Assembly (NCBI GenBank): GCA_009777355.1
Contig: WRMA01000003.1
Location: 1 to 54,492, forward strand
Origin: Oscillospiraceae bacterium
GTDB lineage: Bacteria > Bacillota > Clostridia > Oscillospirales > WRJC01
DNA length: 54,492 nt
Direction of reading: 5' to 3'
Made by a program: the position numbers and the translations under genes. Of the stretch, positions 1 through 54,492 are shown in pieces; the stretch's first letter is position 1, and the number at the start of each line of letters is the position of its first letter. The notes under the pieces are model-generated. The model made no database searches. It had not been told where the DNA came from and was given only the letters and a program-made list of their open reading frames with translations.

Positions 1-798
1 TATTCTCGAATACAGCGGAATATCGTCCGCGCGCAGCCCGTCCGGATAGCCTTCCCCGTTCATCCGCTCGTGATGATGCCTCACGCCTTTTTTTATATCT
101 TCGTTAAAATTAATATTATTGCTTATCATCTCCTGAGAATATACCGGATGTTTTTTTACGAGTTCATAATCGTCTTCGCCGAGTTTTCCCGGAAAATCCA
201 GAATCTGCGAGGGTATTCTCGTTTTTCCCACGTCGTGCACCAGCCCGAGCAGAACCAGCTCCTGCGTCTGTCTTTTGCCGAAACCGAGCCACTTCGCCAT
301 GAGTCCGTTTATTATCGCGACGTTCGTGCTGTGCCTGTATAAATACTCGTCGACTTCGTTGCCCGCGTTTATACACTGGAACAGCTCCGCCGGGTCTGTC
401 ACGTCTATGCGTTTTATAACCGATTTTCCCGCGTCGCTCGCCTGCTGATACGGCACGCTGTCCGTCACCTGAGATACCGTGAGCATATTTTCCGTTTCTG
501 TTTTAAGGGCAGAATAACCCGTCGTATTCTCGAATTTCTTCTGTTTCGATTCCTTCGGTATGCCCCTGTTCACGAGTTCCCGGCGTACTTCGGAGCTTAC
601 TTTTATATTATGCTGCGAATCGTTGAAATTTTTCAGTCTGCTAATCAGCGTATCAGTCAGAGTAATTCCCTTAGCGACCAAAAGCAGTTTCCCGTTGTAG
701 TTATAAATATCGTCCTGCGCGACCATTCCCGGGTATAAATATCCGATAGATATAGTTTCCAGTACCTTTTCTTCGCCAAAATCAAATCCGAACGGCAT
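1..798 (-). CDS. HD-GYP domain protein (putative c-di-GMP phosphodiesterase), C-terminus beyond window
   Basis: Open minus frame to window edge (absent from ORF track). Reads MPFGFDFGEEKVLETISIGYLYPGMVAQDD... with LGLVHDVGKTRIPSQILDFPGKL and HHHERMNGEGYPDGL, the HD and GYP motifs. Confidence 0.88.
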   Translation of the reverse strand, partial: MPFGFDFGEEKVLETISIGYLYPGMVAQDDIYNYNGKLLLVAKGITLTDTLISRLKNFNDSQHNIKVSSEVRRELVNRGIPKESKQKKFENTTGYSALKTETENMLTVSQVTDSVPYQQASDAGKSVIKRIDVTDPAELFQCINAGNEVDEYLYRHSTNVAIINGLMAKWLGFGKRQTQELVLLGLVHDVGKTRIPSQILDFPGKLGEDDYELVKKHPVYSQEMISNNINFNEDIKKGVRHHHERMNGEGYPDGLRADDIPLYSRI

Positions 799-850
799 CC
801 GAAATCCCCTCTCAATCACAATTCTAATTTATAATTTTAATTTTTATTAT

Positions 851-987
851 TAGACTTCTTACGAAATTAAAATCCTGATTGTAGGGGCGCGCATTGCGCG
901 TCCGCAAAACCAACGCAGTTTTGACGTTTTTCAGACGGACGGCCAATGGCCGCCCCTACATGGTAACGTGATTTCGCAAGAGGTCTA
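851..987. mobile_element. BIME/MITE-like element, copy A (outer TAGAC...GTCTA TIR; inner GTAGGGG hairpins 881..959)
   Basis: TAGACTTCTTACGAAAT / revcomp TAGACCTCTTGCGAAAT outer repeats; GTAGGGGCGCGCATTGCGCGTCC and GGACGGCCAATGGCCGCCCCTAC inside. Confidence 0.85.
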
Positions 988-988
988 T

Positions 989-1648
989 TCAAATCTTTAC
1001 GAATCCGCATAAATCATTCAGAAAGCATTTCCCGCACTCCGGATTTTTCGCTTTGCAGTATTCCCTGCCGAACAATACCAACCTGTGGCAGAAATTATTC
1101 GATTCCTCGGGAGGTATAATTTCAGCGAGCCGTTTTTCAGTCAAATACGGATTACTTGTACCGCCGCATAAACCAAGACGGTCAGATATTCTTATGCAAT
1201 GGGTATCGGTTACGATTGCGGGTTTGCCGAAGATATCCCCCCTGATTAAATTCGCGATTTTACGCCCGATTCCCGGAAGTTTAAGCAAATCGTCCATTTC
1301 TTCGGGAACACGGGAGTCAAATTCTTCGAGCAGCATACGGCACATGTCTTTTATATTTTTCGCCTTTGTTTTATATAACCCGCACGAAAATACCGCCTTT
1401 TCGAGTTCTTCCGTATCCGCGTCCGCAAAATCCTCTATCGACCCGAACCGTTTAAACAAATCTTTCGAAACCGCGTTTACCCTCGCGTCGGTACACTGGG
1501 CCGCGAGTCTCGCCATAATCAGCAGTTTATACGGCTCTCTGCGATATTCGAGCGAACAGTCCGCAGCGGGATAGTATCCTTTCAGCCTGTCTATTATAAT
1601 ATCTACTCTGTTATCCGTATTTTTATTTATATTATTATTATTTTTCAT
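989..1648 (-). CDS. nth: Endonuclease III
   Basis: LPGIGRKIANLI HhH with catalytic Lys, VTDTHCIRI, C-terminal CKAKNPECGKCFLNDLC 4Fe-4S motif. Confidence 0.93.
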   Translation of the reverse strand: MKNNNNINKNTDNRVDIIIDRLKGYYPAADCSLEYRREPYKLLIMARLAAQCTDARVNAVSKDLFKRFGSIEDFADADTEELEKAVFSCGLYKTKAKNIKDMCRMLLEEFDSRVPEEMDDLLKLPGIGRKIANLIRGDIFGKPAIVTDTHCIRISDRLGLCGGTSNPYLTEKRLAEIIPPEESNNFCHRLVLFGREYCKAKNPECGKCFLNDLCGFVKI

Positions 1649-1673
1649 GTTCTATTTTATATTTTTATATAAA

Positions 1674-2939
1674 TTAATACAACGGATACTTATCGCAAAG
1701 TTTATTGACTTCGTCTCTTATATAATCCGCCTTGTTTTCAAAATCCGCCGCCGCAAGCTTAAATAACTTCGCGATTACCGGCATATCCTCTTCACAAAAT
1801 CCCCGCGAGGTCGCAGCCGGAACTCCCACTCTTATCCCGCTTGTAACAAACGGCGACAGAGGTTCGTTGGGTATCGTGTTTTTATTGACTGTTATATAAA
1901 CCTCGTCAAGACGTTTTTCAAAGTCCTTGCCCGTAGTATTATATCTTCTCAGGTCAACAAGCATAAGATGATTGTCTGTTCCTCCGGAAACCAAATCAAA
2001 ACCCTCGCTTATTAAACTTTCGGACAGAACTTTCGCGTTTCTTATTATTTTATTCTGATAAATCTTAAACCCCGGTTCGAGCGCTTCTCCGAAGCAAACG
2101 GCTTTTGCAGCGATTATATGCATCAGCGGGCCGCCCTGTATCCCGGGGAATACGGCTTTGTTTATCTTCTTTGCAATTTCCTCATCGTTTGATAATATCA
2201 TGCCTCCGCGAGGCCCTCTCAAAGTCTTATGCGTGGTAGTCGTGACAACGTCGGCATACAAAACGGGGTTTTGATGTAATCCGGCGGCGACAAGACCGGC
2301 GATATGCGCCATATCGACCATTAAGTACGCGCCGCATTTTTCGGCAATCTCCCCGAATCTCTCAAAATCAATAAGCCGCGGGTACGCAGTCGCTCCCGCG
2401 AGTATCATCTTCGGTTTGTGTTTCATTGCGAGAGCTTCAACTTTATCGTAATTTATCAAATGGGTATCGTCCTCAACCCCGTAGGGAATAAAATTATAAT
2501 ACGCGCCCGAAATATTAACGGGGCTTCCGTGCGTCAGGTGTCCTCCGTTTGCGAGGCTCATGCCCAAAACGGTATCTCCGGGCTGCAGGAGTCCGAAATA
2601 GACCGCCGTATTCGCCTGGGCGCCGCTGTGCGGCTGAACGTTCGCGAATTTCGACCCGAAGAGCTTGTTCGCCCTCTCTATCGTTAAGCTTTCCACTTCG
2701 TCCACACATTCGCACCCGCCGTAGTATCTTTTCCCGGGATAGCCTTCGGCATATTTATTGGTGAGAACTGTTGCGGCGGCGGCAAGCACCGCCGGAGAAA
2801 CAAAGTTCTCTGAAGCGATAAGCTCTATATTTCTTTTCTGACGTTTAATTTCCTTTTCGACGAGAGCCGCGAGCTTTGAGTCGCGCGATTTCAGAAAATC
2901 AAGATTATTTTCAACAAAATTCATATTTATTTTCTCCAT
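1674..2939 (-). CDS. glyA: Serine hydroxymethyltransferase
   Basis: [46 protein letters not shown]-Lys motif. Confidence 0.97.
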
Positions 2940-3146
2940 TTTTTAATTCATACGGGCGAAATTCAGACAAATACGCGAATCGTCCCGCAGTCCGCAATTT
3001 TAATTATATCACAAAAATATTTTTTGTCAATAGCTAAAAACATTTTTTCCTTATATTATCTTGAAAAATAATTATTTATATGTTAATATATAAACGGAAC
3101 AAAAAATTACATAAATTTTTACGATGGGGGGAGTATAATATTTAAA

Positions 3147-4085
3147 ATGCGGATATCCGATATATCTATATCAAAAGAACCGGTTTTATTATCGCGCGAT
3201 TATATAAGAAAACTGTTTGATTTTGACGGCAGAGCGAAAGAAAGAGACACGAACAAAGGCGATTTCGGGAAGCTTCTCGCGGTATGCGGCTCAAAAAACA
3301 TGACGGGGGCGGCGTTTTTCGCCGCGGCGGGAGCTTTACGCTGCGGAGTCGGTCTTCTATATCTCGCGTCCGAAGAAAAAGCCCTCGATATTTTACAGAC
3401 AAAATTAAACGAGCCTATTTTCGTTCCTGTTAATTTTGAAAAGCCCGAAGAGATTATAAAAATCCCGGAGAATATCAAGCCGTCGGCCGTTTTAATCGGT
3501 CCGGGTCTCGGAGTTGAAAACAGCCTTAAATTCACGAACGCTTTATTAGATTTGTTTAAACAAAACTATAATATCAATAAAATTATAAAATCAGTTATTT
3601 TTGACGCGGACGGCATAAATTCTCTCTGCCTGAATATAAATATACTGGAGACGTTATCAAGCGTAACTGAAATAATACTGACTCCCCACCCGGGCGAGAT
3701 GGCAAGGCTTTGCATAGCCGCGAAATTCGACGGGGTAAACTCTCCGGACGACGTACAAAAAAACAGAGTTAATATCGCGTCCGTTTTCTCCCGGAGATAT
3801 AACTGCGTACTCGTCCTAAAAGGCGCAAACACAGTTATATCGGGGAAAAACGGCGATATATATATAAATCCCACCGGCAATCCCGGAATGTCGAAAGGCG
3901 GCAGCGGGGATATACTTGCGGGCATGGCGGCTTCGTACTGCGCCCAGGGGGTCGACCCCGTGATTTCAGCCTGCGCCGCGGTTTATCTTCACGGACTCGC
4001 GGGAGACTATGCCGCCCGAAGATATTCCGAGAGGGGTATGCTTCCGTCCGATATGCTCGATATAATCGGCGAACTGCAAAAATAA
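3147..4085 (+). CDS. nnrD: ADP/ATP-dependent (S)-NAD(P)H-hydrate dehydratase
   Basis: LIGPGLGVE, LTPHPGEMARL, NPTGNPGMSKGGSGDILAGM. Confidence 0.88.
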   Translation: MRISDISISKEPVLLSRDYIRKLFDFDGRAKERDTNKGDFGKLLAVCGSKNMTGAAFFAAAGALRCGVGLLYLASEEKALDILQTKLNEPIFVPVNFEKPEEIIKIPENIKPSAVLIGPGLGVENSLKFTNALLDLFKQNYNINKIIKSVIFDADGINSLCLNINILETLSSVTEIILTPHPGEMARLCIAAKFDGVNSPDDVQKNRVNIASVFSRRYNCVLVLKGANTVISGKNGDIYINPTGNPGMSKGGSGDILAGMAASYCAQGVDPVISACAAVYLHGLAGDYAARRYSERGMLPSDMLDIIGELQK

Positions 4086-4145
4086 TTAATAATTAAAACA
4101 AAGGACTGTGAATTTTTTAAAAAATTTTTTCGGGGTGTTTGTTTT

Positions 4146-4817
4146 ATGAAGTCTTTTGTTAAAATTATTCTGGTTTTTCTGTGCGTATCAAATATATTTA
4201 TATCCATATTTATATCCTCCTGTACCGGAAACTCGCCGTTTGATTTATACGACGGCGAGTTTCTGGAAAAAAAACTCGCTCTGCCGTATAATATAGAGGG
4301 AGTATTGAGCCAAAACGGCGAAAGATACGATATAATAATAGAGAGTACGGCGAATATAGGCGGCGACGGTAAGATACAAAACGGAGAGTTTACGGTCAGA
4401 TTTATTTCCGGCGACGTTACCGAAGGCTTGACGGTCGAATTTTTCGAAGAGGGAGTGTTTTTATTCTTCGACGATTTGAGATTTAAGACAAACAGTGAAA
4501 TTTTCACGAATCTCGAAGCTTTGAAGTCGGCCCTTGAAACTCTGGGAGCGCCGCACATAGAAAAATACGTCGCCGACAGCGCGCCCCTCGACGGTTTGGA
4601 TATACTTGAAATCGGCGTAAAGAGTTCGGGCGGGGATATTAAGGCCTATGTAAACAAGCTCGACGGAGGGATAGTGAGGCTCGCCGAAAATTTAAACGGC
4701 ACGGATATAATACTCGACGTGAGAAAATTCGAAAACACGGCCGATATAGGCAGGAACACGGATATACAGAGCGAAGTTTTCGACGTCGCCGACGATTATA
4801 TAAACATATACGATTAA
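4146..4817 (+). CDS. Predicted lipoprotein of unknown function
   Basis: N-terminal hydrophobic signal followed by lipobox-like IFISSC. Confidence 0.6.
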   Translation: MKSFVKIILVFLCVSNIFISIFISSCTGNSPFDLYDGEFLEKKLALPYNIEGVLSQNGERYDIIIESTANIGGDGKIQNGEFTVRFISGDVTEGLTVEFFEEGVFLFFDDLRFKTNSEIFTNLEALKSALETLGAPHIEKYVADSAPLDGLDILEIGVKSSGGDIKAYVNKLDGGIVRLAENLNGTDIILDVRKFENTADIGRNTDIQSEVFDVADDYINIYD

Positions 4818-4860
4818 AATAAATAATAATTAGAAACAAAAAGGATAAAGAAAAAAGAGA

Positions 4861-6081
4861 ATGGAACAAAGGGCAGACAGACGGACATGGGTTGAGATTA
4901 ATCTCGGCGCAATAGAACAGAACGTCCGGACTATAAATAAAATACTGGACGGCAAATCAAAAATCATGGCTATAGTCAAAGCCGACGCTTACGGTCACGG
5001 GGCGGCGTTCGCCTCCCGGGAACTCGAGATTTGCGGCGTTGACTTTTTCGGCGTGTCTTCGCTCGACGAGGCCATGCAGTTAAGGGACGGCGGCATCTCA
5101 AAAAATATATTGATTCTCGGCTATACGAATCCCTCGGACGGAAATATAAAAAAACTTATAAAATATAATATAACCCAGACCGTTTTTGATTTCGACTATG
5201 TTAAAATAATATCGGAACGTGCAAAAATAAACGGCGGCGTTATTAAAATACACATAAAAATAGATACGGGCATGAATCGACTGGGGTTCAGATACACAAG
5301 CAAGAACAAAGATAAAAATATTATCTCTGAAATAAAACAGATAAAAGAACTTAAAAATATAATAAGCGAGGGGATTTTTACGCATTTCGCCGCCGCCGAC
5401 GATAAAAAATCAGGTTTTACAAAGGAACAGTTCGGTTTGTTTCTCGAACTTATAAACTCCCTCGAAAGAGAAAATATTTATTTTAATATAAAACACGCCG
5501 CAAACAGCGGCGCGACGTTGAATTTCAGAGAAACGCATCTGGATTACGTCCGGTGCGGTTTGATTTTATACGGGCTTTACCCTTCTAAACAAACGCAGAC
5601 TGACGCAGAATATAAAAATCAGGATTTAAAGCTTATACCCGCAATGGAGCTCAAAACTATAATATCGCAGCTCCATTCGGTTAAAGCCGGGGAAACGGTC
5701 GGTTACGGCAGGACTTATAAATCGGGCAAAGATATATTATGCGGGATACTTCCCATCGGCTACGCGGACGGATTTTCGAGACTGCTGTCAAACTCCGCGA
5801 GCGTTATAGCGCGGGGAAAACAGGTTCCGGTAATAGGCAGGGTATGCATGGACCAGAGCGTAATAGACGTTACGGACTGCGAAAACGTCAAAGCCGGAGA
5901 CATCGTGACCGTGTTCGGCTTTGACGTTTCGGGAGAGCATATACCCGTCGAACAGGCGGCGGATATGGCCGATACCATAAACTATGAGGTCGTATGCCTA
6001 ATCGGCAAGAGAGTACCCAGAATATTTTTCAAAAACGGGGAGGAAACCGGGTATTTAAATTATATAATCCCGAATAAATAA
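4861..6081 (+). CDS. alr: Alanine racemase
   Basis: WVEINLGAIEQNV, AIVKADAYGHGA PLP-Lys motif, GRVCMDQSVIDVTD. Confidence 0.95.
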   Translation: MEQRADRRTWVEINLGAIEQNVRTINKILDGKSKIMAIVKADAYGHGAAFASRELEICGVDFFGVSSLDEAMQLRDGGISKNILILGYTNPSDGNIKKLIKYNITQTVFDFDYVKIISERAKINGGVIKIHIKIDTGMNRLGFRYTSKNKDKNIISEIKQIKELKNIISEGIFTHFAAADDKKSGFTKEQFGLFLELINSLERENIYFNIKHAANSGATLNFRETHLDYVRCGLILYGLYPSKQTQTDAEYKNQDLKLIPAMELKTIISQLHSVKAGETVGYGRTYKSGKDILCGILPIGYADGFSRLLSNSASVIARGKQVPVIGRVCMDQSVIDVTDCENVKAGDIVTVFGFDVSGEHIPVEQAADMADTINYEVVCLIGKRVPRIFFKNGEETGYLNYIIPNK

Positions 6082-6092
6082 TAATTATTTAA

Positions 6093-6258
6093 TAGACCTC
6101 TTTCAAAACCGAAATACGACCACCCCGCCGTCTGCGGACGGCACCCCTCCACGGAGGGGAATAGGGAATAAACGTCTGAAAGTGAGTGAAAATTCCCCTC
6201 CGCGGAGGGGTGGCGCGACGCGTAAGCGGCGTGACGGGGTGGTTTTGAAAGAAGTCCA
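6093..6258. mobile_element. Palindromic MITE-like element: TAGACCTCTTTCAAAACC ... GGTTTTGAAAGAAGTCCA ends, CACCCC-hairpin cores
   Basis: Terminal inverted repeats; internal hairpins CCGTCTGCGGACGG, CCCCTCCACGGAGGGG and CCCCTCCGCGGAGGGG. Confidence 0.75.
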
Positions 6259-6266
6259 ATATTATA

Positions 6267-7604
6267 TTATTTTTTTATTTTATTTATAAAATCGGCCAGA
6301 ACGTCGTTCATGTCGGGTTTGCCTATTTCCTGAAGGGCATATTCGACCCGGGTGTTAGGCTTGTTTATTTTTACGATTCTGTTTAAATCTATCGGGGTCG
6401 CTATAACGACGGAATCGCAGTCGGACGCGTTTATCGTTTTCTCGAGGTCGCTGATCTGCTCTTCACCGTAACCCATAGCGGGGAGAAGATTGCCTATATT
6501 CGGGTAAATCCTGTAAGTTTCAGCTAATTTGCCGACGGCGTATTCTCTCGGGTCGACGAGTTCCGACGCTCCGAAGCGTTTTGCCGCGACCGTTCCCGCG
6601 CCGATTTTCATTTCGCCGTGCGTAAGCGTAGGACCGTCTTCGACAACCAGAACTCTTTTGCCGCGTATTATATCGGGATTCTCCACGCTTATAGTAGAAG
6701 CCGCGTCGACGACTGTCGCGCCTTGATTAACTCTCGCGATATTTTCCCTGACTTTTTGTATACCCGCAAAATCCGCGCTGTCAATTTTATTTATAACTAT
6801 AATATCCGCTATGCGCAGAGTGACTTCGCCCGGATAATAAGCGAGCTCGTGACCGGGTCTGTGAGGGTCGACGACAGTAACTGTCAAGTCGGGCTGATAG
6901 AACGGGAAGTCGTTGTTTCCCCCGTCCCATAAAATAACGTCGCAGCCGTCCGGGTCGTTTTCGGCGGCGCGCAGAATCGCTTCATAGTCAACCCCCGCGT
7001 AAATAACGTTTCCTCTCGCGATATGCGGTTCGTATTCTTCCATTTCTTCTATCGTGCATTTATATTTATCCAAATCTTCTATATTCGCGAATCTCTGTAC
7101 TTTCTGTTCTTCGAGGTCGCCGTAAGGCATAGGATGTCTGATTGCGATAACTTTAAGATTATTCGCCATTAAAATTTCGGCTATGCGTCTCGACGTCTGG
7201 CTTTTTCCGCAGCCCGTGCGGGTCGCTCCGACGGCAATCACGGGCTTCGTACTCTTAATCATAGTATTTTTATGCCCCAGCAATTTAAAATCCGCGCCGG
7301 CGGCGTTTACTTTCGCACCAAGCCCCATAACAAAAGCATAAGGCACGTCGCTGTAAGAAAAAACGCACTCGTCTATATTCAAATCTTTTATAAGACGTTC
7401 GAGTTCTTTTTCCTCATATATAGGTATCCCGTCCGGATATAAATCCCCCGCGAGAGAGGCGGGATATTTTCTGCCCGCTATATCGGGGATTTGCGCGGCG
7501 GTAAACGCCTCGACTTTATAAGCGGGATTACCCCTGTAAAAAGTATTGAAGTTGTGGAAATCGCGTCCGGCCGCGCCGATGATAATAATTTTCTGCTGTT
7601 TCAT
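6267..7604 (-). CDS. COG2403-type GTPase, cyclic 2,3-diphosphoglycerate synthetase-like
   Basis: VGATRTGCGKSQTSR P-loop, VINKIDSAD, family-like N-terminus IIIIGAAGRDFHNFN. Confidence 0.75.
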   Translation of the reverse strand: MKQQKIIIIGAAGRDFHNFNTFYRGNPAYKVEAFTAAQIPDIAGRKYPASLAGDLYPDGIPIYEEKELERLIKDLNIDECVFSYSDVPYAFVMGLGAKVNAAGADFKLLGHKNTMIKSTKPVIAVGATRTGCGKSQTSRRIAEILMANNLKVIAIRHPMPYGDLEEQKVQRFANIEDLDKYKCTIEEMEEYEPHIARGNVIYAGVDYEAILRAAENDPDGCDVILWDGGNNDFPFYQPDLTVTVVDPHRPGHELAYYPGEVTLRIADIIVINKIDSADFAGIQKVRENIARVNQGATVVDAASTISVENPDIIRGKRVLVVEDGPTLTHGEMKIGAGTVAAKRFGASELVDPREYAVGKLAETYRIYPNIGNLLPAMGYGEEQISDLEKTINASDCDSVVIATPIDLNRIVKINKPNTRVEYALQEIGKPDMNDVLADFINKIKK

Positions 7605-7753
7605 AAAAAATTTTTCTCCTTTTTTTGTTATTTGTTATTTATTATTTGTTATATTTGATTATTTAAAAATCCGGTTCGCGTATTATTATACATTGATTTG
7701 AATATTTATTCAAGAGTTTTAATTATATAATTTTATTATATTATATATAAATA

Positions 7754-8596
7754 TTATTTATATGCGATTATCTTCTCTTCGAGTTTTACTGTCTCTCTGT
7801 AAAATTCCCCGAACGTCAAATTGTCCGGCTTGGCGATTTCCGCCGTAAGATAACCGTCCCAGCCCGTATTTCTCAAAGCGGGGATAATCTTTTCAAAATT
7901 CACGTCGCCGTCAAGCAAAGCCGGCCATGTTCCGCCGCTGTTGAACCCCGAATTTCTCCTGAAATCTTTTATGTGTATATGGCTTATGCGCGGACCCAGT
8001 ATCTCTACCCAGTATTCAGACCATGAAAACGCCGCGACGTTTCCGACGTCGTAATACGCCGTTATATACCCGCAGTCTAAATTATCTATAAAATAAACCA
8101 TGTCAAAGGGCGACATAAAAAACTGATTCCAGACGTTTTCAACCCCGACTTTTATTTTATACTCTAAAATTAATTCCATGCTTGATTTTAAAAACTCAGC
8201 CGAGTTTTCATATGCGCTCTTAATCGAAATATTATTGTTTATTCCCCCGGGTACGACTAATATCCCCGACGCGCCCAGCGCTTTCGCGCAGGCGAGCTGA
8301 CGTTCAAGCAGTTTTTTGCCCAGCTCCCGGTCTTGTTTTTCCGGAGAACCCATATTCGCAATCCACCACATAGAAGTCGAGATACTCGCAACCGGCAGAT
8401 TATATTTTTCAGATATATCTTTTATATCATCAAGCTCTTTTTCAGTCGTTTCAAGCGTCAGCGAATGATTAGACGCATTTTCTTTCGAATCTATATTTAT
8501 TTCTACAGCATCAAAGCCCGCGTCTTTGATTTCCCTGAACATATCGTCAAAATTCGTTTTCGGGTCGACAGACCATGCGTTTATTGATTTCTTCAT
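7754..8596 (-). CDS. Sugar phosphate isomerase/epimerase, TIM barrel
   Basis: DAVEINID, VGVENVWNQFFMSPFDMVYFID, HIHIKDFR. Confidence 0.8.
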   Translation of the reverse strand: MKKSINAWSVDPKTNFDDMFREIKDAGFDAVEINIDSKENASNHSLTLETTEKELDDIKDISEKYNLPVASISTSMWWIANMGSPEKQDRELGKKLLERQLACAKALGASGILVVPGGINNNISIKSAYENSAEFLKSSMELILEYKIKVGVENVWNQFFMSPFDMVYFIDNLDCGYITAYYDVGNVAAFSWSEYWVEILGPRISHIHIKDFRRNSGFNSGGTWPALLDGDVNFEKIIPALRNTGWDGYLTAEIAKPDNLTFGEFYRETVKLEEKIIAYK

Positions 8597-9363
8597 GAAT
8601 TACCCCTCCCGAACATAAATTCCAATACTGACTGTATTTTTAAATCCCAGTAACTCCAGACGTGGTCTCCCTCTGATTCTTCGTAAACGAAATCAAGATT
8701 AATTTTATTTAAATGCTCCCTGAATTTAATATTATCTTCGTATAAAAAGTCTTCAGTACCGCAGCATATATATATTTTCGGTCTTAAATTTTCACTATTT
8801 GACAGTTTTTCTGACAAATAAAACAAATCGAGTTTCTCGCGTTCTTCCCCTTCGAGCTTTAATATAAACCCGAACTCGTCCTGAAGATAATCCGTTTTTT
8901 CAAGTCTGCCGAAAATATCCAGCGCGCCAGACAGCGATGCGGCCGCCGCAAATTTTTCCGGACACGAAAGCCCGAGCTTCATCGCTCCGTATCCTCCCAT
9001 AGAAAGCCCCGCCGCGTAACGGTCCTCCCTTTTATCGGACAACGGGAATAATTCCTGCATAATTTCAATTAATTCCTCTGATATAAACTTAAAATACTGT
9101 CCTCCGTTTTTTCTGTCCGAATAGAAACTCCTGTGTCCGCACGGCATAACTACCGCTACGCCGTAATTTGCGGCGTATCTTTCGATTGACGTATATCTCG
9201 TCCACGCGGTCTGGTCGTCTCCGAGACCGTGCAGAAGATACAGAGTCTTAAACGGCTTTTTGATTTCTGCTGGATTTTCGGGAGAGAACAGCGGAAGTAT
9301 AATATTCGCCCCGCAGTCCATACCCAGAACCTGCGACCTTAAGGTCACGTTTAAAACCGGCAT
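8593..9363 (-). CDS. Alpha/beta hydrolase esterase (tributyrin/acetyl esterase-like)
   Basis: LYLLHGLGDDQTAW, nucleophile elbow GLSMGGYGAMK, late HVWSYWD. Confidence 0.85.
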   Translation of the reverse strand: MPVLNVTLRSQVLGMDCGANIILPLFSPENPAEIKKPFKTLYLLHGLGDDQTAWTRYTSIERYAANYGVAVVMPCGHRSFYSDRKNGGQYFKFISEELIEIMQELFPLSDKREDRYAAGLSMGGYGAMKLGLSCPEKFAAAASLSGALDIFGRLEKTDYLQDEFGFILKLEGEEREKLDLFYLSEKLSNSENLRPKIYICCGTEDFLYEDNIKFREHLNKINLDFVYEESEGDHVWSYWDLKIQSVLEFMFGRGNS

Positions 9364-9409
9364 TATAAAAATCTCCTTTGTTAAATTTAATTATTTTATT
9401 TATTATTTT

Positions 9410-10741
9410 TTATCTGTATTTATCTTTCGCGCTGTGCCAGTCGCGTTTGATTATAGTTATTATAGGCAGTAAAAACAACGCGACGAAAGAGGCCGCGAAA
9501 CCGTTGTTATATAAATTAAGCCCCCCGTTTATATCCCCTATATACAACGCGACGTTTACGTGCATGAATCCCGCGATAAATCCCCATACCCAGCCGAACA
9601 TTCCCGCAATCGGCGCGAGTCCGCTCGCGAACAGTATAGACGTAATCTGATTCAACGCCGCCGGGTTCTCCTGATTCGCGTACGCCGACGCGACCGCGCC
9701 CAGCGCTATTGGGAACACGTTTTTTATATGCTTGCCCAAACTGCCGAATCCCGTCATAGTCAGTATCCCCGCAAGTATAGGCCCGCTGATTTGCGCGTTC
9801 AGAACCAGCGCGAGAGTCGTTCCGAAAGAACACAGAACCGCCATATTTATATATATACTGTTCGAGTACATCTCGTAATAATCCGTCGCCAGTCTGCCCG
9901 AATGGCCGTGTATCTTCAGAAACCCCGAAAAACTCTTCCTGACCCCGGACTTAAACTCTTCTGTCCTAAACTTAAATATCCCCGAAAACAAGCCTATTAT
10001 CAGCATCACCCCCGAAAGCGAATATAACAGAACCGCGAAGAAAAAATTATTCCCCCCGCTTACGTAAGACGCGGAAGTAATCTCGATTCCCAGCAGACTC
10101 TTGTAAAGAGTCGCGAGCATAGTCGCGATAAGTCCGCCGGCAAAACCCATGTTATATAAATTATACCCTCCGTGTACTTTTACTGATTCAGCCGATATTA
10201 CCGGGAAAATAAACCCCACGAAAAACCCGAGTATAACCCCCGCCGCTATTTCGAATACCGGGCTGAAAACCCCGAGAAAAGCGATTTCGCTTATAGTCGG
10301 GCTCAGCGTCGCTACGAGCATCGCCGAAAGATAATAACTCGAGAACGGCATTTTGCAGTATTTGGTAAACAGCCATACCCCTGTCGTAAGCGGCAGCATA
10401 TTAAAAACGTTCTTGCCGAAAAAAGCGAACCCGATAGACAGCCACATCGCCATTATATTAGCGCCGCCCGGTTTAACCCCAAGGCGAAGAACCATTGCGA
10501 CGCTGAAAATCCCGACGATTGAAACGTTGAGCAGAGCCGCTCCCACTCCTCCGACCTCTATGTAATCCGTAACTAAAATAGACCTCGACGTAATAATCTT
10601 TATAAACCCGCCGAAAACGTCCTCCGGAGAATCTATTATGAACGCAGCCGCCATAAAAGCCAGGTTTACGCCGAGCATGAAAATAAACGGCAGATATTCA
10701 AAATATTCAACCCCGGAAAATATACCTCGTATTTTCTTCAT
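9410..10741 (-). CDS. DUF1576-like polytopic membrane protein
   Basis: Many TM segments; repeated GGYNLYNMGFAGG / GGLNLYNNGFAAS motifs. Confidence 0.65.
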   Translation of the reverse strand: MKKIRGIFSGVEYFEYLPFIFMLGVNLAFMAAAFIIDSPEDVFGGFIKIITSRSILVTDYIEVGGVGAALLNVSIVGIFSVAMVLRLGVKPGGANIMAMWLSIGFAFFGKNVFNMLPLTTGVWLFTKYCKMPFSSYYLSAMLVATLSPTISEIAFLGVFSPVFEIAAGVILGFFVGFIFPVISAESVKVHGGYNLYNMGFAGGLIATMLATLYKSLLGIEITSASYVSGGNNFFFAVLLYSLSGVMLIIGLFSGIFKFRTEEFKSGVRKSFSGFLKIHGHSGRLATDYYEMYSNSIYINMAVLCSFGTTLALVLNAQISGPILAGILTMTGFGSLGKHIKNVFPIALGAVASAYANQENPAALNQITSILFASGLAPIAGMFGWVWGFIAGFMHVNVALYIGDINGGLNLYNNGFAASFVALFLLPIITIIKRDWHSAKDKYR

Positions 10742-10748
10742 ATATTTC

Positions 10749-11216
10749 TTAATTCAATTCTCCCCGCATACTGCATAAACCAATAATTTTTTCCGCGGCT
10801 TCGGCTATATACTGCGCCATTGGTTTCTCTGATATCCCCATTATATTTATATTGCATTTCGACGTTAAAACGGGCACTAAAATTTTAACCGCCCCGCTTT
10901 CGCAGACCGCGCCGGCAATCAGCGGGCTGATTTCCCCTCTCATAGAGTTTGCGAAGCATATCCCGACCGCTCCGGTTATTATATCGGCCGTTTTCGCGTT
11001 ATATATAATCGCGTTCTCACCCGTCGCGGCTATATCGGCCCCGCCTTTGAGCATCGCCGCGGTCGCCGCGGAGTTTGTCCCCGCCGCCGCGATTTCAAAA
11101 TCAACGCCGCTCCTCTCTTGTTTTATATGCTTTATATTCTCGGTTATACTTCTTCCTATGCCTCCGCCCTGTCCGTCTATTACCAGTATTTTAAATATCT
11201 TTTTTGATTTTATCAT
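10749..11216 (-). CDS. DUF3842-like protein
   Basis: ILVIDGQGGGIGRSI start and AAGTNSAATAAMLKGGAD. Confidence 0.65.
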   Translation of the reverse strand: MIKSKKIFKILVIDGQGGGIGRSITENIKHIKQERSGVDFEIAAAGTNSAATAAMLKGGADIAATGENAIIYNAKTADIITGAVGICFANSMRGEISPLIAGAVCESGAVKILVPVLTSKCNINIMGISEKPMAQYIAEAAEKIIGLCSMRGELN

Positions 11217-11220
11217 AAAA

Positions 11221-12540
11221 TTATTCCTCCGTCCTGTCTATATTTATTACCCTCAGCGTTCTCCCCGAATTCGTCCTGCCGTATACAACAAGATTTTTTT
11301 CGTCGGGCGAAAAAGAAAAATCATAAACTATATTATACAGCGACGAATAGATTAGCTTCTTCGTCTGTATATCTATAACGCTTAACTTCGTCATGATGCC
11401 GTTGGGAGACAGAGCCGCGAGATATTCCCCGTTTGAACTCACGTCTATCTGAAAATAATTAACCTGCGACCTCATTACTTCCCTCATTCTTCTCTCGCCT
11501 ATATTAAAATACCCTCCCCTGAATAAATTCCCCTGACCTGCGGAAGCGATATCCGTTCCGGGAAGAAAATAATAAAATATTATATTGTCGTTAAGAAATA
11601 TAAAATTATTCGCCTCCAGAGACGTCAACTGTTCGTTCTCTCCGGGAGAAGCCGCGGTAATTCCCGCGTTTCTCACGAAATTATCGGCGTAAAGCCTGTA
11701 AAATATACGCCGGTCGTCTCCGGACCATACGGGGGTTCTCGCGGTCAGCGACGCTCCGCCCGATTCGGCCGCGGCTATAATCTCTTTCATGTTCGACGCA
11801 TTTATAGTCATATTCGATTCCCGCGGGTTCGCGACAAAAAAACCTCTGTCCGTAGCAAGCGCGAGCGTTTCTTTGTTATTCGACAGCGACGTCTGATAAA
11901 TATTAAAATTACCCGGATAAGAATAATTATCCGTAATTCTCATTCTGCCGGTATCGAACAGAAACGCGGATTTATTATTCGAGAGGAAAAACGTTCCGTC
12001 TCCGTAATCTTTAAACGTATAGTCTTTATTCCGGAAACTTTCGATAAAATCATCCCTGACCGCCCGGTTCGCGACAGATATATTAATCTCCCCCGTCTGT
12101 CCGTCCGTATTAATCAGCGCGATTCTCATAACTTCTTCCGGTTCTTCCAATTCACTTCTTTCAGTTCCTTCAGTTCTTTCAGCTCTTCCCGAACAGAACA
12201 ATATAATATCCATATTATCCGTTATTTTTGCCGCGGCAACAGAAAGCTCCCCAAATTCCGTGTTTCTCAATCCCGAAATATTTATAATATTCTCTTCGAC
12301 CGTAAATCTTCTGTTTCCCGGAGTTCTGTCGTTTACCGTTTCGCCGTCGCCGGAAAGAGCCGTTCTGCTGCCCGCGTATTCGTCCGCGAATTTATAAATC
12401 AGGGGCGCGGTCATAATAACCGTCGCCGCAACGATTAAATACACGACGGCGTTGAGCAGTTTATTTTCCCTCGCTTCTTTTATATTATTTATATTATTAT
12501 TTTTTATACTTGTTTTTTCAAGTTTAAATTTATCATTCAT
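11221..12540 (-). CDS. Membrane-anchored protein with beta-propeller-like repeats
   Basis: N-terminal TM helix then blade-like repeats (SPDEKNLVVYGR, SNGEYLAALSPNG). Confidence 0.55.
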   Translation of the reverse strand: MNDKFKLEKTSIKNNNINNIKEARENKLLNAVVYLIVAATVIMTAPLIYKFADEYAGSRTALSGDGETVNDRTPGNRRFTVEENIINISGLRNTEFGELSVAAAKITDNMDIILFCSGRAERTEGTERSELEEPEEVMRIALINTDGQTGEINISVANRAVRDDFIESFRNKDYTFKDYGDGTFFLSNNKSAFLFDTGRMRITDNYSYPGNFNIYQTSLSNNKETLALATDRGFFVANPRESNMTINASNMKEIIAAAESGGASLTARTPVWSGDDRRIFYRLYADNFVRNAGITAASPGENEQLTSLEANNFIFLNDNIIFYYFLPGTDIASAGQGNLFRGGYFNIGERRMREVMRSQVNYFQIDVSSNGEYLAALSPNGIMTKLSVIDIQTKKLIYSSLYNIVYDFSFSPDEKNLVVYGRTNSGRTLRVINIDRTEE

Positions 12541-12544
12541 TCAT

Positions 12545-12681
12545 TAGACCCCTTGCGAAATTAAAATCCTGATTGTAGGGGCGCGCATTGCGCGTCCGCA
12601 AAATTAACGCAGTTTTGATGTTTTTCGGACGGACGGCCAATGGCCGCCCCTACATGGTAACGCAGTTTCGCAAGAAGTCTA
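12545..12681. mobile_element. BIME/MITE-like element, copy B
   Basis: Near-identical to copy A: TAGACCCCTTGCGAAATTAAAATCCTGATTGTAGGGGCGCGCATTGCGCG...CCCCTACATGGTAACGCAGTTTCGCAAGAAGTCTA. Confidence 0.88.
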
Positions 12682-12866
12682 TTCAAAACCAAAACCATCG
12701 GCTTAATATTTCTATTTTTAAATATATATTTCTATTTTATCACATAAAAAACAATATATCAAAATAATTTTTGAATATATAACAAATTATTTACACTAAA
12801 TCTATAAATAATCTGTTAGAATAGTATTAATCAAGTTTTTATTTTTAAAATTCAGGAGGATTTATT

Positions 12867-15704
12867 ATGTCCGCATCTTATTTATCTCTTTTATCTCTGT
12901 CACTCGCAGACAAACTCGCTCTTCTCCAAAGCAACACCCACGGCAACTATTCCCCGTCGCGAACGGTCAGCCAAATCGCCTACGCCCTGAAAATATCCGC
13001 CGTTGAAAACGGAAAATTCAACAAAGAAATCGAAGCCGTTATCGATTTTCTTCTCGGCGACATAAACGGCTCCGGTACTATAACTGCCCTCTCCGCAAGG
13101 CAAGCCGAGCAAAAACTCGAAGAAATCCCGGATTTAAAAAATACTGCGAAAAAAATCAGCGTGATTTGCGTTTCCCACGCTCACATAGACATGAACTGGA
13201 TGTGGGGGTATCAGGAAACCGCCGCGATTACAGTCGATACGTTCAGAACTATTCTTGACCTGATGAAAGAATATCCTGATTTTACTTACTCCCAGTCGCA
13301 AGCGTCAGTCTATAAAATCATCGAAGACCACGACCCCGATATGCTCGAGGAAATAAAAGCCAGAATCAAAGAAGGCAGATGGGAAGTTACTGCCTCGACA
13401 TGGGTCGAGACCGACAAAAATATGCCTAACGGAGAATCTCTCGCGCGGCACATTCTCTATACCAAAAGATATTTGTCAAAACTTCTCGATATAAAACCCG
13501 ATTCTATGCAGCTCGATTTTGAGCCCGACACGTTCGGACATAACTTAACCGTTCCCGAAATTTTAAACAAAGGCGGCGTAAAATATTATTATCACTGCCG
13601 GGCCTTCGACGGGGAATCAGCCTACAAATGGCAATCTCGCAACGGCGCGCAGATTATAGTCTGGAAAGACCCGTGGTGGTACAACTCCGAAATTAATTAC
13701 GACACGTTTTTTGATATGCCCAATTTCTGCAGCAAATACAAAACGGACGTTATATTAAAAGTCTACGGCGTGGGAAATCACGGCGGAGGCCCTACAAGAC
13801 GCGACGTCGAGAGAATATCGGACATGTCGACATGGCCGATTATGCCGAGTATAAAATTCGGCTCTTATCACGAGTTTTTCAAGCGTCTCGAAGCCCAATC
13901 AGACAATCTCCCCGTTATAAATCATGAATTAAACTTTGTTTTCACGGGCTGTTACACTTCTCAATCGAGAATAAAACTGTCAAACAGAATTTCAGAGGAC
14001 AGGCTTTACGAAGCCGAGGCGTTCGGCGCCGCCGCGGCTATATTCTCCGGCAAATCAAAAGCGAAAAGCTTCGAGTCCGCGTGGCAGAAAGTTCTGTTCA
14101 ATCACTTTCATGATATAATCACCGGTTCGGGCGTTATTGACACACGCGAATACGCTATGGGCGAGTTCCAGAAAGTTCTCGCAACCGCCCAGACAAACAC
14201 AACGAACGCCCTGCGCGAAATCGCGTCGAGAATCGACACGTCGTCAATAGAAGTCGAATACGACAAAAATTCCCTCTCCGAAGGCGGCGGAGTCGGCTAC
14301 GCGACCGAACACGCATCAGGCTTTAAATTCCCCCAAACAGAACGCGGCAACGGCAAAGTAAGAATCTTTCATTTATTTAACCCTACTGAATTTGAACGCG
14401 AATCCCCCGTCGAAATAAACGTCTGGGACTGGTATTACGACACTAACAGAATAAGCATAAAAGACTCCGAAGGCAATAAGTCCGAACATAAAATCACGGT
14501 AAATCAGAGCGGTTACTGGGGTCACAGTTATTTCAGGGTCGCGTTTACGGCAAAAATCCCCGCTCTCGGTTACGCGACTTATATCTTAACCGAAGAACCC
14601 AGAGGCGAACTAAATCTCGCCGCGGATTCCGGAGGACGCCTCGACTATTTTTCAGACGACAATATAATCCTCGAAAACTCCAGAATAAAAGCGACTTTTA
14701 CTAATAATATGACCCTGCATGAATTACTGGATAAAAAAACAGGAAAAAAATTATACTCTCCCCAATGCTCCCTGCGTTTTATCCAGGAAAATAATATTCA
14801 CGGCATGACTTCCTGGCGCGTGGGTCCCCGCATGAACGCCGAAGATTTAAACGGCAGCCGCAACGTAAAAGTCCATGACCATAATCTTTGGGGTATAAAA
14901 AAATGGGTAAGATATGAAATCAAATTCAAAAACTCAAAGGTAAACGTCTGCGTCGTTCTCGACGACAACAGCAAAACCCTGCGTTTTGAAATCACAGCCG
15001 ACTGGCACGAAGTCGGAAATCACGAAGCCGGCATACCACAGTTAAGCTTCTTCACTCAGCTTCAAAACGGCAAAACGTCAAGCTACAGATACGACATACC
15101 GTTCGGAACTATTGACAGGGAAGAAAAACAGCACGATATGCCCGGCAACAGTTACGCCGTCTCTCTTCCCCAAACAAACGAAGATTTACCCGTAATGCTC
15201 GCGACAGACTCGAAATACGGATTCAGGACAGCCGACAATTCTATTTCGGTCAATTTAATCCGTTCGTCGTACGACCCCGACCCGTACCCGGAATACGGCG
15301 TACATCACATGGTAATCGGCGTCGCTATACCCGACGATTTACAGAACCAAACCCTCTCAAAAATCCGGGACGAACTCGTCCACCCGACAGCCTATATCTC
15401 CGGAACGAAACACACCGGCGAACTTCCCCTCGCCGCAAGCCTGTTTAAACTATCCGGCGACGTTATTTTATCGGCCGTTAAAACCGCCGAAGATTCGAAA
15501 GACGGCAAAACAATAATAATCCGTCTTTACGACGCGAACGGCAAAGGCTCGACCGCAACCCTCGACTTCGCCAAAGAAATAGCGAAGGCAAGCGTCGTCG
15601 ATTTAAACGAAATATATAAAAAGCCGCTGAAAATCAACGGCAGCTCTGTTTCTCTCGACGTTCCGGCATACGAAGTAATAACAATATCGGCGGAGTTTAA
15701 GTAA
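12867..15704 (+). CDS. Alpha-mannosidase, GH38
   Basis: VSHAHIDMNWMWGYQETA, QLDFEPDTFGHN nucleophile region, GNHGGGPTRRD. Confidence 0.93.
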   Translation: MSASYLSLLSLSLADKLALLQSNTHGNYSPSRTVSQIAYALKISAVENGKFNKEIEAVIDFLLGDINGSGTITALSARQAEQKLEEIPDLKNTAKKISVICVSHAHIDMNWMWGYQETAAITVDTFRTILDLMKEYPDFTYSQSQASVYKIIEDHDPDMLEEIKARIKEGRWEVTASTWVETDKNMPNGESLARHILYTKRYLSKLLDIKPDSMQLDFEPDTFGHNLTVPEILNKGGVKYYYHCRAFDGESAYKWQSRNGAQIIVWKDPWWYNSEINYDTFFDMPNFCSKYKTDVILKVYGVGNHGGGPTRRDVERISDMSTWPIMPSIKFGSYHEFFKRLEAQSDNLPVINHELNFVFTGCYTSQSRIKLSNRISEDRLYEAEAFGAAAAIFSGKSKAKSFESAWQKVLFNHFHDIITGSGVIDTREYAMGEFQKVLATAQTNTTNALREIASRIDTSSIEVEYDKNSLSEGGGVGYATEHASGFKFPQTERGNGKVRIFHLFNPTEFERESPVEINVWDWYYDTNRISIKDSEGNKSEHKITVNQSGYWGHSYFRVAFTAKIPALGYATYILTEEPRGELNLAADSGGRLDYFSDDNIILENSRIKATFTNNMTLHELLDKKTGKKLYSPQCSLRFIQENNIHGMTSWRVGPRMNAEDLNGSRNVKVHDHNLWGIKKWVRYEIKFKNSKVNVCVVLDDNSKTLRFEITADWHEVGNHEAGIPQLSFFTQLQNGKTSSYRYDIPFGTIDREEKQHDMPGNSYAVSLPQTNEDLPVMLATDSKYGFRTADNSISVNLIRSSYDPDPYPEYGVHHMVIGVAIPDDLQNQTLSKIRDELVHPTAYISGTKHTGELPLAASLFKLSGDVILSAVKTAEDSKDGKTIIIRLYDANGKGSTATLDFAKEIAKASVVDLNEIYKKPLKINGSSVSLDVPAYEVITISAEFK

Positions 15705-15749
15705 ATAACGGCAATAAAACGCCGCCCTTTAGTAATAGAGCGGGGGATT

Positions 15750-15781
15750 TTCAAGGGGAATCGCGGCCAATTCCCCTTGAA
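15750..15781 (+). terminator. Rho-independent-type terminator downstream of GH38 gene
   Basis: Perfect 12-bp stem TTCAAGGGGAAT/ATTCCCCTTGAA then TTTCTTTTTT. Confidence 0.75.
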
Positions 15782-15792
15782 TTTCTTTTTTG

Positions 15793-15820
15793 GTACTTTT
15801 TGTGAAACGACAAAAAGTAC
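15793..15820. repeat. Palindrome GTACTTTTTGT-GAAACG-ACAAAAAGTAC
   Basis: Inverted repeat resembling the TTACTTTTC...GAAAAGTAA family at three other loci. Confidence 0.6.
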
Positions 15821-15825
15821 ACGGT

Positions 15826-16737
15826 CTACCCGTCCGCGTTGATTTTTTCAATAATCTCCTTTAAAATATCGTCGCATTCGTCGTACGGAACCTGACACGT
15901 TCCGACCTGTCTGTGTCCGCCGCCGCCGTATTTTAACATAAGCGAACCGACGTCCGTCTTCGACGTTCTGTTCAATATACTATGCCCGACGGCTATTGCG
16001 ACGTTCTGTTTGTTTCTTCCGTCGACTACCCAGAGAGATATGTTCTGTTCGGGGTATTTCGCATATATCATAAATCTATTTCCCGTATATATCGGCGAAA
16101 CGTCTCTCAAATCCGTAACGACCGCGTTCCGGTAAACTTCCGAGCGTTCGCCTATCATCTCTTTGAACATCTCCGTCTGCTCTTTATATTTCGCGATTCT
16201 TTCCTTAACGTCGGGGTCTTCGAGAATCTCGTCTATTTTTTTTGCCCTGCATTCGTCCAGCAGCTTTTCCATCAGCACGTAGTTGCTTACGCTGAAATCC
16301 CTGAATCTTCCCAATCCCGTCCTGGGGTCCATCAAAAATCCCATAAGCACCCAGCCTTCGGGCTCGAGTATATCGCCGATTTCAAGAGAACCCGAGTCTA
16401 CTTTGTCGACCGCCGCTATCATTTCTTCAAAGCAGGGCATTTTTTCTTTTCCGCCGTAATACTCGTAAACTATGCGCGCCGCGCTTTTCTCCATGCGGCT
16501 TTCGCCTTTAAATTCGACGTCCTTCACCCTCTCTTCTTCGCTTGAATGATGGTCGAACCACATTCCGCAGCCGGGAACGTACGGAACGTTAGTAAGAACG
16601 TCGTTTTCCGTGACATGGATTATCCCATCCTGTAAATCTTTAGGATGCACAAAAGTCCAGGTATCGATTACACCCAAATCTTTCAGGACGGTTCCGCAGG
16701 CAAGACCGTCGAAATCCGAACGAGTTACCAAATTCAT
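15826..16737 (-). CDS. DHH-family phosphoesterase (exopolyphosphatase-like)
   Basis: TRSDFDGLACG, WFDHHSSE, GGGGHRQVGTCQV. Confidence 0.85.
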   Translation of the reverse strand: MNLVTRSDFDGLACGTVLKDLGVIDTWTFVHPKDLQDGIIHVTENDVLTNVPYVPGCGMWFDHHSSEEERVKDVEFKGESRMEKSAARIVYEYYGGKEKMPCFEEMIAAVDKVDSGSLEIGDILEPEGWVLMGFLMDPRTGLGRFRDFSVSNYVLMEKLLDECRAKKIDEILEDPDVKERIAKYKEQTEMFKEMIGERSEVYRNAVVTDLRDVSPIYTGNRFMIYAKYPEQNISLWVVDGRNKQNVAIAVGHSILNRTSKTDVGSLMLKYGGGGHRQVGTCQVPYDECDDILKEIIEKINADG

Positions 16738-16785
16738 AAAACATTTCTCCCTATTATTTTATTTATATTTTTTATATTTTTTAGA

Positions 16786-16897
16786 TAGACTTCTTTCAAA
16801 TAAATTAAACGCTACCATGTAGGGGCGGCCATTGGCCGTCCGTCTGAAAAACGTCAAAACTGCGCTAATTTTGCGGACGCGCAATGCGCGCCCCTAC
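16786..16897. mobile_element. BIME/MITE-like element, copy C (inverted relative to A/B; distal outer TIR missing)
   Basis: TAGACTTCTTTCAAA outer end; GTAGGGGCGGCCATTGGCCGTCC ... GGACGCGCAATGCGCGCCCCTAC. Confidence 0.82.
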
Positions 16898-17934
16898 AAA
16901 AAAACCTCTCTTCCTGTTTCCGCCGATTCGTAAACCGCCCTGACTATCCTCACGCTTTTAATCGCCTCCGCCGGAGTCACAAGAGGCTCCCGGTTCTCTA
17001 TGACTGCCGAAATCATATCCTCGACCTGAACGGAATGTCCGACCGCGAGAGACGGGTCGAGAGCCGCGGCGGCGCCGTTTCCTCCGCCGTAGGTTTCCAG
17101 CATATCGTTTTCCTCGAAAGAATCGCCGCCCGCAATCTTCCAGAGCTTCAGCGAATCGCCGTCTATTTCAACCGAGCCTTTCTCCCCGTACAACTGAATA
17201 TCAGTACATATCCCGGGATAACAGCAGGTCGACGACGTAAACGACGCGACGGCCCCGCTTTCGAACTTAACAATCGAAACAGTCAAATCCTCCGTTTCTA
17301 TTTTATGATTATAGACCCCCGAAACGGAAACGACGCTTTTTACGTCTCCCATAAGCCATTGCATCAAATCGACCGTGTGTACCGCCTGATTCATAAGAGA
17401 ACCCCCGCCGTCCATCTCCCACGTGCCTCTCCAGCCGCCGCTGTCGTAATAATTCTGGTCCCTGAACCATTTTACGGCGAAATTACCCAGTATAATTTTG
17501 CCGAACCTGCCTTCCTCGACGGCTTCTTTTACGGGTTTCATGACCGCGTTGAATCTATTCTGGTGAATAACCCCCGCCTTTAAACCCGTTCTTTTTGCCG
17601 CTTCTTCTATTTCCATAGCTTTTTCAACGGTAATCTCTACCGGCTTTTCTACCAGAATATGCTTGCCTTTTTCAAGAGCCCTCACAGAAAATTCTGAATG
17701 GAGACCGCTCGGAACGCACACGGATACAATATCGATATCCGTATTTTCAAGCATTTCGTCAAAAGACTTATAAGTCAGAACCCCTTCGTAGGCCTGTTTC
17801 GCAGATTCAAGTTTTTCTTCGAGCAAATCGCAGACTGCGATTAACTCCGCATTTTTCGAGTTGTATACGGCGTCGCAGTGGGCGCGTCCGATTCCCAGAC
17901 CGACGACGGCGTATCCGATTTTTTTTTCAGGCAT
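16894..17934 (-). CDS. Gfo/Idh/MocA family oxidoreductase
   Basis: VVGLGIGRAHCDAV Rossmann, KGKHILVEKPVE, GGGSLMNQAVHTVDLMQWL. Confidence 0.92.
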   Translation of the reverse strand: MPEKKIGYAVVGLGIGRAHCDAVYNSKNAELIAVCDLLEEKLESAKQAYEGVLTYKSFDEMLENTDIDIVSVCVPSGLHSEFSVRALEKGKHILVEKPVEITVEKAMEIEEAAKRTGLKAGVIHQNRFNAVMKPVKEAVEEGRFGKIILGNFAVKWFRDQNYYDSGGWRGTWEMDGGGSLMNQAVHTVDLMQWLMGDVKSVVSVSGVYNHKIETEDLTVSIVKFESGAVASFTSSTCCYPGICTDIQLYGEKGSVEIDGDSLKLWKIAGGDSFEENDMLETYGGGNGAAAALDPSLAVGHSVQVEDMISAVIENREPLVTPAEAIKSVRIVRAVYESAETGREVFL

Positions 17935-17997
17935 AAATATTTTCGCACCTCTCTTTAATTATTATATAAATTACAAGACCAAATTAATATTTGTATT

Positions 17998-18073
17998 GTA
18001 GGGAACGCATTTATGCGTTCCGTGAAAACAAAAAATTATATGTATTTGCGGAACGCATAAATGCGTTCCCTAC
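17998..18073. repeat. BIME-like inverted GTAGGG-hairpin pair, copy E
   Basis: GTAGGGAACGCATTTATGCGTTCC ... GGAACGCATAAATGCGTTCCCTAC. Confidence 0.85.
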
Positions 18074-18107
18074 AATCATATCCATCTATAATTAATCACT
18101 CTCGGAT

Positions 18108-18425
18108 TTAATTAATTCGCTTTAACGCAATATCATAAACTTCCTCGTCATTGCGCGCCGCAATAACTATAATCTCCATTATATCGCCTTTGCGAACCAA
18201 TTCGTAAACCACGCGAATACCTAACTTTTTTAAAACTATCTTACATAATCCGGTAAGATTCCGTCCTTGTTTATGACCCAGGGGCTTCCCGTAACCGCCT
18301 TCGTTTTGCGGGAGAGGGTTTTTTGAGACTTTCAGAACAGCTTTGTCAATTTGCTCTAACTGATAGTTATTAAATGCCTTCCGGTCCTTTTTCGCTTCGT
18401 CAGAATATTTAATCCGGTAACTCAT
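18108..18425 (-). CDS. RelE/ParE-superfamily toxin-like protein
   Basis: MSYRIKYSDEAKKDRKAFNNY...GLCKIVLKKLGIRVVYELVRKGDIMEIIVIAARNDEEVYDIALKRI; ATG overlaps the upstream ORF's 3' end. Confidence 0.82.
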   Translation of the reverse strand: MSYRIKYSDEAKKDRKAFNNYQLEQIDKAVLKVSKNPLPQNEGGYGKPLGHKQGRNLTGLCKIVLKKLGIRVVYELVRKGDIMEIIVIAARNDEEVYDIALKRIN

Positions 18426-18705
18426 ACTCAAGCTCAACGTCCTCCTCTTCGAGCATACGGTCAATATCTTCGACAGTTAAGCCTCTCTCGGATAAAATCT
18501 CTTCAAAAGACCATTTAATCCCGTTATCATTTTTCTTGCGTTCCGCGGCAAGAGAGATTAAATAATCGTCTTCGTATTCATCGTCAAAATATCTATTATT
18601 TTTTATTATCTTACTTTTGGGATATAATTTCTTGAGATGGATATATGCCGAATTTATATCTGCGTTATCGTCAAAATTTATCGTAATTGAATTCATATCT
18701 ATCAT
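18409..18705 (-). CDS. Cognate antitoxin-like protein
   Basis: Small acidic ORF immediately upstream of and overlapping the RelE-like ORF; tail AAERKKNDNGIKWSFEEILSERGLTVEDID. Confidence 0.65.
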   Translation of the reverse strand: MIDMNSITINFDDNADINSAYIHLKKLYPKSKIIKNNRYFDDEYEDDYLISLAAERKKNDNGIKWSFEEILSERGLTVEDIDRMLEEEDVELEYELPD

Positions 18706-18735
18706 GCTCCCCCGCAATCCGCGTTAAAATCTTCC

Positions 18736-20535
18736 CTAAATCGCCTTACTGTTCACCTCTTCTAAAACATCCCTGATAAAATCGTCGGCTGCGACAGCCC
18801 CGAGTTCGCCTTTTTTGCGCGACCTCACAGAAACCGTATTATTTTCCAGTTCTTTATCCCCGACTATAAGCATATACGGGATTTTTTCGCTTTGAGCCTC
18901 CCTGATTTTATAGCCGATTTTCTCGTTTCTGTCGTCCACTTCTACCCTCAGACCCAAACCCCGCATCTTTTTATTCAAATCATACGCATAGTCATGCTGA
19001 TTACTGCCAATCGGCAGTATTTTTATTTGAACGGGCGCGAGCCACGCGGGGAACGCTCCGGCATATTTCTCGATTAATAACGCGAGCGTTCTCTCGTAAC
19101 AGCCGATTGAACTCCTGTGAATCACATACGGATTTTTCTTCGTTCCGTCCGAATCGACGTATTCCATACCGAATTTCGACGCAAGCTGAAAATCTATCTG
19201 AAGCGTAATCAGGGTATCTTCTTTTCCGTGGACGTTTTTGATTTGCAAATCGAGTTTCGGCCCGTAAAACGCGGCTTCTCCGTCCGCTTCGTAATAATCG
19301 AGCTTTAAATCGTCCAGTATAACCCTCATTCTGTCCTGTACCCTCTCCCATTCGTCCGAATCGCCGATATATTTATCTTTATTATTCGCGTCCCATTTGG
19401 AAAATCTGTAGCTTATATCCTCTTCAAGTCCTAGGGTCGTAAGCATAAATCTCGCCAAATCCAGACAGCCGGCAAACTCTTCCTCAAGCTGGTCGTCGCG
19501 GCAGGCGATATGACCCTCCGACAGGGTAAACTGCCTGACCCTTATAAGTCCGTGCATTTCCCCAGACGCTTCATTCCTGAAAAGATAGGAAGTTTCGTTG
19601 AATCTCATAGGCAAATCCCTGTAACTGCGCATTTTAGCCAGATAATACTGAAACTGGAACGGACAAGTCATAGGACGCAGAGCTAACGCTTCTTTTTTCT
19701 CCTGAACGCCGGTATTCCCGCCGTCCGCGTCTATCGCGTCGCCTACGCTGAACATACCGTCTCTGTAATGCTCCCAGTGCCCCGAGATTTTATACAAATC
19801 GCTTTTAGCCATAAACGGGGTCTTCGTCAATAAATACCCTCTCTTTTCTTCTTCGTCCTCGACGAATCTCTGAAGAATCTGTAAAACTTTCGCGCCTTTC
19901 GGCATCATAATCGGCAGTCCCTGACCTATATAATCGACTGTCGTAAAAAGCTCAAGCTCCCTGCCGATTTTATTATGGTCTCTCCTCTTCGCTTCTTCCA
20001 GCCGTTCGAGATATTCGTCAAGCGCGGCTTTATTCGGGTAAGAAACCCCGTAAATCCTCGTCAGCATTTTATTTTTTTCGCTGCCTTTCCAGTACGCGCC
20101 CGTCGCGTTCAATAATTTAAACGCCTTAACCGAACTCGTATAGTCAAGATGGGGGCCCGCGCACAAATCGACAAAATCTCCCTGTTCATAAAAAGAAACC
20201 TCCTCGCCCTCGTCCAAATCCCCGATTAACTCTATTTTATAAACCTCGCCTTTCTCCCGCATTAATTTTACGGCTTCTTCTTTCGGGAGGACAAATCTCT
20301 TTAATTTTAAATTTTCTTTTATTATTTTCTTCATCTCGATTTCGATTTTTTCCAAATCTTCAGGCGAGAACGGTTTTTCAACGTCGAAATCGTAATAGAA
20401 CCCGTTATCTATCGCCGGACCGATTGCAAGTTTCGCGTCCGGATATAATCTTTTCACGGCCTGAGCGAGAATATGCGCCGAAGTATGCCGGAAGATTTTC
20501 CTGTCTTCGGGCAGTTCAAAATTAATCTTACTCAT
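18736..20535 (-). CDS. thrS: Threonine--tRNA ligase lacking N-terminal TGS domain
   Basis: FRHTSAHILAQAVKRLYPDAKLAIGPAIDNGFYYDF, RPMTCPFQF, FRNEASGEMHGLIRVRQFTLSEGHI, VIHRSSIGCYERTLALLIE. Confidence 0.94.
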   Translation of the reverse strand: MSKINFELPEDRKIFRHTSAHILAQAVKRLYPDAKLAIGPAIDNGFYYDFDVEKPFSPEDLEKIEIEMKKIIKENLKLKRFVLPKEEAVKLMREKGEVYKIELIGDLDEGEEVSFYEQGDFVDLCAGPHLDYTSSVKAFKLLNATGAYWKGSEKNKMLTRIYGVSYPNKAALDEYLERLEEAKRRDHNKIGRELELFTTVDYIGQGLPIMMPKGAKVLQILQRFVEDEEEKRGYLLTKTPFMAKSDLYKISGHWEHYRDGMFSVGDAIDADGGNTGVQEKKEALALRPMTCPFQFQYYLAKMRSYRDLPMRFNETSYLFRNEASGEMHGLIRVRQFTLSEGHIACRDDQLEEEFAGCLDLARFMLTTLGLEEDISYRFSKWDANNKDKYIGDSDEWERVQDRMRVILDDLKLDYYEADGEAAFYGPKLDLQIKNVHGKEDTLITLQIDFQLASKFGMEYVDSDGTKKNPYVIHRSSIGCYERTLALLIEKYAGAFPAWLAPVQIKILPIGSNQHDYAYDLNKKMRGLGLRVEVDDRNEKIGYKIREAQSEKIPYMLIVGDKELENNTVSVRSRKKGELGAVAADDFIRDVLEEVNSKAI

Positions 20536-20566
20536 AAATATATATACACTCCTGATTTTTTTAAAT

Positions 20567-20875
20567 TTATTTTTGATATATGGTCACGCCGATTCTGTCT
20601 ATATGCTCTTTGAGGTTTTTATTTTTTATGCAGTCGTACGCCGCGACGTCAAATTTATAAGGCGTAGGCAGAATATCGAGCTGTTCGTATACTCTATGGG
20701 CTTCGATGAAATCCAAACCGCCGAAAAGAGCAATATCTATATCCGAATATCTTCTGTAATTTCCTTTCGCCCTTGAACCGTATACAACGGCTTTTGAAAT
20801 TTTTTCGTTATAGCGCATGACTTTTATAATAGATTCCAGAACATTTTCCGGAAGTCCTATATTAATCGTTTCCAA
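20567..20875 (-). CDS. MNT-type nucleotidyltransferase (HEPN/MNT antitoxin-like)
   Basis: GSRAKGNYRRYSDIDI = GSX10DXD. Confidence 0.88.
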   Translation of the reverse strand: METINIGLPENVLESIIKVMRYNEKISKAVVYGSRAKGNYRRYSDIDIALFGGLDFIEAHRVYEQLDILPTPYKFDVAAYDCIKNKNLKEHIDRIGVTIYQK

Positions 20876-20880
20876 AATTA

Positions 20881-21320
20881 TTACTCCACAACTTTCGATA
20901 AAAAATAAAAATATATTTTGTCCAGTTCACGCGTGTAATCTCCAACAATATCCGCGGTTATTTTTTTAAACTTCTCATAATCGTAGCTATGCGCCATGAC
21001 GTTGCGCGCTTCAAGCATATCTATGAAAACCTGAGCGTCGGTTTCAGCGGCGTCGAAAATACCGGATTCCGCGCACTCTTTTATGACTTTACGCGGAGAG
21101 GCTTCAGTCAGCTTCAAACCCTCGTATTCCAGATAATCTTTAAGGGTTTTCCACGCCAGTTCAAACGTAAAAATAAATCTTCCGACTATTAATTCACACT
21201 CTTCATCTGAAAAATCTTCCGCAGACTTGCTTTCCGCAATCGAGCGCAGCAGGGAAAAAGCGCGCCCGAAATTCTGAAAACGCTGCTTCCAGCGAATATC
21301 TTCGTTTAAATCCAACCCAA
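20881..21320 (-). CDS. HEPN-domain protein, HI0074-like (putative toxin partner of MNT)
   Basis: RFQNFGRAFSLLRSI ... FELAWKTLKDYLEYEG ... EARNVMAHSYD = RX4HXY; likely TTG start (LDLNEDIRW); ORF track extends to 21381. Confidence 0.87.
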
Positions 21321-21463
21321 TCAACCCCCCTCGTAAAAAACGGCGATACTGTATTTTAACATTAAAAATAATTTTTGTCAACTTAATAAACCCTGTTTTT
21401 TTATAAAAATAAGCCTCTGAAAATAAAATTTATACGATTATTCTATATTTTTGCAATTATCTC

Positions 21464-21493
21464 TTGACATTATGTATCGTTGTGTGGTAGAAT
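21464..21493 (+). promoter_or_regulatory. Candidate SigA promoter of the str operon
   Basis: TTGACA-N18-TAGAAT, 55 nt upstream of the first ORF. Confidence 0.65.
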
Positions 21494-21547
21494 ATCAGGG
21501 CGTATTGTTATTTTTGCATTATATAATTGAGGAAAATTAATATTTTT

Positions 21548-21799
21548 ATGGATATAACCCGAATTTCAGACGCTGAAAAAGTCGTCGGTTTTAACCAGAC
21601 AAAAAAAGCCGTAATAAACGGCAGGGCCGAAAAAGTCTTCGCCGCCAACGACGCGGACGAACAGTTCCTTCTTCAAATAAGAAGGCTGTGCGAAGAAAAA
21701 CCCGTCGCGCTCGACGAGAGCATGACGATGGCGCAGCTCGGCTCGGCTTGCAGAATCGACGTCGGCTGCGCGGTGTGCGCGATTATCGCGCGCGCATGA
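21548..21799 (+). CDS. L7Ae/YbxF-like K-turn-binding ribosomal protein
   Basis: VVGFNQTKKAVINGRAEKVFAANDADEQFLLQIRRLCEEKPVALDESMTMAQLGSACRIDVGCAVCAII; lies directly before rpsL as in other Firmicutes. Confidence 0.85.
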   Translation: MDITRISDAEKVVGFNQTKKAVINGRAEKVFAANDADEQFLLQIRRLCEEKPVALDESMTMAQLGSACRIDVGCAVCAIIARA

Positions 21800-21898
21800 C
21801 AGAAAAACACTTTTGAAACAACCTGAAATTTAAATCTTAAATTTCTGTTTGTATAAATTAAATTATCTATTATAAAAGAAAGAGAGGTGAAAAATTGC

Positions 21899-22321
21899 GT
21901 GCCGACTTTTAACCAGTTAGTAAGACGCGGAAGGGAAAAATCCGTTTTCAAGTCGAAGTCTCCCGTTCTTCAGAGGAGCGTGAATCTAAAGAAAAATATT
22001 ACGATAGATTTGCCTTCGCCGCAGAAAAGGGGCGTTTGCACGAAAGTGCAGACTAAAACTCCGAGGAAGCCGAACTCCGCCCTGCGCAAGGTCGCGAGGG
22101 TGAGGAGCGTAAACGGAATGGAGGTCTGGGGATATATCCCGGGAATAGGGCATAATCTGCAGGAGCACTCGGTCGTCCTTCTGAGAGGCGGAAGAGTCCG
22201 CGACCTGCCGGGGGTGCGTTACCATATCGTTAGGGGAACGCTCGACACACAGGGAGTCGCGAACCGTAAGCAGGGCCGTTCCAAATACGGCGCGAAGAGA
22301 GCGAAAGCCGCGGGCAGATAA
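21899..22321 (+). CDS. rpsL: 30S ribosomal protein S12
   Basis: (GTG)[12 protein letters not shown]...[28 protein letters not shown]...[26 protein letters not shown] upstream. Confidence 0.97.
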
Positions 22322-22488
22322 AAGATTTCCAAAACAGAATAATTGGCGCGCTGAATAATTTAGTTTATATAAGCAGTAATTATACGGACGCCGAACGGCC
22401 GCGGAGATTTCATTTAATAAATCTTATATAAATCTGCCGCGCCGAAGTACCAATGAATTCAAAAATATTTGTGAAGGAGGGAAGAAGT

Positions 22489-22959
22489 GTGCCGAGAAGA
22501 GGTAATGTTCCTAAAAGAGACGTTTTGCCGGACCCGTTATATAATTCGAAATTAGTTACCAAGCTGATAAATAATATAATGCTCGACGGCAAAAAAGGCA
22601 TAGCGCAGACTATCGTTTACGACGCTTTTAAAACGGTCGAGTCGAAATCCGGGAAAAACCCGCTTGAAGCGTTCCAGAGCGCGCTCGATAATATAATGCC
22701 GTCTCTCGAAGTTAAGGCGAGAAGAATGGGCGGTTCGACTTATCAGGTTCCTATGGAAGTGCGCAACGAGAGAAGACAGACCCTCGGGCTGCGCTGGATA
22801 ACGGCGTTCTCGAGAGCGAGAGGCGAGAAGAAAATGAGCGACAGGCTCGCGGGGGAGATACTCGACGCGATTAACAACGCGGGAGCGTCCGTGAAGAGAC
22901 GGGACGATATGCACAGAATGGCGGAGGCCAACAGGGCTTTCGCGCACTACAGATGGTGA
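22489..22959 (+). CDS. rpsG: 30S ribosomal protein S7
   Basis: (GTG)[30 protein letters not shown]...[20 protein letters not shown]. Confidence 0.96.
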
Positions 22960-22966
22960 TTTATCA

Positions 22967-22987
22967 GGGCGCGCAGCGCGCGTCCGC
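22967..22987 (+). repeat. Solitary REP-like hairpin GGGCGCGC-AGC-GCGCGTCCGC
   Basis: Same stem as copies A/B (GGGCGCGC-ATT-GCGCGTCCGC), changed loop, no GTAG foot. Confidence 0.6.
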
Positions 22988-23017
22988 AGCAGAAAGAGAA
23001 AGAGAGAAGATTTTTTC

Positions 23018-25084
23018 ATGCCACGAGAATACAGCTTGGAAAATACCCGCAATATAGGTATAATGGCTCATATTGACGCCGGTAAGACCACTACGAGCGA
23101 GCGTATTTTATATTACACGGGAAAAACGCACAGGGTCGGCGAGGTTCACGACGGCGCGGCCACGATGGACTGGATGGAGCTTGAACAGGAGAGGGGCATA
23201 ACGATAACGTCGGCCGCCACTACCTGTTTCTGGAAAGATAACAGAATAAATATAATAGACACGCCGGGGCACGTTGATTTCACGGTCGAGGTCGAAAGGT
23301 CTCTGCGGGTTCTTGACGGAGCCGTGACCGTTTTCTGCGCTAAGGGCGGCGTCGAGCCTCAGTCCGAGACCGTCTGGAGACAGGCGGACAGATACGGGGT
23401 TCCCCGGATGGCCTATGTGAACAAGATGGATATAACGGGAGCGAATTTTTTCCGGGTTGTTTCTATGATGAAGGACCGGCTCAAAGCGAACGCCGTGCCG
23501 ATTCAAATCCCGGTAGGTTCGGAAGAAAATTTCAGGGGAATAATAGATATCGTCGAGATGAAGTCCTATATTTACGAAGACGAGATGGGCGTTAATATCA
23601 CGGTCGGGGAGATTCCGGAGGATTATATCGACAAGGCCCTCGAATACAGGGCGTCGATGGTCGAAGCGATCGCGGACGCGACTGAAGAGATTCTCGAAAA
23701 ATATCTTGAAGGAAACGAGCTGACCGAAGAAGAAATCAAGAGCGCGATAAGGCTGAACTCTATTTCCGGTAAAATAGTGCCGGTGGTGTGCGGAACGTCC
23801 TATAAAAACAAGGGCGTTCAGAAGCTTCTGGACGCGATTATAGACTATATGCCCTCGCCGGTCGATATTCCGGACGTTACGGGAATAAATCCCAGAAACG
23901 AAAAAGAAGAAACGAGAAAGACCTCGGATTCCGAATCTTTCGCCGCTCTCGCGTTTAAAATCGCGACGGACGAGTTCTTCGGCAGGCTGTGCTTTATAAG
24001 GGTATACTCGGGGACTATTAAGACCGGAGCGACTGTCTATAACGCGACGAAAGGCGAGAGGGAGCGTCTGGGAAGGCTGGTTCTGATGCACTCTAACCAC
24101 AGGCAGGACGTCGACCAGATTTACGCCGGGGATATCGCCGCAATCGCGGGAGTGAAGCACACGACGACGGGAGATACCCTGTGTATCGAAAATTCGCAGA
24201 TCGTTCTGGAGTCCATGGACTTTCCCGAACCGGTCATAAGAATCTCGATAGAGCCCAAAACTAAAGACGGCGAGAATAAAATGGGCATAGCCCTCGCGAA
24301 ACTCGCCGAGGAAGACCCGACGTTTAAAAGCTATACCGATAAAGACACGGGGCAGACGATTATCGCCGGAATGGGCGAGCTGCACCTCGAGATTATAGTC
24401 GGCAGGCTGCTGCGCGAGTTCAAAGTCGAGGCGAATATCGGAAAACCCCACGTGTCGTATAAAGAAACGGTGAAAAAGAGCGCGACGTCCGATATGAAAT
24501 ACGCGAGGCAGACGGGCGGCAGAGGTCAGTACGCCCACGTTAAGATTATGCTTGAACCTAACGAACCGGGGAAAGGCTACGAGTTTATAAACAAAATCGT
24601 CGGGGGAGTCGTTCCCAAAGAGTATATTCCGGCGGTAGACGCGGGAATACAGGGAGCGATGGACGCGGGGGTTTTAGCGGGATACAACGTCGTGGACGTA
24701 AAGGTAACGCTTCTCGACGGGTCTTACCACGAAGTCGATTCGAGCGACCTTGCGTTCAAAATCGCGGGGTCTATGGCGTTTAAAGAAGCGATGGGCAAGG
24801 CTATGCCGGTTCTCACCGAACCCGTGATGAAAGTCGCGGTGACGGTTCCCGACGATTACGTCGGCGACGTTCTGGGGGATTTGTCTTTAAGGCGCAGTTC
24901 CATACAGGGACTGGAAGCGGCGTCCGGCGCGCAGCAGGTCAACGCGACCGTGCCCCTCGCCGAGATGTTCGGCTATGTAAACGACCTGCGTTCGAGAACC
25001 CAGGGAAGAGGAACTTATACTATGGAGCCGAGCCATTACGAAGAAGTTCCGAATAATATCCAGGAAAAGCTCATAAACAAATAA
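23018..25084 (+). CDS. fusA: Elongation factor G
   Basis: [54 protein letters not shown]. Confidence 0.98.
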
Positions 25085-25107
25085 TAGTTAATAAAAATTA
25101 AAAAATT

Positions 25108-25195
25108 GTAGGGAACGGATTTATCCGTTCCGCAACGCAGATAAATATAATTTATAATTTCTTGTTTTCACGGAACGCATAAATGCGTTCCCTAC
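25108..25195. repeat. BIME-like inverted GTAGGG-hairpin pair, copy F (inverted relative to E), between fusA and tuf
   Basis: GTAGGGAACGGATTTATCCGTTCC ... GGAACGCATAAATGCGTTCCCTAC. Confidence 0.87.
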
Positions 25196-25293
25196 AGGCA
25201 AAAATCCAACCCGTTGTTCGCATTAATAATTAAAATAATTAAAATAATATTTAAAGCTTAAATTTAAATAGTTTAAAGGAGGAAAACTTTAAC

Positions 25294-26499
25294 ATGGCAA
25301 AAGCTAAATTTGAAAGAACCAAGCCCCACGTAAATATAGGAACCGTAGGTCACGTCGACCACGGTAAGACCACGCTTACGGCGGCAATCACCAAGACACT
25401 GGCTATGGCTGACGGCATAAACGAATTTATGAGATACGACCAAATCGACAACGCTCCCGAGGAAAAAGCGAGAGGTATTACAATCAACACGAGACACGTA
25501 GAGTATCAGACCGAGAACAGACACTACGCGCACGTCGACTGTCCCGGGCACGCGGACTATATCAAGAACATGATTACCGGCGCGGCCCAGATGGACGGGG
25601 CGATACTCGTCGTCGGAGGAGACGACGGGCCGATGCAGCAGACGAGGGAGCATATACTTCTCGCCCGTCAGGTGGGAGTTCCCTCGATAGTCGTGTTTAT
25701 CAACAAGGCCGACTTAGTCGACGACGAAGAGCTTCTTGACCTGGTCGAAATGGAAATAAGGGATTTATTGAATCAATACGATTTCCCCGGCGACGACACG
25801 CCTATAGTGAGAGGTTCCGCGAGAAACGCTCTCGAAAGCGCGTCGACCGACACGAGCTCTCCCGAGTATAAGTGCGTGCTTGATTTGATGGCCGCGGTGG
25901 ACGCTTTTGTCCCGACTCCCGACAGAGCCGCGGACCTGCCGTTCCTGATGCCTGTCGAGGACGTGTTCTCGATTACGGGAAGAGGAACGGTCGCGACGGG
26001 AAGAGTCGAGAGGGGAACTCTCAAACTCAACGAAGAAATCGAAATCGTCGGGCTTATGGACCAGCCGAGAAAGACAGTCGCTACGGGAATCGAAATGTTC
26101 AGGAAACTTCTCGATTCGACGACCGCGGGAGACAACACGGGTATCCTGCTCAGAGGCGTGAACAAAACCGATATAGAAAGAGGTCAGGTTCTCGCTAAAC
26201 CGGGTACTATCAAGCCTCACAAAAATTTCAAAGGTCAGGTCTATGTTTTAACCGAAAAAGAAGGCGGACGTAAGAAACCGTTCTTTAATAACTACAGACC
26301 GCAGTTCTATTTCAGGACGACCGACGTTACGGGTATAATCACTCTGCCGGAAGACGTCGAAATGTGCAACCCGGGCGACAACGTCGTTATGAGCGTAAGC
26401 TTGATTACGCCGATAGCAATCGAAAAAGGACTGAGATTCGCTATAAGAGAAGGCGGAAGAACGGTAGGTTCGGGCGTCGTCGTTGAAATCGACGAGTAA
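25294..26499 (+). CDS. tuf: Elongation factor Tu
   Basis: [60 protein letters not shown]. Confidence 0.98.
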
Positions 26500-26500
26500 T

Positions 26501-26534
26501 CTTACTTTTCTTTTTATGAAAAAAGAAAAGTAAG
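26501..26534 (+). repeat. Palindrome CTTACTTTTCTTTTT..AAAAAGAAAAGTAAG (copy R1)
   Basis: Directly after the tuf stop; also at 32412..32443 and 51262..51295. Confidence 0.8.
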
Positions 26535-26606
26535 CAAAAGAAAAAAGTAAAATTAAAGATTACCCGGTTGAAATAAATCGGGTAATTTTTGCTTGGGTGA
26601 ATTTTT

Positions 26607-27335
26607 ATGATAAGAAATATATTTTTGGACGCGGGCTATACCCTTGTTTATCCGAAGGCTCACTCCTGGTTCTATCCTACGGATTTTTTTGATTACTGCC
26701 CTCAAGATTTATTTTTAGAAATAGAAAAAAGCGAAAAATATAAAGAATTATATCTTGAAGGCTATAAGTTTCTTGACGAAAATCATTTGCTGAAAGACGA
26801 AAACGACGAATGTGAAGTCTTTGCCGGTTTCTATAAAATTATTCTAACGGCTTTTCCCGAGCTTGAAATCGGCGAAGATAAAATTAAAAAAATAGCGGAG
26901 AGTATCGTTTTTAACTATGATAAGTTTAATTTATACGGCGACGTGAAAATTATGCTTGACAAATGGAAAAGCGATGATTATAAGCTTGGGATAATATCGG
27001 ACACCTGGCCGTCTCTTGTCGGCTGCTTTAAAAATCTCGGGATTTATGATTATTTCGACGTATTTGTGATGTCGTGCGATTACGGGGTCTGGAAGCCTCA
27101 CGAAAAAATGTATCTTTCGGCTCTCGGGCCGTTAAACGCAAGGGGCGAAGAATCTGTTTTTATAGACGATTATATAGAAAATCTCGACGGGGCGTCGAAA
27201 TTTTCTATAAACCCCGTTCAAATCGCGAGAAAAGGCAATAGTTTTTCCGGAGAGTTTAATAAATCAAAAGAGGAAAAGTACCCGAAATTTGAAAATCTTC
27301 CGGAAATTGACGGATATATATCGAATATTTCGTAA
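26607..27335 (+). CDS. HAD-superfamily hydrolase
   Basis: IFLDAGYTLVYP, LGIISDTWPSL, KPHEKMYLSAL, FIDDYIENLDGA. Confidence 0.85.
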   Translation: MIRNIFLDAGYTLVYPKAHSWFYPTDFFDYCPQDLFLEIEKSEKYKELYLEGYKFLDENHLLKDENDECEVFAGFYKIILTAFPELEIGEDKIKKIAESIVFNYDKFNLYGDVKIMLDKWKSDDYKLGIISDTWPSLVGCFKNLGIYDYFDVFVMSCDYGVWKPHEKMYLSALGPLNARGEESVFIDDYIENLDGASKFSINPVQIARKGNSFSGEFNKSKEEKYPKFENLPEIDGYISNIS

Positions 27336-27453
27336 AAATATAAATAAATTCAAAATTTTGTTACAATTTTAACGAAAATTGCGTGTATAATATAATAGTT
27401 GTTAATAATCTAAACATAACTAATAAAATTAAAATACGAGGTGTATAAAAAAA

Positions 27454-28644
27454 ATGCAGGCGCTGAATAAAAAAACAATAGAAGACATAAACGCGCGGGG
27501 GAAAAAAGTTTTGGTACGCTGCGATTTCAACGTGCCGATAAGCGGCGGTAAAATCGACGACGTAAAGAGAATCGCCGAATCGCTCCCGACAATCAAATAT
27601 CTTGCGGGAGAAGGAGCGAGGGTTATACTGTGCTCTCATCTGGGACGTCCTAAGGGCAGGTTCGACCCGAAATTTTCGCTTAAAATAGTCGCGGAGAAGC
27701 TCGCGGAGCTTCTGGGTCAAACCGTCGCGATGGCTTCGGACGTTATCGGCGAGGACGCGAAGGCGAAGGCTTCGGCCCTTAAAGACGGGGAAATCATGCT
27801 TCTCGAAAACGTGAGATTTCACGACGAGGAAGAAAAGAACGACCCCGAGTTTTCAAAGTCGCTGGCTTCGCTCGCGGAAATTTACGTAAACGACGCTTTC
27901 GGCACGGCGCACAGGGCGCACAGCTCGACTGCGGGAGTCGCGGCTTATCTGCCGGCAGTCGCGGGGTATTTAATAAATAAAGAGATTTCAGTTATGGGCG
28001 GCGCGCTTTCAGAACCGAAAAAGCCGTTCGTCGCAATACTCGGCGGAGCGAAGGTGTCCGATAAAATCGGAGTAATAAATAATCTTTTGGGTAAAGTGGA
28101 CGCTCTGCTTATCGGCGGCGCGATGACCTATACTTTCGTCAAGGCGAACGGAGGTCAGATAGGCTACTCCCTCTGCGAAAACGATAAGTTATATACCGCG
28201 AGGGAAATCGTCGAAAAAGCAAAGGAAGCGAACGTCAGGCTGCTTCTTCCAATCGACCATTTAGCCGCGGACGCTTTCAAAAACGACGCGAACCAAAAAG
28301 AATGTTTCGGCGCGTGCATACCGGACGGATGGCAGGGTATGGACATAGGACCCGAAACGGTTAATTTATATTCGGGCGTCATAAAAGAAGCCGCGACTAT
28401 AATCTGGAACGGGCCTATGGGGGTTTTCGAGTTTGACAATTTCGCGAACGGAACAAAAGAAATCGCCAGGGCGATTTCGGAGAGCGGCGCGGTTTCGATT
28501 ATCGGCGGCGGCGATTCTGCGGCGGCTGTGGAAAAAATGGGATACGCGGACAAAGTCACGCATATATCGACCGGCGGCGGAGCGGCCCTCGAGTTTCTAG
28601 AAGGTTTGGAACTTCCCGGTATCGCGTGTTTAAACGACAGATAA
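27454..28644 (+). CDS. pgk: Phosphoglycerate kinase
   Basis: [51 protein letters not shown]. Confidence 0.97.
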
Positions 28645-28652
28645 TTTAAGAT

Positions 28653-29876
28653 TTATATTTTGGCCAGCAGACAGACCGAGTGGGCGGCTATGCCGGTTTT
28701 GTTGCCGGTAAAACCGAGGCGCTCTTCTGTTTTCGCCTTGATATTTATATCAGACTCCGGGATTTTCAGAACCCCGCTTAAATTTCTGCGTATCGCGGCT
28801 TTATAGTCTGATAGTTTCGGCTCCTGTAAAACAACGGTACAGTCGATATTTGAAATCGTATAATTATAGTCTTTCTGTATAAGCTCCGAGATTTGTTTTA
28901 ATAAAACTTCGGAGCTTATATTTTTATACTTATCGAGATTATCGGGGAAAAATTCGCCTATATCCCCGAGTCCGGCCGCTCCAAGAAGCGAATCTATAAC
29001 CGCGTGAATTAAAACGTCCGCGTCCGAATGTCCAATCAGACCGATATTATTATTGGGGATTTCGATTCCTCCCAGTATTAATTTGCGGTTTTCAGAAAGC
29101 CGGTGAACGTCGTATCCGTGACCTGTTCTATATTTAATATATTTATCCTGATTTAAAAATTCCAAGTCCTGCCTGTCCGTTATTTTTATATTATATCTCG
29201 ACGTTTCGACGATATTAACTATATGCCCGGAATTTTCGACTATTGCGCAGTCGTCGGTTATATTACTAATATTATCTTCTATGCATTTATTTAAAGCGTT
29301 TATATATAGATTTTTTCCGAAAATCTGCGGCGTTTGAACAGAGTATAATAAATTTCTGTCGGCCGTTCCGGTTATATTATTACGGGAATCTGCAAATTTA
29401 ATTGTGTCCGTTATTTTTGTTCCCGCAGTCGCCGCCCCCGTTTCAAAAGCTTTAAGCAAAACTTTTTCTATGTCTTGTTCTGAAATAAAGCATCTCGCGC
29501 CGTCGTGAACCGCGATAAAGTCTATATCTTCGCCGACTTTTTCAACCGCTTTCGCGACAGACTCGAGACGGGTTTCACCCCCGGGAATTATATTTTTGAC
29601 TTTCTTAAATTTATTTTTGTTTATAATCTCACGTATTTTTTCCGTGTCTTCGGGTCTTGACGCTATAATTATCTCGTTTATATAACCGCATAACTCAAAG
29701 ACCGTCAGAGTTTTTTCAATAACGGTCTTTTTGTTATTATTTTGATTCGTTTCTATTTCTATAAACTGCTTTGACTGCCCTGAATCGTCAAAGCCCATGC
29801 GCGAGCTTTTTCCCGCCGCCGCAATAATCGCGCAGACTTTATAATTATTATAATTATTCAGAGTCCGCATAATCAA
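28653..29876 (-). CDS. ispDF: Bifunctional IspD/IspF (MEP pathway)
   Basis: IIAAAGKSSRMG and DFIAVHDGARCFIS (IspD); GHGYDVHRL, GHSDADVLIHAVIDSLLGAAGLGDIGEFFPD (IspF). Confidence 0.94.
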   Translation of the reverse strand: MIMRTLNNYNNYKVCAIIAAAGKSSRMGFDDSGQSKQFIEIETNQNNNKKTVIEKTLTVFELCGYINEIIIASRPEDTEKIREIINKNKFKKVKNIIPGGETRLESVAKAVEKVGEDIDFIAVHDGARCFISEQDIEKVLLKAFETGAATAGTKITDTIKFADSRNNITGTADRNLLYSVQTPQIFGKNLYINALNKCIEDNISNITDDCAIVENSGHIVNIVETSRYNIKITDRQDLEFLNQDKYIKYRTGHGYDVHRLSENRKLILGGIEIPNNNIGLIGHSDADVLIHAVIDSLLGAAGLGDIGEFFPDNLDKYKNISSEVLLKQISELIQKDYNYTISNIDCTVVLQEPKLSDYKAAIRRNLSGVLKIPESDINIKAKTEERLGFTGNKTGIAAHSVCLLAKI

Positions 29877-30408
29877 ACCCCAGTTTAAGAGCTTTTATAT
29901 TCATGTCAAGCAAGCGTTTTTTTGATTCGGGCAGACTTTTTTCGAGAGACGCCGCGAACTCGTCGAACGTGAAAATTCCGGTCGCCGAAATTAATTTGCC
30001 GAGCATTATAACATTCATCGGAACATTATGTTCATATGACAAATCAGTCGCTGGGATATAATATTTATTTATATCTTCTCTTTCGCTTTTTTCGCTCACG
30101 AGAGAACTGTTGCAGATTAAACAGCCGTCTTTTGCGATTGTTTTGTGAAACTTCAAATAAGACGGCAGATTCATGGCGATGAGAATATCCGGATTATCAG
30201 TCACCGGGGAGCCCATATCGCCGTCTGAAATTATAACCGTGCAGTTTGACGTTCCGCCGCGCATTTCCGCTCCGTACGACGGTATGCAGCTCACTTTTTT
30301 GTCCAGATACATTCCCGTAAGAGCGAGCTGTTTCCCTATGAACTGAACCCCCTGACCTCCAAACCCCGCCGCTATAATACTATATGTTTTAATTTTATTT
30401 TCAGGCAT
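29854..30408 (-). CDS. 2-oxoacid:acceptor oxidoreductase, gamma subunit
   Basis: [34 protein letters not shown]. Confidence 0.88.
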
Positions 30409-31168
30409 TATTTTCCACCTCCGGTTTTTTATTTAATTCTATGTCTTTATAAACCCCAATCGGATAATACGGCATTAGATTCGTTCTCATCCATTCGAGC
30501 GATTCGACAGGAGATTTACCCCAGTTAGTCGGACAGTTAGATAATACTTCGACAATAGTAAAGCCTTTTTTCGCGATTTGATACTCGAACGCTTTTTTAA
30601 TCGCTTTTTTTGCGGCGCGTATATTTTTAACGCAGTCCGCCGAAACCCTTTCGGCGTAGGCCACGCCGTCGAGAGTAGAAAGCATTTCGCATACTCTTAT
30701 GGGCAGCCCCTGAATTTCGGCCTTTCTGCCGTAGGGCGACGTACTCGTGACTTGTCCGGGCATCGTCGTCGGAGCCATCTGACCTCCGGTCATGCCGTAA
30801 ATCGCGTTATTTATAAATATAACCGTGATATTCTCGCCTCTGGCGGCGGCGTGAACGGTTTCTGCCGTGCCTATAGCGGCGAGGTCTCCGTCTCCCTGAT
30901 AAGTGAACACGGCGTTTTCGGGATGAACTCTCTTAACTCCCGTCGCGACCGCCGGAGCTCTGCCGTGGGGCGACTGAATCATGTCGCAGTTAAAATAATT
31001 ATACGCGAAAACCGAACAGCCGACCGGCGCGATACCGACCGTTTTTCCTCTTATTTCAAGCTCGTCGAGAACCTCGGCGACCAGTCTGTGAACAACCCCG
31101 TGCATACAGCCGGAGCAGTAGTGAAACTCCCTGTCCGTCAGTGATTTTGGTCTGTCAAATACAACCAT
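30401..31168 (-). CDS. 2-oxoacid:ferredoxin oxidoreductase, beta subunit (TPP)
   Basis: FHYCSGCMHGVVHRL, YQGDGDLAAIGTAETVHAAARGENITVIFINNAIYGMTGGQ. Confidence 0.92.
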   Translation of the reverse strand: MVVFDRPKSLTDREFHYCSGCMHGVVHRLVAEVLDELEIRGKTVGIAPVGCSVFAYNYFNCDMIQSPHGRAPAVATGVKRVHPENAVFTYQGDGDLAAIGTAETVHAAARGENITVIFINNAIYGMTGGQMAPTTMPGQVTSTSPYGRKAEIQGLPIRVCEMLSTLDGVAYAERVSADCVKNIRAAKKAIKKAFEYQIAKKGFTIVEVLSNCPTNWGKSPVESLEWMRTNLMPYYPIGVYKDIELNKKPEVENNA

Positions 31169-31296
31169 CTTTATTTATCTCCTATGTTTTAATTTTTAAA
31201 AATTATAATTATTTTAATTAATCCAGAAAATAAAATATATCTTCGGATTTAATATTTATTTCGGGGAATAATTCCGGAAATAAATTATCTATAATA

Positions 31297-32358
31297 CTAC
31301 TCCTCCAAAACTTTCGCCGCCGCGTTATATATCTCCTCGGGAGTCGTGATAATCCCGCCGGTACGTCCGAAGAAATCAACGGGTTTTTTACACCCCGCCG
31401 CGAGCCTGACGTCGTCTGTCATCTGTCCCATGTTTAACTCGCTGACTAAAAATCTCTTTGCGGTTTCCGCAATCTCCCCGAGCCTTCCGGACGGGAACGG
31501 CGAAAGGGTCACCGGTCTGAAATATCCCGCTTTTACGCCTTTGTCTTTAAGCATATTCACCGCGACTTTCGCTATTCTCGAGACGATTCCGTAAGACACT
31601 ATCACTATGTCCGCGTCTTCAGTATCAAATTCTTCGTATCTGACTTCTTTTTCGTCTATAATATTATATTTATTTTTATATCTCTCAAGCACGGCGGCTT
31701 CCAAATCTTTCGGGTCAAGATAGAGCGAGTTTATAATATTCGGCGGACGCTTGTCCGAGTGACCGGCCGCGGCCCATGTTTTTTCGGGCGGCTTATTAAT
31801 TTTTAATTTGCCGAAATCCACCGGTTCCATCATCTGACCCAGAGCGCCGTCCGTAAGTATCATGACCGGAGTCCTGTACAGGTCCGCCAAATCGAACGCG
31901 AGAACCGTATGCTCGGCTATTTCCTGAACTGAGTTGGGCGCGAGGACTATAAGCCTCATATCTCCGTGACCCATAGCCTTAGTCGCCTGATGATAATCCG
32001 ACTGCGCGGGCTGGATTCCTCCGAGTCCGGGACCTCCTCTCTGAACGTTCGCGATAACGCACGGCAAATCCGACCCGGCAATATATGATATCCCCTCCGT
32101 TTTAAGGCTGATTCCCGGGCTTGACGACGAGGTGAAAACCCTCGCTCCCGCCGCGGACGCTCCCAGAACCATATTTATTGCCGCGATTTCGCTTTCAGCC
32201 TGCAGGGAAAACCCGCCGGCCTGCGGCATTCTCGCCGCCATATATTCGGCAATCTCGTTCTGAGGCGTTATGGGGTAGCCGAAATAATACCGGCATCCGC
32301 ATTTTATCGCCGCCTCGCTCATTGCCTCGTTGCCTTTCATCAAAACCATTTCCGACAT
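31297..32358 (-). CDS. 2-oxoacid:ferredoxin oxidoreductase, alpha subunit
   Basis: KGNEAMSEAAIKCGCRYYFGYPITPQNEIAEYMA, TSSSSPGISLKTEGISYIAG. Confidence 0.92.
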   Translation of the reverse strand: MSEMVLMKGNEAMSEAAIKCGCRYYFGYPITPQNEIAEYMAARMPQAGGFSLQAESEIAAINMVLGASAAGARVFTSSSSPGISLKTEGISYIAGSDLPCVIANVQRGGPGLGGIQPAQSDYHQATKAMGHGDMRLIVLAPNSVQEIAEHTVLAFDLADLYRTPVMILTDGALGQMMEPVDFGKLKINKPPEKTWAAAGHSDKRPPNIINSLYLDPKDLEAAVLERYKNKYNIIDEKEVRYEEFDTEDADIVIVSYGIVSRIAKVAVNMLKDKGVKAGYFRPVTLSPFPSGRLGEIAETAKRFLVSELNMGQMTDDVRLAAGCKKPVDFFGRTGGIITTPEEIYNAAAKVLEE

Positions 32359-32411
32359 TTACTTTTATCCTCCAAAAATCTTAAACTATTATTTTTATCG
32401 TTTTTCTTTTG

Positions 32412-32443
32412 TTACTTTTCTTTTTTCGTAAAAAGAAAAGTAA
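32412..32443 (-). repeat. Palindrome TTACTTTTC..GAAAAGTAA (copy R2)
   Basis: Abuts the stop codon of the ferredoxin-subunit gene. Confidence 0.75.
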
Positions 32444-32650
32444 TTATTTATTAACCGTAATAACTATGTGCGGGCAGACGACCGCGCACATCGCGCAGGA
32501 TATGCAGGAGTCCGGGTCGGTTACTCCTACCGGGTGATAGCCTTTTTTGTTTATTTTGTTTTTGTCAGTCTCAAGAATTTTCTTCGGGCAGACTGTTATA
32601 CAGATTTCGCACGCTTTGCATTTTTCTTCGTCTATAACAATTTTTTTCAT
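32444..32650 (-). CDS. 4Fe-4S ferredoxin-type delta subunit of 2-oxoacid oxidoreductase
   Basis: CKACEICITVCP and CISCAMCAVVCP. Confidence 0.92.
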   Translation of the reverse strand: MKKIVIDEEKCKACEICITVCPKKILETDKNKINKKGYHPVGVTDPDSCISCAMCAVVCPHIVITVNK

Positions 32651-32700
32651 AATAAATATTATTCCTTTCGTTTATTTTTTATATATTTTTTTATTTTTTA

Positions 32701-33417
32701 TCAAAACAATTTCTTCGTGTAATTTTTGATTCTGAATATATTATACTCCGGTCTGCCGGAAAAATCAAGAGTTTTATCGTCTGACATATAACTTGTTCCC
32801 AGCAGCGGGACTTTGAGCAGAGCGCTTGTCCCTTCTGCGTACCCTATAGAATCCAGAATCTCTTTTTTTGTCGTCATTACCCCGATATTGCTGTTGTTTA
32901 TAACGGAAGTTATTTTAAGATTAGATTTATATTCTATAGATTCCGCCAGAGCCGCGGCGCTTTTTGCTTCGCCCGTTAAATTCCTGTACTTGTTTATAAC
33001 GTAAATCGTCTCGACCGTTCTGCAGTCCTCGCGTTTTATATGCCCGGAGAGCATACCCAGAATCACCGCGCCGTTAGCGTCTCCCCCGACGTCTATTATC
33101 GTATGTCTTCCCACGCCCGTTCCCGAAAAAGCAGAGTAGACCTCCGGGGGAAGAGTCGAAATATCGACGTTTGTGTTCGCGAACTCCGGGGCTATAACGT
33201 CAATATCATATTCTTTCAGTTCTTTTATATTATCGGCGCTTCTGAAATACGGGTTTACCATGTCCAAATCAAAGAGAGTATAAGAAACCCCCGCAAATTT
33301 TTTTAACTTAACGGCAAGATTAAGCGCGATATTAGTTTTGCCCGCGCCGTAATGCCCGCAGATTATTATTATTTTCTTCTCCGACAAATAATTTATCAGA
33401 TTTTCTATATCTTTCAT
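32701..33417 (-). CDS. P-loop ATPase (CobQ/MinD-like nucleotide-binding protein)
   Basis: IIICGHYGAGKTNIALNLA, FDLDMVNPYFRS, IIDVGGDANGA. Confidence 0.75.
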   Translation of the reverse strand: MKDIENLINYLSEKKIIIICGHYGAGKTNIALNLAVKLKKFAGVSYTLFDLDMVNPYFRSADNIKELKEYDIDVIAPEFANTNVDISTLPPEVYSAFSGTGVGRHTIIDVGGDANGAVILGMLSGHIKREDCRTVETIYVINKYRNLTGEAKSAAALAESIEYKSNLKITSVINNSNIGVMTTKKEILDSIGYAEGTSALLKVPLLGTSYMSDDKTLDFSGRPEYNIFRIKNYTKKLF

Positions 33418-33421
33418 GAAT

Positions 33422-34393
33422 CTATATCAACTCCAGCGATTTTAAAATTAAACTCCCCGCAAAAACGGTAAACGGACAAATTATTGTCGTGACCGCGACG
33501 ATTTGCCCCGCGAGTTCATAGTCGCTCCGCATATTCTTCGCCATTATATAGCTGCCGACCGCAGTCGGCGCGGCGAACAGAACAAATATAACGACGAGCG
33601 CGGCGTCCCGGAATCCCAGCAATACCGCGGGAACTACGAAAACCGCCGGACATACCGCAGTTTTAAGCAGAGACGCAACCAGCGACAGTTTTATCTTGCC
33701 TTTCAATACCTCGAACTCTACTCCCGCCCCGAGGCTTATAAGCGCGAGAGGCGCGGCGGTCCCCGCGACGTAACCTATGCTTTTCTGAATCGCAAACGGA
33801 AAGGATATTTTGAGAAGCATAAACGGCACGGCGAGAAACAACGCGATAATAAGCGGGTTTTTCACGATTCCCAAAATTATTCTTCTCACGGTTTCCCGTT
33901 TTTTTGAATTATGATTATCGTCCGAGTTTACAGCGAGTATAATAACCGCGAGAGCGTTGAACAGAGGCAGCGCGAACGGCAGAATAAGAGCGGCCGTCTT
34001 CAGACCCGAATCGCCGAATAAATTCCCCGCGAGAGGCACTCCCAGAAGCGCGAAGTTCGGACGGCATACCCCCTGTATGAACGCTCCCCTCGACGCCCTC
34101 TTCTTTATGAAAACGGGCGCGGTTAAAATCAAAATAAAAAAAGCAAGCAATAATCCCGACATACAGTAAATAACAAGATTTATATTAAATATATCCCCGA
34201 CCTCCGCGCCGTAAAGTTCGCTGAAAATATACGTGGGGAGAGCGACGTGAAAAACAAACTTATCTATTTCGCTGAAAAATTCTTTAGGGTTTTTAAACAG
34301 CCCCGTTTTTCGCTGTTTGAGGCAGAACCCCAGAATCATCATAATAACGAGGGGGAATACCGCGTTTACGCTGAAAATTATACTATCAAGCAA
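33422..34393 (-). CDS. AEC-family transporter
   Basis: Polytopic; PLVIMMILGFCLKQ, RPNFALLGVPLAGNLFG, APTAVGSYIMA. Confidence 0.82.
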   Translation of the reverse strand: MLDSIIFSVNAVFPLVIMMILGFCLKQRKTGLFKNPKEFFSEIDKFVFHVALPTYIFSELYGAEVGDIFNINLVIYCMSGLLLAFFILILTAPVFIKKRASRGAFIQGVCRPNFALLGVPLAGNLFGDSGLKTAALILPFALPLFNALAVIILAVNSDDNHNSKKRETVRRIILGIVKNPLIIALFLAVPFMLLKISFPFAIQKSIGYVAGTAAPLALISLGAGVEFEVLKGKIKLSLVASLLKTAVCPAVFVVPAVLLGFRDAALVVIFVLFAAPTAVGSYIMAKNMRSDYELAGQIVAVTTIICPFTVFAGSLILKSLELI

Positions 34394-34432
34394 AATTTAC
34401 GCTCCCTGATTTTATATATTTATTTATTATTT

Positions 34433-35782
34433 TTAATCCCTGTAGAAATCGCTTAGAAACTCCCCGGGTATATGCTGAAGAATCAAATTTTTTATATAAT
34501 CGTACGAGAACGCCGAATCGAACAGCGCGACGCCGTGTTCGGCGGCGAGCTCTCTCGTGTAGTCTTCGAAGCTGTAAACGCTGAAATCCAGCCGTCCGTT
34601 CTGGAATCTGTAAACCGGGAGATACAAACCCGTTCTTCCCTGCTGATATCTGTAGTGCGTAATAACCGGAATAATTTTCACGTTTTCTATTTCTGTCCCG
34701 GTATCCCCGTCTTTCACTATATCGAACTCGAGAAGTCCTCCGACCATGTTTTTCGCGCCCAGCATACCCGATATTAAATTACCCAGAGAGTATGTAACGA
34801 GGGTTTTTTTACCGTCGGAACGTTCGAGCCATACCGTTTCCTGAAGGACGTGGGGATGCATGCCTATTATTACGTCGACCCCGTTCGCGGCCATCATTTC
34901 GGCGAGATTCTTCTGCGTTTGGTTTGCGTTAAAAACGTCCTCGTCTCCCCAGTGCATAACGACGAACAGCAAATCCGCAAGAGGGCGGGCGGCTTTCACC
35001 TGCCGTTCGACCGTCGCGTAATCTATAAACGGCGCGACCATTTCGCTTTCTTCGGGCAGATACATACCGTTCGCGCCGTAAGTATAGGACAGAAAAGCGA
35101 TTGACACCCCGTCCTTTTCGTATATTCTCACGGTTTCGAAATCCTGTCTGTTCCTGAAGCCTCCGAGCTGGAGAACGGGTTGGGTATCCCAGAAATCAAG
35201 TTGATTTTCATAGCCCTTCTCCCATTTGTCAAGCATGTGATTATTCGCTATGCTCACTATATTGAACCCGGCTTCCACGAGAGCGAAGGCGTTTTCTTTC
35301 GGGGTATTGAACATGGGATAGCCCGAGTAGCCGAACTCGCTGCCGGCAATCGGGGTTTCGGCGTTGACAAGGGCGATATCGGCGGCTTTTATTATATGGG
35401 ATATATTTTTATAAATATCGCCGAAGTTAAAAATCTCGTCGTCTTTCGCTTTCGCCATAGCGTCGTCGAGCATGACCGCGTGGACGATATTATCTCCCGC
35501 GGCGATAAATTTCAGCCTTGTTTTCCCGTCCGAATCAATTATATTATTATCGCCGTTATTATTATTATTATTATCGCCGCCGTCCGTACCGTCCGCGGGG
35601 ATTGTGCCGTCGCGCGGGTTTTCTTCGGGTTGTCCGGACGACTGTTCAGGACGGTCTGACGCGGGGATAAAACCCGAAAAGTCCGGGGGAGTTCCGGAAA
35701 CGCCGCCGCAGCCAGTAAAACCGAACGCGGCGATAACGGCGGTTAAAATAAGAAACGCCGGAATTTTAATAAATTTACTCAT
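34433..35782 (-). CDS. CapA-family lipoprotein (PgsA/CapA-like metallophosphatase fold)
   Basis: Lipobox FTGCGG; IAAGDNIVHAV, ALVNAETPIAG, SIANNHMLDKW, VVMHWGDE, IIGMHPHVLQ. Confidence 0.88.
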   Translation of the reverse strand: MSKFIKIPAFLILTAVIAAFGFTGCGGVSGTPPDFSGFIPASDRPEQSSGQPEENPRDGTIPADGTDGGDNNNNNNGDNNIIDSDGKTRLKFIAAGDNIVHAVMLDDAMAKAKDDEIFNFGDIYKNISHIIKAADIALVNAETPIAGSEFGYSGYPMFNTPKENAFALVEAGFNIVSIANNHMLDKWEKGYENQLDFWDTQPVLQLGGFRNRQDFETVRIYEKDGVSIAFLSYTYGANGMYLPEESEMVAPFIDYATVERQVKAARPLADLLFVVMHWGDEDVFNANQTQKNLAEMMAANGVDVIIGMHPHVLQETVWLERSDGKKTLVTYSLGNLISGMLGAKNMVGGLLEFDIVKDGDTGTEIENVKIIPVITHYRYQQGRTGLYLPVYRFQNGRLDFSVYSFEDYTRELAAEHGVALFDSAFSYDYIKNLILQHIPGEFLSDFYRD

Positions 35783-35814
35783 AAAAATAACGCTCCAAAA
35801 TATATAATTATATT

Positions 35815-35843
35815 ATTATACAGCAAAATATTTTAATTGTCAA
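35815..35843 (-). promoter_or_regulatory. Candidate SigA promoter for capA and downstream genes
   Basis: Minus strand TTGACA-N17-TATAAT. Confidence 0.7.
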
Positions 35844-35857
35844 CTTAAATTTTTTGC

Positions 35858-35886
35858 TTGACAGATGCGAATAATTATGATATAAT
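35858..35886 (+). promoter_or_regulatory. Consensus SigA promoter of an orphan intergenic transcript (locus L1)
   Basis: TTGACA-N17-TATAAT. Confidence 0.75.
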
Positions 35887-35892
35887 GGGGGT

Positions 35893-36068
35893 ATAAATAC
35901 AAAGGGAGCGCTCTAACACTCCCGTTTGTACGCGTTGACCGCTTTAAAGGCGGCAGGCCTCGCGCCTGTTTATTTAATAAACGCCGCTAACCTTTGTTAG
36001 TGGGGCGACGTTTGTTCTTTATCGTTCTTATGATGTATTTCGCCGGTTCTATGAAATTTTTTTTATTA
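35893..36068 (+). ncRNA. Putative structured non-coding RNA (L1), extent approximate
   Basis: Hairpins ACAAAGGGAG..CTCCCgTTTGT, CCGC..GCGG, CAGGC..GCCTG, GTTTAT..ATAAAC, CTAAC..GTTAG; no ORF; possible weak hairpin plus T8 at the end. Confidence 0.45.
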
Positions 36069-36187
36069 TTTTTATTATTTGTATAAAAAGTTTCCAAAAA
36101 GTTAAAACGGATTTAATTAAATAGGTTTATTATGGTTTGTGAGTTAAATTATAGAATTTGTTAAAAATAATTCGGAGGTTTAAAATC

Positions 36188-37267
36188 ATGGACGCATATG
36201 AACCGTATAACCGGTATGAAAAATATTACCAGCCCGTTATTATTCTGGACTCTGAATTTAATATCGTATATAAAAACACCGCGGCGAAGCTCTTGAACAT
36301 GAAGCCCCGCGCGGGGGTGAACATAAAGAAATATACCGACTCTGAAAATATGAGAAAAATTAAAGACGCATTTGAAAATAACGACTATAAAATTTTACAG
36401 CTCGGCGAATCTTCGGCGATAAGACGCTGCGTCGCCCAGCCGGACGGTAAGAATTTCACCGCCCTGGTTTTTTACGATTCTTTGAATTTACTGCAGGACG
36501 GGGTCGAAGCGCTCGGAAAAATCGAAGAAATCGTCGTAAAATATAACGAATATAAAAAAAATCTCCCCGAATCGAAAGAGAACGGAGCTCTTTTTTACGA
36601 TAACGGCGGCGGCAGAAAAATGCTCAAAATCAACGAGCATTTCAGACGGCATGTTACAGCTCTTAACCCCCGTCTGCAAAACGCCGGGGATAATCCCGAT
36701 TACAAAAAATACTGCGAAGTCGATTTTTTTTTATCTAAATTTACGTCGAACGTCTCGCGTTATATAAATTCTTTCGGGTACAGAATAGAATTTAACGGAG
36801 ACAGCAAAATGTTTTTTTATAAATTGAACGAAGAAGATTTTCTGATTATCAATTTTATACTGGCCGCGGCGGCGCTGAAATATTCGGTTTTCAATAAAAT
36901 AAATATTGTTTTTATTACTGATTTTCTATCTGAAGCGTCGGGGATATTAAGATACGAGTTTAAGGCGGGCGGCGATTTTTTCAGAGACCGCGGCGATATG
37001 TTCTCCGCCGATTATATAAACGAAATCAAAAATATAGAATACATAGATTTTAACCTCGCCGCCCTCGCCGCGCGTAATAACGGCTTAAAACTGGATATCA
37101 GGTCGGCGGGTCCCGACGGAGACGGCATGGTGTATTTCGACGTGATTTTTCCCGCGAAACCCCTGGGCGTCAAATTTGAGCCAATAGAAGACTGTAACCC
37201 TGAAACGACGGACGAAAAAATATACGAGCTCGCAAAAACAGAGTTTTCCGGGCTGTTCGGGCAGTAA
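36188..37267 (+). CDS. Protein of unknown function with PAS-like N-terminus
   Basis: PVIILDSEFNIVYKNTAAKLLNM; SD GGAGG before ATG; no intact kinase H or ATPase motifs recognised. Confidence 0.5.
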   Translation: MDAYEPYNRYEKYYQPVIILDSEFNIVYKNTAAKLLNMKPRAGVNIKKYTDSENMRKIKDAFENNDYKILQLGESSAIRRCVAQPDGKNFTALVFYDSLNLLQDGVEALGKIEEIVVKYNEYKKNLPESKENGALFYDNGGGRKMLKINEHFRRHVTALNPRLQNAGDNPDYKKYCEVDFFLSKFTSNVSRYINSFGYRIEFNGDSKMFFYKLNEEDFLIINFILAAAALKYSVFNKINIVFITDFLSEASGILRYEFKAGGDFFRDRGDMFSADYINEIKNIEYIDFNLAALAARNNGLKLDIRSAGPDGDGMVYFDVIFPAKPLGVKFEPIEDCNPETTDEKIYELAKTEFSGLFGQ

Positions 37268-37345
37268 AATAATAAACCAAAATAAAAAAGAATATGTATA
37301 ATGTGTAAAAATTTAGAGTTATAATAAAAAAGATTCGAAAAGTTC

Positions 37346-37375
37346 TTGAAAAGCATGGGCGATATATGATAGAAT
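37346..37375 (+). promoter_or_regulatory. Candidate promoter for gap
   Basis: TTGAAA-N18-TAGAAT. Confidence 0.5.
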
Positions 37376-37452
37376 AGTATTCGAGAGATTGACAAAATTT
37401 TAACGGACTGTTTATTTTATATTTAGTTTTATTATTTCAGGAGGGTTTTTAA

Positions 37453-38469
<1,017 letters not shown>

Positions 38470-38494
38470 GTTTATTTACAGACAAATAAAAACG

Positions 38495-38528
38495 CAGGGA
38501 GGACTGATTTTGAAGTTAGTTCTCCCTG
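38495..38528. terminator. Bidirectional terminator between gap and amidohydrolase gene
   Basis: CAGGGAGGACTGATTTTGAAGTTAGTTCTCCCTG inverted repeat. Confidence 0.65.
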
Positions 38529-38531
38529 ATT

Positions 38532-39737
38532 TTAAAACTGCGCAAATTTCTCCCCGTTTAGAATAATTGCGTCGATATCTGTAAGAATCTCCAGAGGATT
38601 CCCGTTATACAAAACCAAGTCGGCTCTCCTGCCTTTTTCGATTGAACCGAGTATGTCATCTATTCCCAGTATAATCGCGGGATTTATAGTGATTGCTTTC
38701 AGCGCTTCGTAAATACCGAGTCCGCCTTTTACGGCGAGAGCCGCGCAGTACGGCAGATACTGCAGGGGAGTCTCCGGGTGGTCGGTCGTTATCGCGAACA
38801 ACACGCCCGCGTCCGATAAAACTTTCGCGTTGCTTAACTCGAGGTTTTTCAGCTCCGGCTTCGACCTGTCGCATATTACCGGACCTATTATTGCTCTCGC
38901 TTTTTCTCCGGCCAGTTCTCCGGCAATTAAATGCCCGTCCGTACAGTGCACTATAACGTAATCTATGTCAAATTCCCTGCATAGCCTAACCGCCGTGAAT
39001 ATATCGTCCGCCCTGTGGGCGTGGATATGCGCGGCGATTTCTTTATCCGTCACCGGGAGCAGCGCCTCGAGCTTTATATCATATTCCGGCTCGTCGTTAT
39101 TATTGTCTTCCTCAAAAGCTTTTTTCTTCTCTCCGTATTTCTTCGCCTTATATAAATTCTCCCGGATTATCGCCGCCGTCGCCATTCTCGTTTCGGGAGT
39201 CTGGTTTTTTTCGCCGTAGCATATTTTCGGGTTCTCCCCCAGAGCGAACTTAACGCATACCGGTTCTTTTATAATTATATCTTCTATTCTGTTTATTTTA
39301 TTGTCTTTATTTTTTAAATTATAGGTTTTGATTACGGCAAACTGACCGCTAATCGGGTTCGCGCTTCCCGGACCGGACGCAACGCAGACGATACCCGCGG
39401 ACAAAGCCTCGGAAAAAGCCCGGTCCGCCGGGTTTATCGCGTCGACCGACCTCAAATGCGGCGCGCACGGGTCCGTGATTTCGTTTACGTCGTCCCCCTC
39501 GCTTCTCAAACCGTCCTCGTACATTCCCAGATGGGTGTGCGCGTCGATAAATCCCGGCAGAAGCCATTTCCCCCCCGCGTCGATTATATCCGCATTATCT
39601 ATATTCTCCCGGCTTGTATCATAATCTTTCATATCGCCGGTTTCGCCGATTATATTGCCGGAAATCCTAACGTAGCCGTTTTCGATTATCCCGGCTTCTC
39701 CCATAGTATATATTCTCGCGTTTTTTATTATCATCAT
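38532..39737 (-). CDS. Amidohydrolase family protein (imidazolonepropionase-like)
   Basis: WLLPGFIDAHTHLGM, ITTDHPETPLQYLP, GSIEKGRRADLVLYNGNP. Confidence 0.88.
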   Translation of the reverse strand: MMIIKNARIYTMGEAGIIENGYVRISGNIIGETGDMKDYDTSRENIDNADIIDAGGKWLLPGFIDAHTHLGMYEDGLRSEGDDVNEITDPCAPHLRSVDAINPADRAFSEALSAGIVCVASGPGSANPISGQFAVIKTYNLKNKDNKINRIEDIIIKEPVCVKFALGENPKICYGEKNQTPETRMATAAIIRENLYKAKKYGEKKKAFEEDNNNDEPEYDIKLEALLPVTDKEIAAHIHAHRADDIFTAVRLCREFDIDYVIVHCTDGHLIAGELAGEKARAIIGPVICDRSKPELKNLELSNAKVLSDAGVLFAITTDHPETPLQYLPYCAALAVKGGLGIYEALKAITINPAIILGIDDILGSIEKGRRADLVLYNGNPLEILTDIDAIILNGEKFAQF

Positions 39738-39749
39738 AAATTTATAAAA

Positions 39750-40106
39750 TTATTTTAAATAAAATATAACCTCTTCCTGTTTTCTGTAGCCTCTGTCTCT
39801 CGCGATTCTTTCCGCGACCTCGTCGTCTTCGAAATCTTCGTTTACCTGCTGTTCGAGATAATCGTTCCGTATTCTTTTGTGATTATATTCGTTCCGTAAA
39901 TTATCGATTATTTCGTTTTGTTCCAGCGCTTTGCTTAAATTGTCGCTGAACCCGACGTATATAACGCATAGAGTCACGCATATGCAGAACGCCGCCAATA
40001 TGCCGAACCTTTTCCGTTTCCTTATTTCTCTCTCTTTCTCCGCATTATCTATGTTTGTTTTCTTTCCCGTATTTTTCGTTTTATTGATTTTCTTAACGCC
40101 GTTCAT
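39750..40106 (-). CDS. FtsB/DivIC-family septum formation initiator
   Basis: Single TM then coiled coil (NEIIDNLRNEYNHKRIRNDYLEQQV) and ERIARDRGYRKQEEVIF. Confidence 0.8.
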   Translation of the reverse strand: MNGVKKINKTKNTGKKTNIDNAEKEREIRKRKRFGILAAFCICVTLCVIYVGFSDNLSKALEQNEIIDNLRNEYNHKRIRNDYLEQQVNEDFEDDEVAERIARDRGYRKQEEVIFYLK

Positions 40107-40162
40107 GATTGTTTACCCGTCCTTTCCGCGTTATTTGCAGTTGTTTGCGCAGTTCTGATATT

Positions 40163-40819
40163 TTATACCTTTCCCGTTGATTTTTCAATCGTTTCCTGAT
40201 TTTTTACGCTGTCTTTTTTTATGATTTGACCGAGACTTTTCGCTGTTTTTTTATGATTTTTATAATATTTCTTATATATTTTCTTGTCGGTTTTATATAA
40301 ATTGAACCCTCTCGACGCATCCAGCGTCAGTTTTCTCTTTTCTTTGATATAATTTATATCGGATTTTAATATTTTTAAAACTCCCAAAATAAAATACAAT
40401 AATTTCCTAATGTTTCTTAATATAAACAAAACCGAGTATTTTACCGGTATTACCGTTATTTTATACAAAAATCCCAAAGCCTTTTTTATAGAATCTATGA
40501 TTTTCTTCGACAGGAACATAATTATTCTGCCGATTGTTACGTGATATAAAACGAAACACATAAAACAGCCGAGCATAGAAAACCATCTGACAGTTCCCGA
40601 ATTTGTGTAGAAAACCAGTAAAATAACAGAAAACGCGGATAAAACGCAGAATATTATATCCTGAAAAAAAACTGAAAGCCATCCCGAATTGAACGCGATT
40701 CTGATTATCCTGAAAACGTCGTAGAACACCCCCAGGAATCCCCCGACGGCGCACGAAAACAAAAATATAATCCCCTGTTCCGTAACGGACAAAGACGCCG
40801 CAAACATCGACTCCCGCAA
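40163..40819 (-). CDS. yabQ: Spore cortex biosynthesis protein YabQ
   Basis: FSCAVGGFLGVFYDVFRIIRIAF, position next to yabP. Confidence 0.8.
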   Translation of the reverse strand: MRESMFAASLSVTEQGIIFLFSCAVGGFLGVFYDVFRIIRIAFNSGWLSVFFQDIIFCVLSAFSVILLVFYTNSGTVRWFSMLGCFMCFVLYHVTIGRIIMFLSKKIIDSIKKALGFLYKITVIPVKYSVLFILRNIRKLLYFILGVLKILKSDINYIKEKRKLTLDASRGFNLYKTDKKIYKKYYKNHKKTAKSLGQIIKKDSVKNQETIEKSTGKV

Positions 40820-40840
40820 CCCCCTCTCGATAATTAATAA

Positions 40841-41158
40841 TTATTTAAATAATTTTGAGAAAAATTTTGAGGGTTTGCCGTCCGGATTTAAATTTTCGCC
40901 GCCCGAATAATACAGTCCGGTTATGTCTCCGTCGATATTCATGTCGCCGGTCTCCAGAGACAGCCTGCTTATGTGGAGATTAAATCCCTCGACCGTCATC
41001 TGTCCGGGTTCGGTAACCAGAACTATTATATTCTCGTTGAAATTATCCACCCTGACAACTCCCGAGATACTCATCTGTTTCCGGTTATACAAAACGACGT
41101 TGTGGATTTTGCCGCGTTTTTTTTCTTCTGGAATATTATTATTATTTATATTGTTCAT
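40841..41158 (-). CDS. yabP: YabP-family sporulation protein
   Basis: HNVVLYNRKQMSISGVVRVDNFNENIIVLVTEPGQMTVEGFNLHISRLSLETGDMNIDGDITGLYY. Confidence 0.88.
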   Translation of the reverse strand: MNNINNNNIPEEKKRGKIHNVVLYNRKQMSISGVVRVDNFNENIIVLVTEPGQMTVEGFNLHISRLSLETGDMNIDGDITGLYYSGGENLNPDGKPSKFFSKLFK

Positions 41159-41264
41159 GACCCGCAAAACTCCTTCGAAATATATATTAAAAACCTTAAA
41201 ATATTTAAAAAAATAAAATATAGTTAATATATATGTCAGAAGAAAATTTTTCATGCGCGGGTCT

Positions 41265-41507
41265 CTAACTCAGCGCCTCGTACATATCCGGCGCGGCGGC
41301 TTTCGAGACGTGTTCTTTGATTTCGGTAACTCTGACCCTGACTTTTTTTTCGCCGAAAGAAATCTCTATTATATCGTTCTGTTTGATTTCATGCGAAGGC
41401 TTCGCGGGTTTATTATTGACCGAAACCCTGCCCCCGTCGCACGCTTCGGCGGCGACCGTACGTCTTTTGATTAAGCGCGAAACTTTTAAATATTTATCAA
41501 GCCTCAT
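41265..41507 (-). CDS. rqcP: S4-domain RNA-binding protein (RqcP/YabO-like)
   Basis: MRLDKYLKVSRLIKRRTVAAEACDGGRVSVNNKPAKPSHEIKQNDIIEI. Confidence 0.87.
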   Translation of the reverse strand: MRLDKYLKVSRLIKRRTVAAEACDGGRVSVNNKPAKPSHEIKQNDIIEISFGEKKVRVRVTEIKEHVSKAAAPDMYEALS

Positions 41508-41614
41508 AATTTTTTTTATTAAAACCTCAATTCCGACATTTTTCGGCATTATATTTAATATGATAACATTTATTTTTAATATTGTCAACGGTTAGGTTAA
41601 TAAAATTTTATTAA

Positions 41615-41845
41615 GGTTTTTGAACGAGTAAACAAATTATGAACAAATGTGAAAATTATCGCAGAAAGCCCTCTTTTTTAAAGAGGGTGGCAGTCGCGTA
41701 AGCGGCTGACGGGTGTTTTTTAAAATTTGATTTTGCGTACGGGGAGACGAAAACACCCGCCGTCTGCGGACGGCACCCTCTTTAAAAAAGAGGGCAAAGA
41801 ATAAATCCATTATTTGTTCACAAAAATTTAACTCATTCAAAAACC
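41615..41845. mobile_element. 231-bp palindromic MITE-like element, copy 1
   Basis: GGTTTTTGAAYGAGT ends; internal CCCTCTTT..AAAGAGGG hairpins; ~97% identical (by eye) to the reverse complement of 44051..44280. Confidence 0.9.
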
Positions 41846-41866
41846 GTGAAATTTTATTTAAAACAG

Positions 41867-41895
41867 TTGACAAAACCGCGTCGGAGTGTTATAAT
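41867..41895 (+). promoter_or_regulatory. Consensus SigA promoter of small RNA locus L2
   Basis: TTGACA-N17-TATAAT. Confidence 0.8.
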
Positions 41896-41901
41896 AACAG
41901 A

Positions 41902-42007
41902 TGACATGTTATTCGTTTAGTATAAGTTAGCTATCCGTTGCGGGGATGGCTAACATACGTCGATGCAAAATAAAAAAATATCGGGGTTACTCCCGATATT
42001 TTTTTTA
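41902..42007 (+). ncRNA. Putative ~105-nt small RNA (L2) with intrinsic terminator
   Basis: Promoter at 41867; 11-bp hairpin GTTAGCTATCC..GGATGGCTAAC (41926..41954); terminator AATATCGGGGTTACTCCCGATATTTTTTTT. Confidence 0.7.
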
Positions 42008-42030
42008 TTTATTTATATATTTTTCTATCT

Positions 42031-42990
42031 CTATTTATTCCCTGTGAGCTGCGCGATTTCTTCGGCGAAATTGTCCTCGCGTTTCTGGATTCCCTCGCCT
42101 TTTTCGAATCTGTAGAACGCCGATACTTTAACTTCGCTTCCGTTCTCTTTATTATAATTATCTATATATTCTCCGACGGTTATCTTTTCTTCTTTTACAT
42201 ATCCCTGCTCTAACAGACAATTATTCTCGTAATATTTATCGACTTTGCCTTCGACCATTTTTGCAAGAATCGCGCCGCGTTTGTCTTCCGGGATTTTCTC
42301 GAGTTTTTTAACGCTGTCTTCGTCGCCGTTGATTTGCGCCGTTATTATTTCGCGCTCTTCGTCGATTACGGACTGCGGAACGTCCGATTTGTTTACATAA
42401 ACCGGGTTCATCGACGCGATTTGCAGAGTCAGGTTTTTAATCAGTTCCGAAAGCTTTGCGTCGCCGTCGGCGATATCGCCCGCGTCGACTTTTACTATAA
42501 CGCCGATTGAGCCCTTGTTGTGGATATATATTCCCAGAGTTCCCTCGACTGCGACGAAACGTCTTATCGATATATTTTCTTTTATCTGCAGAACCTGGTC
42601 TTTTAACGCTTCGTCCACGGTCACAGCGTTATCGTCTCCGAACGGTTTTGCAAGAAGTTCCGCGACGTCCGCGGGTTTGTCTTTTAATATAACTTTCAGG
42701 CAGCCCTTGACGAACTCCTGAAACTTCTCGTTTTTCGCGACGAAATCAGTCTCCGAATTTACCTCCGCCATGACTGCGACTTTAAGATTTTCGTCGTATA
42801 ATATATCGACTATTCCGTCGGCCGCTATCCTGTCCGCTTTTTTAGCCGCTACCGCGAGACCTTTTTCCCTTAATAATTTTATAGCTTCGTCGAAATTGCC
42901 GTTCGTTTCCTCGAGCGCTTTTTTACAGTCCATCATTCCCACGCCCGTTTTCTCTCTGAGAGACTTGACGTCTTTTGCGTTTACTGCCAT
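42031..42990 (-). CDS. tsf: Elongation factor Ts
   Basis: VKSLREKTGVGMMDCKKALEETNGNFDEAIKLLREKG, VNSETDFVAKNEKFQEF. Confidence 0.97.
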   Translation of the reverse strand: MAVNAKDVKSLREKTGVGMMDCKKALEETNGNFDEAIKLLREKGLAVAAKKADRIAADGIVDILYDENLKVAVMAEVNSETDFVAKNEKFQEFVKGCLKVILKDKPADVAELLAKPFGDDNAVTVDEALKDQVLQIKENISIRRFVAVEGTLGIYIHNKGSIGVIVKVDAGDIADGDAKLSELIKNLTLQIASMNPVYVNKSDVPQSVIDEEREIITAQINGDEDSVKKLEKIPEDKRGAILAKMVEGKVDKYYENNCLLEQGYVKEEKITVGEYIDNYNKENGSEVKVSAFYRFEKGEGIQKREDNFAEEIAQLTGNK

Positions 42991-43022
42991 TTATTATAAC
43001 CTCCGGTAATTTTAAATTTTAT

Positions 43023-43808
43023 TTATATTAATTCGGCGGATTCCTCTTCGCCGTATTTTTCTCCGGGTTCGCCGCCCGTTTCAGTTTCCGAATCTTCGGC
43101 CGTTTCGCCGCCGCCGTCCATAGACTCGCCTTCCCTGCCTTCTATCAAAGCGTCGGAAACCATTGTCGCTATTAATTTTATCGCCCTGATTGCGTCGTCG
43201 TTGCCGGGTATGGGATAATCTATTTCGTCGGGGTCGCAGTTCGTGTCAACTATCGCGATTATGGGAATACCCAGTTTTTTGCCTTCCATGACGGCGTTTC
43301 TTTCTTTTCTGGGGTCGACTATAAACAAAGCTCCGGGCAGCGACGTCATGTCTTTTATGCCGCCGTAGTTGCGTTCCAAATAGCTTATTTCTTTTTCGAG
43401 AGCTATGACTTCTTTTTTGGGCAGCATATCGAAAGTGCCGTCCTCCTGCATTTTATAGAGGCTGTGCAGTCTGTTTATGCTTTTTTTAATAGTCTTGAAA
43501 TTGGTCAGCATACCTCCTGGCCATCTTTGATTGACATAGAACATGCCGCTCCTTCCGGCTTCTTCTTTTATAGACTCCTGAGCTTGTTTCTTCGTGCCGA
43601 TAAACAGCACCGCGCCGCCTTCTTCCGAGAGTTCCCGGATATATGCGTACGCCTCTTCGATTTTCCGGACGGTTTTCTGAAGGTCTATAACGTGTATACC
43701 GTTTCTTTCGGTAAAGATATACTCCTTCATTTTGGGGTTGCGTTTTCTTGTGTGGTGACCGAAATGGACTCCCGCTTCAAGAAGCTGTTTCATTGAGATT
43801 ACAGACAT
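43023..43808 (-). CDS. rpsB: 30S ribosomal protein S2
   Basis: [41 protein letters not shown]. Confidence 0.97.
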
Positions 43809-43971
43809 TTTATTTCCTCCTTAAGGTTATCTGCCGCAGAATCCGGCGAAAGATTTTTTAAAATTTCCGCCCGCCCCGCAAAGAAAAAATCCCACCTTTG
43901 GGGCGTAATTTATATAACTTATATAACAAAAAATCCCGCGTGAAAGTTTATTAAAATTTTTGGGATAAGCC

Positions 43972-44000
43972 ATTATATCACAATCAAACGGCAATTTCAA
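43972..44000 (-). promoter_or_regulatory. Candidate SigA promoter of rpsB-tsf
   Basis: Minus strand TTGAAA-N17-TATAAT, ~165 nt upstream of rpsB. Confidence 0.7.
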
Positions 44001-44050
44001 GTATATTTGGTTTATTTTTAAAAAAATTTTTATAAAAATAACAAAATTAG

Positions 44051-44280
44051 GGTTTTTGAACGAGTTAAATTTTTGTGAACAAATAATGGATTTATTCTTT
44101 GCCCTCTTTCGTAAAGAGGGTGCCGTCCGCAGACGGCGGGTGTTTTCGTCTCCCCGTACGCAACATCAAATTTCAAAAACACCCGTCAGCCGCTTACGCG
44201 ACTGCCACCCTCTTTAAAAAAGAGGGCTTTCCGCGATGATTTTCACATTTGTTCATAATTTGTTTACTCGTTCAAAAACC
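44051..44280. mobile_element. 230-bp palindromic MITE-like element, copy 2 (inverted relative to copy 1)
   Basis: Same TIRs and core as 41615..41845. Confidence 0.9.
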
Positions 44281-44302
44281 GTTACGGCAAAATAATATTA
44301 TC

Positions 44303-44331
44303 TTGACATAGAGTATAATCTGTGATATTAT
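44303..44331 (+). promoter_or_regulatory. Plus-strand promoter of convergent locus L3
   Basis: TTGACA-N17-TATTAT. Confidence 0.65.
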
Positions 44332-44364
44332 ATATTTATGTACACGGGGTAAAGTTAAAAGACA

Positions 44365-44492
44365 GAAAAAAATAGACCCGCCCGCACAAGGTAGTGGTCT
44401 ATTTTTCGCATTGACTCTTTGAGTTAATCGAGTTTAGCCGTACTGTTCTGTGTACGGAGAGGGGAGTTGTGAACCCCTCTCTAAATTAGTGT
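44365..44492 (-). ncRNA. Putative ~128-nt structured RNA (L3 minus)
   Basis: Promoter at 44499..44527; hairpins GAGAGGGG..CCCCTCTC and CCGTAC..GTACGG; intrinsic terminator. Confidence 0.6.
44368..44406. terminator. Bidirectional terminator shared by convergent L3 transcripts
   Basis: AAAAATAGACC..GGTCTATTTTT; T-tracts on both strands. Confidence 0.75.
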
Positions 44493-44498
44493 ATCTTC

Positions 44499-44527
44499 AT
44501 TATATCACATCTATTCGCGTCTGTCAA
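44499..44527 (-). promoter_or_regulatory. Minus-strand promoter of L3
   Basis: TTGACA-N17-TATAAT on minus strand. Confidence 0.75.
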
Positions 44528-44545
44528 GAGAAATTAAAAAATATT

Positions 44546-45427
44546 ATGTTCATAGAAAAAAAAGCGTACGCTAAAATAAATCTCTATTTAAAAATATTGG
44601 ATAAACTGGAAAACGGGTATCATAATATTTATACTGTCATGCAGAAAATTTCGCTGCGCGATAATATTAGAATTAATATAAATCAGGGATATAGAAATAA
44701 TATAAAAATAATCTGCGGGAATGAAAATATACCGGTCGGCGAAACAAATACGGCGTATAAAGCCGCGGATTTGTTTTTGAACTATACTAATATAAATAAT
44801 TTTGATATAGAAATAGAAATAGAAAAAAATATCCCGAGTATGGCGGGTCTGGGAGGCGGAAGTTCAGATTCCGCCTGCGTTCTTCTGGGATTGAACGAAT
44901 ATTTTGATTATGTTTTACCTGAGGATATTTTAATGGGAATCGCGTCAAAAATTGGCGCGGACGTTCCCTTTTTCGTTCATAGCAACGGGGAAACAAACTG
45001 CGCGGTATGCGAGGGAATCGGCGAAATTGTTACGCCGTATTATATAGATTTGTCAGAATTTTATTGTTTCGTCGTTAAGCCGGTTTATAATATTTCGACG
45101 AAACGAGCGTTTGAGGACTGGGACAGCTCTAATAAGCGGGCAAAGAATCAACAAAAGCCCCCTTCCCAGAAGGGGGTGTCGCGAAGCGGCGGGGGTTGGC
45201 TTCACAACGATTTCTCCGGTTTAATATTCTCACAGAACAAAAACATAAAAGAAATAAAAGATTCGTTAATAAAATCAGGAGCGGCGGCGGCTGAAATGAC
45301 CGGGAGCGGCTCGGCGCTGTTCTGCATATTTGAAGATTTAACAGACGCTGAAAAATGCCGCGCCCAAATAAATTTAAGAGACGATACGGAATTTTGCGGC
45401 ATATTTAATTTTTTGGGTAAAAAATAA
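44546..45427 (+). CDS. ispE: 4-diphosphocytidyl-2-C-methyl-D-erythritol kinase carrying an in-frame palindromic repeat
   Basis: KAYAKINLYLKIL, IPSMAGLGGGSSDSACVLLGLN, ADVPFF, MTGSGSALFCIF. Confidence 0.92.
   Translation: MFIEKKAYAKINLYLKILDKLENGYHNIYTVMQKISLRDNIRININQGYRNNIKIICGNENIPVGETNTAYKAADLFLNYTNINNFDIEIEIEKNIPSMAGLGGGSSDSACVLLGLNEYFDYVLPEDILMGIASKIGADVPFFVHSNGETNCAVCEGIGEIVTPYYIDLSEFYCFVVKPVYNISTKRAFEDWDSSNKRAKNQQKPPSQKGVSRSGGGWLHNDFSGLIFSQNKNIKEIKDSLIKSGAAAAEMTGSGSALFCIFEDLTDAEKCRAQINLRDDTEFCGIFNFLGKK
45154..45197 (+). repeat. Palindromic half-element embedded in frame in ispE
   Basis: AAAGCCCCCTTCCCAGAAGGGGGTGTCGCGAAGCGGCGGGGGTT; homologous to half-cores at 6.1, 41.7 and 44.1 kb. 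Confidence 0.75.
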
Positions 45428-45446
45428 ATAATTTAAAAAATTTTTC

Positions 45447-45475
45447 TTGATTTGTATTAAATTATATGATATAAT
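45447..45475 (+). promoter_or_regulatory. Candidate promoter for the ferredoxin gene
   Basis: TTGATT-N17-TATAAT. Confidence 0.5.
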
Positions 45476-45529
45476 CAAAACAATAAAGATATTTTAAATA
45501 TTAAAATTATAATTTGGAGGTAAAAGAAT

Positions 45530-45700
45530 ATGGCGCATGTTATAACCGAAGACTGCATTTCCTGCGGAGCGTGCGAGAGCGAATGTCCCGTCGAATGTAT
45601 AAAAGAAGCGGACGGCAAATATGTAATAGACAAAGAAGTATGCACCGACTGCGAAGCGTGCGCGGGAGTATGCCCCGTCGACGCCTGCAAACCCGAATAG
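45530..45700 (+). CDS. 2[4Fe-4S] ferredoxin, 56 aa (missed by the ORF track)
   Basis: MAHVITEDCISCGACESECPVECIKEADGKYVIDKEVCTDCEACAGVCPVDACKPE; SD TTGGAGG. Confidence 0.96.
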   Translation: MAHVITEDCISCGACESECPVECIKEADGKYVIDKEVCTDCEACAGVCPVDACKPE

Positions 45701-45760
45701 AAATTGAAGCAGGGGGGCGGATAGTAAAATCCGCCCTTGATTTATAAAAGAGTATCGATA

Positions 45761-46498
45761 ATGCTTAAACTTGAAGGTATTGACGAAAATAGTCTTCGCC
45801 GGGATAAAATCAACGACGATTTGGTTATATATCAGATTAAAGACGGGCTGCTTTTCAGCTCGGACGCTTTAATTCTGGCGGATTTTATCTGCGGCGGACG
45901 CAGATTCGGCGCATATAAAAACGCCGTCGAGCTGGGAACGGGTTCGGGAGTGATTTCGCTTTTACTCGCGAAGAGAGAAAAAATAAAAAATATTTACGCG
46001 GTTGAAATCCAGGATATTTATGTAAAACTTGCGGAATATAATACGGAAATCAATAATCTTGCAGATAAAATAAAGATAATAAAAGGCGATTTAAGAGACT
46101 GCGATAATTTATATTATAACGGGGAAAAAATAACGCCGCATACGTTCGATATGGTTTTCACGAATCCGCCGTATATAAAATACGACGGAGAAACTCCGGG
46201 AGAAGCGGGTATGCTCAGCAGTCTGGAGTATAAAAATATAGCGAGACGCGAGATAAGCTGTACTGTTTGCGGCGTGATGAAAGCCGCGGCGAGACTGCTT
46301 AAAAACGGCGGGGATTTTTATATAGTTTACAGACCCGAAAGATTAGTGGGTTTATTTTCGGCGATGCTCGATAATAATATAACGCCGAAGAAAATCGCGT
46401 TCGTATACGCGGGAAAGAGTAACGAAGCCAGTCTTGTGTTAATCAAGGGCAAACAGGGAGCGGGAGAGGGATTGGCAGTTGAAAATATATTTATATGA
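45761..46498 (+). CDS. TrmN6-like tRNA1(Val) adenine N6-methyltransferase
   Basis: DALILADFI, AVELGTGSGVISLLLA, DMVFTNPPYIK. Confidence 0.88.
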   Translation: MLKLEGIDENSLRRDKINDDLVIYQIKDGLLFSSDALILADFICGGRRFGAYKNAVELGTGSGVISLLLAKREKIKNIYAVEIQDIYVKLAEYNTEINNLADKIKIIKGDLRDCDNLYYNGEKITPHTFDMVFTNPPYIKYDGETPGEAGMLSSLEYKNIARREISCTVCGVMKAAARLLKNGGDFYIVYRPERLVGLFSAMLDNNITPKKIAFVYAGKSNEASLVLIKGKQGAGEGLAVENIFI

Positions 46499-46740
46499 GA
46501 AATAAAATTATAGTAATTATATTTATAATATCGGCGGTATTATTCGCAGCGACGGCATACGCCGGATATATTCCGGAAGAAACAGAAATAACAGAAGTTT
46601 CAGAGTCGACAGAGCAGGAAAATTCAGCGGAAGAATCTGACAATTCGCTGGCTTTTTTCGGACTGGCTATGGTTATACTTGGCGTAACCGTTATGGTAAT
46701 GGTCACAAAAATAATGAGACGTCACGTTCAGAAATTATAG
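46495..46740 (+). CDS. Small membrane protein of unknown function
   Basis: ATGA overlap with upstream stop; two hydrophobic segments. Confidence 0.55.
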   Translation: MRNKIIVIIFIISAVLFAATAYAGYIPEETEITEVSESTEQENSAEESDNSLAFFGLAMVILGVTVMVMVTKIMRRHVQKL

Positions 46741-46780
46741 AAAATATATTTATTTTTTGAGAAGGGATATAGAAAAACAG

Positions 46781-47383
46781 ATGGGCGCCGATTCGGGTAA
46801 AAGTTCGGGCATGAGTTCTTTTTTCGCCTTATTGTTCAGGCTGAAATATATAAACAGATGGGGGCTTATGAGAAGTTTCAGGACGGAGAACGTCTCTGAA
46901 CATTCGCTCGAGGTCGCAATGACCGCCCACGCGCTCGCGGAAATCGGCGTAACGTATTTTAACAGGGATTATAATCCGGCGAATATCGCTCTTAAAGCGA
47001 TGTATCACGACGTTTCGGAAATTTTCACGGGGGATTTGCCCACGCCTATAAAATACGGGACGGACGACATGAAAAACTGCTATAAAGCAATCGAGAAAGT
47101 CGCCGAAATAAATCTTCTGGATAAACTGCCGGAAGAATTAAAGCGGTCTTATGAGAAATTAATATTAAAACAGGAAGACTCGCGCGAATGGCGTATAGTA
47201 AAGGCGGCCGATAAATTATGCGCGTATATAAAATGCCTCGAAGAAATAAACTCCGGCAATAAAGAATTTACAAAAGCCGAAGAAGATATATATAAAACCC
47301 TTGACATAACGGGCATTGATGAGTTAAAATATTTTATGGAGAATTTTCTGCCGTATTTCAGCAACACTATAGACGAAATATAA
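46781..47383 (+). CDS. HD-domain 5'-nucleotidase, YfbR-like
   Basis: WGLMRSFRTENVSEHSLEVAMTAHALA, MYHDVSEIFTGDLPTPIKY. Confidence 0.88.
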   Translation: MGADSGKSSGMSSFFALLFRLKYINRWGLMRSFRTENVSEHSLEVAMTAHALAEIGVTYFNRDYNPANIALKAMYHDVSEIFTGDLPTPIKYGTDDMKNCYKAIEKVAEINLLDKLPEELKRSYEKLILKQEDSREWRIVKAADKLCAYIKCLEEINSGNKEFTKAEEDIYKTLDITGIDELKYFMENFLPYFSNTIDEI

Positions 47384-47413
47384 TATATATTAAAAAAAGG
47401 GGCGTAAATTATT

Positions 47414-48256
47414 ATGAAAATAGGGGTAATGGTTGAATCTTTCAGGAAAAGTTCGGTTGATTCTGTAGTCGGCTCGGGCAATCCCATGCGGGATTTTATT
47501 AACGGTGTGGAAAAAGCGTCTGAACTGGGAGCTTCAGGAATACAGGCGTACGCGACGTTCGGGGCGTTAAAGTTCGACGAAATAAATAAAGCGAAAATAA
47601 GCGAGGTTCTGGACATAGTAAAATCGAACGGGCTGATATTTTCGGCGGTATGCGGAGATTTCGGCGGTCACGGATTTGAGGATAAACTAAATAATATAAA
47701 AAAAGTCGAAGATTCAAAAAGGGTTCTGGATTTGGCGAAAGAGCTCGAATGTGATATCGTCACGACTCATATAGGAACGGTTCCGGACGAAGAATGTGAG
47801 AAACGCGATATTATGCGGACGGCTTGCAGGGAGCTTGCGGTTTACGCGGATTCTATAGGCTCGGCTTTCGCCGTCGAAACTGGACCCGAAACGTGCGCGC
47901 TTCTCGGCGAGTTTCTGGATTCTCTCGGAGCGATGGGAGTCAGGGTGAATTTCGACCCCGCGAATCTTGTTATGTGTGTGGCGGACGACCCCGTAAAAGG
48001 CGTTGAGACCCTGAAAAAATATATTGTTCATACCCACGCGAAAGACGGCGTAATGCTCGGCAACCGGGAGGGGTGGGAAGAGCTGCCTCTCGGACGGGGC
48101 GGAGTCGACTGGGATAATTATTTATCGGCGCTCGATAAAATCGGCTACAAAGGCTTTCTTACGATTGAACGCGAAGTCGGCGACGACCCGGAGGCTGATA
48201 TAAAGCTCGCGAAAGATTTTTTAGTTGGGAAATTAGAGAAGCTGGGCTTAAAATAA
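47414..48256 (+). CDS. Sugar phosphate isomerase/epimerase
   Basis: TIM-barrel family motifs [33 protein letters not shown]. Confidence 0.87.
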
Positions 48257-48288
48257 ATTAAATTTAAATAAAAAAAGGGGTAAAAATT

Positions 48289-49140
48289 ATGCTGCCGTTT
48301 AAAATAAATCTTGATAATAAAACAGTCGCAATAACCGGAGGGGGCGGGGTTTTATGCTCTGAATTTGCGTACGCCCTCGCGGAGTGCGGCGCGAATATCG
48401 CAATTCTTGACATAAATCTTGAGAACGCTCAAAAAGTCGCGGGGCAAATAGAGAAAATAAATAGAAACGCAGTCGCGGTTAAATGCGACGTTTTAAGCCG
48501 CGAAAGTCTCGAAGAGGCCAGAGAAATTATTAAGGATAAATTCGGCACATGCGATATTTTAATCAACGGAGCGGGCGGAAATTCGCCGAAATGCACGACG
48601 ACGAGAGAATATTTGTTTGAAGAGGATATAAATAGTTCAGAGGATATTATAACTTTTTTTGATTTTCTTCCGGAGAATTTAAGATTTGTGTTTGATATAA
48701 ATTTCACCGGGATTTTTCTTACGACCCAAGTATTCGCAAAAGATATGGCGGACAAAAAAGACGGGGTTATTATAAATATTTCGAGTATGAACGCATTCAC
48801 GCCGCTGACGAAAATTCCGGCGTATTCGGCGGCGAAGGCGGCCGTGTCGAATTTTACGCAGTGGCTCGCCGTGCATTTTTCAAAGGTCGGGATAAGAGTA
48901 AACGCAATCGCTCCGGGATTTTTCGTGAGCGAGCAGAACAGGGCGCTGTTATTTGACAAAGACGGCAAGCCGACCGCGAGGGCTGATAAAATTTTAGCGG
49001 CGACGCCTATGGGACGTTTCGGTGAAGCGAAAGAACTTCTCGGGACGCTGTTATGGCTGTGCAACAGGGAAGCGTCGGGATTCGTAAACGGCGTTGTCGC
49101 GCCTGTAGACGGAGGGTTCAGCGCTTACAGCGGGGTGTGA
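48289..49140 (+). CDS. SDR-family oxidoreductase (possible D-mannonate/fructuronate reductase)
   Basis: VAITGGGGVLCSEFA, INGAGGN, YSAAKAAVSNFTQWLA, PVDGGFSA. Confidence 0.87.
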   Translation: MLPFKINLDNKTVAITGGGGVLCSEFAYALAECGANIAILDINLENAQKVAGQIEKINRNAVAVKCDVLSRESLEEAREIIKDKFGTCDILINGAGGNSPKCTTTREYLFEEDINSSEDIITFFDFLPENLRFVFDINFTGIFLTTQVFAKDMADKKDGVIINISSMNAFTPLTKIPAYSAAKAAVSNFTQWLAVHFSKVGIRVNAIAPGFFVSEQNRALLFDKDGKPTARADKILAATPMGRFGEAKELLGTLLWLCNREASGFVNGVVAPVDGGFSAYSGV

Positions 49141-49182
49141 GAAAATTATCCATAAAAATCCAAAAAGGAGAGATTTATTATC

Positions 49183-50139
49183 ATGGGCAAGATAAATATA
49201 GCCGACGGCGAATATAAAAATTTCGGCAGGTGTAAAATTATATCTAATAAATTCTGCGAAATATATGTCACGACTGATATTGGTCCGAGGATTATAAAGG
49301 CGAATTTAACGGATAAAGAAAATCTTATGTTTAATGATGTTGACAGAACTATGCGCGAGGACGTTTCGTCCGTTTTCGGCGAGGGAAAATACTGGCATAT
49401 CTACGGCGGGCACAGATTATGGGTGAGTCCTGAAGATATGCCGCGGACTTATTATCCCGATAACGAACCCGTCGCGGTCAGTATCGACGATATAAACGGC
49501 AGGATATTATTTACGCCTCCGGTTCAGAAAATAAATAATTTACAGCACAGTCTCGAAATAGAGATGAGCGGAGATAAGCCGAATATTAAAGTTACGCATA
49601 AAATAGAGAATACCGGCGAAAAAGAAATAACCGGGGCAATCTGGGCGCTATCTGTTATGACGGACGGGGGAATCGTTGTTTGTCCGCAGCCAGACGAAGA
49701 CACGGGGCTTTTGGGTAACAGACTTTTGGCTTTGTGGCCTTATTCAAAAATGACCGATTCGAGAGTTAATTTTTTTGATAAATATATAACCGTCAGACAG
49801 GACGGAAACATAAGCGAAAAATTTAAGTTCGGCATAAATAATACTAAAGGCTGGCTCGCGTATTATAATCACGGGCAGATATTAAAGAAAATTTACGAGC
49901 CGAATCACAGTAATAATAAAACCTATCCAGACGGAGGAATGTCGACTGAAGTGTTCGCGAATAATTTGTTTGTCGAAGCCGAAACTTTGTCCGAACTCAG
50001 GACAATAAAGCATGGAGAAAGTATAACGCATACCGAAATCTGGGAATTGATAGAAGTAAAAGATTCTGAAACTCCGGATTTTGATTTTAACTCCAATCAG
50101 GATAAAACCGATGCGTTTGTGAGAAAATATATAATATAA
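49183..50139 (+). CDS. DUF4380-like / mutarotase-fold protein
   Basis: ITTDIGPRI-like start, GGHRLWVSPEDMPRTYYPDN, ITGAIWALSVM. Confidence 0.55.
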   Translation: MGKINIADGEYKNFGRCKIISNKFCEIYVTTDIGPRIIKANLTDKENLMFNDVDRTMREDVSSVFGEGKYWHIYGGHRLWVSPEDMPRTYYPDNEPVAVSIDDINGRILFTPPVQKINNLQHSLEIEMSGDKPNIKVTHKIENTGEKEITGAIWALSVMTDGGIVVCPQPDEDTGLLGNRLLALWPYSKMTDSRVNFFDKYITVRQDGNISEKFKFGINNTKGWLAYYNHGQILKKIYEPNHSNNKTYPDGGMSTEVFANNLFVEAETLSELRTIKHGESITHTEIWELIEVKDSETPDFDFNSNQDKTDAFVRKYII

Positions 50140-50163
50140 TAACAAAACTTGGAGAAGAATATT

Positions 50164-51294
50164 TTGATAGTACAGTTAGAACTGCAGGAAGCGAAAAAAG
50201 AACTCGGGGATATAATATCACAGATAAAACAACTCGGGGAAAATATAAGAATACGGGACGTTGAGAGGGAACATAAAGAATATTCGGAGAAAATAAATTC
50301 GGACGGGTTTTGGGATAATATAACGGACGCGAACTCGATTTTGAAAAAATCGAAGATTTTATCCGGGAAAATAAAAGATTTCAGAAACGTCGAAACTGCG
50401 GCGGATTCAGCCTTTGAACTTGCTTCTATGGCGATTTCTGAAAACGACGAGAGCTTAACTCAGGATATTTTACGCGAAACGTCGCGAATCAAAAAAGATT
50501 TTTCGGCTCTTGAACTCGGGATTCTTCTGGACGGAGAGTATGATTTAAATAACGCGATTATATCTATTCACCCCGGAGCGGGAGGAACGGAAGCGCAGGA
50601 CTGGGCGGAAATGCTCTACAGAATGTATATGCGCTACGCCGAAAAGCATAGCTTTAAAATAAAGACTCTCGATTATCTCGAAGGAGACGGCGCGGGAATA
50701 AAATCCGTTACTTTTTCTGTCTCGGGTTCAAACGCTTTCGGGTATCTCAAAAGCGAAAACGGAGTGCACAGGCTCGTAAGAATATCGCCGTTCAACGCGG
50801 CGGGCAAACGCATGACGTCTTTCGCGTCGGTTGAAGTGATACCCGAAATCGACGACGAGGCGTACACTAAAATAGAAATCAAACCCGAAGATTTGAGAAT
50901 CGAGTCGCACAGGGCGAGCGGCGCGGGAGGTCAGCACGTAAACAAAACAGATTCGGCTGTGCGAGTAATACACATACCGACGGGAATAACGGTCGGCTGC
51001 CAGAGCGAGAGAAGTCAGAACCAAAACAGGGAAACGGCAATCAAAATGCTTAAGAGCAGACTTCTCGAAATAAAAGAGCGGGAGCATCTGGAGAGAATCG
51101 ACGATATTAAAGGCGAGAAGTCGAATATAGAATGGGGTCATCAAATACGTTCGTATGTCTTTATGCCGTACACTCTGGTCACGGACAAACGCACGGGATA
51201 CGAAAACGGTAACGTTTCGGCCGTGATGGACGGCGATTTGGACGGGTTTATCAAAGCTTATCTTACTTTTCTTTTTGCGGAAAAAGAAAAGTAA
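50164..51294 (+). CDS. prfB: Peptide chain release factor 2, single uninterrupted frame
   Basis: RISPFNAAGKR (SPF), HRASGAGGQHVNKTDSAVR (GGQ); TTG start with GGAGAAG SD (ORF track starts 50149). Confidence 0.95.
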   Translation: MIVQLELQEAKKELGDIISQIKQLGENIRIRDVEREHKEYSEKINSDGFWDNITDANSILKKSKILSGKIKDFRNVETAADSAFELASMAISENDESLTQDILRETSRIKKDFSALELGILLDGEYDLNNAIISIHPGAGGTEAQDWAEMLYRMYMRYAEKHSFKIKTLDYLEGDGAGIKSVTFSVSGSNAFGYLKSENGVHRLVRISPFNAAGKRMTSFASVEVIPEIDDEAYTKIEIKPEDLRIESHRASGAGGQHVNKTDSAVRVIHIPTGITVGCQSERSQNQNRETAIKMLKSRLLEIKEREHLERIDDIKGEKSNIEWGHQIRSYVFMPYTLVTDKRTGYENGNVSAVMDGDLDGFIKAYLTFLFAEKEK

Positions 51295-51295
51295 G
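51262..51295 (+). repeat. Palindrome CTTACTTTTCTTTTT..AAAAAGAAAAGTAAG (copy R3), overlapping prfB 3' end
   Basis: Encodes prfB C-terminal LTFLFAEKEK and its stop. Confidence 0.85.
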
Positions 51296-51359
51296 CAAAA
51301 GAAAAACGGTAAAAATAAAATAATATATATTTTTTTAAAATTTTAAGGAGGAAGAATCA

Positions 51360-51686
51360 ATGAAAAAAATCAGGTCTTTTAAACTATTTGCGGGGATTGC
51401 TCTATTTGTCGATACTCTGACTTTAATAACGGTCATAATCGTTTTGTCAATCCAGAAGAAAAGCATACCGAAGGCTATAATAGCCTCCCTCGCCGCAAGC
51501 GGCGTCGTATCGGCCCTGCTGCTGCTGTCTTACAAAAAAGACGAGAAACGCAGAAAAAAACTGCGTGAAATGGACGCTTTTTATGATTACGACTACGAAG
51601 CGGCGTATAACTCGGACGTTCAGGACGACGAAGATTTCGGGCTTGACCTTGACGACGGCGTCAGACTCGTCGGAAACGACGACTGA
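51360..51686 (+). CDS. Small membrane protein with acidic tail
   Basis: Two TM segments, SD AAGGAGG upstream. Confidence 0.65.
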   Translation: MKKIRSFKLFAGIALFVDTLTLITVIIVLSIQKKSIPKAIIASLAASGVVSALLLLSYKKDEKRRKKLREMDAFYDYDYEAAYNSDVQDDEDFGLDLDDGVRLVGNDD

Positions 51687-51699
51687 TATGTTTTGTTAT

Positions 51700-51807
51700 G
51701 TAGGGCGCGGCTTCCATGCCGCGCCGTTGGCGAAAAACCCCCGAGCCGCTGATAAAAACTAACGCGAAATGGGGAAATTGCGGTCGGGCATGGAAGCCCG
51801 ACCCTAC
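51700..51807. repeat. BIME-like inverted GTAGGG-hairpin pair, copy G
   Basis: GTAGGGCGCGGCTTCCATGCCGCGCC ... GTCGGGCATGGAAGCCCGACCCTAC. Confidence 0.82.
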
Positions 51808-51855
51808 GGTAAACATGAAAATTAATATAAAAAAATAAAAGAGAGGCAATTAAAA

Positions 51856-53256
51856 ATGCAGCGGGAAAACAACTCTAAAATAACTATGGATAAATTAGTG
51901 GCCCTGTGTAAAAACAGGGGATATATTTACGCGGGCTCTGAAATTTACGGAGGTCTCGCGAACACGTGGGATTACGGTCCGCTCGGCGTCGAATTTAAAA
52001 ACAACGTCAAAAAAGCTTGGTGGAAAAAATTTGTGAGAGAGTCTAAATATAACGTCGGGCTGGATTCTTCTATTCTACTTAATCCGCAGGTCTGGACGGC
52101 TTCGGGTCACGTCGTTAATTTCAACGACCCGTTAATCGACTGCAAAGGCTGTAAAATGCGTCATAGAGCGGATAAATTAATCGAAGAATGGGCGGAGAAA
52201 AATAATATAGACGCAAAGACGGAAACTATGCCGCACGAGGCTATGACGGAATATATAAGAAATAATAAAGTTGAGTGTCCTCACTGCAATAAGTCTGATT
52301 TTACGGATATACGCAAATTTAACATGATGTTCAAGACTTTTCAGGGAGTGACAGAGGACAGTCAGACCGAATTATATTTGAGACCGGAGACGGCGCAGGG
52401 GATTTTTATTAATTTTAAGAATATCCAGAGAACGTCGAGAAAAAAAATCCCGTTCGGGATTGCGCAAATAGGCAAATCGTTCAGAAACGAGATTACGCCC
52501 GGGAATTTTATATTCAGAACCCGTGAATTTGAACAGATGGAACTTCAGTTTTTCTGTAAACCCGATACTGATTTGGAATGGTTTGACTACTGGAAAGAAT
52601 ATTGCCGGAAGTTTTTGCTTGGCTTGGGAATAAAAGAGGAGAATTTGAAATTCAGGGACCACGCGAAAGAAGAGCTGTCGCATTATTCGAAGGCGACGAC
52701 CGACGTCGAATATCTGTTCCCGTTCGGCTGGGGTGAGTTATGGGGTATTGCGGACAGGACGGATTTTGACCTGACGCAGCACATGAATCATTCGGGAGAG
52801 AATTTAGAGTATAGTAATCCCGACGCGGGGGAGAGATTTATTCCGTATGTTATAGAACCGTCGCTCGGAGTCGAGAGACTGTGCTTGGTTTTACTGTGCG
52901 ACGCATACGACGAAGAAGAAATCGGCGAGGGGGATTCGAGGGTCGTTTTGAGACTTCACCCGTTCGTCGCGCCGGTAAAGGCGGCGGTTCTGCCGCTGTC
53001 GAAAAAATTATCTGAACCGGCAATGAAAATTTATGAAGAATTATCGAAATATTTTGCGGTAGAATACGACGACGCGGGGTCGATTGGGAAGAGATACAGA
53101 AGACAGGACGAAATCGGCACGCCGTTTTGCGTAACCGTCGATTTTGACACGCTCGAAAACGGTACGGTTACGGTCAGAGACAGGGATTTAATGTCGCAAA
53201 TCAGGATAAAATCTGATGAGCTTCGCGAATATATAGCGAAAAACACAGAATTTTAA
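51856..53256 (+). CDS. glyS: Glycine--tRNA ligase, single-chain class II type
   Basis: [62 protein letters not shown]. Confidence 0.96.
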
Positions 53257-53383
53257 AGAAAATTTCACATATTAGGCGTTTAATTTTATAATATATGCTT
53301 GACATAATCATAAAATAATAATAAAATATAAATAATTTTAATAAGTGTGAATTAATATAAATTTTATTCGGAGGATATATTAT

Positions 53384-54492
53384 ATGAAAAAAATAATTGC
53401 GTTTATGATTATTTTCGCGTTTATTTCCGCGATTTTGATTTCGTGCGGGGATAATAATACAGATGGGAATAATACCGGCGGAGACGACGTTCCCGGGCAG
53501 GACGCGCCCGGACTAGGCGGCGAAGACGAAGGAAATCCCGCGGAGGCTAAAATACTGCCCGATTTACCCGAGGACGTTCGTTATGACGGACAAACGTTCA
53601 CGTTTCTTGCCCACAAGCAGGATACCCCCGGCTGGGACTGGGTAGAGTCCGACCCGAGGGAACTCGTCGCCGAAGAAGAGAACAGCGAGCCGATTAACGA
53701 CGCCGTCTACGCGAGAAACATGGCAATCAGAGAAAAATACGGGATTGAGATAGCTATGTTTGCGGACTCGGCGGAAGATTCGATTATCAGGCGGGTCGTG
53801 AACGCGGGAGATTCTACCTACGACGCCGTTCTGATATATAATAATAACGTTCCCGGAGTCGTTACGGGGGGAGCGCTTGCGGAAGTTTCGACGCTGCCGT
53901 ATATAGATTTAAGCAAACCCTGGTGGGACCCGGGAGTAAACGGAATGTCGATAGCCAACAAACAGTTTCTTTTGGCGGGCGATTTACTGATTCTGGACAA
54001 CGAAGCGACGAACGCGATTATCTTTAATAAGGATTTGATGGCGACTCTCGGAATGGAGCTGCCGTACGGTCTCGTAAACGAAGGCAAATGGACGTTCGAC
54101 GCGATGCTCGAGATGACGAAGGACGTCGAAATGGACTTGAACGGCGACGGCGTTTTGAACTATGCCGACGACAGATTCTCGTTTATGGTGTTCAACGACA
54201 CGCTTCAGGCGTTTCTCGTCGCGGGGGGCGGACAGTTCTCGTCGAAGGACGCGAACGATATACCCTATATGAGCTTTGCGGACGAAAAGAGCCTCGCCGT
54301 TCTGGATAAGGCGATGGACTTGATGTACACGAACAGTAATCAGGGAGTATTTAACGTCCAGTCGGTAGACGCGGGCTCGGGAAACGTAACGTGGATGAGG
54401 GCGTATTACGACACGTTTTTTGAGGACAGGGCCCTGTTCATGTGGATAAGAATGAGGGTCGTCGAAGTGTTCAGGGGAATGGAGAGCAATTT
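53384..54492 (+). CDS. Extracellular solute-binding lipoprotein, truncated by window end
   Basis: MKKIIAFMIIFAFISAILISCGDNN lipobox; NDAVYARNMAIREKYGIEI, YDAVLIYNNNVPG; open to window edge. Confidence 0.85.
   Translation, partial: MKKIIAFMIIFAFISAILISCGDNNTDGNNTGGDDVPGQDAPGLGGEDEGNPAEAKILPDLPEDVRYDGQTFTFLAHKQDTPGWDWVESDPRELVAEEENSEPINDAVYARNMAIREKYGIEIAMFADSAEDSIIRRVVNAGDSTYDAVLIYNNNVPGVVTGGALAEVSTLPYIDLSKPWWDPGVNGMSIANKQFLLAGDLLILDNEATNAIIFNKDLMATLGMELPYGLVNEGKWTFDAMLEMTKDVEMDLNGDGVLNYADDRFSFMVFNDTLQAFLVAGGGQFSSKDANDIPYMSFADEKSLAVLDKAMDLMYTNSNQGVFNVQSVDAGSGNVTWMRAYYDTFFEDRALFMWIRMRVVEVFRGMESN

Follow-up and report, generated by a model that had tools for sequence, protein, structure and literature searches.

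The DNA analysed here, referred to as the window, is a stretch of 54,492 nucleotides from the draft genome of an Oscillospiraceae bacterium (assembly GCA_009777355.1, contig WRMA01000003.1), and it carries at 44546–45427 on the forward strand ispE, the gene for 4-diphosphocytidyl-2-C-methyl-D-erythritol kinase. The assignment is based on TIGR00154, a single match in the genome and alignment with congeners; the open reading frame specifies 293 residues, scores 198.3 bits against NCBIfam TIGR00154 (cut-off, 138.7 bits) and retains the kinase motifs AKINLYL, GLGGGSSD, GADVPFF and MTGSGSALF intact. Within the gene, at 45154–45198 (+), lies a type A unit of a repeat family, recovered in a search of the window with model R1 at 63.2 bits (E 4e-16) and translated in frame as ...NQQ-KPPSQKGVSRSGGGW-LHNDF..., such that an element read through in a conserved gene, as described in the initial annotation, is indeed present. 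All parts of the unit lie on the forward strand. Its pyrimidine arm, Y (CCCCCTTC, 45158–45165, by direct reading), pairs over a CCA loop with a purine arm, R (GAAGGGGG, 45169–45176); TG and a second hairpin (GTCGC-GAA-GCGGC), together TGTCGCGAAGCGGC (45177–45190), form a freely varying second loop, after which comes a third strand, R′ (GGGGGTTG, 45191–45198), which mirrors R under the triplex code discussed below.

Other units lie between genes in the same window. Type C units are found at 41664–41719 (+; Y CCCTCTTT, R AAAGAGGG, R′ GGGTGTTT; 46.7 bits) and at 44097–44146 (+; 55.0 bits), with inverted partners at 41750–41799 (−; 55.5 bits) and 44176–44231 (−; 46.7 bits), respectively, and the half-cores that had been noted at 41.7 and 44.1 kb are thus strong model matches (46.7–55.5 bits). 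A further copy noted at 6.1 kb, a type D unit at 6120–6159 (−; Y CCCCTCC, R GGAGGGG, R′ GGGGTGG), matches the model only weakly (16.4 bits, E 0.012), yet on direct reading has the same anatomy, as does its inverted partner at 6195–6242 (+). The two type C pairs are each contained in one of two inverted, MITE-like 230-bp copies (41615–41845 and 44051–44280) that flank the rpsB region and have the terminal inverted repeats GGTTTTTGAACGAGT. The window also holds repeats of other kinds, namely GTAG-tagged palindromes (GTAGGGAACGCATTTATGCGTTCC and variants) at 17995–18076, 25105–25196, 36420 and 51700, two of these loci being inverted pairs, and an A/T-rich hairpin repeat, TTACTTTTCTTTTT...AAAAAGAAAAGTAA, which is present three times (26499–26552, 32409–32462 and 51260–51313).

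The membership of the ispE element in a dispersed family, which had been proposed from these few copies, holds across the genome. When as many as two mismatches are allowed, its outer hairpin, CCCCCTTCNNNGAAGGGGG, is found 35 times in the source genome and the reversed pattern never, and a covariance model built from 19 units has at least 158 matches there and at least 152 and 113 in two congeners; the outer arms covary among family members, as had been claimed for the hairpin arm. Of 149 genomes sampled from the order, 13 match at E 1e-6, the three species of the genus all being among them, and among 300 genomes sampled from the phylum the source genome alone matches at E 1e-8. The family is therefore centred on a single genus, with a patchy occurrence elsewhere. 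Rfam gave no match in the window, and a literature search by sequence string returned unrelated papers only.

The source genome is a draft in 143 contigs, 90.9% complete, and a type C unit is present in the first ~170 bases of contigs C4, C6, C17, C21, C63, C80, C102, C104, C111, C113, C117, C123, C125 and C136; the number of contigs that start at such a unit suggests that the assembly was broken by these repeats. The many contig ends at type C copies, together with the fragmented draft, are what might be said for ascribing the element to chance, to an assembly artefact or to decay of an ispE pseudogene. Such explanations are, however, very improbable given the absence of control matches, the independent occurrence of the repeat pattern in a congener assembled in 20 contigs, and the state of ispE itself: the initial annotation had considered a non-functional gene with an intact second copy elsewhere, but reading frame and motifs are whole, and the 90.9%-complete draft yielded no further ispE.

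Comparison of the units reveals a constant order of parts, i.e. (A/T)G, arm Y, a loop of ~3 nt, arm R, usually TG, a second hairpin and a G-rich R′, with a length mostly of 40–60 nt; units start (A/T)GCCCCC and finish with GGGGGTTG or its equivalent. The second hairpin is nearly unconstrained in sequence: 91 units have 56 distinct sequences of 10–54 nt (nearly always >10), 55 of which fold, with a mean minimum free energy of −7.7 kcal/mol versus −3.2 kcal/mol when shuffled, and pairing is maintained while the sequence changes completely. Identical second-hairpin sequences are found with different Y/R types, as if these hairpins were exchangeable cassettes. In two units of a second species (G001; L161:892–952 and L172:954–1012) it is the first loop that is enlarged, by an extra GC-rich hairpin (e.g. 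CCCCCTTC-AGCGCGCAGCGCGGTGT-GAAGGGGG), as if loops could take up new hairpins.

The feature that ties the units together is the relationship between R and R′. The third strand is a mirror of the purine arm, with G opposite G and either T or A opposite A; an antiparallel purine-motif intrastrand triplex, with R′ lying on the Y–R hairpin, would follow this same code. The covariation is three-way, and it is seen in the pairs GAAGGGGG-GGGGGTTG, AAAGAGGG-GGGTGTTT, AAGGGGGG-GGGGGGAT and GGAGGGG-GGGGTGG (the 6.1-kb copy), in AGGGGAGG-GGAGGGGT and GAGGGAGG-GGAGGGAG, in AAAGGGGG with either GGGGGATT or GGGGGTTT, and in GAGGAGGG, which is accompanied by any of three third strands (GGGAGGAG, GGGAGGTG or GGGTGGAG). 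When the sequence 3′ of any Y–R hairpin was scanned for the mirror in four sets, the match was perfect in 86/218, 44/90, 39/75 and 43/100 cases, compared with 1, 4, 8 and 5 for a direct-orientation control in the same sets. Because such a scan seeks its own match, the test was repeated with R′ taken simply as the strand that follows the second hairpin: of 158 candidates, 105 were mirror-perfect and none direct-perfect, whereas permuting R′ among units gave a mean of 33 and a maximum of 46, proportions that describe the family rather than the genome since the sequences are stretches around model matches. The other 53 candidates lack a full mirror match, some of them being hairpins that were read from the opposite strand or in a shifted register, and 17 R–R′ pairs that had been selected on the match were left out of the evidence. 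Since related copies are not independent events, the fairer measure is the number of distinct R types, ~ten of which covary with R′ across several families.

A Watson–Crick alternative, with R′ taking the place of R on Y, was rejected, there being no direct-perfect case when R′ was defined by position, and the occurrence of either T or A in the third strand at A positions of R, which the triplex code permits, is not explained by Watson–Crick pairing. Conservation of G-quadruplexes formed from the G runs is likewise hardly probable as the basis of the family; although one strand of each unit has two runs of at least three G, and some archaeal triplex-like motifs convert to quadruplexes (PMC8044849), a single unit has two G runs rather than four, and the matched A/T positions in R and R′ would be left unaccounted for.

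The description of the element as a palindrome akin to the Rickettsia palindromic elements (RPEs) is also insufficient, because a mirrored third strand shapes the family; as a full account, a plain palindrome or RPE was rejected on this ground, and the unit is better described as a hairpin-looped triplex motif of ~40–60 nt. A rival reading is that the family consists of two-hairpin palindromic repeats of the REP/RPE type, in which R′ merely supplies one side of a stem shared with an inverted partner unit, its mirror relationship to R being without structural meaning of its own. Many units do occur as inverted pairs with R′ complementary to the corresponding strand of the partner, the source genome has both GTAG-type REPs and an IS200-like gene, and in-frame REPs are known in other bacteria (PMC3733652). 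Pairing with a partner, however, needs no mirror of R by R′ within a unit and leaves unexplained the restriction of T/A exchange to positions opposite A; moreover, the mirror holds over ~ten R types and in single in-gene units, and the unit is without a GTAG or CGTC end tag. We therefore consider the REP/RPE explanation unlikely. A transposase gene flanked by units was not found: the source genome has one weak Y1_Tnp gene, the sole IS200-like gene, with no units within its 3.4-kb locus. That gene (L079:1432–1908, on contig C57) has in frame in its own ORF two GTAG-REP-like palindromes of opposite orientation, GTGTAGGGGCGCGCATTGCGCGTCCGC near 1559 and its inverse near 1712, located on either side of the HUH motif MPNHIHMI.

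The occurrence of units inside genes is not peculiar to ispE. In the stretches examined around model matches in two species (the source genome and G001), 38 units are in frame within 24 ORFs that have homology support. A few of the units lie near an ORF end and may fall outside the true gene. In the source genome the genes are, in addition to ispE, tsaD (two units), mfd (a pair), dnaX (a pair), cysS, pfkB, a tmcAL-like gene, a U32 peptidase gene, an ECF-transporter fusion (a pair) and phage gp15 (two units); in G001 they are asnB, htpG, prmC, rqcH-like, miaB/rimO-like, ogt, apbE, pfkB, dnaX and genes for a U32 peptidase, an Elp3-like protein, a methyltransferase, a glucoamylase and a sodium:alanine symporter. 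All 24 ORFs are open through their units; some are truncated where a contig or locus stops, and a few, because of truncation or otherwise, do not reach curated cut-offs. Of the units, 15 are sense and 23 antisense to the gene, and all three frames are used, the frame encoding PPSxKG being that of 22 of the 38.

Empty sites are seen in tsaD, both units of which are missing from the congeners G001 and G002 (79% and 75% identity along the gene). In alignments with solved structures, the insertions in tsaD and in cysS (the latter compared with 1li5) coincide with gaps, and that in mfd is located between two blocks that match. With pfkB, dnaX and the U32 gene the units are at the same loops in both species and differ in make-up, implying that the insertions are old and have changed since, or that these loops are tolerant hot spots. 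A second in-frame peptide, VGRGDPGAP or close variants thereof, is encoded in pfkB (L007) and in tsaD (L111), dnaX (L170) and prmC (L166) of G001; its DNA in G001 tsaD, GTAGGGCGCGACGACCCCGGCGCGCC, is a GTAG-type palindrome, and a second repeat family is therefore probably coding too in the genus.

The ispE copy itself is less simple. The element is in frame, as claimed, but its description as an insertion is not supported: the stretch from D(W/F)D to NDF has 27 residues here compared with 29 and 26 in two congeners, and both congener enzymes share a native-looking segment at the site. Alignment with relatives thus did not reveal the empty site that had been anticipated in ispE, clear insertions being found only elsewhere, e.g. 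in tsaD. Because the stretch lengths are near equal, the element is a swap for a native segment of similar length with no net insertion, and the unchanged length fits poorly with simple insertion. The region of IspE around the element varies generally in length and sequence, and in an AlphaFold prediction made from two sequences (mean pLDDT 42, a model too poor to serve as evidence) the element lies in the least confident, coil-like stretch. IspE of G001 (L034) has a different in-frame palindrome, ACAGGGGCGGGATTTTCCCGCCCTGAT, read as TGAGFSRPD, in the loop before GLGGGSSD.

Given its location in a conserved gene, the unit might alternatively act in the mRNA or the protein, i.e. as a hairpin that pauses ribosomes or as a loop with a tuning effect on IspE. 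A high GC content and a predicted single-strand fold (−11 kcal/mol as DNA) would be in keeping with this, but the ispE copy folds only modestly better than shuffled sequences (z −1.84), and congeners are without units at the same place; use of both orientations and all three frames in many unrelated proteins argues further against such roles, which we consider improbable. Since units are present in both gene orientations and between genes, the fold more likely matters in DNA than in mRNA.

Taken together, the results are probably best explained by a dispersed triplex-motif family that is selfish DNA, the ispE copy being a passenger that has replaced a variable segment of the enzyme. What we infer most firmly is that the fold has been kept and not the sequence. 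In the proposed mechanism, Y would fold onto R, and the hairpin of free sequence would bring R′ back to lie antiparallel on R, with G on G:C and T or A on A:T; the resulting class II (purine-motif) intrastrand DNA triplex, which may form in the cell, would be the conserved anatomy of a repeat common to the species of the genus. The unit would have spread as selfish DNA while single-stranded during replication or repair, either singly or as inverted pairs; movement through single-stranded DNA would explain the single units, the inverted pairs and the absence of obvious target duplications. Copies within genes would survive only where the frame is kept and a soluble stretch such as PPSxKG is placed in a tolerant loop, and the ispE peptide would thus be a neutral passenger that renders no service to the enzyme. 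A broader proposition, which we advance tentatively and with more doubt than conviction, is of a mobile family that is conserved as a three-stranded fold and not as a sequence, takes interchangeable hairpin cassettes as its second loop and, in spreading through genomes, decorates the proteomes of the genus with short in-frame peptides, essential proteins included.

Repeats with the capacity for intrastrand triplex formation have so far been known mainly as intergenic oddities of unproven function. Covariation of third strand and stem over ~ten sequence types provides evolutionary evidence for selection on a three-stranded fold, or on whatever reads it, and the in-frame units in tsaD, mfd, dnaX, ispE and other genes indicate that triplex-motif DNA can enter proteins at scale. 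The family may also be useful as a set of matched natural variants with which to test triplexes in cells and the movement of short palindromic DNA.

With respect to known systems, in-frame palindromes are not new in themselves (PMC3733652, PMC10969869). The recurrence of the elements in many genes is upheld, but coding palindromes outside Rickettsia were already known in the form of GTAG/CGTC REPs, some of which are in frame in uvrA, tRNA synthetase and repair genes, with RAYT transposases for the GTAG type (PMC3733652). Like these REPs, the units described here are short dispersed palindromes that occur as singletons and inverted dimers, some in frame; they differ in having two hairpins and a third strand and no GTAG/CGTC end tag, and a flanking RAYT (Y1) gene was not found on checking the 3.4-kb locus of the one weak Y1_Tnp gene. 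RPEs, too, are short repeats that occur in intergenic DNA as well as in frame in numerous conserved genes unrelated to one another, but are ~150 bp long (PMC10969869), with families 4 and 6 being CGTC-tagged (PMC3733652), whereas the present units are ~40–60 nt, untagged and follow the triplex code. On this description they stand apart from RPEs, which are an analogy for the coding copies and not the family itself. There is some resemblance to MITEs in that the type C pairs at 41.6–41.85 and 44.05–44.28 kb sit in segments of 230 bp that are bounded by terminal inverted repeats; type A units inside genes, whether solitary or paired, are without such ends.

The closest known kind is that of the intrastrand triplex repeats, i.e. 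the PIT elements of Hoyne and Maher and the TM/TMECO motifs. With these the family shares the arrangement Y-loop-R-loop-R′ on one strand, an antiparallel purine-motif third strand (G.GC, A.AT, T.AT), G/C-richness, many copies per genome, frequent inverted pairing and a patchy distribution among close relatives, and a Y–R hairpin with a mirror R′ under the G.GC, A.AT and T.AT code is found in 105 of 158 candidates, including the window unit (GAAGGGGG/GGGGGTTG). For a motif of this kind, the triplex proved stable in vitro but was unseen in vivo by DMS footprinting, and the motif is linked with genomic instability (PMC4666352). The second loop is a point of difference: the ITxF search of Holder et al. 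(2015) admitted second loops of 1–6 nt, the earlier search by Hoyne et al., as cited there, had a limit of 10 nt, and that of TMECO is 3 nt (PMC4666352), whereas here it is a hairpin of free sequence of 10–54 nt. TMECO, moreover, is always intergenic in E. coli MG1655 (PMC4666352), in contrast with the 38 units inside 24 genes described here, whose sequence also does not conform to the TMECO consensus. An earlier account of coding or hairpin-looped triplex repeats could exist outside the open-access literature. In adhering to the triplex code while departing from the known repeats in loop length and in their intergenic location, the family appears to be a looped, coding variant of the intrastrand triplex repeats.
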